Notes under the pieces: generated by a model
Database searches by the model: none
What the model saw: only the letters and a program-made list of their open reading frames with translations
Told to the model about the DNA's origin: nothing
NCBI GenBank assembly: GCA_020073185.1
Contig: JAIQFT010000034.1
Span: forward strand, 1 to 59,137
Length of the DNA stretch: 59,137 bases
Reading direction: 5' to 3'
From: Terriglobia bacterium
GTDB taxonomy: Bacteria; Acidobacteriota; Terriglobia; Terriglobales; Acidobacteriaceae
Program-made: the position numbers and the translations under genes
Shown here: positions 1 to 59,137 of the stretch, piece by piece
Layout of the letters: each line of letters begins with the position of its first letter
Numbering within the stretch: position 1 is the first letter of the stretch

Positions 1-121
1 GGGCTGGAAGGACATCTGGCAACTGAGAGCAATCCTAGGAAGAGGAGAAACAGAAAAAGCTGCGACTAAGCAGGAGGTCGCGTAACATGATCCCGAGCGC
101 CGCTCTTCAACCTCCAACTAA

Positions 122-460
122 AAGCGGGACACTCTCGACCACCTTGGCCGCAGTGTCAATGGTCTGACACTGGTAGATGACATTAATGTCGAGGTTCGTC
201 CCGGCGAGGTTTTGGGTGTGGTCGGACCCAGCGGATCGGGGGAGAGTTCGTGCTTGCGACTTTTGAACCGCTTGGATGAATCGACATCCGGCAGGGTGTT
301 TCTCGAACCACGGTTGCGGCATAGCTTGCCGCCGGAGTTGCTGCAAAACATCGCAGTAGTTGAGACACTGGTGACGGAGGGCGGCGGAATGACAACGATT
401 GCCGCACGTGCTCGGGGCATCTTGCGCAAGGTCGCTAACTCAGCTCGCAAAGCGCTGTAA
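122..460 (+). pseudogene. Decayed ABC-transporter ATPase N-terminal fragment
   Basis: The frame is open from 122 to 460. Its first ~60 residues read like the start of an ABC ATPase: a beta-strand lead (VNGLTLVDDINVEVRPGEVL), a Walker A region GPSGSGES, then LRLLNRLDESTSGRV, as in phosphate or FetA/YbbL-type importers. The invariant Walker A lysine is replaced by glutamate. The rest (about residue 63 onward) has no ABC signature, Walker B or H-loop, so about three quarters of the domain is missing. There is no good start codon (a stop lies at 119). I infer a non-functional remnant beside a tRNA gene, where integrations and deletions are common. Confidence 0.6.
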
Positions 461-554
461 ATAAACGGAGCCAGCAACGCGACCGGAAGCGCGCAGTGTG
501 CCGAAAAATCTTGCGGACACCCCAGAAACGCAATCCAAGTAAGTGATTGAAGAG

Positions 555-592
555 AGATGGGCTCGTTAGGATTTGGACTCGAGACCAATGGA
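555..592 (-). repeat. Degenerate copy of a tRNA-Ile 3' half
   Basis: This stretch aligns without gaps to the 3' half of the intact tRNA gene at 653-691, offset by 98 bp. I count about 29 of 38 matching bases, including the shared blocks aggatttg and gaccaatgga. Neither the 5' half nor the acceptor pairing survives. It could be a decayed tandem tRNA or the scar of an att site from integration into the tRNA 3' end. Confidence 0.5.
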
Positions 593-652
593 CTTAGCGG
601 CTCTTTCCGGCACAATTCAAAAATGGCCACTCGTATAAGCGATTGATTCTTT

Positions 653-728
653 TGGTGGGCCCGCCAGGATTTGAACCTGGGACCAATGGATTATGAGTCC
701 ACTGCTCTAACCGCTGAGCTACGGGCCC
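653..728 (-). tRNA. tRNA-Ile (CAT anticodon, lysidine type)
   Basis: The minus strand folds into a full cloverleaf. The acceptor GGGCCCG pairs with CGGGCCC, the D-arm is GCTC...GAGC, the anticodon loop is CTCATAA with anticodon CAT, the T-arm is CCAGG-TTCAAAT-CCTGG, and a 3' CCA is encoded at 653-655. The body follows the pattern of E. coli tRNA-Ile2 (GCTCAG.GGTTAGAGCA...GACTCATAATC), so the CAT anticodon is most likely modified to lysidine by TilS to read AUA. Initiator tRNA-Met is unlikely because its three G-C pairs in the anticodon stem are absent. Confidence 0.93.
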
Positions 729-803
729 GCCTGACAGAATCCTATTGTATCCTGGGCTTCGGAGATCGGCGCACCGGCATCCCGTCGGTTACACTGCTTC
801 GGG

Positions 804-1688
804 ATGAAGCGGCTGATCATCAACGCCGACGATTTCGGCCTCACGCGCGGCGTCAATCGCGCAATCGCCGAAGCCCATGAGCGGGGCGTGGTCACCTCCG
901 CCACGCTGATGGCGAGCGGGCCCGAATTCGACGAAGCCGTCGCGCTCGCCCGCGGTCTGCCGCAGATATCGGTCGGCTGCCACGTTGACCTGATCCAGCT
1001 CGCGCCGGTATCGCCGCCATCGCAACTTCCCACCTTGGCGCGCGATGGTTACTTTCGCCCCGGTTTTGCGCGCTTCGCGCGGGCAGCCCTGCGCAACCGC
1101 CTCTCCGCCGACGAAATCAGGAACGAAGCCGGCGCGCAGATGGGCAAGCTGCAATCCGCCGGAATCACCCTCACTCACTTCGACACTCACAAGCACACGC
1201 ACCTGTTTCCGCGGGTGCTTGGTCCGTTGTTGCAGGCGGCGAAGGAGCGCGGCATTGGCGCGGTCCGCAATCCGTTCGAGCCCGACCCGATCGTCCGGCT
1301 GGTGGAGGTGTCATCGCGACCGAAGCTGCTCAGCCGCTACTGTGCAGTGCGCGTGTTCCAGTCCATGGCGGGCGAATTCCGCAAGCTGGTGGAAGCGGAA
1401 GGACTGGCCACAACCGACGGCACCGTCGGCATCGTGCTCACCGGATTCCTCGACCGGCGGCGCTTGCGCGCCTTGATCCAGCGCATCCCGGAAGGCACGT
1501 GGGAGCTGGTGACGCATCCCGGTTACAGCGACGCCGCGCTGCGTCCCCTGAGCGCGCTCACGGCTGCGCGCGAAACCGAACTCGCCCTGCTGACGTCGGC
1601 CACCACACGCGACCTTTTGCAGGAATGTGGCGTGCAACTGATCTCGTACCTCGATCTGGTTTCACATCCCTGCGCGGTTGGCGCCTGA
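804..1688 (+). CDS. ChbG/HpnK (YdjC-like) carbohydrate deacetylase
   Basis: This 294-residue protein has the fold and metal-site pattern of YdjC/ChbG deacetylases. The N-terminal motif INADDFG (residues 6-12) supplies the metal aspartate, His60 sits in GCHVDL, and the FDTHKHTH motif (~126-133) supplies the second histidine. The family removes acetyl groups from N-acetylated sugars; HpnK members are linked to hopanoid side-chain synthesis, which is common in acidobacteria. No hopanoid genes are visible beside it, so the substrate is inferred only from family resemblance. The start is the ATG at 804, the first in frame. The preceding gene is the oppositely oriented tRNA, so transcription is probably independent. 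Confidence 0.85.
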   Translation: MKRLIINADDFGLTRGVNRAIAEAHERGVVTSATLMASGPEFDEAVALARGLPQISVGCHVDLIQLAPVSPPSQLPTLARDGYFRPGFARFARAALRNRLSADEIRNEAGAQMGKLQSAGITLTHFDTHKHTHLFPRVLGPLLQAAKERGIGAVRNPFEPDPIVRLVEVSSRPKLLSRYCAVRVFQSMAGEFRKLVEAEGLATTDGTVGIVLTGFLDRRRLRALIQRIPEGTWELVTHPGYSDAALRPLSALTAARETELALLTSATTRDLLQECGVQLISYLDLVSHPCAVGA

Positions 1689-1806
1689 ACCGCGCGGAGC
1701 GCCGCAGGATCCTGAGAGCAGCGACGGCAGGACGACCGTCTTTGGAAGACGCGCGGGAGCCCTCTCCGCCCGGGATGACAGCGCCTCCAGAAAAGATGAA
1801 ACGGCG

Positions 1807-1980
1807 CTAGCCGCTGCTGGAGGCCTCGGTGGCGGTGAAGGCGCGCTCCGGGGCCGGCTGCGAGTCGCGTCGCATGGCGTGAAGCATGAGAGCGACGGCG
1901 GCGTAACCGAGCATGACGCCGATAGCCACCGCGGCGGTGATAATGACGAGAAGCGTGAGTGCGACGATCAACGGATTCAA
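1807..1980 (-). CDS. Small single-span membrane protein (57 aa)
   Basis: A short minus-strand frame begins with TTG after the purine-rich GGAAAGGGCGG. It encodes one strongly hydrophobic helix (LIVALTLLVIITAAVAIGVM and onward, residues ~4-33) followed by a charged tail (HAMRRDSQPAPER). It occupies an otherwise empty gap between the deacetylase and the next small gene. The composition is what one expects of a real small membrane protein rather than a shadow frame. Function is unknown, and the TTG start makes the call tentative. Confidence 0.45.
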   Translation of the reverse strand: MNPLIVALTLLVIITAAVAIGVMLGYAAVALMLHAMRRDSQPAPERAFTATEASSSG

Positions 1981-2144
1981 GTTCGACCGCCCTTTCCTTG
2001 GATGCGGTCTCCAGCACCCTGGATGGACCGCCGAAGAAGCCGCCCTTCAACTCGCCGACGCGAGCCGGAAGGCAACCATTTCGTTGTTAGGACAGCTCGA
2101 ATTCACATCCGGTTAAGCCGGGAAAATTCACTTAGTTGTTTCAT

Positions 2145-2366
2145 TCACTTTTTCTTTTCCGCGTTCCAGATGGTGCGCGAAACCGCTCGTCCGCAAAACG
2201 GACAAAAATTCATCGGATACAGATTGGGCCGGTCCTCCGGCGAGCGCACCGCATAGTCGGAATCGATCTCGTTCAGGATGCGCCCGTGCATGGTGCGCAG
2301 CGGCTGGTTGAGGATGGCATCGCCTTCCACGGAGTCCTGCAGCATCTGGCAGCAATGTTCGGTCAT
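2145..2366 (-). CDS. Small Cys-containing hypothetical protein (73 aa)
   Basis: The protein carries a C-terminal FCPFCGR pair of cysteines and an N-terminal TEHCCQM pair, so it could bind one zinc ion. The middle (SDYAVRSPEDRPNLYPMNF) is hydrophilic. I chose the ATG at 2366. A longer start at 2405 would lie inside a 14-bp direct duplication (gatggtcgctggcc) and looks like an extension artefact. I cannot assign a function. It ends in a lysine-rich tail and points away from uvrA. Confidence 0.6.
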   Translation of the reverse strand: MTEHCCQMLQDSVEGDAILNQPLRTMHGRILNEIDSDYAVRSPEDRPNLYPMNFCPFCGRAVSRTIWNAEKKK

Positions 2367-2613
2367 AAAGAAGCCGATGGTCGCTGGCCGATGGTCGCTG
2401 GCCACCAGCCGACCCAGAGGTCGTTCGGATTTTCGGCCAACCGAACACTGTAGCTCCTGTTGACGCCGGCCGCTGTTAACAACTAGGATACGGAGTAGAG
2501 TTGCGCTTCTTCACTGTCGGACTTTCTAGGGGAGCCGTCCACGTCTCCAAGGGACATGGTCTGCGGGAAAGGCACGAAATACGCGGGAGGGGGCCCGCGC
2601 CACATTTTTTTCC

Positions 2614-5406
2614 ATGGCGATTACCAAGATTTCGGTCCGCGGGGCGCGGCAGCATAACCTCAAGAATATCGACGTCGAGATTCCGCGCAACGCGCTGACC
2701 GTAGTCACCGGGCTGAGCGGATCGGGCAAGTCGTCGCTGGCCTTCGACACCATCTACGCAGAGGGACAGCGGCGCTACGTGGAAACGCTGTCGGCGTACG
2801 CGCGGCAGTTCCTCGATCAGATGGAGCGGCCGGACGTGGACGCGATTGACGGGCTGAGCCCATCCATCTCCATCGAGCAGAAAACCACCAGCCGCAGCCC
2901 GCGTTCCACGGTGGGCACCATCACCGAAATTTACGATTACCTGCGTCTGCTGTACGCGACCGTGGGCGTGCCGCACTGTCCCAAATGCGGACAGCCGATC
3001 TCGCGGCAGTCGGCGGAACAGATCGTGTCGCGGGTGATGGCGCTGAAACCGGAAGAGCGGGTGATGATCCTGGCGCCCATCGTACGCGGGCGCAAAGGGG
3101 AATTCAGGAAAGAGATGGAGAAGCTGGCGCAGCACGGCTTCCCGCGCGCCCGCATTGACGGCGAACTGGTGAACCTGGAAGAAGACATCCGCCTCGACAA
3201 GCGCAAGAACCACACGATTGAAGTAGTCATCGACCGCCTGCTGGTGAAACCGGGCATCGAGAAACGGCTGGAACAGTCGGTGGCGCTGGCGATGAAACTT
3301 ACCGTCGGACTGGTACAAGTAGTGGTAGTGGGAGGCGAGGAACACCTGTACTCCTCGCGGCTGGCGTGCCCGGATTGCGGGATCAGCGTGCCGGTTCTGG
3401 AGCCGCGCTCGTTTTCGTTCAACAGCGTGTACGGCGCGTGCAAGCAATGCAACGGGCTGGGCAGCAAGTACGATTTCGACCCGGCGAAAGTAATCGTCGA
3501 TTGGTCGAAGCCGCTGCTGGACGGCGCCCTGGGGCCCGGCTCGGGCTCGGCGAACTTGCGGCACATGGTGCAGATCGCAGCCGCGTCGGCCGGCATCGAC
3601 TTGAATACGCCGTTCGAACAACTGCCGGCCAAAGCGCAAACCTTCCTGCTGTACGGCGCCGAGGCGAACGGCTCGCCGCGCATCGGCTGGCGCGGAGTTC
3701 TGGCGTTTATGCGGCAGACGCTGGAGGAATCGACGTCGGAAGGCTATCGCGAGTGGCTGCTGAATTACATGAGCGCCACCGAATGTCCGGCGTGTCATGG
3801 CAAGCGGCTGCGGCCGGAAAGCCTGGCGGTGAAGGTGAACGGGATGTCCATCGCCGACTTCACGGCGTTGCCGGTTTCGCGCGCCATCGGTGCGGTGAAG
3901 CAGATCAGCCTGAGCGAGCGCGAGGCGCAGATCGCCGGGCGCGTGGTGAAGGAAATCGCCGAGCGCTTGCAGTTCCTGAATGCGGTCGGGTTGGGATACA
4001 TCTCGCTGGAACGCTCGGCGGCAACGCTGTCGGGCGGAGAGGGGCAGCGCATCCGGCTGGCAACGCAGATCGGATCGAAGCTGCGCGGCGTCCTGTACGT
4101 ACTGGATGAGCCTTCGATCGGGTTGCACCATCGCGACAACGACCGGCTGCTGCAGGCGCTGGAGTCGCTGCGCGATCTGGGCAACACGGTGCTGGTGGTG
4201 GAGCACGACGAGGAGACGATCCGCCGCGCCGATTACGTGATCGATCTGGGCCCCGGCGCCGGACGACATGGTGGCGCGCTGGTGGCTGCGGGCACTCCCA
4301 AGGAGATCATGGAGGCGCCGGAATCGCTAACCGGACAGTACATCTCCGGCAAGAAGAGAATCCCGCACCGGGCGGAGAGGCGGCACACCAACGGCCACGC
4401 CGTCAGCGTGCTAGGAGCGCGCGAGAACAATCTGAAGGGTCTCGACGTCTGTTTCCCGCTGGGCGTAATGACATTGGTAACGGGTGTGTCCGGCTCGGGA
4501 AAATCCACGCTGGTGAACGACATTCTCTATCGCGCGCTGGCCAAACAGCTATACCGGTCGCGCGAAGAGCCTGGCGAGCACAAGGCGATCGCGGGCGCGG
4601 AGAACATTGACAAGGTCATCCGCATCGACCAGTCGCCGATCGGGCGCACGCCGCGCTCCAACCCGGCTACCTACACCGGCGTGTTCACGCACATCCGTGA
4701 TCTCTACGCCATGCTGCCGGAATCGCGCGAGCGCGGTTACAAGGCGGGACGGTTCTCCTTCAACGTGCCGGGCGGACGCTGCGAAGCCTGCCAGGGCGAA
4801 GGGCAGCGCCGCATCGAAATGAATTTTCTGCCCGACGTGTATGTGCAGTGCGAGGTCTGTGGCGGGCGGCGCTACAACCACGAGACGCTAGCCGTGAAGT
4901 ACAAGGACTCTTCGATCGCCGACTTGCTGGAGATGCCGGTCGCGGACGCGTTGCCGGTCCTGGAAAACATTCCCCAGGTCCGCCAGAAGCTGCAAACGCT
5001 AGTGGATGTCGGGCTGGGGTACATCCATCTGGGGCAGTCGGCGGTAACGCTGTCGGGCGGCGAGGCGCAGCGCATCAAGCTGGCGCGCGAGTTGTCGAAA
5101 CGCCAGACCGGACGCACGCTTTACCTGCTGGACGAGCCGACGACCGGACTGCATTTTGACGACGTGCACAAACTGCTCGAGGTGTTGCATCGGCTGACGG
5201 ATTTGGGCAACAGCATCATCATCATCGAGCACAATCTAGACGTGATCGCCAATGCCGACTGGATCGTGGACCTGGGCCCCGAAGGCGGCGAGGACGGCGG
5301 GCGCATGGTCGCGCAGGGCACACCCGAGCAGGTGGCAAAGATGAGGAAGTCGTACACCGGACAGGCCCTGGCGGAGTACTTCAGCCGGCGCGCGGCGGTG
5401 GTTTAG
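2614..5406 (+). CDS. uvrA: UvrABC excinuclease subunit A
   Basis: UvrA is the damage-sensing ATPase of nucleotide excision repair; it works as a dimer and loads UvrB on distorted DNA. The 930 residues match the usual length (~940). Visible parts in order are Walker [10 protein letters not shown] (33-41), the UvrB-binding and insertion domains with a CPKCG zinc site (~residue 125) and a CPACHGKRL site (~390), the first ABC signature LSGGEGQR (~471), a second Walker [10 protein letters not shown] (~625), the zinc module CEACQGEG...CEVCGG (~722-748) and a second signature LSGGEAQR (~812). The ATG at 2614 opens the standard [19 protein letters not shown] start. The 3' end overlaps the convergent sensor gene by 26 bp. 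Confidence 0.98.
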
Positions 5407-6208
5407 TCTTTGCGGACGCCGCCACCGGAGAGCCGCGAGTCTCGCGGTCAATTTCAATGCCGCGCAGCCCGGCGAGTTGTCCGCCGATGGAGTAAAGCAC
5501 GGCCCGGCCCATGACGCGGCGCGGTTCGGCCTGGTTCACGAAGACACGATACTCGGCTTCAAATTCCCCCTCCACCAGCGCGCGATCAAGCGCGGCCTTC
5601 ACGCGATTCCGGTCTTCGGGATGAATGGATTCCAGCCATATCTCCACCGGTTCTTCCCGGCGCATGGCAATCGTGCTGTACATGTTGGTCCAGGTGACGC
5701 GCCGGTTTTGCAGGTCGTACTCCCACGTCCAAATCTTGGCGGTGCTCTTGAGGAACTCGATTTCTTTCCGCTGCAGGGTGACGGACTGCTGCGCGCCGCG
5801 CACGGCCTGCTCCTTGCGCTCAACCAGCGCCGCCAGCAGGCAAATGATGAATGAGGTGAAGGCAAAGGCGATCAGGCGAATCCAGTCGCTGCGGTTTTCG
5901 ATCAGCAGGACCGAAGTCAGGCGCGGCGACTGGTTGGGATTGTTGACGAGCGAGTCCCAGGTGGGACGAAGGAAAAAGATGTCGCTGGCGAACATGGAGA
6001 GCGCCGCCGCCACCGCGCCCGCCTGCCATCCGCCCTCAAAGGCGGAAACTGCGACCGCCGCCAGGAAAATACTGAAGAACGAGTGCAGTTCGACGTCGGG
6101 TACTTGCAGGGTGATCAGCAGGGCAATTGCGACCAGCATCGCCGGTCCGATGTACCAGCGCACCAAGCGGCTGTTCGCAGCTTCGGCGACGAACTTGAAA
6201 CGGGGCAT
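5381..6208 (-). CDS. Membrane PAS-domain sensor (DUF4118-like)
   Basis: The 275-residue protein starts with several hydrophobic segments (~17-40, 45-75, and about 125-140) typical of a compact DUF4118-like sensor membrane module. A short coiled linker with [11 protein letters not shown] follows, then a PAS fold (~165-260) with the motifs [15 protein letters not shown] and [13 protein letters not shown]. There is no kinase, cyclase or HATPase domain, so it must pass a signal through a partner or be a truncated derivative. The ATG at 6208 is the start that immediately precedes the first membrane helix; longer starts add low-complexity sequence. It is divergent from the CPBP protease gene. Confidence 0.72.
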
Positions 6209-6300
6209 AGGCGTGGTTGGCAACAGTGTAGCGGAAGATAGCGCGCTGTGAAACGCGAAGATACACGGCGATTTGCGGCCTGCCTGACATCCAAGTAGAG

Positions 6301-7146
6301 TTGTCATCGAGGCTAAATCGTTTGCCCCACAGCAAGAATCCGCCTTCCCCGGAGCAACAGAACACTGCGCCTTGGGCTGGAGAAGCGCACGCACCGTCGC
6401 CGGGCAAGGCCGTGGCTGAGGATCCGCCGTGGGGAATTGGGGATGTGGTTCGCATCGCGGTGGTAGCGGCAATCGCGATCGGCCTGTTCAGCATGATCGC
6501 GATGGGAGTGGCGATCACGAATGCCGGCCCCGTGCACGTCTCCACCTCCGATCTGGCGCGCAATCCGCGGGTGGTGGTTCCGGCGCAATTCGCCGCCTAC
6601 CTGGTGGTGGTGATCTACATGGTGTGGCTGGTGCGGTCGCCAGGACGGAGCTTCTGGCCCGTGGTCGGCTGGCACTGGCCGCGGGTAAGGTGGGTGGGAT
6701 GGGCCGGACTCGGTGTCGCGCTGGCGCTGATGGTGCAGGCCGCGTCGACCTTGCTGCCGATTCCCCAGTCGCTGCCCATCGACCGCTATTTCCGCGACAC
6801 CGCGGGCGCCTACATGATGACGGTTTTCGGCGTGACCTTCGCTCCCTTGGTCGAAGAACTGTTCTTCCGCGGATTCATGTATGCCGCCCTGGCACGCCGG
6901 TTGGGAATGATGGCGGCGGTGCTGATCACGGCGGCGCTGTTTGCCTTTATCCACACCTCGCAACTGGCCAATGCCTGGGCGCCGCTGTTGCTGCTGTTCT
7001 TCGTCGGCGTGGTGCTGACGGCGGTACGCGCGCGCACGGGATCGGTGGCGACGACGTTTCTTGTCCACGTTGGATACAACGGCACGCTGTTCACCCTGCT
7101 CTACGTGGCCAGCGACGCCTTCCGACACCTGGAAAGGCTATCCTGA
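6301..7146 (+). CDS. CPBP-family intramembrane glutamic protease
   Basis: The protein has about 281 residues and several membrane spans. The three conserved CPBP (Abi/CAAX) motifs are visible: EELFFRGFMY with the paired catalytic glutamates, FAFIH, and HVGYNG. Members cleave prenylated or membrane substrates or act in bacteriocin self-immunity; the substrate here is unknown. The N-terminal ~40 residues are proline-rich and poorly conserved, so the TTG start at 6301 is uncertain and a start nearer residue 40 is possible. It stands alone, 92 bp from the divergent PAS sensor. Confidence 0.82.
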   Translation: MSSRLNRLPHSKNPPSPEQQNTAPWAGEAHAPSPGKAVAEDPPWGIGDVVRIAVVAAIAIGLFSMIAMGVAITNAGPVHVSTSDLARNPRVVVPAQFAAYLVVVIYMVWLVRSPGRSFWPVVGWHWPRVRWVGWAGLGVALALMVQAASTLLPIPQSLPIDRYFRDTAGAYMMTVFGVTFAPLVEELFFRGFMYAALARRLGMMAAVLITAALFAFIHTSQLANAWAPLLLLFFVGVVLTAVRARTGSVATTFLVHVGYNGTLFTLLYVASDAFRHLERLS

Positions 7147-7270
7147 AGGCCACAGGACCAGGGGCCGCCGTATTGTGGGCGCTATTTCTTTCGCCCCCTA
7201 AAGCGGGCTGGTTCGCCGTTTTGGCGATTGTCCCACGGCTCACGCCGGGGGCTAGGTTCTTTCGCGCGCT

Positions 7271-7300
7271 CGACCTTGCGTTCCGCGACCTTGCGTTCCG
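7271..7300. repeat. Perfect 15-bp tandem duplication
   Basis: The unit cgaccttgcgttccg occurs twice with no gap (7271-7285, 7286-7300) in the gap upstream of pyrE. It is probably slippage-derived; no coding role is seen. Confidence 0.9.
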
Positions 7301-7333
7301 GGACGAGGATGTCAACAGAGCCCATGCCGGAAG

Positions 7334-7375
7334 AAGAAGTAAGAAGTAAGAAGTAAGAAGTAAGAAGTAAGAAGT
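7334..7375. repeat. Heptanucleotide tandem array (6 copies)
   Basis: Six uninterrupted copies of aagaagt run from 7334 to 7375, with another copy at 7382-7388 after a broken unit. The array lies about 110 bp upstream of pyrE in a 330-bp gap where I see no gene. Arrays of this kind can change length by slippage. Confidence 0.93.
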
Positions 7376-7482
7376 AGAAGGAAGAAGTACACCTGGGCCG
7401 GCTCGCAGTCTGACATCTGACTTCTCGATTCCTGGTTCTTAGTTCAAGTCGGGCGGGCGCGGCGCGTGGTATTTTGTTGGAC

Positions 7483-8124
7483 ATGATGGTGCCGCGACAA
7501 GAACTGCTGGCGATGCTGGCGCGGAAGTCGTTCCGGCTCGGCGTATTCAAGCTATCCTCCGGCGCGACCAGCGACTACTACATCGACTGCCGCGCCACTA
7601 CGCTGGATGCCGAGGGCGCGCGTCTCACGGCGCGCACGTTCGTGGATGAATTCTACCGGCGCGGCTGGACGCCACAGGCCATCGGCGGCATGACGCTGGG
7701 TGCCGATCCGATCGTGGTGTCGGTAGCGATGCTGACCGCGCAGCAGGTGCAGTCGCGGCGTCCCGAGCGCGAGCCAGCCGATGCGATCGGGGCCTGGCTG
7801 GTACACGCCTTCATCGTGCGCAAGGGCGAGAAGGGACACGGCACGGACCAGCGCATCGAGGGCTTCCGCGAAAGCGGCGCACGAGTGGTAATCGTGGATG
7901 ACGTATGCACCACGGGCGCGTCCACGGTGCAAGCGATCGAAGCGGCGCGCGAGTTCGGCTTCGAGGTGATCGGCGTGATGTGCCTGGTGGAGCGCGAGGA
8001 GGCGGGTGGACGTTCGAACGTCGAGAAGGCGGCCGCGCCCGCGCCGTTTGTCTCGATTTTCACGGCAAGCGAGATCCGCGAAGAGCACCTGCGGCTGCAA
8101 AGAGTTAGTGAAGCGCGCGGCTGA
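7483..8124 (+). CDS. pyrE: Orotate phosphoribosyltransferase
   Basis: PyrE converts orotate and PRPP to OMP in pyrimidine synthesis. The 213-residue product shows the ordered hallmarks: [16 protein letters not shown] near the N-terminus for orotate and PRPP, the lysine-bearing flexible loop [14 protein letters not shown], and the PRPP-binding signature [14 protein letters not shown]. The ATG at 7483 is favoured; a TTG nine bases upstream and a second ATG directly after it are alternatives. mtnA follows after 40 bp on the same strand and may be co-transcribed. Confidence 0.92.
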
Positions 8125-8164
8125 GAGGCGTTTTCAAATACCCGATTACCCGATCGAAGATCTT

Positions 8165-9214
8165 ATGGTTAAAACCTTGGAATGGACGGAAGACGGCGTG
8201 CGTTTTATTGATCAGCGCAAGCTGCCCACGGAGGAGACGTACGTCACCGCGCGGACGTATGAAGAGGTCGCGGAGGCGATTCGCAATATGACGGTGCGCG
8301 GCGCACCCGCAATCGGGGTCGCGGCGGCGATGGGCATAGCGCTCGGCGTGCGCGATTCCGACGCGGACCACCTTTCCGAGCTGCGGCGAGACTTCGAACA
8401 GATTTGCGAAACGATCGGCGAGACGCGCCCGACGGCGGTCAACCTGTTCTGGGCCATCCGGCGCATGGAGCGCAAGTTCGAGGAAGCCGGCGAACTGCCA
8501 CTGCCGCAACTCAAGCAGGCACTGATCACCGAGGCGCGGCAGATGTACCTGGAAGACATCGCGGCCAACGAAGCCATGGGACGCCACGGCGCAGTGTTGC
8601 TGCCGGCCAGCGGCGGCGTGCTCACCCACTGCAATGCGGGCGCACTCGCCACCTGCGGCTACGGAACGGCGCTGGGCGTCATCCGCGCGGCGATCGAGCA
8701 GGGCAAGAAACTGCACGTCTACGCCGACGAGACGCGCCCTTTCCTGCAGGGTTCGCGCCTGACCGCGTGGGAACTGATGCAGGACGGCATTCCCACTACG
8801 GTGATCTCCGACAACATGTCCGGGGCGATGATGAAACAGGGGAAGATCAGGGCCGTGGTGGTGGGCGCAGACCGGATTGCCGCCAACGGCGACGTCGCCA
8901 ACAAAATCGGCACCTACACCGTCGCGGTGCTGGCGAAAGAACACGGAATTCCTTTCTATGTAGCCGCGCCGTTTTCCACGGTTGACATGGACACGCCCGA
9001 CGGCAGCCGCATTCCCATCGAGCAGCGCTCCACGCGCGAAGTCACGCATATCGGCGACCGCCAGATTGCGCCCACCGGCGTCAAGGTGGAGAACCCCGCC
9101 TTCGACGTGACCCCGCACCAGTACGTCACCGCGATCATCACCGAACGTGGCGTCGTGCGGGCGCCGTACGCGGAGTCGCTGGCGGAATTGGCTGGCATGG
9201 CGGCCAAATCCTAG
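8165..9214 (+). CDS. mtnA: Methylthioribose-1-phosphate isomerase
   Basis: MtnA isomerises 5-methylthioribose-1-phosphate to the ribulose form in methionine salvage. The 349-residue protein contains the family block [15 protein letters not shown], the catalytic-region motif [11 protein letters not shown] with its cysteine, [16 protein letters not shown], and [20 protein letters not shown] with the conserved aspartate. An open frame extends upstream into pyrE, but the ATG at 8165 gives the canonical N-terminus ([17 protein letters not shown]). No other salvage genes are next to it. Confidence 0.95.
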
Positions 9215-9319
9215 AGGATTTCAGGGTCGCCATGGTGCGCCCCCTTCCTTGTTTGCGAGCTGGAGTGTGGTGCGAACTTTTCGGGTCGGGCAGGCGTATC
9301 TTTATGCAGGAGATTCCCC

Positions 9320-9520
9320 GTGCTGACGTTTGTGCTGTGGTGCATCCTGTTTGTACTGTGCTGGCCCATCGCACTGCTGGCGCTGGTGCTGTACCCGATC
9401 GTCTGGCTATTCCTGCTGCCGTTTCGGATCCTTGGAATTGCCGTCGGCGGCGTGCTGAAATTGTTGTGGGCGATTGTCACTTTTCCGGCGCGATTGCTGA
9501 GAGCGCCGGGACGGGTGTGA
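9320..9520 (+). CDS. Small membrane protein (66 aa)
   Basis: A GTG start at 9320 follows a good ribosome-binding site (aggaga at ~9307-9313). The product is almost entirely hydrophobic with two helices (~3-35 and 37-57) and a short basic end (RLLRAPGRV). The site and composition support a real small membrane protein. No family is recognised; it may be monocistronic. Confidence 0.7.
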   Translation: MLTFVLWCILFVLCWPIALLALVLYPIVWLFLLPFRILGIAVGGVLKLLWAIVTFPARLLRAPGRV

Positions 9521-9562
9521 GTGATCCCAGGTCTAAAGCCCAGAACTTCATTGTGTCCCTTC

Positions 9563-9584
9563 GCGCACGGCTAAAGCCGTGCGC
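9563..9584. repeat. Dispersed palindromic repeat, copy 1
   Basis: GCGCACGGCT-AA-AGCCGTGCGC is a perfect 10-bp-arm inverted repeat followed by cttcca. The same element with slight changes lies at 17627-17646. Such palindromes (REP-like) can act as terminators or RNA-stability elements; no T-run follows here. Confidence 0.8.
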
Positions 9585-9762
9585 TTCCACCAGTGTCCAG
9601 AGGGCATTATTCAGCAGCCGGAGCAGTTTACGGTAGTTCCGCCGTGCCCCTTCAAGACTGCCAATCACCGACGACTGCACTATTCACAAAAACTGCGCTA
9701 AGCCGAAAGGCGCATCAGGCTAAATCGCGGGCCTGAAGCTCGGCGCCACCGGAGCGAGGAAT

Positions 9763-11550
9763 TTACGGCATCTGCGGCGCGGGGGCGGGCTCGACGTCGG
9801 CGCCGCGGTAGGCGCGCAAGATGTCGGCCATGGTGAGGACGCCTTCCAGCCGCTGCTGGTCGGCGCGATGCACCACCGGCAGCAGGCGGAAATCGTAAAT
9901 ATAGTGCAGGGCGGTGTCCAGCGGATGATCGGGGTGCAGGATGGGCGCTCGCGCCGGCGGAAGCACGGTGAGCAGCGACATCTCCTGCTTGCCGAGGCTT
10001 GCCATCTTCGCCAGCTCATCCTTTCGCACCACGCTCCACCCGGCGGGCGATCGTCGCACCAGCAGAAGTTCGTCGCCGGCGTGCTCGGCGCGCTTGACCG
10101 CCTCGCCCACCGTCAGGTCGTCGTGCAGCACGGCGGGCGGCGGCGGACGCATCGCGTCCTCAATGCGCAGTACCGACAACTCGCGCTGCTCTTCCATGGA
10201 CGGCAAGTCGATCCCGTCCTGCCGCGACAGTAGGTCGAAGATCGGCACCGGTTGCAGCGCGCGCGAGACGAGATAGGCGATGGCGTTGGCGATGATCACC
10301 GGCAGAATGATGGAGTAATTCCCGCTGACCTCCAGGACCATGAACACCGAGGTCATGGGTGCGCGCAGGAATCCCGCGAACAGGACGCCGATTCCGACCA
10401 GCGCATAGGCCGCCGAGGAGCCGTTCAGTTGCGGAAAAATGACGTGCTCCACGCCGCCTACCGCGCTTCCCAGCATGGCTCCGATGAACAGCGTGGGCGC
10501 GAACATCCCGCCAGGCGTGCCGCTGACAAACGAGATGGTCGTCGAGAGAATCTTCAGGCCGGCGAGGATGCCGAGAAATTGCCAGGTGAACTGGTCGTGC
10601 ATGGCCTGGTCCACGTACTCGTAGCCCGCGCCCATGATCTGCGGGAACCCGATGAACCCTATGAATCCGATGAGCAGGCCGGCAACACCCGGTTGAATGA
10701 ACTGCGTCCAGTGCGGCATCGCTTTTAGGCGTGGACGCAGGAAGGCGATGGCCTTCGAGAACACGACCGACGCGAATCCGCCAGCCACGCCGAGCACCGC
10801 GTACGCCAGCAGTTCGCCGGGTCGGAACATTTGAAATGCGGGAATTCTGAACAGCGGCGCGAATCCCAAGAACCAGCGCTCCACCACTGCACTGGCGACC
10901 GCCGACAGCACGACCGCGCCGAGCACGCCCGCGCTCCATCTTCCGATCACTTCCTCGATTACGAACAGCACCGCGGAAATCGGCGCATTGAAGGCGGCGG
11001 CCAGCCCCGCGGCCGCGCCCACCGGCGCAATCAAGCGCACCTTCTCGCGCGACAAGTGCAGCCTGCGTCCGAGCGCGGAGGCGATGCCGGCGCCGATCTG
11101 CAAGGCGGGATCTTCCGGCCCGAGCGAATGACCGGCGCCAATCGCCAGGGCGGAGCAGAGGAATTTGCCGATGACGGTGCGGAAGGGGATGTAACCGTTG
11201 TAAATGTAGAGCGCGGCCTTGGTCTGGTTGACGCCGCTGCCGCGCACGCGCGGGAACGCCAGCATCACGATGGCAGCAACCAGCAATCCGACCAACGCCG
11301 GCGCCAGCATCAGCCGCAATCCGGTGGGCGGCACGGCCGAACCCAGGAGGTGAAGCCGCGACCAGTCAATCGCAATCCGGAAGCACACCACCGAAAGGCC
11401 GGAGAGCACGCCGATCACAACCGCCAACAGCAGAAACAGGCGGTCCTCAGCAAACGCCCGGCGCAACAGGCGGAAATTCATTCCGCCGGCAGGCGCCGCG
11501 ATTTCCGTCTCCGGAGCCACCACCGGAACGGGGTTGTCGGGCGCGCTCAC
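9763..11550 (-). CDS. ClC-family chloride channel/transporter with CBS pair
   Basis: The 595-residue protein has about ten membrane helices of the ClC fold and a C-terminal CBS-domain pair (~455-590, e.g. RIEDAMRPPPPAVLHDDLTVGEAV). The selectivity elements are recognisable but altered: RGSGVNQTK stands where GSGIP is usual, and GHSLGPEDPALQIG stands where GREGP is usual. The third element, with GTPGGMFAPTLFIGA, is well kept. ClC proteins are Cl- channels or H+/Cl- antiporters; CBS domains usually bind nucleotides. Its start overlaps the preceding TPR gene by 4 bp, so the two are probably translated together. Confidence 0.92.
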   Translation of the reverse strand: MSAPDNPVPVVAPETEIAAPAGGMNFRLLRRAFAEDRLFLLLAVVIGVLSGLSVVCFRIAIDWSRLHLLGSAVPPTGLRLMLAPALVGLLVAAIVMLAFPRVRGSGVNQTKAALYIYNGYIPFRTVIGKFLCSALAIGAGHSLGPEDPALQIGAGIASALGRRLHLSREKVRLIAPVGAAAGLAAAFNAPISAVLFVIEEVIGRWSAGVLGAVVLSAVASAVVERWFLGFAPLFRIPAFQMFRPGELLAYAVLGVAGGFASVVFSKAIAFLRPRLKAMPHWTQFIQPGVAGLLIGFIGFIGFPQIMGAGYEYVDQAMHDQFTWQFLGILAGLKILSTTISFVSGTPGGMFAPTLFIGAMLGSAVGGVEHVIFPQLNGSSAAYALVGIGVLFAGFLRAPMTSVFMVLEVSGNYSIILPVIIANAIAYLVSRALQPVPIFDLLSRQDGIDLPSMEEQRELSVLRIEDAMRPPPPAVLHDDLTVGEAVKRAEHAGDELLLVRRSPAGWSVVRKDELAKMASLGKQEMSLLTVLPPARAPILHPDHPLDTALHYIYDFRLLPVVHRADQQRLEGVLTMADILRAYRGADVEPAPAPQMP

Positions 11551-12770
11551 GGCGTGGTGCCTTCCCGCCGCTGCGCGATCAACAGCAATGCCAAGTCAGC
11601 CGCACTGCCTGGCCCGCAGACTTGCTCCGTATCGCGCTCGATTCGGAACACCAAATCCATGGCAGCATCACCCTGCTCCGGATTACGGCGTAGAGAGCGC
11701 GGGTTCACCCGCGGCTTCAGCGCCGTCCAATTCGCGTAATCGGTGGCGAGCGGGTCATTTCCCAGCGGCTGATCCAGCTTGATATTGCGCGCGGAGGCGC
11801 ACTGCTGCAGGCGAATGCCGGCCTGCGCAAAGGCGTCTATGATGCGCCGCTCCCGCTCCGAGGCCGGAAGCCGGCGCTGGTAAGGATCCATTAGCAGCAC
11901 GAGTTCCGCGGTCTGCAAATGCGCTGCGGCTTGCGGGTCCTGGGTGTCCTCGGCAATCGCGCGGCGCAGGTAGCCGCTCGCTTCGGTGTACATCTGCAGG
12001 GAAAAGGCCGCTTCTCCCGCGCCCGCGAGCGCAGCGGCATGGTTCGGCGCGAGTGCGAGCGCTTCACGAAATCCCTGCAAGGCGCGCGCGTAGTCGCCTG
12101 CCTTCATCATCAAGCCGGCAACGCGCAGCATGAGCGCGGGATCGCGCGGCAGGTCGGCGGCTAGAGCGATGAGCTCCGACTGCGCTTGCTGGGGGGAGCG
12201 GTGCGCCAGCAGGAATTCGATGAGATCGAAGCGTGCCTCGCGGCGCCGCTGCGCCGGATCGTCCTGCCAGATGCCGTAAACCGCGCCGTGATAGAAGCGC
12301 AGCGCGCCCGCCACGTCATTGCTGCGCGCCGCCAATTGCGCCAGTTCGAGGTTCACCGTGCCGTTGGCCGGATCTTCGTCCCACAACGCATGCAAGTAAC
12401 CTTGCGCCTGCCGTGTGTGACCCTGGGCGGCGAGCGCCTCGGCCAGCCGCAGGCGATATTGGAAATTGTCGTGAGAATACGCCAGCGCCGATTGCAGTTC
12501 GCGTACGGCTGCGTCCAGGTGTTGAGCGCGCAAGTCGCCGTCACCGCGCTCGAACCACTGGCGCGCGAGTTGCTGCTGGCGCGCGGCGTAGGCTTTGGTC
12601 ACGAAGGTGGTCGCCACCCACAGCGCCACCGCGACCATCACCACCGCGGCAATGATCACCGGCTCGCGATGATGGAGGGGAATCCTTTTGCGGCCCGTGC
12701 AGTAGGGACAATCCGGTTGGCCGGGGAGCAGCGGTTCACCACAACGCGGACAGACGAGATCGGGTGCCAT
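11547..12770 (-). CDS. Zinc-ribbon, single-span TPR protein
   Basis: The 407-residue protein begins with a zinc ribbon (CPRCGEPLLPGQPDCPYCTG, residues 7-26). One membrane helix follows (~38-58, VIIAAVVMVAVALWVATTFV), then a run of TPR-like helical pairs (~70-290). The C-terminal part (~300-400) has no named fold. Topology suggests the ribbon is cytoplasmic and the TPR array periplasmic. TPR proteins organise complexes; no partner can be named apart from the co-encoded ClC protein, whose start overlaps this stop by 4 bp. Confidence 0.8.
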   Translation of the reverse strand: MAPDLVCPRCGEPLLPGQPDCPYCTGRKRIPLHHREPVIIAAVVMVAVALWVATTFVTKAYAARQQQLARQWFERGDGDLRAQHLDAAVRELQSALAYSHDNFQYRLRLAEALAAQGHTRQAQGYLHALWDEDPANGTVNLELAQLAARSNDVAGALRFYHGAVYGIWQDDPAQRRREARFDLIEFLLAHRSPQQAQSELIALAADLPRDPALMLRVAGLMMKAGDYARALQGFREALALAPNHAAALAGAGEAAFSLQMYTEASGYLRRAIAEDTQDPQAAAHLQTAELVLLMDPYQRRLPASERERRIIDAFAQAGIRLQQCASARNIKLDQPLGNDPLATDYANWTALKPRVNPRSLRRNPEQGDAAMDLVFRIERDTEQVCGPGSAADLALLLIAQRREGTTP

Positions 12771-12816
12771 CTCCAGATAGAGTTTAATAATACTCCGTCG
12801 TATCGGAACACGATGG

Positions 12817-14143
12817 TCAGGGGATCCCGTACAGTTTCGCCGCGTTGTCGTGCAGCACCATGCGCGCCAGTTGGAGCGCGCGCACGCGGCTGATCTCTCC
12901 GTCTTGTATCATCCCGGTTAGCGCCTCGGTCAAGGCCCAGCGCGCACCCTGCGAAGTTTGCCAGCCGACTTCTTCCCAGCCGATCTCAGGCGTGGCGGCG
13001 TACAGGTCGGTGCCAAACAATACCTTCTCCGGGAACCACTCCAGCCAACTGCGCATGTAGTTGGCCAGCTCGCGCGGCGAGATCATCCAGCCTTCCGAGG
13101 TATCCGCCCACACGTTGGGCTTTCCCATCATGAACGCGGTTTCGCGGGTGAACGGCCAGCCGGCATGCAACAGGACGAAGTTGGTTTTACGCAGGGTGGG
13201 ATCGTCAAGGTCCGCCTCCAGGAGCAGCGGGTTGGCGCCGCCGAGCTGGAAATAGCCGCCGCATCCCGCACCGGTGTGGATGTGGACCGGGAGGCCGAGC
13301 CGCCCCGCTTCGGCGGCGATCACGTGGAAAAGATAATCCTGCAGGACCTTGTATTCGGTTGGAGGGAGGCGGAATGAGCCGTGTCGGACGGGCATCACCC
13401 ATCTGCCGGAGGTAAACGCCGGACGCAGCCTCCCGCGATGCGGGCGCAAAATCGAGCGCTCTCAGGTATGCCGCCTCGAATTTGACCGCCACCGCCCCGG
13501 CTTGCTTTTGACGTTGCAGCGTCGGCAGCACGACGCGGGCCACATATTCATCCAGCGAGACGGGCAGGCGTTCTATCTGCAGATCCGAGGCGTAGCGCCG
13601 CAATAAAGCCTCTTCGCGCGCGAAGAAGATCTTGCGATCCGGAGTGTCCGCCATGGCCGCGTTGTTCAGCGGAAACAGCAGTGGGTCGTCATAGGGTACC
13701 CAGCGGAATCGCGGCGGGCTGAGGCCCGGGCCCATGGCGACCCGGTTAGCGAACATGGTTGCGATGCCCAGCCGGTCGAGGACCCAGGTGGGAAAGTTGT
13801 CGCCCTGGTCGCGGCGGACATGGTCTTTCGACTCCTGCAGTTCGCGCAGGTGCTCGGGCGCCGCGTCATGGTAGGGATAGTTGTAGAGCGCGGTCCACGC
13901 GGACAGAAAAGCCGGGTTGTCGGGGCGCGTCATGGTGGGTGCGCCCGAGGGCTCCAGCGGATCACAGGGCAGCGCGTCGAATTCGGTGTCCTGCTGCCCA
14001 GGCCTAACCACCTTCAGCACGTGGGTGTGGTTATCAATGGCTTTGATCTTCTGGACTTCGGCCAGCAAGGCGGAGTCGGGCTGGGTCTGGGCGGCAGCCA
14101 AACACGCGCACAGCACGAGGGCGGGAATCATCAGGCGACGCAT
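12817..14143 (-). pseudogene. Secreted amidohydrolase, frameshifted
   Basis: Two overlapping frames together make one amidohydrolase-like protein. The first part has a signal peptide (MRRLMIPALVLCACLAAAQ) and the metal-site motif IDNHTHVL. The second carries VHIHTGAGCGGYF, FVLLHAGWPF, and the terminal FGTDLYA aspartate region. The full span (1327 bp) is not a multiple of three, so one base has been gained or lost, between about 13370 and 13410. All catalytic blocks survive, so the break may be recent or a sequencing error. The family is a metal-dependent hydrolase of unknown substrate. The gene ends 46 bp from the TPR gene. Confidence 0.75.
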
Positions 14144-14158
14144 AGGGCACACTTGATA

Positions 14159-14402
14159 TCATAGGGACAAGGCGCACACCAAACCTTCTACGTCGTCCCC
14201 ATCATCGGCGCCGAAGCGCGCTACGTCTGCCGCTGTTTTGGCGGGCGCGCTCGACCAGTTCAGGACCAACGCGCGTTGCTGCGGCGTGTCCGGCACCATC
14301 GTCGCGCCGGTGGATGGTTCGAGCGGATCGCGCGGCCGAGGCGCCACCTGCGGCGGCGTCTGGCCGATTGCGAACAGCGGTTAGGAATGCCGCGATGAAC
14401 AG
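14159..14402 (-). pseudogene. Fragmentary secreted-protein remnant
   Basis: A minus-strand segment reads PRDPLEPSTGATMVPDTPQ then RALVLNW in one frame and continues as LVERARQNS in another. A signal-like FIAAFLTAV lies upstream in a third frame. Together this looks like a short, multiply frameshifted copy of a secreted acidobacterial protein start. There is no intact reading frame across it. It sits between the OsmC-like gene and the amidohydrolase. I am not sure it is more than chance similarity. Confidence 0.3.
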
Positions 14403-14404
14403 TG

Positions 14405-14845
14405 TCAGTCCGCTGCCCGCGATTCCTCCAGCTTGGCGTCCAAGGTGATCTTCGCGTTCAGCAGCTTCGACACCGGGCAGCCGCTCTTGGCGTTTTCTGT
14501 CGCCTGGCGAAACGCTTCCGCGGATGCGCCCGGCACGCGCGCCGTGGTTTGCAGATGCACCTGCGTGATCGCGAACCCGGACTCCAGCTTCTCCAGCGTG
14601 ACGGTCGCTTCGGTGGCGATCCTTTCCGGCTTCAACCCTGCGTTACCCAACTGCGCCGACAGGGCCATGGAGAAGCAGCCGGCGTGAGCCGCCGCAATCA
14701 GCTCTTCCGGATTCGTGCCCTTCTCGTTTTCAAAGCGCGTGGTGAAAGAGTAGGGCGTGTTCGAGAGCACTCCGCTGGCGCTGGAAACCGTTCCCTTCCC
14801 GTCCTTCAATCCGCCGTTCCACACTGCACTGCCTTTGCGCTGCAT
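14405..14845 (-). CDS. OsmC-family peroxiredoxin
   Basis: The 146-residue protein matches OsmC-type peroxidases. It has the NPEELIAAAHAGCFSMAL block with the peroxidatic cysteine (~57) and the second cysteine in AKSGCPVSKLL (~122), which resolves the disulphide. The family reduces organic hydroperoxides, often with lipoylated partners. The N-terminus (MQRKGSAVWNGGLKDGKGTV) matches the usual start. It is monocistronic, with only short repeats upstream. Confidence 0.9.
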   Translation of the reverse strand: MQRKGSAVWNGGLKDGKGTVSSASGVLSNTPYSFTTRFENEKGTNPEELIAAAHAGCFSMALSAQLGNAGLKPERIATEATVTLEKLESGFAITQVHLQTTARVPGASAEAFRQATENAKSGCPVSKLLNAKITLDAKLEESRAAD

Positions 14846-14933
14846 AGCATCTTTTTCCTTTCCTATGGAGTTTCTGTGCAGGTCGCTCGGCCTATCAGTC
14901 TATCGGTCTCCGGGAGAGCGGACCGCTTGACCG

Positions 14934-14963
14934 AGAGACTTAAAGAGACTTAAAGAGACTGAG
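14934..14963. repeat. Short 10-bp direct repeats
   Basis: agagacttaa occurs twice in tandem (14934-14953), followed by the variant agagactgag, in the gap upstream of the OsmC-like gene. It is small and of unknown meaning. Confidence 0.8.
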
Positions 14964-14999
14964 AGACCGAACGACCCACTGGCCCCTGAGCGCCGGCCA

Positions 15000-15416
15000 C
15001 TAGCCACTGGCGCTAGTGGTACTTGGCAAATCGCTCGACCAGGTATCGGCCACGATCAGCCACTCTCCGTTGGGCTGGCGCCGCCAGACGGTCAGGTACT
15101 TGCCGCGGTCCTGGCGTTTGCCGAGGTCCCGCGGAACCGACATGGAGTAGCGGCCGACATCGTAGGCCAGGTCGGCGGAGTGCTTGATGAAGGTGACCTC
15201 GTAGGTAAGCTCGCCGACCCCATGCTGCATCGGCGTTATCAGGTAATCGTAAATGGCATCGCGTCCGTGCACGGCGGGATGATGCGGCGGCATGTACACG
15301 GCATCGGGCGCGTAGGCCTGGATCAGCTTGTCCAGGTCGCCGGCGTTCCAGTGCCGCGCCCATTGCTCGCCAATCTTGCTGATGTGCAGTTCCACTTCAT
15401 CGGCGGTAGTCGGCAT
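15000..15416 (-). CDS. SnoaL/DUF4440-like (NTF2-fold) protein
   Basis: The 138-residue product is an NTF2-fold protein, shown by the pattern HWNAGDLDKLIQAYAPDAVYMPP, VHGRDAIYDYL and WRRQPNGEWLIVADTW. This fold makes a cone-shaped pocket used by diverse isomerases, hydrolases and ketosteroid-type enzymes; the activity cannot be inferred. The ATG at 15416 is preceded by GGGGAGG at ideal spacing, which decides the start over an in-frame ATG-less extension to 15482. It has no obvious operon partner. Confidence 0.85.
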   Translation of the reverse strand: MPTTADEVELHISKIGEQWARHWNAGDLDKLIQAYAPDAVYMPPHHPAVHGRDAIYDYLITPMQHGVGELTYEVTFIKHSADLAYDVGRYSMSVPRDLGKRQDRGKYLTVWRRQPNGEWLIVADTWSSDLPSTTSASG

Positions 15417-15608
15417 GGCTGGACCTCCCCACGTTGACATGCTCTGGTTCACGATGATGCGCGCTGCCGGCCGCAGCAGCATTTATTTACAAACTTCCCG
15501 GCATAAACTACCAGCACTAGATTGTACTGAAAATTCAGTTCCGCAGCCCGTTCCGGGTCGGCTAGACTGCGAATCTAGGGAAATTCCATCCCAATTTAGG
15601 AGGCTGTC

Positions 15609-15788
15609 ATGAAATCAGTCGTTCGTGTTGCGATCGCCGGGATGATGTTGCTGGGTCTTTTGTCGGTTGCGGCCATGCCGAAGAATCCCAAGAACAACGT
15701 TGTCATGGTAGCAGGCGGAGGCCCGGCGCCCGCGTGCGACCCCAATGCGGATCCGCGCTGCCTGCCGCCGATACCGCCGAGCCGGTAA
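15609..15788 (+). CDS. Small secreted protein (59 aa)
   Basis: An ATG at 15609 follows the strong ribosome-binding site aggagg (15599-15604). The product has a clear signal peptide (MKSVVRVAIAGMMLLGLLSV then AAMPK) and a mature part of about 35 residues. The mature part is rich in Gly and Pro, with two cysteines in PACDPNADPRCLPP that could form a disulphide. It looks like a genuine exported peptide, but no family is recognised. Confidence 0.75.
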   Translation: MKSVVRVAIAGMMLLGLLSVAAMPKNPKNNVVMVAGGGPAPACDPNADPRCLPPIPPSR

Positions 15789-15860
15789 TGAAGCGGTAGC
15801 GGGCAGACACAAAATGCTTGCTCGGACGTGGGCGACGGGGCTATGCTCCGTCTCGCGCCC

Positions 15861-16715
15861 ATGTCTGTGCTCCGGATTTTCTACTACGTGCTGTGGATCG
15901 CGCCGGCGCCGGTATTCGTGTGTCTTGCGGCCCTGATGCGCCGCCGAAAACTGGCCAAGGAATTCCCCTGCTTTTTTGCGTTCGCCGTTTTCCAGATCGT
16001 CGATTTCGCGGTCGGCTTCTACATTTACCATCGCTCGTATCTACAGTACTTTTATGCGTACTGGGCAATGTCCGCAGTCAGTATCGGGCTCGGTTTCGGC
16101 GTCCTGTACGAGGTTTTCATTGGGATATTCCGGCCGTTTGGGGATTTGCGTAAATTCGGCGCCGTGCTTTTCCGCTGGGCCGCGCTGGTGCTGTTGCTGG
16201 CTGCCGTATTGCTGGCCACGACCTCGAAACCGGCGGCGCAGACGCCCCTGTTCGCCACCATCCTTAACCTCATGCGCAGCGTCGAGGTCATGCAGTGCGG
16301 GCTGGTGCTGCTCATGCTGCTCTCCTCCAGCTATCTGGGTGTCACGCTCCGCCACCGCATTTTCGGTATCGCGCTGGGCTTCGGCGTCAGCGCCGCGGTC
16401 GATCTGGTCGCTGTCGCGGCGCTTTCCAATTTTGGCTTGCAGGCAAAGATCTTTTTTCAACTGAGCAAAATGGTGGCGTACAACATCTCCGCCCTGCTGT
16501 GGCTGGGATATGTTTATGCGGGCGAGGTGGAATGCAGGCCGGCGAAGCAGGACTCCTATGCCGAGCGCTGGGATTACGCGCTGGCAGCGGCGCTGCACCC
16601 GGGGAACGCTTCGCCTGCGCTGCCGCTCATCGAGGACACCGTGGAGCGCGTCTGGAAACAGACCAACAGCCATTCCCAGAAACCGGACGATCCGACGCCC
16701 GGCGCTGATCAGTAG
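15861..16715 (+). CDS. Multi-span membrane protein of unknown function
   Basis: The protein has 284 residues with about seven hydrophobic helices (MSVLRIFYYVLWIAPAPVF; then segments near 35-60, 72-90, 105-125, 140-165, 170-200, 210-230). A soluble tail follows (~235-284) with basic and acidic residues. No motif for transport or catalysis is visible. The ATG at 15861 puts the first helix at the N-terminus; a GTG at 15828 would add eleven residues. I infer a membrane protein of the kind often found in acidobacteria without assigned function. Confidence 0.7.
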   Translation: MSVLRIFYYVLWIAPAPVFVCLAALMRRRKLAKEFPCFFAFAVFQIVDFAVGFYIYHRSYLQYFYAYWAMSAVSIGLGFGVLYEVFIGIFRPFGDLRKFGAVLFRWAALVLLLAAVLLATTSKPAAQTPLFATILNLMRSVEVMQCGLVLLMLLSSSYLGVTLRHRIFGIALGFGVSAAVDLVAVAALSNFGLQAKIFFQLSKMVAYNISALLWLGYVYAGEVECRPAKQDSYAERWDYALAAALHPGNASPALPLIEDTVERVWKQTNSHSQKPDDPTPGADQ

Positions 16716-16897
16716 AAATTGGAACAACTGAGGAAGAAGCCGCAGCGCCCGCACACCAGCTTGCAGTGGTGTTCCTCCAGCGGCGCCGAGCAGGTAGGAC
16801 AGGTGCGCATGAGGTTCGCGGTGGGAGCGCGTTCGCCTTCGGATTCGCTGTTTGGCTCCCTGGGATCAGGATCGTCTTTCACAATCTGTTGACCCAT
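16709..16897 (-). CDS. Small zinc-ribbon protein (62 aa)
   Basis: The C-terminal half has two CxxC knuckles (CPTCSAPLEEHHCKLVCGRC). This resembles a rubredoxin-like or transcription-type zinc ribbon preceded by an acidic, disordered stretch. The ATG at 16897 gives a natural N-terminus (MGQQIVKDDPDPREP). It starts 8 bp after the stop of the FmdE-like gene on the same strand, so the two form one transcript and may share a redox or metal role. Confidence 0.7.
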   Translation of the reverse strand: MGQQIVKDDPDPREPNSESEGERAPTANLMRTCPTCSAPLEEHHCKLVCGRCGFFLSCSNFY

Positions 16898-16905
16898 GGC
16901 GATTC

Positions 16906-17487
16906 CTACGCCGGCCGGTAGTACGCCTCTCCGGCGCACGCGCGGCACAGCGCCTGCCCGTCGCGCACCACCTCGCGCCGGAAGTTAATGCCTTCGCCGC
17001 ATTTGGCGCACACTACGCGTTCTGCCTTGTAGCCGGGAAATTCCTCCGGCGGCAGGTCCACGGTGACCGGCTGCACGTCGAACAAATCTTCGCTGGACAT
17101 CTCGCGGTAGGCAAGCATCTGCTGCTGATTTTTGTTTTCGATCTCAGGGTGCATGCTCTTGGCCAGCGCCTTTGAGGATTCGCGCGCGGCGATGCGGAAG
17201 GCGCGGCCGGTCGAAACATCGACAAACGTCGCTGCTACCTTGCCCCAGTCGCGGAACTTCAGGGCGCGCTTGCCCAGCCGGCATCCGGTGACGACGGCGA
17301 CGGCGTCGGTGGCACAGCGATCGATCTCGACGAAGGTCACCAGGCGCTTGCGGTCTCTGCCGCGCGGGTCCTCGATGCCCAACTTCCGCAGCCCGAGCAT
17401 CGCCATGCGCACGCCGAGCACCTGCCCGGCACAGAGATGACCGTGGGCAGCTTCGGCTTCGCGCAGATATTCGTCGAGGGACTTCAT
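16906..17487 (-). CDS. FmdE-family protein with C-terminal zinc finger
   Basis: This 193-residue protein resembles FmdE, the E-subunit of formylmethanofuran dehydrogenase. It has an N-terminal domain with AHGHLCAGQVLGVRMA and the Cys-rich segment EIDRCATDAVAVVTGCRLG, and a C-terminal CAKCGEGINFRRE...CRAC zinc finger. FmdE-type proteins in bacteria are often associated with molybdenum or tungsten enzymes; none is adjacent here, and the role is inferred from the family only. The ATG at 17487 matches the domain start. The next gene in the operon is a zinc-ribbon protein. Confidence 0.8.
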   Translation of the reverse strand: MKSLDEYLREAEAAHGHLCAGQVLGVRMAMLGLRKLGIEDPRGRDRKRLVTFVEIDRCATDAVAVVTGCRLGKRALKFRDWGKVAATFVDVSTGRAFRIAARESSKALAKSMHPEIENKNQQQMLAYREMSSEDLFDVQPVTVDLPPEEFPGYKAERVVCAKCGEGINFRREVVRDGQALCRACAGEAYYRPA

Positions 17488-17626
17488 GAGAGTTTCAGTT
17501 TCGGGTTGTCGGTTTTCGGTTCTCGGGTCCATTTCTAAACCGCTAGAAGCTATGTCGGAACGAACCACTTCAGTATAGTGCGGATTCCCTCAGGGACTAA
17601 AGCCCGCATTATTCGCGGCTCTGGGC

Positions 17627-17646
17627 GGCACGGCTTAAGCCGTGCC
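17627..17646. repeat. Dispersed palindromic repeat, copy 2
   Basis: GGCACGGCTTAAGCCGTGCC is a perfect 20-bp palindrome followed by cttcc, like the copy at 9563-9584. It lies in a 240-bp stretch between two minus-strand genes with no other feature. A third, damaged version may exist near 39351 (cgcacggctgaaag). Confidence 0.85.
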
Positions 17647-17729
17647 CTTCCAAAAGCCGCGCCCTTCCCAAAACCATTTCATGAGATAGCTTTTCGAACG
17701 TTGGGTCTTGCCATAAAGGTCTTGCCGTA

Positions 17730-18410
17730 TCAGTGCTTGTCTTCATCCCCTGGATCGTTGGGCGCCGGTGCAAGATCAGCGGCGTGGCCTCGAATGTTGA
17801 AGGTCAGCTTTTGCGCGCCCGCCGGGTTGAAGGTCACGCGCGTCGGCTGGCGCTGCCATTGCGGCGCGACGCATTGCGCGTCGGGCATGTCGGCGTCCTT
17901 GACTGGCCCGAGTTCGCGCTTCAGCACCGGCTTCTTGCTCCCCACCTGGGCCACCACGGCGTACAGCTTGGCGCCGTCATCGGAGACGCCGCAGTAGGCA
18001 GCATAATCGCGATACCAGCTTGCCAGCGAATAGAAAGCATCGAAGCTCGGCAGGTTGAGTTGGCTCACTCGTCCCGTGTCTCGGTCCACCAGCAGCCATC
18101 CCCCGCGCTGCCACTTCCACTTGTGTGCCGTGCCCTCGTCGGAAGGCAGCCAGTCGTTGAGCCGGTAAGCACGCCGCACGACAAACAGGCGCTCCGTGAT
18201 GTCGTGCGGATCGCCGGTGACGAACTCGCGCAAGCGGCCATCCACGTACAAAGATCGAATTCTGATGTCCAGCGACTTGTCCTCGTTGGGCCCAAGAAAC
18301 AGTTTGACCGGCATCCACTTGCCGAAGCTGACAACGTGCTGTTTGGGGACGGCTAGGGCGGCGGAGGCAAGCGCCAGCCAGGCAACGGTCACCAAGAAAT
18401 AATGCCGCAT
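17730..18410 (-). CDS. Secreted protein of unknown function
   Basis: The 226-residue product begins with a signal peptide (MRHYFLVTVAWLALASAALA, cleavage near AVPKQ). The mature chain is mixed alpha/beta with a tryptophan-rich WKWQRGGWLLVDRDTG block and no catalytic motif I know. The ATG at 18410 places the signal at the N-terminus; the frame is open to 18515 but that extension is not signal-like. It is divergent from the HD-GYP response regulator. Confidence 0.75.
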   Translation of the reverse strand: MRHYFLVTVAWLALASAALAVPKQHVVSFGKWMPVKLFLGPNEDKSLDIRIRSLYVDGRLREFVTGDPHDITERLFVVRRAYRLNDWLPSDEGTAHKWKWQRGGWLLVDRDTGRVSQLNLPSFDAFYSLASWYRDYAAYCGVSDDGAKLYAVVAQVGSKKPVLKRELGPVKDADMPDAQCVAPQWQRQPTRVTFNPAGAQKLTFNIRGHAADLAPAPNDPGDEDKH

Positions 18411-18552
18411 GGCGAAAAGCCTAGTCCCGCGCAGTGAAGAAGCGCAAGATCCGCTCCCATTTACCGGCCGATGGAATAGAATACCGGGAGCATGTGCGGT
18501 ACCAGTGCGGCGCATGCAACCAAACTTGCCCAGCCCACGTCCACTATATCCG

Positions 18553-19533
18553 ATGGATCCCTACATGCAACAGAAGCGCGTGGCGCGCATTCTTGTGGTT
18601 GACGACAACATCGACAACGCAGCGCTGATGTCGCAGCTCCTACAGTCGGGCGGCTACCTGGTACGCGCCGCCCATAACGCCCAGGAAGCGGAGCGCGAGA
18701 TCCGTGCCCACCTGCCGGACCTGATCCTGCTGGACGTGATCATGCCGGGCAAGTCGGGCTACGAACTGTGCCGCGAGCTAAAGGCCGACGCGGTCACGCG
18801 TCTGATACCGCTGGTCATGATTACCGGACTTGCCGACCGCGAGGACAAAATCCGCGGCATCGAGTCCGGCGCCGACGATTTCCTCAACAAGCCCATCTTC
18901 CCGGAAGAACTGTTCGCGCGCGTGCGCTCGCTGCTCAAACTGAAAGAATTCACCGACGAACTGGAGCACGCCGAAGACGTCCTGTGCACGCTCGGGCTCA
19001 GCGTCGAGGCGCGCGATCCCTACACCGAGGGGCACTGCGAGCGCCTCTCGCGCTACGCCAGCCAGATGGGACGTCACCTCGGGCTGGGTGAGGAATCTGT
19101 GGTAGCGCTGCGCCGTGGCGGATACCTGCACGACCTGGGCAAAATCGCCGTGCCCGACGAGATCCTGAAGAAAGGCTCCAACCTGACGCCCGCCGAGTGG
19201 GAGATCATGAAGCAGCATCCCATGACCGGCGAGACGATCTGCCGTCCGCTGAAAACACTGCGCATGGTGTTGCCCATCATCCGCTGCCACCACGAACACT
19301 GGAACGGAAGCGGCTATCCTGACGGTCTGCGCGGCGAGGACATCCCGCCGCTGGCGCGTATCCTGCAAGTGGTGGACGTGTACGACGCACTCATCACCGA
19401 GCGTCCCTACAAGCCGGCGCTGCCGCACGAAGACGCGGCCGAAACCATGCGCCGCGAAGCCGCCGCGGGTTTGTGGGACCCCCACCTGGTCGGGGAGTTT
19501 TTCCAGATGCTGCGCAAAGCGCAAGCCGCGTAG
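18553..19533 (+). CDS. HD-GYP response regulator (c-di-GMP phosphodiesterase)
   Basis: This 326-residue protein pairs a receiver domain (residues ~13-125; ILVVDDNIDN, phospho-acceptor Asp in LILLDVIMPG, Lys in FLNKPI) with an HD-GYP domain (~145-320). The HD pair is in YLHDLGKIAVPDEIL, with HHEHWNGSGYPDGLRG and VVDVYDAL completing the metal site. HD-GYP proteins hydrolyse c-di-GMP to GMP, here under phosphorelay control. The ATG at 18553 is chosen because it directly precedes the receiver fold. No cognate histidine kinase gene is adjacent. Confidence 0.92.
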   Translation: MDPYMQQKRVARILVVDDNIDNAALMSQLLQSGGYLVRAAHNAQEAEREIRAHLPDLILLDVIMPGKSGYELCRELKADAVTRLIPLVMITGLADREDKIRGIESGADDFLNKPIFPEELFARVRSLLKLKEFTDELEHAEDVLCTLGLSVEARDPYTEGHCERLSRYASQMGRHLGLGEESVVALRRGGYLHDLGKIAVPDEILKKGSNLTPAEWEIMKQHPMTGETICRPLKTLRMVLPIIRCHHEHWNGSGYPDGLRGEDIPPLARILQVVDVYDALITERPYKPALPHEDAAETMRREAAAGLWDPHLVGEFFQMLRKAQAA

Positions 19534-19595
19534 CGGCACTGCAGTCGGCGCGCAAGAAGGGACCTGCCTTTACTCGCGACTCCGCGACGCGGCAG

Positions 19596-20465
19596 TTACT
19601 GCTGCGGTTGACGCCGTTGCTGCTGTTGTTGTTGCTGCTGCATGCGTTGCAGTTCTTGCAGCAACTGCTCAGGGGTCTTTGGCTGGTTGGGATTCGCGGG
19701 AATGGCCGGTTGTGCCTGTTCCGGCCCCGGCCCCTGCGTCCCCTGCGTGTTGGGAGCAAACGTCCCCGGGGGCATCACAGCCGCTGGCGCCGGCTGTTCA
19801 GCCTGAGGCGCCGGCTGCACTTCCACTGCCGGCTGCTCGTCATCGTCGGCATTCAACTCGGGACGTGCGACACCGCCCTGCAATGGCCCGCCCGGGCCAG
19901 GACGTGACATGGCAGCTCCGCCCGGTGATGGCGGCGGCTGAAAGGCGCCTCCCGCAGCGGGCGTTGCTGCGCCACCATGGTGAGGCGTCAGGATTACCTG
20001 CGCCACGGCGGTGGGATCCGCAGCCGAGCCCAGCATGATGTAATCGAAGCGCGAACCTTCCAGTAAGGACGCCAGCATGTCGCGCGGATTGCCCGGGCCA
20101 AGCTTTACCGCGACGCGATCATTGACCGTGTCCGCCGGCATCTCCAACTGCGCGCCGGTCTGCGCTTTCACTGCCACGAGAATCGAACTGAGCGTCGAAT
20201 TCTGCGCCACGATGCTGAGCTGCCCGTTCTCGAATGTGACTTGCGGCGCCGTCGGAGGCATCTGCTCCGGACGCTGCGGCACGACCGGCTGCGGAGGTGC
20301 TGCCGGCTGCAAAGGCCGGATTGGCGCGGGCTGCGCGGCCGCAGGATTCGCCGCTTGCCTGGCAATGTCCGGCTTGATCGGCGCGTGGGGCGGCGCCTGC
20401 GTCCACGCGGCTGCGCTCAAGCCGAGCGCCGTCGCCGCGATCGCGAATTTGCCGATGCCCACCAT
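19596..20465 (-). CDS. Secreted STN-like, poly-Gln protein
   Basis: The 289-residue product has a signal peptide (MVGIGKFAIAATALGLSAAA), a Pro/Ala/Gln-rich linker (~25-75), and a compact domain (~76-155). That domain resembles the STN (secretin and TonB N-terminal) fold: VTFENGQLSIVAQNSTLSSI, then DRVAVKLGPGNPRDMLASLL. A second Pro-rich region and a C-terminal polyglutamine run (~275-285) follow. STN domains normally sit before secretins or TonB receptors; none follows here, so it may be a stand-alone envelope protein. The function is not known. Confidence 0.7.
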   Translation of the reverse strand: MVGIGKFAIAATALGLSAAAWTQAPPHAPIKPDIARQAANPAAAQPAPIRPLQPAAPPQPVVPQRPEQMPPTAPQVTFENGQLSIVAQNSTLSSILVAVKAQTGAQLEMPADTVNDRVAVKLGPGNPRDMLASLLEGSRFDYIMLGSAADPTAVAQVILTPHHGGAATPAAGGAFQPPPSPGGAAMSRPGPGGPLQGGVARPELNADDDEQPAVEVQPAPQAEQPAPAAVMPPGTFAPNTQGTQGPGPEQAQPAIPANPNQPKTPEQLLQELQRMQQQQQQQQRRQPQQ

Positions 20466-20568
20466 GCCAATATGGGAATTCTACACCTTCTAAACGCTTG
20501 CGTTGGCCGCTTTACAATGCGACGTTAAACATCGGAACTGCATCTCCATCACAGTAGTGTCAGATTTT

Positions 20569-21585
20569 ATGAGAAGTCCCATGAGCAGCAGATCGCAGTT
20601 TTGCCGTTCCTGGTTCGCGCTTCTGCTGGTCATTACGCTGGCGAGGCCGGTCGCGGTTGCGGCGCAGAACTGCCTCAGCGACGACGATCTCGACCCGGGC
20701 GCCCACAGCGCCCTGGAACAAACCGCGCAATCGTTTATCCGCATGTCCGCCGCCGGTGATTACGCGAGCCTGAAAGCCGCCGCGGTTGAGTCGCTGGCGT
20801 CGAACTTCGGCGGCGTCGAGGCGGCGGTCACCGAGCACAAGCCCGATTTCTCCGGCGCCCGGGCCTCGCCGTCCGCCATGTACGTGCTCGAAAATGCCAC
20901 CAAGGCGACCATGGAGCGCGCCGAGTTTTACTGTGGCATCTTCAATTCCCAGGAGCGCGTTGCCTTCGTAATTCCCAACCTGCCGGCGGGCCGATTTGCG
21001 GTGGTCACCGAAGAGGTCAGCGGCGGCAGGCAGCCGGTCCGTCTCAGCCTGGTCCTGCGGCAGCAGGGAAACCGGTGGGCTCTTGCCGGCTACACCGTGA
21101 AGCCGACGCAGGTCGCCGGCCACGACCTCAACTGGTACCTCAGCCAGGCGCGGCAGTACAAGTCGCGCGGCCAGAACCTGGCCGCTTATCTCTATTGCCT
21201 GGAGGCGTGGTACCTCGCGCAGCCAATCGAAATCGAATACACCGTGCAGCAGGACAAGCTCGCCGACGAGATGCAGCAGGCGCGTCCCGCCGATTTTCCG
21301 TCGCCGAACCAGCCCATGAACCTGACGGTTGGGGGCAAGACCTATCGCGTGACGCAGCTTTTTCCCGACAGCGACGGCAACAATCTTGACCTGATCGTCA
21401 AGTACCAGGCGACCAGCGAGATCTCCAATACCAGCGCCACGTTCCAGGACAACATGGCCGTCATCAAGGCCATCGTCGCCAGGTATCCCGAACTGCGGGC
21501 CGCCTTCGCCGGCGTGGTCGCCCGCGCGGTGGACTCCTCCGGCCGCGACTACGGCTCCCTGCTGGCGATGAAGGACGTGAAGTGA
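20569..21585 (+). CDS. Secreted protein of unknown function
   Basis: The 338-residue protein has a signal peptide (MSSRSQFCRSWFALLLVITL; mature start near AQNCLSDDD). The large mature domain is rich in Ala and Tyr, with the block LNWYLSQARQYKSRGQNLAAYLYC. It belongs to a type common in acidobacterial secretomes, but I know no function. The ATG at 20569 (or 20581) is chosen because an upstream open frame from 20503 is not signal-like. It is divergent from the STN-like gene. Confidence 0.72.
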   Translation: MRSPMSSRSQFCRSWFALLLVITLARPVAVAAQNCLSDDDLDPGAHSALEQTAQSFIRMSAAGDYASLKAAAVESLASNFGGVEAAVTEHKPDFSGARASPSAMYVLENATKATMERAEFYCGIFNSQERVAFVIPNLPAGRFAVVTEEVSGGRQPVRLSLVLRQQGNRWALAGYTVKPTQVAGHDLNWYLSQARQYKSRGQNLAAYLYCLEAWYLAQPIEIEYTVQQDKLADEMQQARPADFPSPNQPMNLTVGGKTYRVTQLFPDSDGNNLDLIVKYQATSEISNTSATFQDNMAVIKAIVARYPELRAAFAGVVARAVDSSGRDYGSLLAMKDVK

Positions 21586-21747
21586 GCTGCCTATTAGCAA
21601 TTAGCTCTTAGCTATTAGCCAAGCGGTGTTTGTTTAGTCGTTGACCGGATTGGGAACACGATCTCGGCCGCTGATTTCCTGCAATTGCTATTCCCGAATC
21701 CCTGCAAGTAGAATCTTCAGTTCCCATTCCTCATCCGGACTCTCTAT

Positions 21748-22446
21748 ATGAACAAGGTCGTTGCCAACGCCGAGGAAGCCATCCGCGACGTCCAGGACGG
21801 CGCCACCATCCTGGTCGGCGGGTTCGGGCTCTGCGGCATTCCCGAAAACCTGATCGCCGCCCTGGTTCACAAAGGCGTAAAGAACCTCACCACGATCAGC
21901 AACAACGCCGGAGTGGATGACTTCGGTCTCGGCCTCCTGCTGCGCAACAAGCAGGTCCGCAAGCACATCGGCAGCTACGTCGGCGAAAACAAGTTGCTGG
22001 AGCAGATGGTGCTCAGCGGTGAACTGGAACTCGAGCTCAACCCGCAGGGCACCCTCGCCGAGCGCATTCGCGCCGGCGGCGCCGGCATTGCAGCGTTCTT
22101 TACTCCGACCGGATACGGCACGGCGATCGCCGAAGGCAAGGAAGCGCGCGAATTCGACGGCCGCCACTACATCATGGAGCGCGGCCTGCGGGCCGATTTC
22201 GCCTTTATCAAGGCCTGGAAGGGCGACACGTGGGGCAACCTCGTCTATCGCAAGACGACGCGCAACTTCAACCCTATGATGGCCACCGCCGCGCGCGTCA
22301 CCATCGCCGAAGTGGAGCAGTTGGTCGAAGTCGGGCAGATCGATGCCGACGACGTCCACACTCCCAGCGTCTACGTGAAGCGCATTTTTCAGGGAACGAA
22401 TTACCTGAAGCGCATTGAGAAGCGGACGGTAAGAAAAGTGTCCTGA
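21748..22446 (+). CDS. scoA: 3-oxoacid CoA-transferase subunit A
   Basis: The 232-residue product matches the alpha subunit of succinyl-CoA:acetoacetate transferase. It shows the start motif VQDGATILVGGFGLCGIPEN, then NAGVDDFGLGLLL and the C-terminal NFNPMMATAARVTIAEVEQLV. With ScoB it moves CoA from succinyl-CoA to acetoacetate, feeding or degrading ketone bodies and short acids. ATG at 21748. scoB follows 325 bp downstream, separated by one small gene. The arrangement suggests one operon. Confidence 0.95.
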   Translation: MNKVVANAEEAIRDVQDGATILVGGFGLCGIPENLIAALVHKGVKNLTTISNNAGVDDFGLGLLLRNKQVRKHIGSYVGENKLLEQMVLSGELELELNPQGTLAERIRAGGAGIAAFFTPTGYGTAIAEGKEAREFDGRHYIMERGLRADFAFIKAWKGDTWGNLVYRKTTRNFNPMMATAARVTIAEVEQLVEVGQIDADDVHTPSVYVKRIFQGTNYLKRIEKRTVRKVS

Positions 22447-22457
22447 GACTAACGACC

Positions 22458-22742
22458 ATGCCCATGCCCGAATCCACCGCCGATGAAGTCCGCAGCAGCG
22501 TCTTGCGCTACCTGCGCCTGTACGAAGAGGGGCACTTCACGCTCGGCGATCTGGCGGCGGAACTGGCAGTCATGACCTCCGCTTACGAACACGTCATGGG
22601 CGGCATCGCGGACTCCTTCGGCGCGCTGCTGGCAACGGCGTCAGAATACCGGGCGCAATCGGCCGCCGATGCGCGCGCCTCGTACGCTGAATTTGAGCAA
22701 GCTTTAACTGACTTCCGCCGCACCGAAGCGGCCTGGGATTAA
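22458..22742 (+). CDS. Small hypothetical protein between scoA and scoB
   Basis: The 94-residue soluble protein is helical and acidic (MPMPESTADEVRSSVLRYLR, then ELAVMTSAYEHVMGGIADSF). It sits between the two CoA-transferase subunit genes on the same strand (11 bp from scoA, 28 bp from scoB), so it is probably co-expressed. I recognise no family. It could be a chaperone, a regulator or a filler gene. Confidence 0.72.
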   Translation: MPMPESTADEVRSSVLRYLRLYEEGHFTLGDLAAELAVMTSAYEHVMGGIADSFGALLATASEYRAQSAADARASYAEFEQALTDFRRTEAAWD

Positions 22743-22770
22743 CCACCGATAACCGAGAACCGAGAACTCT

Positions 22771-23460
22771 ATGGTCACCACACCGAAAGCCCCGAAGGCA
22801 CAAGACACCGCCAAGCGCGACCGCATCGTGCGCCGCATCGCCCAGGAACTGCGCGACGGCTACTACGTCAATCTCGGCATCGGCATGCCGACGCTGGTCG
22901 GCAACTGCGTTCCCGAAGGCATGCACGTAGTTCTGCAATCGGAGAACGGCATGCTCGGCATCGGCCCCTATCCGCTCGAAGGACAAGAGGATCCAGATCT
23001 CATCAATGCCGGCAAGGAGACGGTTACGGAAATTCCCGGCACTTCGTATTTCTCCAGCGCCGACTCCTTCGCCATGATCCGCGGCGGCCACGTTAACCTC
23101 AGTGTCCTGGGCGCCATGGAAGTCGATGAGGAAGGCAATCTTGCCAACTGGATGATTCCCGGCAAGGTGGTAAAAGGCATGGGCGGCGCCATGGACTTGG
23201 TGGCGGGCGCGCGCCGCGTCATCATCGCCATGGAGCACACCACCAAAGACGGGCAGCCCAAGATCCTGACGAAATGCACCCTGCCGCTGACCGGCGTCAA
23301 GGTGGTGAACAACATCGTCACCGAGATGGCCTATATCACCGTGACGCCCCAGGGTCTGTTGCTGGAGGAGGTTGCTCCCGGCCTGACCGCCGACGATGTG
23401 CAGCGCGCCACCGAAGCCAAGCTGATCGTCAGCCCCAAGTTGAAAACCATGGGTGGGTAG
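22771..23460 (+). CDS. scoB: 3-oxoacid CoA-transferase subunit B
   Basis: ScoB is the catalytic subunit partnering ScoA; it carries the glutamate that forms the acyl-CoA thioester. The 229-residue protein has the family blocks [23 protein letters not shown] (the catalytic Glu, ~residue 58), [20 protein letters not shown] and [17 protein letters not shown]. Its length and motifs fit a complete subunit. The ATG is at 22771. The next 270 bp carry the structured RNA candidate at 23592-23694. Confidence 0.95.
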
Positions 23461-23591
23461 CCAGCCCGTGCTCACCCTCCGAACGGGAAGCCGGTTTGGA
23501 GCGCGCTCGTCCTCGAGCGCGATATCCCTGTGTCTGATCCGGAGCGATAAGCCAACTACCCATTCAGCGCTTGCGAGGACGAAATAAGAGA

Positions 23592-23694
23592 GCGCGGGCG
23601 GCTGTAAGGGTGTGGTGGGAGCCGCCCGCGCCAGACCCCATCCCGAGGAGAGTGCCGGGAAAGGGTTACCTCCTGCCCAGGTGAGTAGCAGGAG
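23592..23694. ncRNA. Candidate structured RNA (three consecutive helices)
   Basis: Three hairpins follow each other. The first pairs GCGCGGGCGGCT (23592-23603) perfectly with AGCCGCCCGCGC (23620-23631), 12 bp, with a 16-nt loop. The second pairs TCCCG (23641-23645) with CGGGA (23656-23660), and nearby ACCC and GGGT could extend it. The third pairs CTCCTGC (23670-23676) with GCAGGAG (23688-23694). The stretch lies between the ends of two convergent genes and codes for nothing. It matches no riboswitch or RNase P/tmRNA core I can recognise; the transcribed strand is unknown. Confidence 0.45.
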
Positions 23695-23729
23695 AACTTA
23701 AAAGTCTAGTGCGCGTTTTGAAGGGGCAG

Positions 23730-23990
23730 CTAGCAGAGACGAGCTGTGGTCAGGTCGATGACTTCAGAACCGCTGAGGGCCAGATGCACAGGTGGCGGTC
23801 CAACCATCCATTGGAATGCACGCGCATGATTGGCGGCAACGGTAAACAGCAAGGCGGTGACCGGAGCGACGAACTGGGGCGGCTGCAGCGTGTGCTTGGA
23901 TGGGACCGTGGTCACCGGCGAAGGCACGACCGGGGACACCAGAATCACCAGCACTACGTACGCCATCAGGATCGCCGTCAACATACGCAT
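23730..23990 (-). CDS. Small secreted or membrane protein (86 aa)
   Basis: The ATG at 23990 opens a signal-like hydrophobic start (MRMLTAILMAYVVLVILVSP) followed by a short mature chain with VPSPVTTVPSKHTLQPPQF and a second hydrophobic patch. A longer frame to 24050 adds nothing signal-like. It lies between the RNA candidate and the end of ndh. The call rests on composition alone, and the function is unknown. Confidence 0.5.
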   Translation of the reverse strand: MRMLTAILMAYVVLVILVSPVVPSPVTTVPSKHTLQPPQFVAPVTALLFTVAANHARAFQWMVGPPPVHLALSGSEVIDLTTARLC

Positions 23991-24069
23991 GCGCCCCACC
24001 CAGACATAAATATCCTCGACGCCGGCCTTGCGGTCAAGTCCAAATTGCAAGCAGCCGCCCGCAGCCGCC

Positions 24070-25368
24070 TCAAGCCGCCTGCCCCTTATCCTGACCCTCT
24101 GCCCGGACCCTGGGCTGAAAGCCCGTCAAAGCGGTGTCGCCGGTAATCAGCCGGGCCGAGCGCTCATAGGTCAGGTACGACCACGACCATTCCAGCATCA
24201 CCAGCAGGCGGTTGCGAAAGCCGATCAAAGACATGATGTGCACGAACAGCCAAAGAATCCAGGCGACGAATCCGGTCACCTTGATTTTGCCGAAATCAGC
24301 TACCGCGGCGGCGCGCCCGATCGTAGCCATGGTGCCGCGGTCCTGGTAATGGAACGGCTCACGCGGCAGGCCGCGGATTTCGCGCCCGATCATGCGTGCC
24401 ACCGCGCGTCCCTGCTGGATTGCCACCGGCGCCAGTCCGGGCAGCGGCTGGCCGTTCTTTCCTGCGAGGTTTGCCAGGTCACCGATAACGAATACCTCGG
24501 GATGTCCGGGAACGCTCAGGTCGGGCTGGACCAGCACGCGTCCCGCTCTATCGGTCGGGCCCAGCATTTTGCCCAGCGAAGAGGCGGATACGCCCGCAGC
24601 CCACAACGTGACGGCCGACGGCAGCACGGTGTCGCCGAGCAGCACGCGACCGGGCTCGACCGCAGTAACCTTCGTGGAGGTCCGCACCTCGACGCCGAGT
24701 TGTTCCAGTTGCTGGCGCGCGCTGCGCGACAGCTCGTCGGGATACGCCGGCAGCACGCGCGACTCGCCTTCCACCAGAATGATGCGGGTGAGGCGGGGAT
24801 CGATGGCGCGGAAGTCCCTGGCGAGCGAGTGACGCGCAACTTCGGCCAGCGTGCCTGCCAGCTCCACGCCGGTGGGACCGGCGCCGATGATGACAAAGTT
24901 CAGCGGCTGGTGCGCTCCGGTGATGACTGCCTGCCGTTCCGCCAGTTCGAAGGCAAGCAGCACGCGGCGGCGCATCTCGAGCGCGTCCTCGATGGTCTTC
25001 AGGCCGGGCGCGGCCGCGGCCCATTCGTCGTGGCCGAAGTAGGAGTGAGACGCGCCGGCGGCGACGATGAGGTAGTCGTAGTCGATCTGAGAGTCGGACA
25101 GCTTGACGCGGCGCGTTTCCAGGTCGAATCCGCAGACCTCGGCCATGAGCACGGAGACGTTCTTGTAGCGATGCAACACGCCGCGAATCGGGGCGGCGAT
25201 TTCGCCGGGCGATAGTCCGGCGGTCGCAACCTGGTAGAGCAGCGGCTGGAATGTGTGGTAGTTCTTGCGGTCGATGACGGTCACTGAAACCGCAGAACGC
25301 GCAATGCTGGCCGCGGCAGTCAGGCCACCGAATCCTCCGCCGACGATGACCACTCTGGGCTTCACCAT
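24070..25368 (-). CDS. ndh: Type II NADH dehydrogenase
   Basis: The 432-residue protein is an alternative NADH:quinone oxidoreductase that passes electrons to quinone without pumping protons. It has two dinucleotide folds: FAD at VVIVGGGFGGLTAAASIA (~5-22) and NAD at FVIIGAGPTGVELAGTLAE (~158-176). The second FAD contact GHPEVFVIGDLANL (~285) and a hydrophobic, membrane-attaching C-terminus (FVAWILWLFVHIMSLIGF) are also visible. The ATG is at 25368. It is a single gene, useful context for the quinone-linked clusters to the right. Confidence 0.93.
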   Translation of the reverse strand: MVKPRVVIVGGGFGGLTAAASIARSAVSVTVIDRKNYHTFQPLLYQVATAGLSPGEIAAPIRGVLHRYKNVSVLMAEVCGFDLETRRVKLSDSQIDYDYLIVAAGASHSYFGHDEWAAAAPGLKTIEDALEMRRRVLLAFELAERQAVITGAHQPLNFVIIGAGPTGVELAGTLAEVARHSLARDFRAIDPRLTRIILVEGESRVLPAYPDELSRSARQQLEQLGVEVRTSTKVTAVEPGRVLLGDTVLPSAVTLWAAGVSASSLGKMLGPTDRAGRVLVQPDLSVPGHPEVFVIGDLANLAGKNGQPLPGLAPVAIQQGRAVARMIGREIRGLPREPFHYQDRGTMATIGRAAAVADFGKIKVTGFVAWILWLFVHIMSLIGFRNRLLVMLEWSWSYLTYERSARLITGDTALTGFQPRVRAEGQDKGQAA

Positions 25369-25916
25369 GGTTATTGGATTCAGGCTGCAGGCTTCGGGCT
25401 GCAGGCTTGAGCGAAATCAGGCAGTAGCTTATTTGGTATTAACTTTGTCTGGCGGTTGTTTCAGACCCCCCTCCCCCTCCATGGGTGTGGGATCAACAAC
25501 TTAAGCGACGGATACCCTGAGTGTTCGCAGGTAACCCCACGGTAACCGTTGTGTCAGATAACCAATAGGGTAACTTTGGCGGGTTGTCGTACGTAGCCAT
25601 GTTGTCAAATAGCTAAACAGCGGTTGTTGTCGACACAACCACTCAGGCGCACTATGCGCAGAATCAGAGTAGCGCTCGCAGAGGGTTCTGTGACAAGGGC
25701 AGGAAAATTTTTCCAGGGAAATCAGATTTGAGAAAGAGGTCAGCGAATTGCCGATGGCCGATTGCCGGTTTTGCGGGAAGGTGGGGCCAGCCCCAGTACC
25801 GACCCCGGGTGAGTTGGCTACCCAATCAGCAGCGGACTTCTCCAGAGATAGCGTGGGGCTGGGGAGAACAAAAACCGGAGAAAGGCTCACTAAAGATGGG
25901 GGCACATAATAGTGGT
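25369..25916. other. Gene-poor stretch before the IS-flanked block
   Basis: I see no convincing gene here. The open frames have no start signals or natural composition. A short repeated gcaggctt/gggctgcaggctt motif occurs near 25387-25410. It marks the boundary between the core left arm and the accessory block. Confidence 0.5.
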
Positions 25917-26337
25917 TCACTTCAAACTCAGCTTGTGCTGGCCCCCTTGATCGCCCTTCGGAGGAAGGAGAACAGATTGCTTGGGCCAAATCTTTTCGAC
26001 TATCGACTGCGACCAGTCTCCCATTCTGCCGAAATACTGCTGTAGATCAGAAGTCTGGACCAGCGTGCCGCTCACAGATGTGCCGCGAGTTTCGCGAAAT
26101 TCCTTAGCTGATTGGCGTACTCGCGTGACAGCGAAACGGCGGGCGAGCATTTCATGACACAAACGAGATCGATAAGGCGTGTCCAGCGGTCGAGAGTAAA
26201 AAACGCGGCCATCTTATCCGCTTCATCAGATGTGATTTTTCCGGTGCTGGCGAGAAGAGTATTCCAAACAAGCGCATCAAATATGCCGCGATCTAACATA
26301 AACAAGTCAATGTTCTTCTCAACCGACTCGATCACTG
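25917..26337 (-). pseudogene. P-loop nucleoside/nucleotide kinase-like remnant
   Basis: Part of a protein reads naturally on the minus strand: IESVEKNIDLFMLDRGIFDA then ITSDEADKMAAFFTLDRWTRLI and CVMKCSPAVSLSREYANQL. The DRG and the SREYANQL block resemble deoxynucleoside/nucleotide kinase-type proteins (LID region). After NQL the sense continues in another frame (KEFRETRGTSVSGTL), so there is a frameshift near 26100. The N-terminus with the P-loop is missing and would lie beyond the IS inserted at 26338. A broken gene is the best reading, but the family is uncertain. Confidence 0.5.
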
Positions 26338-27657
26338 CTGTCCGGGGAAAAATGCATGATGTTGGCGTAAGCGGCTGACCGGCAGCGGGATAAGTGGCTT
26401 TGTCGCCGGGAACGATTTGAATTCGTTCAGGCCGGAAACGGAGCTTGGAAGCGGCGGCGGGAGCGGCAACAATGCGGGATGAACTCGGGCCGCACCGTAT
26501 TTGCGCAACTGATCGAGCATCTGCCCCACAAGGAATTTCACAAGTGCGTCGCTCGTTATCGTGGGGACCACTACGCAAAGAACTTCTCCTGCTGGGATCA
26601 GTATCTGGCGATGGCCTTCGCCCAACTCACCTATCGCGAGAGCCTGCGCGACATCGAGACCTGCCTGGGCGCGGTGGGCGGCAAGCTGTACCACATGGGT
26701 ATTCGCAGCAGTGTGGCGCGTTCGACGCTGGCCGATGCCAACGAGTCGCGCGACTGGCGCATCTATGCCGATTTCGCGCAGACGCTAATTGCAACTGCGC
26801 GCCGGTTGTACGCCCGCGACCTGATGGGTGTCGATCTGGACCAGAGCCTGTATGCGCTGGATTCGACGACCATCGATCTGTGCCTGGCACTGTTTCCCTG
26901 GGCCCGGTTCCGGCGTTGCAAGGCGGCGGTCAAGATGCATCACGCTGCTGGACCTGCGCGGCAATATTCCAGCGTTCGTGCACATCACCGACGGCAAGGT
27001 ACACGACGTGAACGTGCTGGACCAGATCGTGCCCGAGGCGGGCGCGTTCTACGTGATGGATCGCGGCTACATCGACTTCGAGCGGCTGTTCGTGCTGACG
27101 CTCAGCGCGGCCTTCTTCGTGGTGCGCACCAAATCGAACGTCTTGCTCCAGCGCCGCTACTCGCATCCAGTGGACAAGTGCACAGGTGTGCGCGCGGATC
27201 AGACGGTGGTTCTGTCATCGTTCGAGTCGGCTTCGGTCTATCCCGATCCGCTGCGGAAGGTGAGCTACTACGATGCCGAATCCGACAAGCCTCTGAAGTC
27301 TCTGACCAACAACTTCACGCTGCCGGCACTGACCATCGCCCAAATCTACAAACAACGCTGGCAAGTGGAGCTGTTCTTCAAATGGATCAAGCAGCACCTG
27401 CGGATCAAGGCCTTCTACGGCCTCAGCGAGAACGCGGTGAAGACCCAGATCTGGATCGCGGTGTCGGTCGACGTGCTGGTGGCGATCGTGCGCAAACGGC
27501 TGGGGCTTGAGGCCAGCCTGTATCAGATTCTACAGATTCTCAGCCTCACGCTTTTCGAGAAAACGCCCATTTTATGCGCCCTTCAGACCATCGACGCCGA
27601 CGCCAATTTCACCCAAAACGTCAACCAACTGATTCTGTTCAACTTTTAACCGGACAG
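26338..27657 (+). mobile_element. IS4-family insertion sequence (~1.3 kb)
   Basis: A transposase gene is bounded by short inverted ends: CTGTCCGG at 26338-26345 and its complement CCGGACAG at 27650-27657. I find no clear target-site duplication outside these ends (left ...gatcactg, right taaagaaa), suggesting age or rearrangement. The element interrupts the kinase-like remnant on its left. Confidence 0.7.
26479..27649 (+). pseudogene. IS4-family transposase, +1 frameshift
   Basis: The first frame (26479 to ~26940) and the second (to 27649) together form one IS4-type DDE transposase of about 390 residues. Catalytic parts are seen in order: LDSTTIDLCLALFPWA (first Asp), VMDRGYIDFERLF (second Asp) and YKQRWQVELFFKWIKQHLRI (the Y-x2-R-x3-E-x6-K signature with the Glu). 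The break is at ~26939, where atgcatcacg appears in place of the expected nine bases, i.e. one extra base. The total length (1171 bp) is one more than a multiple of three. It is inactive as written unless this is a sequencing error. Confidence 0.85.
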
Positions 27658-27781
27658 TAAAGAAATCGCATATTCCCCCTCACCTGGCGGACATCTACCA
27701 AGCCGAGCCGTCGGGTGCGTAAACCCATTGAGGGTATCCTCGTTGGGCGGGCGTGTGGATGGGAGGATGGCCGCTAAGAAT

Positions 27782-29491
27782 TCAGAGCACGGCTTCGAGT
27801 TGGGCGTAAATCTGCTCGTCCGTAAAGTGGCGTATCTTGATTGCTCCTGAGGAGCAGGCGGCGACGCAGCATCCGCAGGCTTTGCAAACCGCGCTGATGA
27901 CGCGGCTATGGCCGGTTTTCTCGTCGTACTCGATGGCCCCATAAGGGCAAACCGCGCCACACGTGCGACATCCCGAACAGAACTGGTCTTCGACCTCGGA
28001 AAACACCGCGTCGACCGCGATTTTTCCTTGCGCAATCTTTGCCAGGATGCGTGCCGCCGCCGCCCGCGCCTGGGATACGGTGTCGGGAATGTCCTTGGGC
28101 CCCTGACAAGCGCCGGCGATAAAGATGCCGTCGGTCGTGGTGGCGACCGGATCCAGCTTGGGGTGGCTCTCGATGAACCAGCCGTCCTTATCACGACTGA
28201 TGTTGACCAGGCGCGCGACCTTGCCCGAATCCGCGCGCGCTTCCATGCCGACCATCAGCACCACCAAATCCGACGGAATCTCGATTTCCATGCCCGATAG
28301 CACTTCCCTCACCTGTATCAACATGCCGCAGTTGTCCCCCGGGCTCGCGAAGCGGATCGACGGCGCCTGGTTCTTGGCGTACATCAGGAACAGGGTTTTT
28401 TCTTCGGCGCTCTTCTTGTAGAAGTCTTCGCAGCCTTTGCCGAAGGCGTGCATGTCGATGTACAGGTCGGAAACATATGCGTCCGGAATCGCCGACTTGA
28501 TCTGGTGTGCGTATTTGAGCGCGGTCGCACAGCAGACGCGTGAGCAATAGCGATGGAACTGCGAGCTGCGGCTACCCACGCAGTGAATGATCGAAATGTA
28601 GCGCGGGCGCTTACCGTCGCGAGTTTCGATCCGCCCGCTTCGCAGCATCGCCTCCAACTCGAACGACGTGATCACGTTCGGCAGGCGGCCGTAGCCGTAC
28701 TCCTCGATGCGGGCCGGGTCGAATTCCCGGAAGCCGGTGCAGACCACCACCGCGCCGACGCTAAGTTCGACCACCTCGCCGGCGTCGGTTTTGATTTTCG
28801 GATGGAAGTTACCGACATATCCCTTCAACTCAACCAATTCACTTTCTAGAAAAATGCGGATGCGTGAATGGTGGCCGACCCGAATAATGCGTTCCCTGAT
28901 AATGTCGCGGGCGGAATCGAGGTAAGGAAAGGTGGAGTCGATCCGCGCCACGTTGCCGCCGAGTTGGCGGTCGCGCTCGACTAAGTACACCTGTTGTCCG
29001 GCCTCGGCCAGTTCGAGCGCAACCGTCAGGCCCGCAATGCCGCCACCGAGCACCAGGGTGGCGGGGCACATCGCCACCGAACGGCTCTCCAGCGGTTCGT
29101 GGTATTTCACTCGCTGAATGGCGGCACGCGTCAGGTCCTTGGCTTTCTCGGTTGCCGCCACCTTGTCTTCGTGGATCCAACTGCACTGCTCCCGTATGTT
29201 GGCCATCTCCAGCAAGTAGGGATTGATACCTGCCCGTTCCAGCACTTTGCGGAAAGTGCCTTCGTGCATGCGCGGGCTGCATGCCGATACCACCACGCGG
29301 GTCAAGGAAAGATCCCGGATATCCTGGGCAATCATTTCCTGGCCGGGATTGGAGCACATGTATTTGTACGAGCGGGCGCTGGCGACACCTGGAATCTCCC
29401 TTGCCGCTTCGGCAACCGCATCCGGGTCGACCATTTTGGCGATGTTGGTGCCGCAGTTACAGATGTAAACGCCGATCCGCTCGCCTTGCAT
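27782..29491 (-). CDS. hdrA: HdrA-like FAD/iron-sulfur protein
   Basis: This 569-residue protein is the last gene of the seven-gene redox operon. HdrA is the FAD-containing core of heterodisulfide reductases and the Qmo complexes. It has the N-terminal Cys-bearing block IGVYICNCGTNI, the conserved SYKYMCSNPGQEMI, and the FAD site LVLGGGIAGLTVALELAEAG. The CSRVCCATALKYAH pair follows, and then two C-terminal [4Fe-4S] sites (CSGCRTCGAVCPYGAI and CKACGCCVAACSSGAI). Unlike the other HdrA in the operon (30683-32503) it keeps the full N-terminal cysteine set. It starts 16 bp after the QmoC-like stop. I infer it takes electrons from that partner. Confidence 0.9.
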   Translation of the reverse strand: MQGERIGVYICNCGTNIAKMVDPDAVAEAAREIPGVASARSYKYMCSNPGQEMIAQDIRDLSLTRVVVSACSPRMHEGTFRKVLERAGINPYLLEMANIREQCSWIHEDKVAATEKAKDLTRAAIQRVKYHEPLESRSVAMCPATLVLGGGIAGLTVALELAEAGQQVYLVERDRQLGGNVARIDSTFPYLDSARDIIRERIIRVGHHSRIRIFLESELVELKGYVGNFHPKIKTDAGEVVELSVGAVVVCTGFREFDPARIEEYGYGRLPNVITSFELEAMLRSGRIETRDGKRPRYISIIHCVGSRSSQFHRYCSRVCCATALKYAHQIKSAIPDAYVSDLYIDMHAFGKGCEDFYKKSAEEKTLFLMYAKNQAPSIRFASPGDNCGMLIQVREVLSGMEIEIPSDLVVLMVGMEARADSGKVARLVNISRDKDGWFIESHPKLDPVATTTDGIFIAGACQGPKDIPDTVSQARAAAARILAKIAQGKIAVDAVFSEVEDQFCSGCRTCGAVCPYGAIEYDEKTGHSRVISAVCKACGCCVAACSSGAIKIRHFTDEQIYAQLEAVL

Positions 29492-29507
29492 ATCGTCTCC
29501 TGAACCC

Positions 29508-30665
29508 TTACGCCACCAGTTGCCGCTTCGCCGCTTCGGCCCGGGCCCCTGCCTGCGCCGTCGCGTAGGCCTCCTGCTGTAACGCCGCGAAATACATCGC
29601 GAGTGGCCGATAGGCGAGGTGTGACCACTTGCTGAACGGCACCTCCAGCGTCAGCATCGGAACCACGCCCATGAGGTGCACTACGTAGGTGACATTCGCC
29701 GCCGCCGGCAGTCCCGCCCGGTGCAGCACGTGCTGGAGGATTCCCGTCAGCGCCACAAAAATGAGCAAGCCGAGGAACATCCAGTCGGACTCGTGCGAAT
29801 GTCGGTGTGCCGGCGTGTTCTTCTTCAGGCGTCCTTGGAGTGCCGCGACGCTGGTGACAACCAGCCCAATGGAAGCGGCATAGCCGAAGATGTGCGCCTG
29901 CCAGCGTATCGCCGGTCCGTACTGCATGGCCCGCAGGAAAAACATGATCAGTACCAGCATGGTCACGTAGCTGAGCATGAGCACAAGGTGGAGTGCCCAA
30001 GGTCGCCTGTTTTCGCACTCGCGGTATCGTTTCTGCGTGAAGAAATGCACCACCAGCAGGGGCAGACAGCGGACATAACTCCAGGCAGAGACCCGGGGAG
30101 CGCCTTCGCCGCGCATCGTCCAATGCCACATACGCGCAGCGTTGATGGCCAGCAGCAGGAAAAGAGTCGTGCCCATGATCCAGTCGAAGATGTGCACCGA
30201 CTCTGCGGGAAGGAATGCCTTCGGGCCGTCGTAGACGGATAAGCTTCCGCCCCCAAAATGGAAGCCGTAGGCCAGAAAGCCGACAGCGGTGAGAATGGCC
30301 ACGATCGCTATGGCCGCAAGCTCCGCCTTCCAGGAGCGGTAAAACAACTTGGACAGGCCCGTGAAATCATACTGGGAAGTGAGCCAGCGCCGGATGCTCA
30401 TCATGGTCTCGCCGGGCTCGGCTTCACGCGGGCACTGCTCCGAACACTCGCCACAGTAATAACAAAGCCAGGGCTCAAGCGAGGAGCGGAGCGGCTTCTC
30501 CAGGCCCATCTGCAAATAGCGCATACTGCGCCGCGGAAAAAGGAATGGTTCCTGGGAAAACGGGCAGATAGCGGTGCAATTACCGCAGTGGTAGCACTTG
30601 GCGACGTCCTCCGCGCCATAGCGTTCCAGGTCCTCGATGAACATCGGGTTCACGCGAGCTGCCAT
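29508..30665 (-). CDS. qmoC: QmoC-like membrane redox subunit (HdrC plus cytochrome b)
   Basis: The 385-residue protein fuses an HdrC-type ferredoxin domain to a membrane b-type domain. The ferredoxin part has CYHCGNCTAICP (Cys24/27/30/34) and CYYCGECSEQCP (Cys68/71/74/78). From residue ~110 it has about six hydrophobic helices with several histidines, such as HLMGVVPMLTLEVPFSKWSHL, consistent with haem ligands. QmoC of sulfate reducers links Hdr-like flavoproteins to menaquinone. Its place between the two HdrA-like genes is what makes the cluster quinone-linked. There is no CCG-domain HdrB. Confidence 0.9.
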   Translation of the reverse strand: MAARVNPMFIEDLERYGAEDVAKCYHCGNCTAICPFSQEPFLFPRRSMRYLQMGLEKPLRSSLEPWLCYYCGECSEQCPREAEPGETMMSIRRWLTSQYDFTGLSKLFYRSWKAELAAIAIVAILTAVGFLAYGFHFGGGSLSVYDGPKAFLPAESVHIFDWIMGTTLFLLLAINAARMWHWTMRGEGAPRVSAWSYVRCLPLLVVHFFTQKRYRECENRRPWALHLVLMLSYVTMLVLIMFFLRAMQYGPAIRWQAHIFGYAASIGLVVTSVAALQGRLKKNTPAHRHSHESDWMFLGLLIFVALTGILQHVLHRAGLPAAANVTYVVHLMGVVPMLTLEVPFSKWSHLAYRPLAMYFAALQQEAYATAQAGARAEAAKRQLVA

Positions 30666-30682
30666 AATTGTCCCTTCTCCGA

Positions 30683-32503
30683 TCAGAGTTGCGCCAACAC
30701 TTGCGCCTTGGCCTCGATCTCCGACACAGTGAGGTCAGCCCGGCCCTGCTGGACTTTGCCGCCAACAATGGCGCGCAGCACCTTCGCCGCAGCCGCTGAA
30801 GCCTGTGCCACCGTGTCCGGGATGTCCTTCGGTCCCTGGCACACCCCGGCCACGAAGATCCCACCTCTTTCGGTCATGTTCGGTTCGGTGTTGTAGTTCA
30901 GTTCGTTGAACCAGCCGTCGCTTTCCTGGTCGATGCCGAGCATTTCCGCCAGCTTCACCGAGCCGGCAGCCGGCGTCATTCCCACCGCGAGCAGAACCAT
31001 GTCGACCGGCACTTGCGTTAACTGGTCCGCCACGATGTCTTCGCCGCGGGCAAACATCTGCCCGTCACGTTCGATGACCTCGGCCGAGCGGCCGCGCACG
31101 ACGCACACGCCCTCTTCCTTAATGCGCTCGAAGAACTCTTCGTAGCCTTTTCCGAAGGCACGCATGTCAATGTAGTACTCGTAGCACTTCGCCTCCGGCA
31201 GCTTCTCCCGGACGAGGTGCGCGAACTTCAGGGAGTACATGCAGCAGACGCGCGAACAATAAGGGTTGTAATTGTGATCGCGAGACCCCACACAATGAAT
31301 GATCGCCACCGTCTTAGGCTTGGGTCCGTCAGTATCAAAGACCCACTCGTCCGTCTTCGTTCTTTTATTTTGCCGCTTGGTCTTCAGAACGATCTTGCCG
31401 GCGGTCGGCCCGGAGGCATTGCTCAGGCGTTCGAACTCAAGTGCGGTGAGAACGTTGGGATAGATCCCATACCCATAGCGCTCAACCCGTCGCGCATCGA
31501 GGACATCGTAACCCGTCGCAGCGATGATGTTGCCGACGTTGAGTTCGACAATTTCATCTTTGGCATCCAGGCAAACCGCGCCCCTGCCGCACTTCTTGAC
31601 GCATGCGCCGCATTTCTTGCCGTCGCTCTGGATCCAGAGGCAGGAACGCGGGTCGACGGCGTAAGCGTTGGGGACGGCCTGCGGGAACGAAAGATAGATC
31701 GCTTTGCGCGTCGCTATACCGGCGTCGAATTCGCTGGTCACTGAGACGGGACAGAACTGCGCGCACTCGCCACACGCCGTGCATGCCTCGGCATCAACTC
31801 GCGGGGTATGCTTGAGCACTTTCACCTGGTATGCGCCCGGCCCGCCCGAGACCTCCTGCACTTCAGACAGGACCATGAGATGGATGTTGGGGTGCTTGCC
31901 GGCGACCACCATCTTGGGCGTGAGAATGCAGGCGGCACAGTCGAGTGTGGGAAATGTCTTGTCGAACATAGCCATGTGACCACCAATGGTTGCCGCGCGT
32001 TCGATCATGTGAACCTTGTAACCCGCATCCGCGATCTCCAAAGCCGCCTGGATGCCGGCTATCCCAGCTCCGATGACCAGCGTGTCGGTCTGGACAGGCA
32101 CGCACCCCGGTTCAGCCGCGAGCGTAAATGGGACGCCATACACCGCGCACGCAAGCACCGCCTTAGCGCGTCCAGCAGCGCGGTCAGACACAGCTCCATG
32201 TTCGCGGAAAGAAGCCTGCCGGACCTGCTCCGGGTCGCCGCCCGCCAGAGAAAGCGCGCGTGCGAACGCGGGTTTGTAGAACCCGGGCGAGTCGCCGGCC
32301 AGGACCACTGCGTTCAAGCGGGCCTGGCGCATCTCTGCGGCGAGTCCCTCGGGGTCCAGACGCCGAGGGACGGGCATAACCCGCGCCACAACGACACCAG
32401 ACAACTGCGCCGCATATTCCGCGACTGCCTGAAGGTCCACCACGCCTTGATCGCTGCCGGCGGGATGACAAATGTAAACCCCGATCCGCGACTCGGAACT
32501 CAT
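30683..32503 (-). CDS. hdrA: HdrA/QmoA-like flavoprotein with internal ferredoxin sites
   Basis: The 606-residue protein shares the HdrA plan: FAD site TLVIGAGIAGIQAALEIADAG (after residue ~135), GGHMAMFDKTFPTLDC, and CSRVCCMYSLKFAH. It also has two internal ferredoxin sites, CTACGECAQFCPVSV and CLWIQSDGKKCGACVKKCGRG. The N-terminal cysteine motif of true HdrA is lost (ICHPAGSD in place of CxCGxN). No C-terminal ferredoxin pair like that of the 27782 copy is present. The two HdrA copies thus look complementary. The ATG at 32503 follows GGAGAGG; the frame is open upstream but not homologous. It is 61 bp downstream of the FlxA-like gene. Confidence 0.88.
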   Translation of the reverse strand: MSSESRIGVYICHPAGSDQGVVDLQAVAEYAAQLSGVVVARVMPVPRRLDPEGLAAEMRQARLNAVVLAGDSPGFYKPAFARALSLAGGDPEQVRQASFREHGAVSDRAAGRAKAVLACAVYGVPFTLAAEPGCVPVQTDTLVIGAGIAGIQAALEIADAGYKVHMIERAATIGGHMAMFDKTFPTLDCAACILTPKMVVAGKHPNIHLMVLSEVQEVSGGPGAYQVKVLKHTPRVDAEACTACGECAQFCPVSVTSEFDAGIATRKAIYLSFPQAVPNAYAVDPRSCLWIQSDGKKCGACVKKCGRGAVCLDAKDEIVELNVGNIIAATGYDVLDARRVERYGYGIYPNVLTALEFERLSNASGPTAGKIVLKTKRQNKRTKTDEWVFDTDGPKPKTVAIIHCVGSRDHNYNPYCSRVCCMYSLKFAHLVREKLPEAKCYEYYIDMRAFGKGYEEFFERIKEEGVCVVRGRSAEVIERDGQMFARGEDIVADQLTQVPVDMVLLAVGMTPAAGSVKLAEMLGIDQESDGWFNELNYNTEPNMTERGGIFVAGVCQGPKDIPDTVAQASAAAAKVLRAIVGGKVQQGRADLTVSEIEAKAQVLAQL

Positions 32504-32564
32504 GGACCCTCTCCTTTCCCCGAACCCATGAACCCTCTCCTCCTCGTGCTCGTCGATATCAGCG

Positions 32565-33395
32565 TCAAAAATCCTTCGGCAAGCTCCTGATCTGGGCGGC
32601 CGTGAACACCGGCCCGTCTTTGCAAACGTAGACGGGCCCGACATTGCAGCGCCCGCATTTGCCGATTCCACACTTCATGCGGTTTTCGAGCGTGGTATAG
32701 ATGCGGTCGTCCGGGAACCCCAGTTTGGTGAGCACCGGGAGCGTAAACTTGATCATGATGGGCGGGCCGCAGATGACCGCGAAGTTGTCGGCGGCCGCAG
32801 GCGCAGCCTTTTCCAGTAGCACGGGAACGAGGGCGACTTCGCCCTTCCAGTCTGGCGTCTGGCCGCCTGGATCTACCGCTTCCCACAGCTTCAAGTCTGT
32901 CCGTTTGGACCACTCCTCCAGTTCTTGCTTGTAGACAAGATCGGCCACCGTGCGCGCCCCATAAACGATCGTCACATCCTTGAACTGGTCGCGAATATCC
33001 AGGACGTTCCAGATCAGGCTGCGCACTGGCGCGAGTCCGATACCGCCGGCGATAAACACGATCGAGTGCCCCTTCATCTGTTCGATCGGGAAAGAATTCC
33101 CATATGGGCCGCGAAAACCCACCGTGTCTGCCACACCCAGCCGGCGCAAGGCCCACGTCACCTTCCCGACAGCCTTGACGCTGCATTCGATGTACCCCTT
33201 GCGCGTGGGCGGTGAGGCGATGCAGAACGTGCTCTCTCCTTCGCCAAAGACGGAGTATTCGCCGAATTGCCCGGCGAAAAAGTCGAACCTCTCCGCGACC
33301 TTCGGATCATTGAAGGTCAACTTGTACGTGCGAATGTCGGGAGTCTCGTCCCTTATTTCCTGGATGCGCATCAGGCGTGGCTGATAGAGGTTCAT
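32565..33395 (-). CDS. FlxA-like FAD/NAD(P)-binding subunit
   Basis: The 276-residue protein belongs to the ferredoxin-NADP reductase-like family found as FlxA, hydrogenase gamma or sulfite reductase B subunits. It has a flavin domain with FCIASPPTRKGYIECSVKAV, an NAD domain with IVFIAGGIGLAPVRSLIWNV and CGPPIMIKFTL, and a C-terminal four-cysteine 2Fe-2S-like site (CGIGKCGRCNVGPVYVC). FlxA exchanges electrons with NAD(H). It overlaps the next upstream gene by 4 bp (33392-33395), so the pair is translationally coupled. Confidence 0.88.
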   Translation of the reverse strand: MNLYQPRLMRIQEIRDETPDIRTYKLTFNDPKVAERFDFFAGQFGEYSVFGEGESTFCIASPPTRKGYIECSVKAVGKVTWALRRLGVADTVGFRGPYGNSFPIEQMKGHSIVFIAGGIGLAPVRSLIWNVLDIRDQFKDVTIVYGARTVADLVYKQELEEWSKRTDLKLWEAVDPGGQTPDWKGEVALVPVLLEKAAPAAADNFAVICGPPIMIKFTLPVLTKLGFPDDRIYTTLENRMKCGIGKCGRCNVGPVYVCKDGPVFTAAQIRSLPKDF

Positions 33396-34462
33396 CTGCT
33401 GCCCCCCTGGGACTCCGCCCTCGCAAGCTCAATCAGCTGGCCCACGACTTCGGGAAGGTTCATGCCGGCGGGGCAGCCGCGAGAACAGCGGCCACAGCCG
33501 GTGCACAAGAACGCGCCGAATCGGCGCGGGTAGATCGAGAACTTGTGCATGACTCGCTGGCGGAACCGTTCGACCTGCGAACTTCGGGGATTGTAGTTGG
33601 ACGCGTGCAGCGTAAATTTCGTGGTTTGGCACGAGTCCCAGTTCCGGCGGCGTACGCCTCGATCGTAGTGCTCGTGCTCGTCAACGATGTCGAAGCAGTG
33701 GCAAGTTGGGCAGATCGAAGCGCAGGCGCCGCACCCGTGACATCGCAGCGCGATCGACTTCCAAACACCGTGGTCGAAATTCCTCGCCAGCCAATCGGGC
33801 AGAATATCCGGAGAAGCGGGCAGGTTCTTCCCTACTTTTTCACGTGCCGATCGCCCAAACTGCTCTGCCTTGTCGGTACTTGTAGCTTCGGCAAGCGAGG
33901 CGAGAGGGCCTCTGTTCAACAGCGCCTCACCTTTGGGCGTAACTGCCTGTGCCAGAAAACTTCCCTCGACGCGAACGAGCAGCACATCTGAACCCTTGAT
34001 GGCATCGGGTCCCAGGCCAACCGCCGTGCAAAAACAAGACCCATCAACGCCTGTGCAAGCGAGACTGACAGTCGTGGTGGCTTCACGCCGCCCAAACCAT
34101 AGCTCGTCGCGATAATCCCACCCCATGACCCGATCGAGGATTTCGATTCCGGCGGCGTCGCATGGCCGCACACCGAACAGCACCTGCAGCGGAAACGTGG
34201 TAGGCACTTCCTCGATCTCTACGCCGTCTTTCCGGATCTGATAGCGCAGAAGTACTTCGGATGGAGGGAGAAAGAATTCCTTGAGCGAGCGGCGTGGGAG
34301 CGGGCCGGTCAGATCGGCGTCCTCCAGCCGCTTGATCGGCAGATAATCGGAGTGCTCAGGAGTATCTTTGGCGCGAACCGGTGCGATCACGCGAATCCTG
34401 GCAGCCACCAGGCTTGCCACCAGCGCCGATAAATCCGATTGCGACAGAGTCTTGGCTTTCAC
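33392..34462 (-). CDS. FlxB-like / sulfhydrogenase-beta-like ferredoxin protein
   Basis: The 356-residue protein has an N-terminal FlxB/AsrA/HydB-like domain (VLFGVRPCDAAGIEILDRVM near residue 95). A second region carries two [4Fe-4S] sites, CHGCGACASICPTCHC (~240-255) and CTGCGRCSRGCPAGMN (~320-335). Such proteins shuttle electrons between flavin and the FAD/NAD subunit in Flx, sulfhydrogenase or anaerobic sulfite reductase complexes. It overlaps both neighbours by 4 bp, so it is part of one transcript. No hydrogenase or siroheme catalytic subunit is seen. Confidence 0.85.
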   Translation of the reverse strand: MKAKTLSQSDLSALVASLVAARIRVIAPVRAKDTPEHSDYLPIKRLEDADLTGPLPRRSLKEFFLPPSEVLLRYQIRKDGVEIEEVPTTFPLQVLFGVRPCDAAGIEILDRVMGWDYRDELWFGRREATTTVSLACTGVDGSCFCTAVGLGPDAIKGSDVLLVRVEGSFLAQAVTPKGEALLNRGPLASLAEATSTDKAEQFGRSAREKVGKNLPASPDILPDWLARNFDHGVWKSIALRCHGCGACASICPTCHCFDIVDEHEHYDRGVRRRNWDSCQTTKFTLHASNYNPRSSQVERFRQRVMHKFSIYPRRFGAFLCTGCGRCSRGCPAGMNLPEVVGQLIELARAESQGGSR

Positions 34463-35331
34463 TGGATGAACTCCTGTTCGTCATCGGGGGAGAAAACCCC
34501 CATGGGCGCAAGTACCGTCGGGTCATCGCAGCTTTTGTACCTAAAGCGTTGTTCCACTGCCTGGGCAACATACTTATTAAGAAGTCCCAACGGAATATCT
34601 GCGGGGCAGGCACGCTCACATTCCAGGCAGTCCACGCAGCGGCCCGCCTGGTGCAAGATCCGCATCATTTGCCAAGAACGATTGCTCTGCGATGTGGGCG
34701 AAGGCTCGATCCACTGAGGCCGGCTCCTGTCCGCCGTGCACCGCACGCAGAAGCACATGGGACATACTTCCCGGCAGGCATGGCACCGGATACAACGGTC
34801 CAGGTGGCCGCTCCAAAAGGCCCAGCGCTCGGCGGGCATCATTCTTGCCAGCTCTGCGAGCTTGTCCTCGCGCCGCCTGCTTTGTGGCGGAGGCGGCGGC
34901 AATAGCCCCAGGAGATAATCGAAAAGCTTCGGCTCGCGCACGTCGCAGCCGGAGCAACGGTCGGAGACGTTGTCGATGGTCAACGCAGCGCTTGGGCCGG
35001 GATCCCGCACCACGCCGCCGCACCGGACAGCGATGATCACCACGTTGTCCCGCTTGATCTGCGCCTCGCGAATCAATCCGGCAACGGCGCGCGCATCGCA
35101 ACCCTTTACGACGACGGCAGCTTTACCGAGCTTTGCGATATGCGGACGCCGCGGATTCAGATAGGCGGCCAGGTTCTGCACGCAGCGCGTGTCGAAGATG
35201 AGTTTCTCCGCTTGCGCCGGTTCGGTGACGAAGATCGGGCGTACTCCTCGCGGTCCCTCTTCGTATCCAATTACAACTTTGACCGAGCCGTCGACGAGGA
35301 GCTTCTGAGCCAACTCACGCAACTCCGTCAT
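34459..35331 (-). CDS. FlxC-like 4Fe-4S protein
   Basis: The 290-residue protein is related to coenzyme F420 hydrogenase/dehydrogenase beta-like ferredoxins. It has VVVKGCDARAVAGLIREAQI, a CSGC knuckle, and two [4Fe-4S] motifs (CIRCHACREVCPMCFC at ~185-200 and CVDCLECERACPADIP at ~240-255). The ATG at 35331 overlaps the tail of the mvhD-like gene (35315); the overlap of 17 bp suggests coupling. In clostridial and Desulfovibrio clusters FlxB and FlxC are a pair of similar proteins. Confidence 0.82.
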   Translation of the reverse strand: MTELRELAQKLLVDGSVKVVIGYEEGPRGVRPIFVTEPAQAEKLIFDTRCVQNLAAYLNPRRPHIAKLGKAAVVVKGCDARAVAGLIREAQIKRDNVVIIAVRCGGVVRDPGPSAALTIDNVSDRCSGCDVREPKLFDYLLGLLPPPPPQSRRREDKLAELARMMPAERWAFWSGHLDRCIRCHACREVCPMCFCVRCTADRSRPQWIEPSPTSQSNRSWQMMRILHQAGRCVDCLECERACPADIPLGLLNKYVAQAVEQRFRYKSCDDPTVLAPMGVFSPDDEQEFIQ

Positions 35332-35884
35332 GGTAAGTGCCCACCCTCCCGGTGGAACTACACTGCTCGGTATGGTGCGGTCCAAGCTGCCGGACACGTT
35401 CCGTGGTCTCGTTCACGACCTGCTGCCACTTTCCTCCCTCGGAGGCGGATACCCACGAGAAGGTCACCCGACGAGGGTCAACGCCCATAAATGCGAGGAG
35501 GTCATGCAGAATGGCGAGGCGCCGTCGCGCGTAGTAGTTGCCGGTACTGTAGTGGCAGTCTCCAGGGTGGCAACCACTCACGATGATCCCATCGGCGCCG
35601 CGCTCCAACGCCTTGATGATGAAGAGCGGATTCACGCGGCTGCTGCAAGGCAGACGGAGAACGCGTACGTTGGGCGCCATCTTCAGGCGGCTGGTGCCCG
35701 CGAGGTCGGCTCCCGTGTAAGTGCACCAATTGCACACAAAAGCGACAATCTTCGGCTCAAACCCGGGTCCGTGCGCGAAGTTCGCCGCCCAACTGGCAGT
35801 CGCTTCATCCAGGGCGAGCATCTCCGCTGCTGGGTCCTGAAACTGGACGAGCCCACCCTTGTTCTCTTCATCCACCGTACCCAT
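35315..35884 (-). CDS. MvhD/FlxD-like iron-sulfur adapter
   Basis: The 189-residue protein matches MvhD, the [2Fe-2S] protein that links a hydrogenase or Flx module to HdrA. The cysteines are seen in VAFVCNWCTYTGADLAG, LRLPCSSRVNPLF and GCHPGDCHY. It is the first gene of the redox operon and overlaps the FlxC-like gene. In Qmo and many other Hdr systems the MvhD domain is fused to HdrA; here it is separate, as in FlxD. Just upstream is a GGCGA-N6-TCGCC dyad near 35977-35992. Confidence 0.85.
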   Translation of the reverse strand: MGTVDEENKGGLVQFQDPAAEMLALDEATASWAANFAHGPGFEPKIVAFVCNWCTYTGADLAGTSRLKMAPNVRVLRLPCSSRVNPLFIIKALERGADGIIVSGCHPGDCHYSTGNYYARRRLAILHDLLAFMGVDPRRVTFSWVSASEGGKWQQVVNETTERVRQLGPHHTEQCSSTGRVGTYHDGVA

Positions 35885-36022
35885 ACCGGAGCCCCTCTTT
35901 CCACGGCGCTGGCCGGCAACGCGAACTGCAAGCGCTGCGCCCACTGGCCGGTGCCGTGAACATCGGTTATGCTTGCCGGCGATTTACGTCGCCGATGAAG
36001 AAATTGAGTTCCACTCTCCTGG

Positions 36023-36250
36023 CTAATGCAGCCATTGCTGAAGATCGGTTTGTAGCCACTGCTCCGGGTTCAGGTCCTCCGGCGTCGATACGCAATTGAT
36101 GCCGTAGGCCAGGTACCCATCGAACGGAGGAATGGCACACATGCGGTTGCAGGCACAACAATGCAACCAGGGCATTTCGTTAGGCTCTGAAATTGCGTGA
36201 TAAGCATCTCGGACAATAGGCGATGAACGGGTTTCCAATACAGAAGACAT
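36023..36250 (-). CDS. Small Cys-rich hypothetical protein (75 aa)
   Basis: The ATG at 36250 gives a protein with HCCACNRMCAIPPFDG and one further Cys (GINCVS). The cysteine block looks like a metal or cluster knuckle, and the tail (NPEQWLQTDLQQWLH) is helical. It lies 138 bp upstream of the mvhD-like gene on the same strand, so it could be co-expressed. I cannot name a family. Confidence 0.55.
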   Translation of the reverse strand: MSSVLETRSSPIVRDAYHAISEPNEMPWLHCCACNRMCAIPPFDGYLAYGINCVSTPEDLNPEQWLQTDLQQWLH

Positions 36251-36946
36251 CGGCGCCTCCGAGATTGAAGCACTGGGCTCGGGGCGAGCCCCGACGCAGA
36301 TGTCCTTCGGCTGTTTGCGTAGCACCTACGCAGCCGAAACTACCGCTCGAAAATCCTCACAGGGGCCGAAATCGCATTACCCTCAATCGCAACCGCAACA
36401 AGGTTGCCGCCCGCGCAAACTCCTTGCTTGGGCCCTAGGCGCTGCCAATCCTGGTTCGCGTATCGGACGACCGCTGGGAGAGATCAGACTTTGTGCCGTC
36501 GAGATATAAGGGGCCTTCCGAAATACGACTAGCGAACTCGGACCAGACCCCGACCTCACACGAGATTGCGCCCCCGGCGCAATTCATGCTCTGGTCACCA
36601 CCCTTTATGAAAAAAAAATGATTATTCTCGCCCGCGATCGTGGGAAGTGATCGGGTTTCTGTCAGTCGAGACATTGGGGAGCTCCAGACAACCGCACTCG
36701 GTACTGGTCCCCAAGCTCGCTTTTGCGGCGGAACCGCAATTCTCGCCTGGGGGCGCCCCCTGCCCTGTACTTCACTTTCATGCTACGTCCGTCCAACAAG
36801 CGAGTCAACGAGCCAAGTGCGCAATTAACCACCGTACGTTCCTTTTTGGGATCGGGAATTTACCGCCGAGATCCGCCACAGACCAGCAAGTGACCGCTGC
36901 CGTCAAGTATTGCTCGTCGTTTCTCGTCGATGTTTAAGTTCAACGG
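36251..36946. other. Gene-free stretch (~700 bp)
   Basis: No convincing coding sequence is seen. It includes a run of eight or more A residues at ~36607-36616 and a locally lower GC content. It separates the redox operon from the OLD-nuclease fragment and could be scar DNA from earlier insertions. Confidence 0.5.
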
Positions 36947-37612
36947 CTATTCGCCCGTGGCCATTGCGGCCGTCCCTGCCTCGCTCGCCGGTCCCGGTGT
37001 TTGACTTGCCGAAGCGGGCACCGTCGGCAGCAGCGCAGCGTGGATGGCTTCAAGCACCATCCTTATCGTTGCCGGGATCTCCGCCGCGCTACTGCACTGC
37101 TCCAGCAGCAGGGCTCCGTATCCGCCCGCATCTCCCTTTCGTGCAATGAGGACCTTTTCTGCCAGTTGCCGCACATGATCCTCGGCCATCCCAGCGACAA
37201 TCTTTGGAAGCTTGCTCGGGTAGTCTGCGCGATCCTTCACATCCTTGAGGAAGCGCCTGAGTGTCGATATCGGAGTTTCGTTCACTAGCACCTTTTCGAT
37301 CCCACTTTCAGGTGACTCCCAAGCTGCGAGATAACCTGAAAGCTGCTCCGTTGCCTCAGCTGACAGCGGAGTCTTAGGCTTGTCGTAGAAAGCAAAGGCC
37401 TGCTTCCCAAGGAGTTCAAAGATGGGACCGCACTTGGGGACGGAGCCATCGCCGCCTGCATTGAACACGGTACTGCCGGCGAGGTCGAAATAGGCATAAG
37501 AATTCGGTGTCAAGCCGGCTTCCATTACGGCCGAAGCAGCCGGGAAAACAGCTGCCTCTGTGGCTCCCTCGACAACCAAGACTGCGCGGCTCAGCGCAGC
37601 CTCCGCAAACAC
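36947..37612 (-). pseudogene. OLD-family nuclease, 5'-truncated TOPRIM fragment
   Basis: The fragment (~221 residues) carries the C-terminal TOPRIM domain of an OLD-family ATP-dependent endonuclease: LVVEGATEAAVFPAAS (glutamate motif), AYFDLAGSTVF and FAFYDKPK (aspartate region), and a tail KVLIARKGDAGGYGALLLEQ. The whole ABC-type ATPase half that should precede it is missing. The homology begins at ~37610, exactly where the IS66 transposase ends, so the insertion or a deletion beside it removed the front. OLD proteins act in phage defence or nucleic-acid processing; this copy cannot work alone. Confidence 0.8.
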
Positions 37613-38466
37613 AAATAGGCTTGATGATTCTTTCCTCGGCCCTCGTGCGTCTGGACATCAACCGGGGTTTCGTCCGCCTGAATGTAAGTTCCGCTGATCA
37701 ACTCTCGCCTCATCGCGGCGACCATAGGGATCAGCAACTCGCCGACTTTGAGGACCCAGCCGTCCAGCGTTGCTCGGCTGATTTCCAAGCCGATGTCTCT
37801 TTCCAGAATCATGCTCTGCCGATGCAGGGGCGTGTGATTGCAATATTTGCTGACGATCGTATCGATGACGAGGCGGTCACTCGCCAGGCATTTCTCGATG
37901 ATCCGTGGCCGCAGTGGGGCCGAAACCACTCCAAGTTCCCCGCACGCGCGGCAAGCCCGTTTCTTTCGCTTCGTGACCAGAACGAAATACTTCGCCGGCT
38001 CCACATCCAACTGGGAACTCTCTTCGTAGCCGATCACCACAGTTTCTTTGCCGCAGCGTTTGCAAAGGCGCTGATCCGGCGTGCAAGGCAGAATCCGCCC
38101 TACGCGAGGAAGATTCGGAGGCAATTCCTGGCGGCCCGGATGCTTGCCGGATTTCTTGGTCGAGCGATGCACTGGCGCGTGCTCGCTCTCCGCCTGCTCG
38201 ATCATTTCACTGACGACGGGCTCAAGTTCGAACAATTCCATTTGCGCTTGGGAGAGCTTTTCGCCACCCACTCCGTATTTCTCGATCCGCATCAGCCGCA
38301 GACGCTTTTCCAACACGCGAATCCTCAGCTCCGCGTATTGCAGCCGGCTCTTCAGTTGTGCGATGAGTTCCAGATCGGCTGGTGCTGAAGGAATGGGAGG
38401 CGCACACACAATGGGTAACTGATTTACCAGAGTCGATTCGAAACGTTCAAGCAACCAAGCAATCAT
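37591..38466 (-). pseudogene. tnpC: IS66 transposase TnpC, C-terminally truncated
   Basis: The ATG at 38466 overlaps the stop of tnpB by 4 bp. The retained part has a leucine-zipper-like start, a zinc finger (CKRCGKETVVIG, then CRACGE), a helix-turn-helix region and the first catalytic aspartate (YIQADETPVDVQTHEG). After HQAYL the homology ends and five junction residues (CLRRLR region) run to a stop. The second Asp and the Glu of the DDE triad are missing (normal length ~500), so it is inactive. Confidence 0.88.
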
Positions 38467-38837
38467 GCGGCAGCATGTCCTTCGGGTGGAGCTTTCCGAT
38501 ACCACCGCTTGTGCTTGGTTTTGGCCAGATCAATCCCACCTAACAGTAGGGACAGCTCTTCGTGACTCAGGGCGACCTTGCCCTGGGCATCGCCGGTTTG
38601 CGGCCAGGTGAAACGCCCCTTTTCTAATCTCTTGGCACAGACCCAAAGTCCGCTTCCATCCCAGACGAGGACCTTCAACCGGTTGCGCTGGGCGTTGCAG
38701 AACAGGAAAAGGTGTCCGCTCAGAGGCTCGCACGACAATCGATCCCGGACCAGTCCGTACAGCCCTTCGAACCCCTTGCGCATGTCGGTGACCCCGGCGG
38801 CCAAATAGATCCGTGTGGCTGGACCCAGTCCAAACAC
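38463..38837 (-). CDS. tnpB: IS66 accessory protein TnpB
   Basis: The 124-residue protein has the typical TnpB (IS66 Orf2) start IYLAAGVTDMRKGFEGLYGL, then LFLFCNAQRNRLKVLVWDG and WVCAKRLEKGRFTWP. It is an accessory of transposition, intact as read. It overlaps tnpC by 4 bp and follows tnpA by 3 bp. Confidence 0.92.
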   Translation of the reverse strand: MFGLGPATRIYLAAGVTDMRKGFEGLYGLVRDRLSCEPLSGHLFLFCNAQRNRLKVLVWDGSGLWVCAKRLEKGRFTWPQTGDAQGKVALSHEELSLLLGGIDLAKTKHKRWYRKAPPEGHAAA

Positions 38838-38840
38838 GGC

Positions 38841-39209
38841 CTACACCCGCTCCAGCACACTCACCAGGCGCTCGAACGTATTTGAATCAAAATCAGGATG
38901 TACCTCGATCCGGCGCCCGCCCGGCAGCACCACGGCCAGCCCACAAGTCGCCGCGACGTGCGTGGGCGATACCTTTGCCGCCAACTCCACCTTCACCAAC
39001 CGGCCAGACCGGCCGGTCGAAGAAGCTGCCCTACTTTTCCTCTTCCAGCGTTGCTTCTTCAGATGCCGATTCAGCGTGCCGAGGCTCAAACCCCGACTGC
39101 GGCAAAACGCACTGCGTAGCATGCCGCTGCTCACAAACTCCGCCACCAACCGCTGAACTTCCGCTCGCGTACGTCGCTTGGGCGCTACAGACTTCCTTTC
39201 TACGGTCAT
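38841..39209 (-). CDS. tnpA: IS66 accessory protein TnpA
   Basis: The 122-residue protein has a basic helix-turn-helix start (KRRTRAEVQRLVAEFVSSGM, then RSAFCRSRGLSLGTLNRHLK) as in IS66 Orf1, and a C-terminal VVLPGGRRIEVHPDFD. It is intact and lies nearest the IS end at 39266, as expected. Confidence 0.88.
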   Translation of the reverse strand: MTVERKSVAPKRRTRAEVQRLVAEFVSSGMLRSAFCRSRGLSLGTLNRHLKKQRWKRKSRAASSTGRSGRLVKVELAAKVSPTHVAATCGLAVVLPGGRRIEVHPDFDSNTFERLVSVLERV

Positions 39210-39267
39210 CGAGCTACTTCAACATAGACACGACTCCCCGACCAGGTGTGTTGGTCAAACGCTTACC

Positions 39268-39372
39268 ATGAAGCTTAGATTTTCTATCGTGGTCCTTGTT
39301 TTATTCGTCAGCGCACTTACCTGGTCGCAAGCCAGCGGTGCCCCTCGCTGGGGGCGCACGGCTGAAAGATAG
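39268..39372 (+). pseudogene. Truncated secreted-protein start next to IS66
   Basis: Immediately outside the IS66 end is a 34-codon frame: a good signal peptide (MKLRFSIVVLVLFVSALTWS) followed by ASGAPRWGRTAER and a stop. The stop is followed by the OFA gene terminus. It looks like the surviving front of an exported protein whose remainder is lost. The sequence cgcacggctgaaag here resembles part of the dispersed palindrome. Confidence 0.45.
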
Positions 39373-39404
39373 CAGTCGCGCGCCCGGTATGGTCTTGCGA
39401 GGCG

Positions 39405-40658
39405 CTAGGCGGCGCTCGCCACCGCACTGCCCGTCAGCTCCTTCTTGCGCGGCCGCTTCGCGATCAGCGGAAACACCAGCGATACCGCCATGACCACCGC
39501 GATCACGTAGATCGAAGCATCGAATCGGCCTGTAGCCTGATGCAGACGCGCGATCATGATAGGCGACGGGATGGCCGCTGCCCCCCAGGCCAGGAGAATG
39601 ATCCCGTAGATTCCGCCCATGTATTTCGGCCCAAAGAAATCAGCGGTGAACGACGGCATGGTGCCGAATCCGCCGCCGTAACACAGCCCGATGACGGCAA
39701 ACGCCAGGCTGAACAGAGTCAGATTGTGGATCTTCGGCAGGGAGAAGAAGATCACCACCTGGATCAGGTAGAGCAGGAAGTAGACCCGCGCCCGTCCCAG
39801 GTGGTCGGAGACCCAGGCCCAGAAGACCCGCCCCAGGCCATTGAAGATGGAGATCAGACCCACCATGCTGGCGGCCGCGATGGCCGTCATACCCACCATC
39901 TGCTGCGCCCTCGGCGAGGCCTGGCTGATGACCATGATTCCGGCCGAGACGTTCAGGAACAGCAACAGCCACAGTAGCCAGAACTGCCCGGTTCCGATGG
40001 CCTCCTTCACGGAGTAGCTATAAGTCGTGGCAGCCTTGGCGACGGCGGAGGTCGGCGTCCAGCCCGCGGGTTTCCAGCCGTCGGGCGGGTTAGCATAAAA
40101 CTGCGCCGCCGCTACCACCATGACCAGGTACACGACGCCCAGGGCCCAGAAGGTATAGGGCACACTGTGGGCAATGATCAGCCGCGCGGCAATGGGGCTC
40201 ATCACCAGCGCGCCCGCTCCGTAGCCGCAGACCGCGACCCCGGTCATCAGCCCGCGGCGCTCCGGAAACCATTTCACCAGAGTAGCCACCGGGCAGATGT
40301 ATCCCATGCCCATGCCCAGTCCGGTCAACACACCATAGGCCAGGTACAGGCCGTTCATGTTGTGGTCAGCAGTGAACACGCCGGCCAGCATGTACCCGAC
40401 GCCGTAAACCAGCCCTGCCACGGAAGCCACTAGGCGAGGGCCTTTGCGGTCCTGCCACAAGCCGCCAATGATGGTGCCGACCCCAAGGAAAAAGATGGCC
40501 AGCGTAAAGTTCAACTGCACTTGGGTTTCCGACCAATGCTCGGTGCGCATCAGCGGAATCTTGAACACGCTCCATCCGTAAACAGCACCCAGACAGATCT
40601 GCATGATCACAGCTGCGACTGCAATACCCCACCGATTGGGCAGTCGTTCCGAAGCCAT
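39405..40658 (-). CDS. OFA-family MFS transporter (oxalate/formate-type)
   Basis: The 417-residue protein has the 12-helix MFS pattern and the OFA signature near its start (WGIAVAAVIMQICLGAVYGW), followed by LYLAYGVLTGLGMGMGYICP, a typical OFA stretch. The second half has GGGFGTMPSFTADFFG. OFA proteins exchange oxalate, formate or other small carboxylates. The chosen ATG at 40658 has AAGGAG at good spacing; the ATG nine bases upstream overlaps that site. It ends the satP-STAS-fdh run and lies 78 bp after the formate-dehydrogenase-like gene. Confidence 0.9.
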   Translation of the reverse strand: MASERLPNRWGIAVAAVIMQICLGAVYGWSVFKIPLMRTEHWSETQVQLNFTLAIFFLGVGTIIGGLWQDRKGPRLVASVAGLVYGVGYMLAGVFTADHNMNGLYLAYGVLTGLGMGMGYICPVATLVKWFPERRGLMTGVAVCGYGAGALVMSPIAARLIIAHSVPYTFWALGVVYLVMVVAAAQFYANPPDGWKPAGWTPTSAVAKAATTYSYSVKEAIGTGQFWLLWLLLFLNVSAGIMVISQASPRAQQMVGMTAIAAASMVGLISIFNGLGRVFWAWVSDHLGRARVYFLLYLIQVVIFFSLPKIHNLTLFSLAFAVIGLCYGGGFGTMPSFTADFFGPKYMGGIYGIILLAWGAAAIPSPIMIARLHQATGRFDASIYVIAVVMAVSLVFPLIAKRPRKKELTGSAVASAA

Positions 40659-40736
40659 AGTTGTCATCTCCTTTTTGCGGCCAAGGTACATCCGCGAATT
40701 TGAGGATCTCTCGTAAGACATCCGGTTCGCGCCGGT

Positions 40737-43049
40737 TCAACCGCCACCGGGGGAAGCCGGTTCGGCCGCCAAACAGCCTGCTCTGACCACTTCCACGGTG
40801 GCGTTGTAGTCCGGCACACCGCTGGGATCCAGGCGCCCCGCGGGAATAATCACGTTGATCTCCGGCCAATGAGCCTGCAGACAGCCGGGCTTGATTCGGT
40901 CGATCTTCACCCGGCCATGGAAGTCGCCCAGTTCGTTGCGCAGGGTGATGGCGTCGCCGTTCTTCAAACCTAGCCGGACAGCGTCGTCCGCCGACATAAT
41001 GATGTCGTCGCGCCGCGCCCCCGTAATGGGGTCGGTCTGATTGAGCAGGATGCTGTTGAACTGTTTTCCACGGCGCGTCGACAGCAGAAAGTGTCCTTCC
41101 GGCACTCGTTCTTCGCGTAAAGCGACTGCGGTGAAGTGGCCTTTGCCGTCCGAGGTCAGGAACCTGTCCGCCAACAGGCGCCGCCCTCCGTACTGGAAGT
41201 TGTCGCCTTTCTTGCGCATCTTGGCGATGCCGCGGTAGGTGGGGCACACCCGGTCGATCTCCTCGCGGATTTCCTGCGTGTCCTGCCAAGGGAAGAATTT
41301 GGGCCCGCGGATGGGATCGAATTTTCTGGCCACGAGGACCGGGATTTCCCACTCGTCTTTGGCTTCGCCCGGACGCGGCCCGGGGATTTCCGGACTGTAG
41401 ATAATGCGCCGCTCTGTGCTGGTTTCAGTTCCGCCGCCGCGTTGCTCGTAGCGGGTGCGCGAAGGCAGCATGACCACAGTGTCAGCGGGGTCCACCAGCA
41501 TGGTGGGGTTCGCCACAATGTCCTGATGGATGCGCAGCTTGATTCGTCCCAGGGCGCGCTCGACAAGGTCAGGTTCGGGCAAGGTCTGCTTGAAGTTGCC
41601 GCCGGTTTGCCAGAGCGCGTCAATCTCGCCGCGCTCGGCGGCCAACACCATGTGTGCGGCGCTCAGTCCCTTCCAGGAGGGCGGCTCGAAACCCCACAAC
41701 TCCGGCAGCGCAAATTTCTTCGCGTTCTCCGGGTTGGCGGTGAAGCCCATGATGTAAGCGCTGGGCATCCCGCCCATTTCTGCTCCGCCCTGGACCCCGC
41801 TGTGGCCGCGGACGGGCATGAGTCCGGTATGAGGCCGTCCAACATTACCCCGCGCCAGTTGCAGGTTGACGATGGCGCGCACGTTGTCGCTGCCAAAGGC
41901 GTGCTGCGTAATACCCATGCTCCAGGTGACGATGGCGTGACGTGCCTTGCCGAAGGCCTCGGCGAAGCGAAACATGTCGCCGCGGGACAGACCCGAGCCG
42001 GTCTCCAGCGCCTCCCAGGTAAGGCTCCGGGCCTTGGCGTCCGTCTGCTCCCAGCCGACCGTGCGGGTACGGATGAATTCCCGGTCCACCCAGTCGTTTT
42101 CGATCAGGTGCTTGAGCACGCCATAGAAGAAGGGGATGTCACCACCGGCGTGAATCTGGAAGAAATCGTCGACGATCTTGGTGCCGAACAGGGCGCTCTC
42201 GACAACCGAGGGTACCCAGTAGCGTTCCAGGCCTGGCTCGAAATAGGGATTGACCAGGAAAACCCTGGTCCCTGCCTTCTTGGCATAATGCAGGTACTTG
42301 GTGGCGACCGGTTGATTATTGGCGATATTCGTGCCGACCAGAACTACAAGGTCGGCTCCCACCCAATCGGAATACGAGCAGGTGGTCGCGGCACAACCTA
42401 CCGTGGAACTCAAGCCGGCGGTCGAGGGCGCGTGACAGATGCGGGCGCTGGTGTCCACGTGGTTGGTGCCAAGAAAACGCGCCACCTTCTGGTGAGCGTA
42501 GTACGCCTCGTTGGTCAGTCCACGGGAAGTCATGTACCAGGCAAGGCGCCTGGGGTCGATGTCGCGGAGTTTCCCGGCGATGAGAGAGGTGGCCTCGTTC
42601 CATGACAATTGTTGAAATCCCTTGTCCCCTTTGCGCCGAACCATCGGCACCGCCAGCCGGCCCATGCGGCGCAGCTGTTTTTCGCTCTTGTCGCGCAAGG
42701 CACCGACATCTTCCAGCAGACGCCAGTTCATGGCGGGCATGGTGTTCAGGCGCAGCAACTGCAAGCGGACATTGCACAGGTGGATGCCTTTCATGGTCCA
42801 ATCGTGCAGGCCGGTGGTGCCCAGGGAGCAGCCGTCGCAGCAACCGTCGCGTAAGATGCGCCAGGCGTAACCCAGATTGTCCCGGTTCTCTACGATGCAT
42901 TCGAGAATGTCCTCATAGGCGTTGGGATGTTGCTGGTTCACGCCGTAAGGCACCAGGCTCGCCCACTGCTTCGGATTCCAGCCTTGGGACTTGTCCTCCG
43001 CCTGACCATCGGATCCGATCTGCATCAGGTCGGGGTTGATTTCCATCAT
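40737..43049 (-). CDS. FdhF/YdeP-family molybdopterin oxidoreductase (Cys type)
   Basis: The 770-residue protein is a bis-MGD oxidoreductase of the FdhF/YdeP group. An iron-sulfur-like start (GCCDGCSLG, residues 69-77) is followed by the catalytic stretch ARICHAPSTAGLSSTVG. That stretch aligns with the selenocysteine region of E. coli FDH-H (ARV-Sec-HGPSVAGL), so Cys205-His206 fill the Sec-His positions. Further blocks are VVLVGTNIANNQP and TWSMGITQHAFGSDNVRAI. It lacks a signal peptide and is likely cytoplasmic. Formate is the likely substrate given the OFA transporter downstream, but YdeP members have other roles. SD GAGGAG precedes the start. Confidence 0.85.
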   Translation of the reverse strand: MMEINPDLMQIGSDGQAEDKSQGWNPKQWASLVPYGVNQQHPNAYEDILECIVENRDNLGYAWRILRDGCCDGCSLGTTGLHDWTMKGIHLCNVRLQLLRLNTMPAMNWRLLEDVGALRDKSEKQLRRMGRLAVPMVRRKGDKGFQQLSWNEATSLIAGKLRDIDPRRLAWYMTSRGLTNEAYYAHQKVARFLGTNHVDTSARICHAPSTAGLSSTVGCAATTCSYSDWVGADLVVLVGTNIANNQPVATKYLHYAKKAGTRVFLVNPYFEPGLERYWVPSVVESALFGTKIVDDFFQIHAGGDIPFFYGVLKHLIENDWVDREFIRTRTVGWEQTDAKARSLTWEALETGSGLSRGDMFRFAEAFGKARHAIVTWSMGITQHAFGSDNVRAIVNLQLARGNVGRPHTGLMPVRGHSGVQGGAEMGGMPSAYIMGFTANPENAKKFALPELWGFEPPSWKGLSAAHMVLAAERGEIDALWQTGGNFKQTLPEPDLVERALGRIKLRIHQDIVANPTMLVDPADTVVMLPSRTRYEQRGGGTETSTERRIIYSPEIPGPRPGEAKDEWEIPVLVARKFDPIRGPKFFPWQDTQEIREEIDRVCPTYRGIAKMRKKGDNFQYGGRRLLADRFLTSDGKGHFTAVALREERVPEGHFLLSTRRGKQFNSILLNQTDPITGARRDDIIMSADDAVRLGLKNGDAITLRNELGDFHGRVKIDRIKPGCLQAHWPEINVIIPAGRLDPSGVPDYNATVEVVRAGCLAAEPASPGGG

Positions 43050-43061
43050 GATCTCCTCGGG

Positions 43062-43442
43062 CTAACCCGCCCATTCCGCTGCGGCGGTGCGTCCGGCTTC
43101 CCGGTTGAAGTCGGCGGAGGCCTCCTCCGCAGTGTCAAAGGTCTGAAAGACCGTGGCCAGTTTGGTGATCTGGAGCACATCTTTGACCCGCCCGGTCAGG
43201 CCGGCGAGCTTGATGCTGCCTCCCCTGTTGCGCGCCGAGGTGTACAGGCTGACCAGTTCACCCACACCAGTACTGTCGATGTAATGGACATCCGCCAGGT
43301 TCAGCACGATCTGGCGGGACTCGTGCAGCAGGTCTTTCACTTGGTGGCGCAGGAAAGCAGTCTCCTCCCCAAAAACGATCCTGCCCTTGCAATCCACGAT
43401 CACCGCGTCGCCGAAGGTCCGACAACTGGTTTCCAACTGCAT
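43062..43442 (-). CDS. STAS-domain protein (anti-anti-sigma type)
   Basis: The 126-residue protein is one STAS domain: start MQLETSCRTFGDAVIVDCKG, core IVLNLADVHYIDSTGVGELV with the phosphorylatable Ser in DSTG, then LAGLTGRVKDVLQITKL. Such proteins are switched by serine kinases in partner-switch regulation. Here it lies between an acetate transporter gene and a molybdoenzyme gene, 12 bp before the latter. No anti-sigma kinase is visible nearby. Confidence 0.88.
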   Translation of the reverse strand: MQLETSCRTFGDAVIVDCKGRIVFGEETAFLRHQVKDLLHESRQIVLNLADVHYIDSTGVGELVSLYTSARNRGGSIKLAGLTGRVKDVLQITKLATVFQTFDTAEEASADFNREAGRTAAAEWAG

Positions 43443-43626
43443 GGCAACAACCTCTTCTATGGCGGTCGTCGAGCAAACTCCAGGCCCTTCACAAATACTG
43501 TGGAAGGCTTCCATCGGGAGCAGGCGGCTGTACCGCGTGCCGGTGCGCCTTACCGAGAGGATTCGGCTCCGTCCTCCGAGCAATGCCTGCCTTCGTCACC
43601 CTGCTGCCTGCGAACCTTCACGACGC

Positions 43627-44220
43627 TTATTTTTGGATCGGCCCAACCGGCAGTACTTCCTTTCCATAGGAATCGTTGATGACGATGGCCGCCATCAGGT
43701 ACCAGGCCGTAAAGGCACAGAAGATTCCCTCCCAGCCAGCGACATGCGTGATGGTCCCGCTGCCCGTCCACACGGCGACATCCAGGAGGATGAACAGAAT
43801 CAGCAGGGTGGTGAAGACCCAGATCAAGGCCTTGCTGTGTTTCAGGCTCGCCACCCAGAGAACAAAGGTGAAGATCGTCCAAGCGATCAGGGTCGTCACC
43901 AGCCAGCCTTTGACCTTGTCCGGCGCAACCCACTTGTTCATCTCCATGAGGACCATGCTGGCGAGCGAAATCCAGAATGCCCCATAGGAACCAAAGGCCG
44001 TCATGCCGAAGGTATTGCCGGTGCGGAACTCCAGGAATCCGGCGATGAGCTGGGCCAGGCCGCCGTAGAAGAGGCCCAGAGGCAAAGCGGCCCCGATATC
44101 GATGAGCCCTGCGTTGTGGACATTGAGCACAAACGTGGTGAGCGCGAAGCCCCCCAAGCCGAGTGGACCCGGGTTGGCCAGCTTCGGCAGGCTCGCGTAG
44201 ATCTGCTCCCGTGCTGCCAT
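43627..44220 (-). CDS. satP: SatP/AceTr acetate-succinate transporter
   Basis: The 197-residue protein has six hydrophobic helices and the GPR1/FUN34/YaaH signature [18 protein letters not shown] at residues ~16-33. The signature's NPAPLGL-like form, the conserved Asn and the size match SatP. The family imports acetate and succinate with protons. The ATG at 44220 is preceded by GGAGACG. It is the first gene of the run satP-STAS-fdh-OFA. Three GTGA-N6-TCAC boxes lie 100-220 bp upstream. Confidence 0.88.
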
Positions 44221-44319
44221 CTTGCGTCTCCATTCTGTTGCCCGCGGGTCAGCGCGGCGACTTCCATCCAACTGGTTTTCGTGGCGCGCCGCCTGGATGG
44301 GCAGTTGGGCGGATTTTGA

Positions 44320-44333
44320 ATGAAAGCTTTCAC
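44320..44333. promoter_or_regulatory. CRP/FNR-type box 1
   Basis: ATGAAAGCTTTCAC differs by one base from the perfect palindrome GTGAAAGCTTTCAC. It has the GTGA-N6-TCAC layout recognised by CRP-type helix-turn-helix proteins and is centred 22 bp from box 2 (two helical turns). Confidence 0.65.
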
Positions 44334-44341
44334 GAATATCA

Positions 44342-44355
44342 GTGAAAGCTTTCAC
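44342..44355. promoter_or_regulatory. CRP/FNR-type box 2
   Basis: GTGAAAGCTTTCAC is a perfect 14-bp palindrome, GTGA-N6-TCAC. It lies upstream of satP and divergent from the membrane-protein/Crp genes. Confidence 0.7.
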
Positions 44356-44398
44356 AATTGCAGGAAAAGTATTTGCATCGTGCCCCCCAATGCTTACC

Positions 44399-44411
44399 AT
44401 CGTATGACGAT
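44399..44411. promoter_or_regulatory. ATCGT-ATG-ACGAT dyad
   Basis: A perfect inverted repeat with 5-bp arms and a 3-bp spacer. A near copy (10 of 13 bases identical) is at 51602-51614, upstream of the NarK-fusion gene. It is flanked by TATAT. The cognate regulator is unknown. Confidence 0.45.
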
Positions 44412-44426
44412 ATATCTTCTAAATCC

Positions 44427-44440
44427 GTGAAAGCTTTCAC
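44427..44440. promoter_or_regulatory. CRP/FNR-type box 3
   Basis: A second exact GTGAAAGCTTTCAC. It is 55 bp upstream of the small membrane-protein start at 44495 and thus well placed to act on the rightward promoter. Confidence 0.7.
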
Positions 44441-44494
44441 GGAATGTCCGGCAGGCTTTTCTTAAGCTCTATGGAGAAGAAAAAGGAGCGTGGG

Positions 44495-44869
44495 ATGGAA
44501 AAGCCAGCAAGAGAGCCGCTCTTCACCACCAAGGAGCTGTTGGCGTTCGGTTTGATGGCCATCGTGTACAGTGCGATCCTTTTCTCGCTGGACCCCGAAT
44601 GGGTCGCCTGGGCCGCTCCCCTGGCTTTTGGAGGCGCCCTGTACGCTCAGGACCCGCCGCCCGCTTCTGTCCACCTTGGTTCGCCTCAGCAGGTCTTTCA
44701 GGCGGCGTACTTGTACAGCATCCTCAGCCTGCTTGCCATAGGAGTTGTCACTTTCCTCAGGCACCGGCAGTCCTTCCGTTCCCTTTCCTGGCTGGAGGTC
44801 AAGAACAAGAGCATGGCAAGGCTACGAAGCTCCTTGAGGTCGATCTCGTTGCCCATGACCGGCCCTTGA
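44495..44869 (+). CDS. Small two-span membrane protein (124 aa)
   Basis: The ATG at 44495 follows the ribosome-binding site AAGGAGCGTGGG; an ATG at 44471 is the weaker choice. The product has two hydrophobic helices (~16-35, 65-85) joined by an acidic and Pro-rich loop (ALYAQDPPPASVHLGS), then a basic tail. No family is recognised. It is followed by the Crp/Fnr gene 63 bp later on the same strand, so it may share its control. Confidence 0.65.
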   Translation: MEKPAREPLFTTKELLAFGLMAIVYSAILFSLDPEWVAWAAPLAFGGALYAQDPPPASVHLGSPQQVFQAAYLYSILSLLAIGVVTFLRHRQSFRSLSWLEVKNKSMARLRSSLRSISLPMTGP

Positions 44870-44932
44870 CTTGCCAAGCGTGCTAGCATCCTTCTTCGCA
44901 ACGCTGATCATCCCGGACATCGAGGAAAACGT

Positions 44933-45640
44933 GTGTGGCAGCAGTTCATCACAGCCCTGGATCTGTTTCGAGGGGTCTCGCGTCGGGAAGCCCAAAAGAT
45001 CTCCAGCCTCTGCACGGAGAAATGGTTTCCGCAGGGAACCAGGATTTTCTCGGAAGGAGATCCCAGCGAATCCCTCCATATCCTCAAGAAAGGCGTGGTG
45101 AAGCTGATCTCTTTGTCCGACAAAGGGAGGGAAACGATTCTGCACATCCTCGAACCGGAAGAAGTTTTCGGGGAGCTTCTGCTCTCCGAAGCGAAACGAC
45201 CGTTTACTGCCATCGCGATTGAAGACGCGCTGGTCACCAGCATCTCCCGAGAGTCGTTCCTGAAGCTCCTCTCAGTGGCCCCTGCCGTCTCCCTCAACTT
45301 CATTCGACTGATCTCGAAGCGATTGGCCCGCGTAGAAACGGGAATGGCAGAATTCAGTCATACTTGGTCCTACCATCGGTTGGCCAGAGTTCTTCTCCAG
45401 TTAAGCGAGAAGTACGGAGAGGAAGTCCCCACCGGCACCCTGATCACGGTGCGTTTAACCCATGAAGATCTGGCCAACCTGATTGGGACAAGCCGGGAGA
45501 CGGTGACCACTCAACTCAACAAATTCGCTCGCATGGGCTTTGTGAAGCGCCGCGCCCGGCGCCTCATCGTCGCCAAGTCCCGCCTGGCGAACTTCATTCG
45601 CTCGGAAGAGCTCCGACTAAAGAATCCGCCGATTGCGTAG
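44933..45640 (+). CDS. Crp/Fnr-family transcription regulator
   Basis: The 235-residue protein has a cyclic-nucleotide-binding-type N-terminal domain (GTRIFSEGDPSESLHILKKG and so on, ~35-130). The C-terminal winged helix carries a recognition helix HEDLANLIGTSRETVTTQLN (~185-204). The Arg-Glu in SRETV matches the residues by which E. coli CRP reads GTGA, in line with the GTGA-N6-TCAC boxes upstream. There is only one N-terminal Cys, so an FNR-type [4Fe-4S] is unlikely. The ligand is unknown. The start is GTG at 44933. Confidence 0.9.
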   Translation: MWQQFITALDLFRGVSRREAQKISSLCTEKWFPQGTRIFSEGDPSESLHILKKGVVKLISLSDKGRETILHILEPEEVFGELLLSEAKRPFTAIAIEDALVTSISRESFLKLLSVAPAVSLNFIRLISKRLARVETGMAEFSHTWSYHRLARVLLQLSEKYGEEVPTGTLITVRLTHEDLANLIGTSRETVTTQLNKFARMGFVKRRARRLIVAKSRLANFIRSEELRLKNPPIA

Positions 45641-45734
45641 CAATACAGCCTTCCCTGCAGAGGTCGCGCCGGCGCCGCGGCGCGTCGCGTGCCTTGCGCC
45701 TGGAGGTGATAACGGAATTTCGCAGAGAGCGCAG

Positions 45735-45986
45735 CTAACGCATCGTTCTGATTTCGTGGTCGATCCGCTCGACGAAGAGGTAAAGACCGAAGCAGCAGGC
45801 AAAGATCAGCGCGGAAATGATGGTTGCAGGCAATGCCGCGCTGTGCCGGCCGGCTAGATAAGTATCCAGCGTGGCGCTCAGCAGCCAGATTTGCACCATC
45901 AGCAGGACGACGATCAGCGACATCGCGCCAGTGATTGCGTTCAGGCCGCGACTCATCGGCGGCAGCTTGACGGGATCATAGGCCAT
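45735..45986 (-). CDS. Small membrane protein of the Nar-type operon (83 aa)
   Basis: The ATG at 45986 starts 2 bp after the Rieske stop codon, so the two are co-transcribed. The protein has two hydrophobic helices (~17-42, about LNAITGAMSLIVVLLMVQIW; and ~53-73, AALPATIISALIFACCFGLY) and charged ends. It resembles small subunits of membrane oxidoreductases, but I can assign no family. It is the last gene of the NarK-NarB-type operon. Confidence 0.75.
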   Translation of the reverse strand: MAYDPVKLPPMSRGLNAITGAMSLIVVLLMVQIWLLSATLDTYLAGRHSAALPATIISALIFACCFGLYLFVERIDHEIRTMR

Positions 45987-45988
45987 CT

Positions 45989-46492
45989 TCACGACTCCTT
46001 GATGCCTACGGCAACGAGTTCGTTGCCGCGAGTGTCTATCACGATCCGTGGCAGCGGACGCGTTGGCGGGCCGGCCAGCACGCGTCCGTCCTCGACCGCA
46101 AAGAAGCCGTTGTGGCAAGGGCATTCGAGCTTGTTGCTCTTCCGTGAATAGTAAACCGCGCAGCTCAGATGCGTGCACTTCTGGCTGTAGGCGACGTAGG
46201 TGTCCGGCGCCGTGCGAACCATGATGCAGTGGTCTTCAGGCGTCGGATAGGTAAACAGCTTGACCTCGTCGACAGCCAGTTCATCCCTCCGCGCGATGAC
46301 TTGCGGGCCCGGCGCCGCGGGCGCGCGGGTGAACCACGACTTGACTAGGATCCACACCTGACCGACCAACATCGCCAGGCTCGTCAGCACCAGAAATTTG
46401 GTGAATTGCCGGCGCGCGATGTAGCGCTCATCGGCCGTGTGGATGCTGAACTCGTCCTTCCACAGGGGCTGGCTGGCATCCGGTGGGCTCAT
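45989..46492 (-). CDS. Rieske [2Fe-2S] protein, Tat-like membrane anchor
   Basis: The 167-residue protein begins with [19 protein letters not shown] (residues 24-42), a twin-arginine-like sequence leading to one membrane helix (~30-54). The Rieske cluster residues are Cys106 and His108 in CTHLSC, and Cys124 and His127 in CPCHNG; Cys111 and Cys126 form the usual disulfide. Rieske proteins accept electrons from quinol-oxidising cytochrome b and pass them on. If exported it would sit outside the membrane, away from a cytoplasmic nitrate reductase. It overlaps the ferredoxin gene by 4 bp. Confidence 0.9.
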
Positions 46493-47070
46493 GCGCTCTC
46501 CTTTCCTTCCCAGATGTAGTCGGCCACATCCAGGCTGACGGAATCGAACTTGGCCGGGACCATCATTGCGACCTTTGTCTTAATCGTCTGGTTGCCGAGC
46601 TGGAACATGTTGGTCGGTTTGGCGGGCCGCTTGGCCGCGTCTTCCGGCGTGATGTAGGCGAGCGCCTGACTGGGGCAGACGGTCGCGCACATGGGACGCT
46701 TACCCATCGAGGTGCGGTCGTAGCACATGTCGCACTTCATCATCTGCTGTTCGGCGTCCATCATCTTGGGGATCCCAAATGGGCACGCCAGGACGCAGTT
46801 GTTGCAGGCAATGCAGCGTGGCTTCAGCGAGGAGTGCACGATGCCGTCCTCGCCTTTCTTGATGGCGTCGGCGGGGCAGACCTGCGCGCATGTAGGCTCG
46901 TCGCAGTGCCAGCAGACATACGCGGCGGTGCTGATACTGCTGGGCCGGTCGATGAAGTCGAACTGGATCATCGACTTTCCGCGGTGCGTCTCGCATTCCT
47001 CGCAGGCTTGCAGGCAGGAACGGCAGCCGATGCAGCGCGACGGATCGACATAGAACTCGTAGCCGAACAC
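46489..47070 (-). CDS. Four-cluster ferredoxin (NrfC/NarH-like)
   Basis: The 193-residue protein has four [4Fe-4S] Cys sets in the order of NrfC/FdhB-type subunits: [14 protein letters not shown] (~13-26), [16 protein letters not shown] (~53-68), [12 protein letters not shown] (~86-97) and [20 protein letters not shown] (~113-133). It would shuttle electrons between the cytochrome b part and the molybdoenzyme. It overlaps its neighbours on both sides (stop of the upstream gene at 47070, Rieske start at 46492), evidence of one tight operon. It lacks a signal peptide. Confidence 0.92.
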
Positions 47071-49301
47071 TAGCCAGCCCCCGTGCCATTGCTATGAGCT
47101 TCGCGATCGTCGGGACCCGGATCGCGTATCGCTACCTTGCGAATGCGGCAGGCGGACACCTTGAACTCGGGGATCTTGCTGCGCGGGTCGAGCGTGCGGT
47201 GCGTCAGCCGGTTGGCGCTGCGTACGCCCGGCCAGTGGTATGGAATGAAGACGGTGTCGGGCCGGATGGTTCGCACCACCATCGCTGGCACGGTGATCTC
47301 GTCGCGGCGGGTCGTAACCGTCACATAATCGCCATCCTTGATGCCGCACCGCTCGGCCAGCCGCGGGTGGATCTCGACACGTGGTTCGGGGTACTGCTCC
47401 ACCAATGCGCCGATGCGCCGGGTCTGTGTGCCGCTCAGATACTGGCTCACGACCCGCCCGGTGGTCAGATAGATCGGATAGTCCTGATCCACGGGATCGC
47501 CGCTCGGCCGCCAGGTCGTGATCTGGAAATGGGCCTTGCCGTCGCTGGTGTGGAACTTCTTGTCTTCGAACAGACGCGGCGTTCCGGGATGATCCAGCGT
47601 GGGGCAGGGCCAGAACACGCCTTTTTGCGCATCCACTTTTTCGTACGTGATACCGTAATAATCGGCCACGCCGCCCTTCGACGCGATGCGCAGCTCTTCC
47701 AGGATCTCGCGCGGTGTGCGGAACGGAAACTTGTCACCGCGTCCAAGGCGGTGGGCCAGGTCCACAATGATTTCGGAATCGCGTCGCGCCTGTCCCGGAG
47801 GCGTGACGCTGGGGACCCAGTGGATGACACGGCCCTCCGCGCTACAGCCCAGCCCTTCTTCCTCCTCTTGCAGGCTGCCCGGCAACACCACGTCCGCGTA
47901 GCCCGCGGTTTCGCTCATGAAGAAATCGATGATGCCGAAGAATTCCAGCTTGGTTAGCGCTTCGCGCGTGAAATTGGAATCCGGCAGCGAGACCAGCGGA
48001 TTGAAGCACAGCGAGAACAGCGCCTTGATCGTGCCGTCGTGGATGGCGTTCATGATTTCCTGCGCGGATAAGCCCGGCTGCGGCAGCTCGCTCTCCGCAA
48101 TGCCCCACACTTCTGCGATGTATTGGCGCGCGGCGGGATCGGTGAGGGAACGCTGACCGGGAAGCTGGTCGCACTTCTGCCCGTGCTCGCGGCCGCCCTG
48201 CCCGTTGCCCTGGCCGGTGATCATGGTCGGCCCGCAGCCTTCGCGGCCGATCTTGCCCAGCGCAAGCATGAGGTTGATTACGCCGAGGCAGTTCTCGACG
48301 CCCTTCGAATGGTGCTCCAGCCCGCGCGCATGCAGGGCGATGGCGCGGTCGCACTTCGCCATCCAGTGAGCCGCTTTCTCGATGGCGTCGGGCGGGACAC
48401 CACTCATTTCGGCCGCGGTGCCCGGGTCGTACGCCTGCACCGACGTCACCACGTCATTCCAACCGGTCGTGTACTCCTCGATGAAGTCGCGGTCTTCCAG
48501 CTTGTCGCGCACGATAACGTGCAGCATTCCGAGCAGCAGCGCCAGGTCGGTACCGGGCCGCACCGGCAAGTAGAGGTCGGCATTGCGGGTGATCGGGGTC
48601 ATGCGCGGGTCGGCGACGATGAGCCGCCCGCCGTTGTCGCGGCAGCGCCAGATGTAATCGGTGGTGATCGGCGCGCAGTCGCCGATGTTGGCGCCGATGA
48701 CGAACAGCACATTCGCCCTGGGTATGTCATCCCATGGGATGGTGCTGCGGTCCACGCCAAACGCCAGCTTGTACGCGGTCCCGGCCGAGACCATGCACAA
48801 CCTGCCGTTGTAATCGATATGTCGTGTTCCGACCGCGAGCCGCGCGAACTTGCCGAGCAGGTACGACTTCTCGGTCGAGAGCGATGCTCCGCCGTAGACG
48901 GCGACCGCGTCCTTGCCATGCTGAGCTTGGATGTCACGGATGCGTTTGACCGTGAAGGCGAGCGCCTCGTCCCAAGTCGCGGGATGGAATCCCTGGTCGG
49001 TTCTCATCAGCGGCTGTAACAGCCGGTCGGGATGCGACGACTGCATGTAACGCTTTACGCCCTTCGGGCAAAGCATCCCTTTGTTGAACGGAAAATCTTC
49101 CCAGGGCTCGAAACCGATGATCGTGTTCTCGCGGACCTTGAGCTGGATGCCGCACTGCTGCCCGCAGAAGCAGCAGTGTGTCTTCACCAGCTTGTCCGCG
49201 GGATGGGTGGATTCGTCACGCCAGCCGCCCGGCGGAGTAAAGTTCAAATGCGGGCCGAACTGCTTAATGAGGACGTCGGGCGAGAGAGGCGGTTTAGCCA
49301 C
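47070..49301 (-). CDS. narB: NarB/NapA-like molybdopterin nitrate reductase
   Basis: The 743-residue bis-MGD enzyme has the [4Fe-4S] motif CCFCGQQC with Cys78 (residues 43/46/50/78). The Mo-ligand loop is [20 protein letters not shown]: Cys169 followed by Met, as in NarB/NapA/NasA (C-M-x-S-A). Its C-terminal block [15 protein letters not shown] is also as in assimilatory types. It carries no signal peptide and is likely cytoplasmic. GTG at 49301 with AGGAGG upstream sets the start; the frame is open upstream to 49505 but overlaps the NarK-fusion gene. The first 8 bp overlap the fusion gene's end. The gene encodes nitrate-to-nitrite reduction by inference. Confidence 0.8.
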
Positions 49302-51519
49302 GAGCTTCCTCCTGGAGCCGTATTTGCGCCGACGAGAGCGCCTTCCGTTTGCAGGCCGGGCACAGCTCCTGCCAATTGCCGGCCGGGCCCTCAATCGTGT
49401 AATCGAAGCCGAGCTGGGGAAGCACCTGCTTGAGATCGTCGATATGCATGCGCGACGCGAAACGCTCACCGCAGCGGGCGCACTTCGCGCCTTCCCCTTG
49501 TTCACCCGCCTGCTGGTACAGTTTCACGCCGAGCTGCGCAGGCCGCTGGAAGATATGGAAGAACTTGCCGAACGGCAGGTAGAGCAGGCCGGCGATCACG
49601 GTGATGGCGTGCAGGATCGCGAGGAAACTGTAGGAGGCTCCGCCCAGCCAGATCTGCGAGACCGTCAGCGCCAGCCCGGTAACGGAGATTGCAAACAGCA
49701 GGATGAGAGGAAAAAAATCCATCATCACCGTCTGCACGGCTTGGGCACCTTCGTCGCGAAGTCGCCGCCAGAGCGAGAGCGCGATGCCCGCCAGCACCAG
49801 CAACGCCGCAATGTCGAGGCCGTGGTACATGATTTCCGCGGCGGCCGAGTGCACCGGCAGGCGTCCAACGTCGAAGCCGAAGACGTGAACGACGTAGGTC
49901 ATCTGGTCGTTAAGCGGCGTGGTGAAGTGGATCCAGCCGAACACCAGCGGGAAGGTGATAAGGACCGCAAGCATGCATCCCCAGAAGATGAACTGGTGCA
50001 TGCACCAGCGCAGCCGCGATCGCCTCTGAATGAACGCTTGCGCCAGGATGTGCGTTCCCGCGGTGCCGAGCACGCGCGCCAGGCTGCGTATCGGCCCCTC
50101 TTTCCAGAACAGTTGCCAGCCGCGCCGCCAGTAAATTTTGGTCGGGGGCTTCTGGATCCAGACGTGGTAGTGGTAGGTCACGCCCCAGGCCGCAAAGATC
50201 ACGGCGAAGGTGTACACAACCAGCGCTGGATCGAAGTTAGCCAGGTTACGTGAGCCGACCACGATGGCAGCCACCAGCAGCGCAGTCCAGGTGGTAGCCC
50301 ACGCGCCGGCACGGATGGAATCGGTCGTACGGCGCAGGTCTGCGGGAAGCACCGCCTCCAGCGACTCCTGCCTCGGCACGAAGACGATTCGGTTGATCCA
50401 CCACATCAGCAGCGCGGTGGTTGAGAGCAGGACGAACCCCGGCCAGATCGCGCCGACGCGATCGCGGAACACGCCGAGCAGCAGCGGCGGAAAGAATCCG
50501 CCCATGCCGCCCATCGCTCCCACCAGGCCGGTGACGGTGGCGCGCTCGGTCGGGAAGTAACGCGGCACCAGTTGGAAAACGGCGCCGTTGCCCATACCCA
50601 GCAGGGCGGCGCATCCTAAAGCGCCGACGGTGAAGGGCACAATGGACTTCCATCCCAGTAGAAGAGCGAACAGGGCAATGGCGAAAAATACGCCGCTCAG
50701 CACGCGTGCGCCGCCGATCTTGTCGGAGAGCCAGCCGCCGATCGGGCGCATCAGTGTCGCCAGCACGACGAAGCCCGCTGTGCGAAAGCCGGCGTCGGCC
50801 GGCTTGAGACCGTAATCGTCCTTGAGCAGAGTCGGCAGATAGATGGAAAACGCGACGAACCCGCCGAAGGTCAGGAAGTAGAACGCCGCCAGCGCCCAGG
50901 AGAGCCGTTCGCGGGCAAGTACGCGCAGCATGTCCCCGACAGATTTCGGGTGAACGGTGACCGGTGCGTTACGCGCGAATATAAAGAAGATGATTGCCCA
51001 GACCGCACAGAGAGTCGCCATCCCGCGATACACACTGGCGAAACCGAATCTAAGAGCGACAACCGGGCCGAGAAATACCGCCGCCGACTGCCCTATGTTT
51101 CCCAGCCCGTACACGCCCAGCGCGCTGCCCTGGCGCTCCATCGTGTACCAGCGCGAGACGTAACCCACGCCGATCGCGAACGACGATCCCGCCATCCCCA
51201 GGAAGAACGCCACTGCCAGGAGTTGGTGCAGTCCGCTCGCTTTCGGTACCGCTAGCAGTGGGAGAACCACGAAGGCAATCAGCAGAGCGAACGTAATCCG
51301 GCCGCCGAAGCGGTCGGTGAGCATGCCCATGGGAATGCGCGCTAGGGATCCCAACAGCACCGGTACCGCCACCAGCAGCGCCGTCTGCGAGGCGGTCAGG
51401 TGCAATTGCTGCCGGAACATCGGCGCGAAGGCGGCGATCAGTCCCCACGCCGCGAAGCAGATCGCGAACGAGATGGTGCCCAGGGCGAGATGCCGCGCGC
51501 CCGATGCTTGCGTGGTCAT
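49294..51519 (-). CDS. NarK-type nitrate/nitrite transporter fused to NarI-like cytochrome b and zinc ribbon
   Basis: The 741-residue protein has three parts. Residues ~1-385 are an MFS carrier of the NarK type (LLAVPVLLGSLARIPMGMLT, then ALGVYGLGNIGQSAAVFLG, and GNGAVFQLVPRYFPTERATV). Residues ~400-660 are a membrane b-type domain with histidines in CMHQFIFW, YHGLDIAAL, LHAITVIAG and FFHIFQRP, close to NarI/HmeC/QmoC membrane subunits. The C-terminus (CARC at ~680 and CPAC at ~720) is a zinc-ribbon-like knuckle. NarK and NarI are normally separate; here one polypeptide could import nitrate and deliver quinol electrons. The ATG at 51519 is preferred over the TTG at 51552. Confidence 0.85.
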   Translation of the reverse strand: MTTQASGARHLALGTISFAICFAAWGLIAAFAPMFRQQLHLTASQTALLVAVPVLLGSLARIPMGMLTDRFGGRITFALLIAFVVLPLLAVPKASGLHQLLAVAFFLGMAGSSFAIGVGYVSRWYTMERQGSALGVYGLGNIGQSAAVFLGPVVALRFGFASVYRGMATLCAVWAIIFFIFARNAPVTVHPKSVGDMLRVLARERLSWALAAFYFLTFGGFVAFSIYLPTLLKDDYGLKPADAGFRTAGFVVLATLMRPIGGWLSDKIGGARVLSGVFFAIALFALLLGWKSIVPFTVGALGCAALLGMGNGAVFQLVPRYFPTERATVTGLVGAMGGMGGFFPPLLLGVFRDRVGAIWPGFVLLSTTALLMWWINRIVFVPRQESLEAVLPADLRRTTDSIRAGAWATTWTALLVAAIVVGSRNLANFDPALVVYTFAVIFAAWGVTYHYHVWIQKPPTKIYWRRGWQLFWKEGPIRSLARVLGTAGTHILAQAFIQRRSRLRWCMHQFIFWGCMLAVLITFPLVFGWIHFTTPLNDQMTYVVHVFGFDVGRLPVHSAAAEIMYHGLDIAALLVLAGIALSLWRRLRDEGAQAVQTVMMDFFPLILLFAISVTGLALTVSQIWLGGASYSFLAILHAITVIAGLLYLPFGKFFHIFQRPAQLGVKLYQQAGEQGEGAKCARCGERFASRMHIDDLKQVLPQLGFDYTIEGPAGNWQELCPACKRKALSSAQIRLQEEARG

Positions 51520-51601
51520 ACGAGCTTCAGGGGGTGTTTCCAGCGCAGCCAAACCATGATTGTATCCGAGACTCCAGAGCTCTAGTCACCCTCACCATTA
51601 T

Positions 51602-51614
51602 ATCGCTAGACGAT
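51602..51614. promoter_or_regulatory. ATCG-centred dyad upstream of NarK fusion
   Basis: ATCGCTAGACGAT, 83 bp upstream of the ATG at 51519, is a near copy of the dyad at 44399-44411 (10 of 13 identical). It is flanked on the left by TATAT. It could be a common operator of the two anaerobic gene sets. Evidence is limited to sequence similarity. Confidence 0.45.
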
Positions 51615-51855
51615 GTAATCAGCCGCAAACCACCGGCGGCTTGGGCGAACCAAGCTCCTTCGGAGATTCACCGCAAACTAACGTCACTGCCGTGACAACG
51701 TGAGCGGGTAAGTAACTGAAACTGGGGGCATGAGTGCTGTTCCAAAACCATCGCCAGCAGGCCCTTTGACGGTAACGGCGGGCCATCGAAAAATGCGTGC
51801 CATCGCTCGATGCTGCTTGCGCCTGCCGGAATCGAATTTGATCGTCCAATCCGCG

Positions 51856-52689
51856 CTACAGAGCACTCCACTCGCCCCCCTCCAAGAACCGGTCAGCTTC
51901 GGACGGTCCCCACGTTCCTGCGGCATAATTCGGAAATTGCGCGGAAGAACCGCTTTCCCAGGCCCGCAGGATGGGGGTGACCAACGACCATGCCGCTTCC
52001 ACCGCGTCGCTGCGCGCGAACAAGGTTGGATCCCCCAACCTGCAGTCCAACAGCAAGCGTTCGTAGGCCGGCGCCGCCGCAACGCCGAATAAGGTCGCGT
52101 AGCGGAAGTCCATGCTAACGGGGCACACGTGCACTGCCGGGCCGGGCACCTTGGCGCCAAATTTCAGCGATATGCCTTCGTCCGGTTGGATGCGCACTAC
52201 CAAGAGGTTGGGCTCGATTCCATCGGGAGAGCAGCGTTCAAACAATCGCAGCGGCGCCTGCTTGAACTGGATCGCGATCTCCGTGGTCCGCTTCGGCATG
52301 CGCTTTCCCGCCCGCAAATAGAACGGCACTCCGGCCCAACGCCAGTTGTCCAGGTAGACCTTCATGGCGACAAAAGTTTCGGTCTGCGATTCCGGGCCCA
52401 CGCCTGGTTCAGAGCGATATCCAGCCACCTCGTGTCCGTCCACCCAGCCAGGGCCGTAGTGACCGCGTACCACGAACTTTTCGACTTCGTTCTGGGCAAT
52501 GGCTGCCGAGTTGCAGAGCGCCGGCATCAGCTTGCGCCGCGTGAGATCGCCGGAAGCACCGAAGATGACGGTGACGCACGGCTCCGGCGTGCACTCCACT
52601 CGCATTTCTTCCTCGATAGGATTCACAACGGGCGCGACCATGACGCTGTTTTGCTGCTTATTTCTCCCCCCGGCAGCTACCGTTTTCAT
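51856..52689 (-). pseudogene. zwf: Glucose-6-phosphate dehydrogenase with large internal deletion
   Basis: The frame begins (ATG 52689) with the NADP-fold motif TVIFGASGDLTRRKLMPALC (~residues 40-59). It jumps after ~residue 65 to a segment from the last third of G6PDH (FVVRGHYGPG, then FYLRAGKRMPKRTTEIAIQF and the C-terminal LVTPILRAW). About 250 residues are missing, including the active-site His region and most substrate contacts, yet the frame stays open. The product would be ~277 residues against a usual ~510. The gene overlaps the stop of the transketolase fragment, so the two were once an operon. Confidence 0.85.
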
Positions 52690-52901
52690 CGTGCGGTCGC
52701 CGGCCTGGTGACACGCGTCCACAGCGCGTACGCCATCGGCGCCGCCCCCAACGGCAGCCCGGGATGTCCCGAATGTGCCTGCTCCACCGCATCCACGCCC
52801 AGGAACCGAAGCCTATTGATGCACAGCTCATCCAGTGCCTGGGTAGAGCCTGCCGCTTGCCATGGCTTAGTAACCGGAAAATTCCTCAGTGCGGATGTCA
52901 T
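52686..52901 (-). pseudogene. Transketolase N-terminal fragment
   Basis: The 71-residue frame contains the start of transketolase: [20 protein letters not shown] then [19 protein letters not shown] and WTRVTRP. After ~65 residues the homology ends and a stop follows (TGA at 52686-52688, overlapping the zwf ATG). The remaining 600 residues, including the thiamine-diphosphate site, are missing. It is a remnant of a deleted pentose-phosphate operon. Confidence 0.85.
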
Positions 52902-53348
52902 CTTGGGTGGTCAGCCGTATTCTTGTCCGCCGCAGCACAGGGAATGTCACGCTTTTCGCGTTTGACCAAGGTCAGGAGCTGAGTGAACAGTAGTTGTAAG
53001 AGCAAACACATGGTTGACACATTGAATCCGCAGCCAGCGTGACTTCGCCACTTGATCAGCAAATTCTCAGGCGGCAAGTCTTCGTTCCTTCGTCTAGGGC
53101 GGATTACTGCCGGTTATCTCGTCATACGACCAAGTGCTCCGATCCGTCCGCACCGGCCAAGACGCGACGCTACCTATTGACCGGGTCTGAGCACACCTAC
53201 TACGTCCGGCATTGGTCTCGCCCAATAAGGACAGTCCGGGCAGGACTGCTATGGTTTGAACCCGTGCCGCAAGTGGAGGATAATGCGCGGGAAAGGCGCG
53301 TGCTTCTTGGTGTCGCGCCAGAAAAGTAAGAACAATCGGACGTGAGCC
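52902..53348. other. Gene-free stretch (~450 bp)
   Basis: I see no credible gene. The open frame 53039-53329 has no ribosome-binding site or natural composition. It separates the pentose-phosphate remnants from the methyltransferase gene and may hold its promoter. Confidence 0.5.
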
Positions 53349-54116
53349 ATGAATCAGGCAGCCTCGTCGAAGCCCGCCAAAGCCTCGCTGGAGGCTTTGA
53401 TTGAAAACTATGACATCGGAGTTGAATCATTCCATCCTGGTGGACCAGGCCTGACGCTGGAGCTTGCCGAGCGCTGCCGTGTGCACAGGGGCAGCAACGT
53501 GATGGACGTCGCCTCGGGAGCCGGGGCGACAGCTTGCCTCATCGCGAAACAATTTGGCTGTTCCGTCATCGGAATCGATTCATCGGAGCACATGCTGGAA
53601 CGTGCCCGCAAAAAGGCCTCTGAATGCGGGCTGGCCATCGAGTTCCGGCTGGGCGATGCCCATGCGTTGCCTGCCAATGACGGGAGCTTTGACGCGGTAA
53701 TCTGCGAATGTACGATGTGCGCGCTCAACAAACAGAGCGCATTGAAGGAGATGTATCGTGTGCTAAAGCCGGGAGGATATGCGGGGATCCACGATCTTTG
53801 CTGGAAGGAAGGTGCTTCCGCGCGCCTGAGGGCCGCGCTTGTCGAACTGGAGAATGAGCGCCCCGAAACGCTGGCGGGCTGGAAGCAGTGTTTTGAACAG
53901 GCGGGCTTTCGCGACGTGGTCGTCGATGACCGTTCTGCTCTGCTTCTGCCGAGTCTGGAACAAGTCCGCAGCCAGGTGAGCTTCTTGCAGCGTCTGAAAT
54001 TGTCCTGGGCTGTGGTTCGCCGGTGGGGCGTCAGAGGACTGCTTCGAGTGCTGCGTTCCGTGAGGATCTGTCGCAGCCCATTCCTCGGATATGGGATCAT
54101 CGTCGGGAGCAAGTAG
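53349..54116 (+). CDS. Class I SAM-dependent methyltransferase
   Basis: The 255-residue protein has the Rossmann methyltransferase motifs: motif I NVMDVASGAGATACLIA (~50-66), the acidic turn VIGIDSSEHMLERARKK, motif for adenine EFRLGDAHALPANDGSFDAV, and LKEMYRVLKPGG. A Cys-rich stretch ICECTMCALNK is present, and a basic C-terminal helix region (~220-245) ends in a hydrophobic tail. The UbiE/arsenite-methyltransferase-like core suggests a small or lipid substrate, not known. A radical SAM gene lies 600 bp downstream on the same strand. Confidence 0.88.
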   Translation: MNQAASSKPAKASLEALIENYDIGVESFHPGGPGLTLELAERCRVHRGSNVMDVASGAGATACLIAKQFGCSVIGIDSSEHMLERARKKASECGLAIEFRLGDAHALPANDGSFDAVICECTMCALNKQSALKEMYRVLKPGGYAGIHDLCWKEGASARLRAALVELENERPETLAGWKQCFEQAGFRDVVVDDRSALLLPSLEQVRSQVSFLQRLKLSWAVVRRWGVRGLLRVLRSVRICRSPFLGYGIIVGSK

Positions 54117-54200
54117 CGACCCAGGGAGTTTCCATCACGTATTCAAAAAGGTCTTGCACGGGCGGCGCGCATCCTCACAGCGCAGCAACAGCCGGGAGAG

Positions 54201-54284
54201 ATGGGGAGCAACGCCACGAAGGACGACTTTGCCTTTGTCTTCGGCTGGCTCTTCAAGCTCTTTGTCGGATGGGCCCGCCCGTAA
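54201..54284 (+). CDS. Possible 27-residue peptide
   Basis: An ATG follows GGGAGAG immediately and codes for a short amphipathic peptide (MGSNATKDDFAFVFGWLFKL then FVGWARP) with an aromatic/hydrophobic core. The spacing of the ribosome-binding site is tight, and the reading frame could be chance. It sits in the gap between the methyltransferase and the radical SAM genes. Confidence 0.3.
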   Translation: MGSNATKDDFAFVFGWLFKLFVGWARP

Positions 54285-54725
54285 GTGGCCGCTACTAGGA
54301 ACCACTAGGAAAGCGAAGTGGTGGCGCAAAGGTAGGTTCAGAGTGGCCCGTCATTCAAGGGGAAGGTTGACTTACGCCGCAATTCACCACAACATACCCT
54401 CCGGTCCGGATCGATTCGCTCCGCTCTCAGAGCCCTTCTGAACCGCGGGTACCGCAGGTACGGCAATTGCTCGCGCGGATCCCTACAGCTCGCTATCTTT
54501 CCAAAAGATACGCCTTCAGGAGCCCTTCCGCTACGACGCCAGTGCCAGTGCGAGACTCGGCCCACGCCCACGTTGCGGCCCTCGTGTACCAAAACGGAAC
54601 GGTATTGTCGCATTCGCACTGCCAGGCTGCGACACGTTTCCGAAATCATGCCAAGCTTAGGCATACACGAACGGGTGTTGCGCGCCTTGTTGAAGGCCTG
54701 TTCCGCCTCGGTGGAGGGAGTAATC

Positions 54726-55976
54726 GTGAGGGTGCTGCTCATATCGAGCAATGACGTAAACGTCGCTTTGGAAACGCCCTTGCCGTTGGGCTTGGCATGC
54801 GTTGCCGCCGCGACGGAGCAGGCTGGGCATGAGGTACGGTTATTGGCGCTGGCGTCCAGGGCGACTTGGGAAGCAGCGATCGAGAATGCGATCTCGCCAC
54901 AGCAGCCCGAGGTCATAGGCATCTCGGTCAGAAACATTGACGACCAGAACATGCAGTGCGCGCACTTCTTGCTCGCGCCTTTCAAGGAATTGGTGGCGCT
55001 TTGTCTGAGGGTTTCGCGCGCTGCCGTCGTCTTGGGTGGCGCCGGCTACAGCATCTTTCCTGAAAGTGCTTTGGCATTCTTAGGCGCTGACATCGGAATT
55101 CAGGGCGAGGGCGAGATCGCTTTCCCTGCCCTTCTGTCATGGCTGAAGATAGGCCATCGAACAGCGGCTCCTCCCGGGGTATATCTACCGAATCGTGCGG
55201 CCACAGCACGCAGCTATGTTGAAGATTTGGACGCCCTGCCTTTGCCGGAGCCTCACCTGTGGTTGACCTCCACCCATACGAGCACGCGAGTTCCCGTGCA
55301 GAGCCGGCGCGGCTGCCCGCTGGATTGTATCTATTGCTCCACCAGTGCCATTGAAGGGAAACCGCTGCGAAAGAGATCACCGGAATTCGTGGTCGCTTGG
55401 ATAGCGGCGATGTGCGCACGAGGATTTCGGAATTTCCATTTTGTGGATAACACTTTCAATCTCCCGCCGTCCTATGCCAAAAGCCTTTGTCGACAGTTGA
55501 TCGAGTCAGGACTGGACCTCGATTGGTGGGCCATTATTTACCCGAGGTGGGTCGACCTCGAATTAGTGCAGTTGATGGCCAAGGCAGGTTGCACGCAAGT
55601 GAGCCTGGGATTCGAAAGCGGCTCGGAATCAATCTTGCGAAAGCTGAACAAGCGCTTCAATCGTATTGAAGTCCAAACCATCTCCGAGATGCTTGCCGAC
55701 GTGGGCATCAACAGGATCGGTTTTCTGTTGCTGGGTGGTCCAGGTGAGACAAAAGCTACCGTCGAGGAGAGCCTGGCATTTGCCGAGTCGCTGCATCTTG
55801 ATTCCCTGAAGATTACGGTGGGAATGCGAATCTACCCGAACACGCCGCTGGCATCCGTCGCGGTTGCGGAGGGGATTGTGAGACGGGATGATGACCTGCT
55901 TCTGCCCCGGTTCTATTTGGGTGCCTCGCTGCGCGATTGGCTGCCGGAGCGGATAGTTCAGTTCGCCGCATCATAA
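54726..55976 (+). CDS. B12-binding-type radical SAM protein
   Basis: The 416-residue protein has an N-terminal cobalamin-binding-like domain (LISSNDVNVALETPLPLGLA, ~5-140, with a GIQGEGE turn). The radical SAM core follows with the CPLDCIYC cluster motif (CxxxCxxC, near residue 200). Further segments typical of the family are HFVDNTFNLPPSYAKSL, GCTQVSLGFESGSESILRKLN and GFLLLGGPGETKATV. The family performs methylations and ring or carbon-skeleton changes in lipid, cofactor or natural-product synthesis. GTG at 54726 with GGAGGGAG upstream is the best start. With the upstream methyltransferase it may form a small biosynthetic pair. Confidence 0.88.
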   Translation: MRVLLISSNDVNVALETPLPLGLACVAAATEQAGHEVRLLALASRATWEAAIENAISPQQPEVIGISVRNIDDQNMQCAHFLLAPFKELVALCLRVSRAAVVLGGAGYSIFPESALAFLGADIGIQGEGEIAFPALLSWLKIGHRTAAPPGVYLPNRAATARSYVEDLDALPLPEPHLWLTSTHTSTRVPVQSRRGCPLDCIYCSTSAIEGKPLRKRSPEFVVAWIAAMCARGFRNFHFVDNTFNLPPSYAKSLCRQLIESGLDLDWWAIIYPRWVDLELVQLMAKAGCTQVSLGFESGSESILRKLNKRFNRIEVQTISEMLADVGINRIGFLLLGGPGETKATVEESLAFAESLHLDSLKITVGMRIYPNTPLASVAVAEGIVRRDDDLLLPRFYLGASLRDWLPERIVQFAAS

Positions 55977-56064
55977 GCCGCCACTCGAATCGCGAAGTGG
56001 CCACGCACAAGGTGATCGCGCAGTACTCAACCAAGTCACCATCATTGAATCGCGCATCTTCCGC

Positions 56065-56334
56065 TCATCGAGTCACGCAGATGTGCAGAGACTTGAGAAA
56101 GTTGATGTCTTCGCGGTTGAACCTGGACTCGATGGCGCCGCCGGTCCGAGCCGGCAAGGTGACCGGCTCTCGCTCGCGCTTCTTGACTGCGATGGTGGCG
56201 TTAAGGACCAGGAACACGTCGTAACCGCCGCGCTTGATCTCAGCGATCACCTCGGCAATCTGTTCCGATTCGCCGAGCGAGGCATTGATGGCCGTGCCGA
56301 GCTCCTCGACGAGCTGTTTTAGTTTGTCGTTCAC
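56065..56334 (-). CDS. Hypothetical protein (89 aa)
   Basis: A GTG start at 56334 follows the strong site AAGGAGGGACTT. The product is soluble and mixed (VNDKLKQLVEELGTAINASL then SEQIAEVIAEIKRGGYDVFL), with a C-terminal basic stretch. No family is recognised; a conserved acidobacterial small protein is possible. It is convergent with the radical SAM gene. Confidence 0.7.
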   Translation of the reverse strand: MNDKLKQLVEELGTAINASLGESEQIAEVIAEIKRGGYDVFLVLNATIAVKKREREPVTLPARTGGAIESRFNREDINFLKSLHICVTR

Positions 56335-56434
56335 AAGTCCCTCCTTCCCGGCCTGCTTGCGACTCGAAGCCGGTGTGCTCCAAAGGTTGGTGAGCTTGAG
56401 CGAAGAATGACGGAATGACGCGAACGCGCGCATT

Positions 56435-57249
56435 TGGACTGCTGGACTGTTGCTGGACTCTGCGCTGCAAATGAGGGATTTCAGTGCAAATGAAGATGGG
56501 CTAACGCTAACAAAAAACGTGTAAGTCAGTGAGAACGAACAGGGCAGGTCGCTTTAGCAAACCGCCGCCTTCCACGAGGAGATCAAATCGCGCTCGTTCC
56601 TAAATTGTGCGTGCTATTTGCGTACTACTAACGAGATTAAGAGTGCTTCTTAGGGACTTGCGTGCCATCTGCCGCTCTGTATGTTGTTGAAACTACGTTT
56701 CTTTGCGGATTCGGTTCCTTCCGCGCTCACCACCTTATCCCCTGGCAAGCTCAGTGTTTTCGCGCACTTGAGGCCTTTTCTTGCTTTTTGCCCCATCGCC
56801 TAACCAGAAGTAACGCTCAGTAGCCTAGGGTCCCGCAAAATCCCCGAAGTTTTCTCGGCGGGGTCCCGAAGTCCTGAGTACCTCACTGCATCGTGCCAAC
56901 CGCCCTGGAATCCAGTGTCGGCGCAACTACGACAACGCGCTCCGGCTGCTTGCGGGCCAACTGCTTGCGACGGGCCCCACGGCGGTCGCGTTGCTCGCTT
57001 TGCATTTTCTTCTGGAACGCGTCCGCCATCGCCCGCGGCGTCGGATGAATTGGCAGAGAACGCTGAGGCGTTTCGGAAAGTGCCGTAACAAAGCTGCTCG
57101 AATTGCATTTGTACTTGCAGCGGCGGTGGGCTTCCCTGCGCGCGCTGGCGGACACGCTGTAGGAACGCGGCTTGCGATTCATTCCCAAGGGCAAGGCTGG
57201 CGACAGAGTTTTTTGCGTGTGTAAACCGCCAGCTCAGGAAATCGTCTAT
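56435..57249. other. Gene-poor stretch (~800 bp)
   Basis: No gene is supported. Part of it (56500-56800) has lower GC than the surroundings. The frames at 56800-57270 on the minus strand are read as chance because they have no start signals. The sigma-factor promoter should lie at its right edge. Confidence 0.5.
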
Positions 57250-57852
57250 ATGAGTGACGGCATGGAACAAGCAACGGTAATCGCCGCAGCCGGAGCGGCG
57301 CGTGGCATAGGCACGCGCGCCTCGTCGGAGTTGGAGGATTTCGATGCACTGGTTCGCAATGAGCAGCAGCGAGTGTATCGCTTGTTGTTAGTCATGCTCC
57401 ATGACGAGGAGGCTGCCGACACCCTCACGCAAGATTGCTTCATGAAAGTTTTCGAAAATCACGGGCGGTTTCGGGGCGAGTGCAGCGTGCGAACATGGGT
57501 GATGCGGATCGCCATGAATCTGGCCAGGGACTACAGCCGGAACCGGCGTTCGCAGTTCTGGCGCAGGCTTTTTGCGTGGAATGCGGAGCCGGAAGCAATG
57601 GGAGAGGTAGCCGACCCGGGGGCATCGCCGGAGCGCACGCTTGCGGCACGCGAGCAACTGGCTTCTGTGTGGTCGGATGTGGAGAGCTTGTCGGGCCAGC
57701 AGCGCGCTGTGTTCACCCTGCGATTCGTGGACGACATGAGCATTGAACAGATTACCGAGGCGACTGGCTTGCGCCCAGGGACGGTGAAGAGCCACTTGTC
57801 CCGCGCCCTCGCGGCCATCCGCCGGAGAACGAAGGAGCGCCAGCAGCCATGA
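57250..57852 (+). CDS. ECF-type sigma-70 factor
   Basis: The 200-residue protein has the two sigma domains: region 2 (ADTLTQDCFMKVFENHGRF and RTWVMRIAMNLARDYSRNRR, ~55-105) and region 4 (LSGQQRAVFTLRFVDDMSIE then TEATGLRPGTVKSHLSRALA, ~150-190). ECF factors direct polymerase to stress promoters. The next gene, overlapping by 4 bp, encodes its anti-sigma factor, so the pair is co-controlled. The ATG at 57250 is the start nearest the conserved region; the frame is open from 57172. Confidence 0.9.
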   Translation: MSDGMEQATVIAAAGAARGIGTRASSELEDFDALVRNEQQRVYRLLLVMLHDEEAADTLTQDCFMKVFENHGRFRGECSVRTWVMRIAMNLARDYSRNRRSQFWRRLFAWNAEPEAMGEVADPGASPERTLAAREQLASVWSDVESLSGQQRAVFTLRFVDDMSIEQITEATGLRPGTVKSHLSRALAAIRRRTKERQQP

Positions 57853-58352
57853 CTGCTCACTTGAACGATGAACAACTCGCGCAGTGGATGCTTGGTGATC
57901 ATGATTCCGAAGCAGCACACCATTTAACTCACTGCGATGCCTGTCGCGCCTCAATCGAGGAGCTTGATCGTTCCATCAGCGATTATCGCGACACGATCGT
58001 TTCCGAAACTGATCGCGGCCAGATCTTCTGGACTAAGCAGGCGCTGGCGATCCAGGACCGCTTACGAGCGCGTCGTTATGGGCCGGCGTTGCGCTGGGCC
58101 TATGCCGCAACCATGATACTGGTGCTCTGCGGGGCGTTCCTGGTGACGCAAGTCCTGCGTCCGCAACAGCAAGCCGTAACCAGCAATTCGGCGGATGATG
58201 TTCTTTTGCAGCAAGTCGAGAATGACGCGGCGCGCGAGTACCCGATTGCGCTTGCGCCGGCGGCGCTTCTCGCCGAGGAACGGGACAGCGCGCTTGCCAC
58301 AGGTGGCACATTTTCTAGTAACAACGCAACTCATAAGGAGCAGGACCAATGA
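57849..58352 (+). CDS. Membrane anti-sigma factor (zf-HC2)
   Basis: The 167-residue protein has an N-terminal ZAS/zf-HC2 motif (HHLTHCDACR: His25, Cys29, Cys32), a cytoplasmic helix region, one membrane helix (~84-104, ALRWAYAATMILVLCGAFLV) and a periplasmic part of ~60 residues. It should hold the ECF factor at the membrane and release it on envelope stress. It overlaps the sigma gene and the Spy-like gene by 4 bp each, so three genes are one transcript. Confidence 0.85.
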   Translation: MTAHLNDEQLAQWMLGDHDSEAAHHLTHCDACRASIEELDRSISDYRDTIVSETDRGQIFWTKQALAIQDRLRARRYGPALRWAYAATMILVLCGAFLVTQVLRPQQQAVTSNSADDVLLQQVENDAAREYPIALAPAALLAEERDSALATGGTFSSNNATHKEQDQ

Positions 58353-58921
58353 AACATATATTCGTCGTTTTGATGGTTGTTGTTGTCGCCCTCGCAGGAA
58401 TGGCGGTTGCGCAAATGGGCTCCGGACCGTGCGCCGGGCAGGGACCAGGGGCCGGAGCGCGCATGGGAGGCCCGATGCGGGGCCAGGGGATGGGTCCCAG
58501 CGGGCCGGGCATGGGCCGGGGGATGGGTCCGCGGCCGGGCATGGGCCGCGGGCCGATGGGCAAGTGGTGGACGAATTCCGCTCTGGTGCAGAAACTTGGG
58601 CTCAACGACACACAGGTGCAGAAGATCGAAAAGATCTTCCAAGACCATCGCATGCAATTGATAGACTTGCACGCCTCCGTTGCCAAGCAGGAAGCTACCC
58701 TGGAGCCACTTGTGGAAGCGGAGCATCCCAATGAGGCCCAGGTGACGGCGCAGATCGATAAGATCGCGCAGGCACGGGCCAATCTGGAAAAGTCGAATGC
58801 ACAGATGCTGCTGGCGATCCGGCAAGTGCTTACCGTGGATCAGTGGAAGCAGTTGCGGAGTCAACGGGGCATGGGCCGCATGGATGGGCCACGCGGCTTT
58901 GGTCCGCCCGCAGGGGAATAG
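58349..58921 (+). CDS. Spy/CpxP-like periplasmic stress protein
   Basis: The 190-residue product has a signal peptide (MKHIFVVLMVVVVALAGMAV, cleavage near AQMGS), a Gly/Met/Arg-rich low-complexity stretch (~25-70), and a helical Spy-like domain (~75-165, LGLNDTQVQKIEKIFQDHRM then LTVDQWKQLRS). The family includes periplasmic chaperones and metal sensors of CnrX/ZraP type. As the third gene of a sigma/anti-sigma operon it may be the sensor or the main output of the stress response. Confidence 0.8.
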   Translation: MKHIFVVLMVVVVALAGMAVAQMGSGPCAGQGPGAGARMGGPMRGQGMGPSGPGMGRGMGPRPGMGRGPMGKWWTNSALVQKLGLNDTQVQKIEKIFQDHRMQLIDLHASVAKQEATLEPLVEAEHPNEAQVTAQIDKIAQARANLEKSNAQMLLAIRQVLTVDQWKQLRSQRGMGRMDGPRGFGPPAGE

Positions 58922-59137
58922 GAATCAGGGATTGCACACGGTTTAGGCGGATCTGATCCGGGAGGGCGGTTCAGTCGGCACTTGCGAATGTCTTCGAACA
59001 CTACTGTCCAAATTAGCTGAGACCACGGTTCAGCGTCATTGAAAACGGGAGACATAATCTTCCTCTCCCGCCTTCGCCCAAAGCAGGTTGGCCCCGCGAA
59101 ACCTCGATTCTCCCGTTGGATGCTGTCTCGATTGCGC
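58922..59137. other. Right end of the window without a gene
   Basis: No gene is visible. A phrase on the minus strand (near 59000-59040) has the look of an old insertion-sequence end, but this is not proven. Confidence 0.4.

Follow-up and report, generated by a model that had tools for sequence, protein, structure and literature searches.

Three CRP-like boxes between a satP-type transporter gene and a crp gene are probable operators of a locally acting Crp/Fnr-family regulator

The window analysed here, the whole 59,137-nucleotide stretch of contig JAIQFT010000034.1 from a Terriglobia bacterium, holds three closely related palindromes in the 274-bp gap between satP and the gene of a small membrane protein, and the locus raises the question of whether these boxes are operators, which protein would bind them and what binding would do to the genes on either side. 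A sequence-only reading of the same DNA had listed the three boxes, with a distance of 22 bp between the first two, and had assigned them to the Crp/Fnr-family protein encoded from 44933; a check of the sequence bore out both the positions and the spacing (Table 1), the centre-to-centre distances being 22 bp for boxes 1 and 2 and 85 bp for boxes 2 and 3. Our answer is that the three boxes are, with high probability, real operators. We also think it quite probable that they belong to the 44933-45640 protein, with box 3 activating the operon of the membrane protein and crp, box 2 most likely activating satP and box 1 perhaps capping the latter.

Table 1. Features of the satP-crp region in window coordinates; the -10 hexamers and transcription starts are proposals.
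Feature	Position	Strand	Sequence or start codon	Remark
Box 1	44320..44333		ATGAAAGCTTTCAC	one change; weaker; separates box 2 from the proposed -10 of satP
Box 2	44342..44355		GTGAAAGCTTTCAC, perfect	proposed activating site for satP
Box 3	44427..44440		GTGAAAGCTTTCAC, perfect	proposed activating site (-41.5) of the membrane-protein-crp operon
satP	43627..44220	minus	start codon 44220	GPR1/FUN34/YaaH-family acetate transporter
Small membrane-protein gene	44495..44869	plus	ATG 44495	124 aa; DPEWV and DPPP stretches; no known family
Crp/Fnr-family regulator gene	44933..45640	plus		235 aa; presumed to bind the three boxes
Proposed -10, membrane-protein-crp operon	44463..44468	plus	TAAGCT	start probably near 44475
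Proposed -10, satP	44313..44318	minus	CAAAAT	start possibly near 44306; weaker

The box is rare in its own genome. With at most one mismatch allowed, the 14-mer is found at four places among 4,655,450 bases (4.66 Mb), three of them in the satP-crp gap, and the reversed pattern, used as a control under the same limit, is found at none; the sequence-only reading had named such a genome search as a check, and its outcome is far from the many random occurrences that would have spoken against a function. The fourth copy (on C31) falls, on both strands, within short reading frames. Within the window, a search with up to three mismatches gives five matches, the best three being the boxes of the gap, against 2.05 +/- 1.34 in shuffled sequences, of which 4 in 100 reach five. 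Across the order, the exact 14-mer is present in two of the 200 genomes drawn, our own included, and in the other genome both copies fall within long reading frames. Palindromes do, of course, arise randomly, and the genome has one extra one-mismatch copy in a coding region; against this, three of the four genomic copies are crowded into 121 bp and nine loci share the arrangement. We give next to no credence to a reading of the boxes as chance palindromes or as a functionless repeat: a chance origin is ruled out by conservation. The looser pattern GTGA-N6-TCAC, on the other hand, is not specific and would by itself prove nothing. It occurs at 187 places in the genome compared with 31 for the reversed pattern, an approximately sixfold excess that could be caused by codon effects or by other Crp/Fnr proteins.

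Across genomes, the boxes travel with one type of crp gene. Eleven other genomes were found to encode relatives of the regulator, with identities of 41-73%, making 12 with the window's own: the named species genomes of L066 and L067, four from the phylum of L067 (G623, G621, G596 and G598) and five from the order of L066 (G823, G1082, G1045, G953 and G1050). L066 comes from an Acidobacteriaceae MAG (73% identity) and L067 from a Candidatus Methylomirabilota MAG (68%), so box-bearing close relatives of the protein come from two named phyla. The gene was found in 6 of 396 genomes of the L066 order and, at E <= 1e-40, in 5 of 95 genomes of the L067 phylum, L066 and L067 themselves included. The best other Crp match among 100 relatives of our genome has an E-value of 1.0e-30 (33% identity) and none of the matches listed there exceeds 37% identity, and no match beyond the own gene was found at E <= 1e-45 in 396 genomes drawn from the phylum; the scan of named species genomes gave five further matches, all in Rhizobiaceae and at ~30% identity. 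At every one of the nine loci with at least 61% identity (the window and eight others at 61-73%), boxes precede the crp gene pair. Their form varies: L067 has a single box, GTAAGACCTTTCAC, with three changes from that of the window, and L085 has a third box at 3262 with two mismatches. The more distant relatives in G621 (51%), G596 (43%) and G598 (41%) were left out of the nine-locus counts and have no box within 1500 bp upstream, with the exception of one three-mismatch match 1448 bp upstream of the pair in G596, which by reading lies within a neighbouring transporter gene. At the G596 locus (G596:C157:27239-28600), crp is present twice in tandem, both copies being 43% identical to the query, and the adjoining gene reads as that of an MFS transporter.

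The search for the consensus GTGAAANCTYTHAC in 14 genomes, with palindromes counted once, points in the same direction. In the box-bearing genomes, 18 of the 20 matches fall in the gap that precedes the crp pair, namely 2/2 in our genome (G000), 3/3 in G594, 2/2 in G823, 2/3 in G953, 3/3 in G1045, 2/2 in G1050, 2/2 in G1082 and 2/3 in G623; of the two exceptions, the one in G953 is in none of the long reading frames found there, and the one in G623 is inside the crp gene itself. G595 has no match to the strict pattern, and its one match to the looser GTGAAANSTYTHAC sits in its crp gap. In the same-genus genome G001 both of two matches are inside reading frames, and G002, G621, G596 and G598 have zero matches to GTGAAANCTYTHAC. 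As the two patterns were derived partly from the same sites, the counts for the first loci are not independent. The distribution suggests a narrow regulon whose target set would be essentially one divergent gene pair; a wider, weaker regulon may still exist, the strict pattern missing weaker sites such as box 1.

What kind of protein would read these boxes? The product of the gene is a member of the Crp/Fnr superfamily (PF00027, E 1.9e-21; PF13545, E 4.2e-17; PF00325, 24.9 bits against 21) and stays below the cut-offs of the CRP (NF008732, 74 bits against 266), FNR (NF008365, 53.8 against 228) and NtcA (TIGR03697, 66.3 against 244.95) models. The SRETV recognition helix reported by the sequence-only reading is present, and [S/T]RET[V/A]TTQL is found at 9 of the 9 box-bearing loci. 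The further claim that this helix reads GTGA as in CRP is incomplete as it stands: the conserved half-site is GTGAAA and therefore bases inside the N6 matter too. A strict link between helix and box also has an observation against it, G621 having the same RETVTTQL helix and yet no box within 1500 bp upstream and no match in the whole genome. In its GTGA half-sites, their 6-bp interval, the SRET helix and a distance of 29.5 bp between box centre and -10, the system resembles class II activation by E. coli-type CRP. It differs from E. coli-type CRP in the longer half-site, in the concentration of consensus matches in a single gap per genome and in the helix going on as TTQL. The CRP recognition helix has an arginine where the window protein reads TTQL.

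The cassette for the cyclic nucleotide is altered in this protein. An intact cAMP pocket has a GEL...R-S/T cassette; here, GEL and the arginine are kept, the loop has one residue less, and after the arginine come P or A and then F. The closest solved structures are actinobacterial and CRP-type (3d0s, 3mzh, 3h3u, 4cyd and 4byy; best E 2.8e-30 over residues 7-219), and compared with them the cassette is one residue shorter and reads KRPFTA in place of PRTSSA. The anaerobic, FNR-like control hinted at by the sequence-only reading found no support. A conserved set of cluster-binding cysteines is absent among the nine loci: the window protein has a single cysteine, at position 27, seven of the nine have one at 23-27, L100 has one only at 46 and L101 has none. 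Without the conserved set, the protein is not an FNR-type cluster sensor.

Binders other than the neighbouring protein have to be weighed. Rex, a regulator tied to the NADH/NAD+ ratio, has the operator consensus TTGTGAA-N4-TTCACAA, and genes for acetate, formate and lactate are its typical targets. The GTGAA-AGCT-TTCAC of our boxes fits the GTGAA-N4-TTCAC core of that consensus, and the genes around the gap fit the typical target list; the boxes of the window nevertheless lack the outer TT and AA, they track one crp gene from genome to genome, and elsewhere sites are few. That the boxes are Rex operators tying these genes to the NADH/NAD+ ratio thus seems very improbable to us, and Rex was rejected as the binder: its N-terminal domain (PF06971) has 0 matches in our genome, as against matches in 7 of 14 control genomes. 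Another Crp/Fnr protein of the same genome could be the real binder and the neighbour incidental, and 14 matches to the query in the genome, the own gene among them, as well as the excess of GTGA-N6-TCAC over its reversed control, speak for such a paralog. We hold this to be improbable too. G001 has 10 Crp-type matches, the best of them only 28% identical to the window Crp, and a satP that is 75% identical to ours, yet no box near that satP, and boxes occur where close relatives of the window Crp occur, in both of the named phyla. The protein encoded from 44933 remains our preferred binder, which we infer from this co-occurrence.

The best-supported mechanism would be the activation by the regulator of its own operon. 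A CRP site centred at -41.5 from the start is a common activating position (PMC10328515), and it implies a distance of 29.5 bp from the box centre to the first base of the -10 hexamer. Measured from the middle of the crp-side box, a TAnnnT hexamer lies downstream at exactly 29.5 bp in all nine box-bearing loci. In the first four, the hexamers are TAAGCT (window), TAAAGT (L066), TATATT (L067) and TATTCT (L085), and any other offset from 15.5 to 60.5 has TAnnnT in at most one of the four; the five held-out loci then gave TAAAGT, TAAGGT, TAAAGT, TAAACT and TAAAGT, five out of five at 29.5 bp. No offset was common to all four, all five or all nine loci in any of 20,000 mononucleotide shuffles, which keep the base composition only and not dinucleotides or relatedness. 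The number of independent lineages is about four, because L066 and the five loci of its order, six of the nine, come from related genomes. The spacing on the crp side is thus that of a class II Crp-dependent promoter. A plain sigma-70 scan of the gap returned zero promoters, as expected for activator-dependent promoters and no proof of them. Most likely, then, the regulator activates the operon of the membrane protein and crp: a dimer would sit on box 3, centred at -41.5 from the predicted start, and occupancy of the box would switch on the operon by way of the proposed TAAGCT -10, amounting to positive autoregulation. The autoregulation proposed by the sequence-only reading has accordingly gained strong support, both from the boxes before crp and from the -10-like hexamer at class II spacing at nine of nine loci. 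Closer to crp, another motif, TGCTAGCATCCT (window 44881-44892), is by eye common to the window, L066 and L097-L099. It is preceded by TTGAAC at ~18 bp in L066 and L097-L099 and at only 12 bp in the window, and in those four loci the pair looks like a second, ordinary crp promoter.

On the satP side, the picture is less tight. The satP product of the window clearly belongs to the satP/yaaH acetate transporters (PF01184, E 1.1e-43; NF038013, 189.7 bits against a cut-off of 50), and its gene differs from theirs in standing opposite a presumed private Crp-type regulator. The divergent gene is a GPR1/FUN34/YaaH-family transporter at seven of the nine loci, with PF01184 matching in the window, L066 (partially), L098, L099, L100 and L101, and L097 assigned by its closely similar translation. 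At L085 it is instead an MFS transporter that passes the L-lactate transporter model NF049980, and at L067 a SLAC1-family protein (PF03595) scoring below the cut-off of the TDT model; L067, with one box and no satP, is left out of the satP-side counts, and L085 enters the crp-side counts only. Box 2 is perfect at all seven satP loci. An nAnAAT hexamer (CARAAT, CACAAT or GACAAT) lies towards satP at 29.5 bp in five of them and at 30.5 bp in two, the window included, a hexamer that was chosen after looking, is without the first T and varies in spacing by 1 bp; at L085, no such hexamer is found at 29.5 bp. The control of satP that the sequence-only reading had proposed therefore stands by position at seven of seven loci and is less tight in its promoter, the hexamer having been picked afterwards. 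We consider it likely, from the position of box 2, that the regulator activates satP as well, a dimer on this box switching the gene on in class II fashion through the proposed CAAAAT.

Box 1 may cap this activation. Lying between box 2 and the putative satP -10 and being the weaker site, it would, when filled, block RNA polymerase and limit satP expression. Its half-sites have one mismatch in the window, two in L066 and 3, 3, 2, 4 and 5 in L097-L101, and the sites of L100 and L101 (four and five mismatches) are beyond the search cut-off, hardly recognisable and scored by position; the distance from box 2 nevertheless stays at 21-22 bp at the satP loci. The linker of 7-8 bases between the two boxes is AGATATT or AGCTATT in six of seven loci and TGATATTC in the window. 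This strongly conserved linker and the fixed box distance would suit side-by-side repression, and it is possible, if doubtful, that the same regulator on the same boxes represses satP, with the TATT between boxes 2 and 1 as a -10 blocked by dimers, and activates its own operon. TATTGT is, however, kept in only five of seven loci, being lost at both loci with 22-bp spacing (TATTCG and TATTTC), as against seven of seven for nAnAAT at 29.5 or 30.5 bp, and by eye no -35-like hexamer stands at the right distance; activation of satP from box 2 is the reading that we prefer. Two other stretches of the gap were looked at. A sigma-54-like site seen by eye on the minus strand at ~44375-44395 was dropped. 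The stretch ATCGTATGACGATATAT (window 44399-44415) resembles the palindrome TATCGTATAACGATATA upstream of satP in the box-less G001 (L021, ~1184-1202) and is perhaps the site of another regulator.

The sequence-only reading had extended the control to the fdh gene. In the window, satP, a STAS gene, an FdhF/YdeP-like gene and a lactate-type transporter gene are consecutive on the minus strand. According to which start is taken for STAS, it lies 43 or 184 bp from satP, and no terminator-like site was found on the minus strand in 43000-43700. With the genes on one strand and no terminator found there, co-transcription of satP, STAS and fdh is possible, and only through it might the regulator reach fdh. 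In G001, which has neither boxes nor a close Crp relative, an inverted STAS gene separates satP from the fdh-like gene. Some neighbouring genes may be mentioned here. Directly past the transporter that ends the satP-fdh run, window 37591-39209 holds a gene set that looks like one of the IS66 transposase type. In the G001 region with the inverted STAS gene (L029, 7600-13585), genes that read as multihaem cytochrome c nitrite reductase-like lie upstream of satP. In L066, the stretch beyond crp (1674-6533) contains, by reading, genes for methionine sulfoxide reductases, acetate kinase and phosphoketolase, and these would agree with an acetate theme.

A small membrane protein of 124-135 residues with invariant DPEWV and DPPP is encoded upstream of crp at seven of the nine loci, L066 and L067 having other small hydrophobic proteins in its place. 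It has no Pfam or NCBIfam match better than E 0.011 and no match outside its own genome among 100 relatives, and its predicted structure, which consists of helices only, is poor (mean pLDDT 60.1, pTM 0.31). Encoded between promoter and crp, it is a candidate partner of the regulator. One may go further and picture a self-contained, horizontally spread switch for carboxylate uptake, made of a private Crp, a GTGAAA operator, two class II promoters back to back, a weak box that limits the transporter and a new membrane protein through which the signal would come in, holding or releasing the regulator; we regard this extended scheme as rather unlikely in its entirety.

Taken together, the locus represents an ordinary type of local circuit that is well conserved and includes a small membrane protein. 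Circuits of this kind are known, and this one is new as far as the open-licence PMC literature can tell: the exact 14-mer was not found there, a search for satP or acetate transporters with CRP binding sites gave nothing beyond E. coli diauxie, one for the Crp/Fnr family with Acidobacteria and acetate gave nothing, and none of the matches listed for GTGAAA/TTTCAC with Crp was on the subject by its title. For a Crp/Fnr subgroup there is now a putative operator, with predicted start sites and with targets that come down to essentially one pair of divergent genes, and with these its DNA specificity and its effector, whatever signal it would sense, become directly testable. The small membrane-protein family is flagged by its place between promoter and regulator. 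More generally, following boxes and their promoter spacing from genome to genome makes it possible to pick out, from many paralogs, a local regulator whose regulon is narrow.
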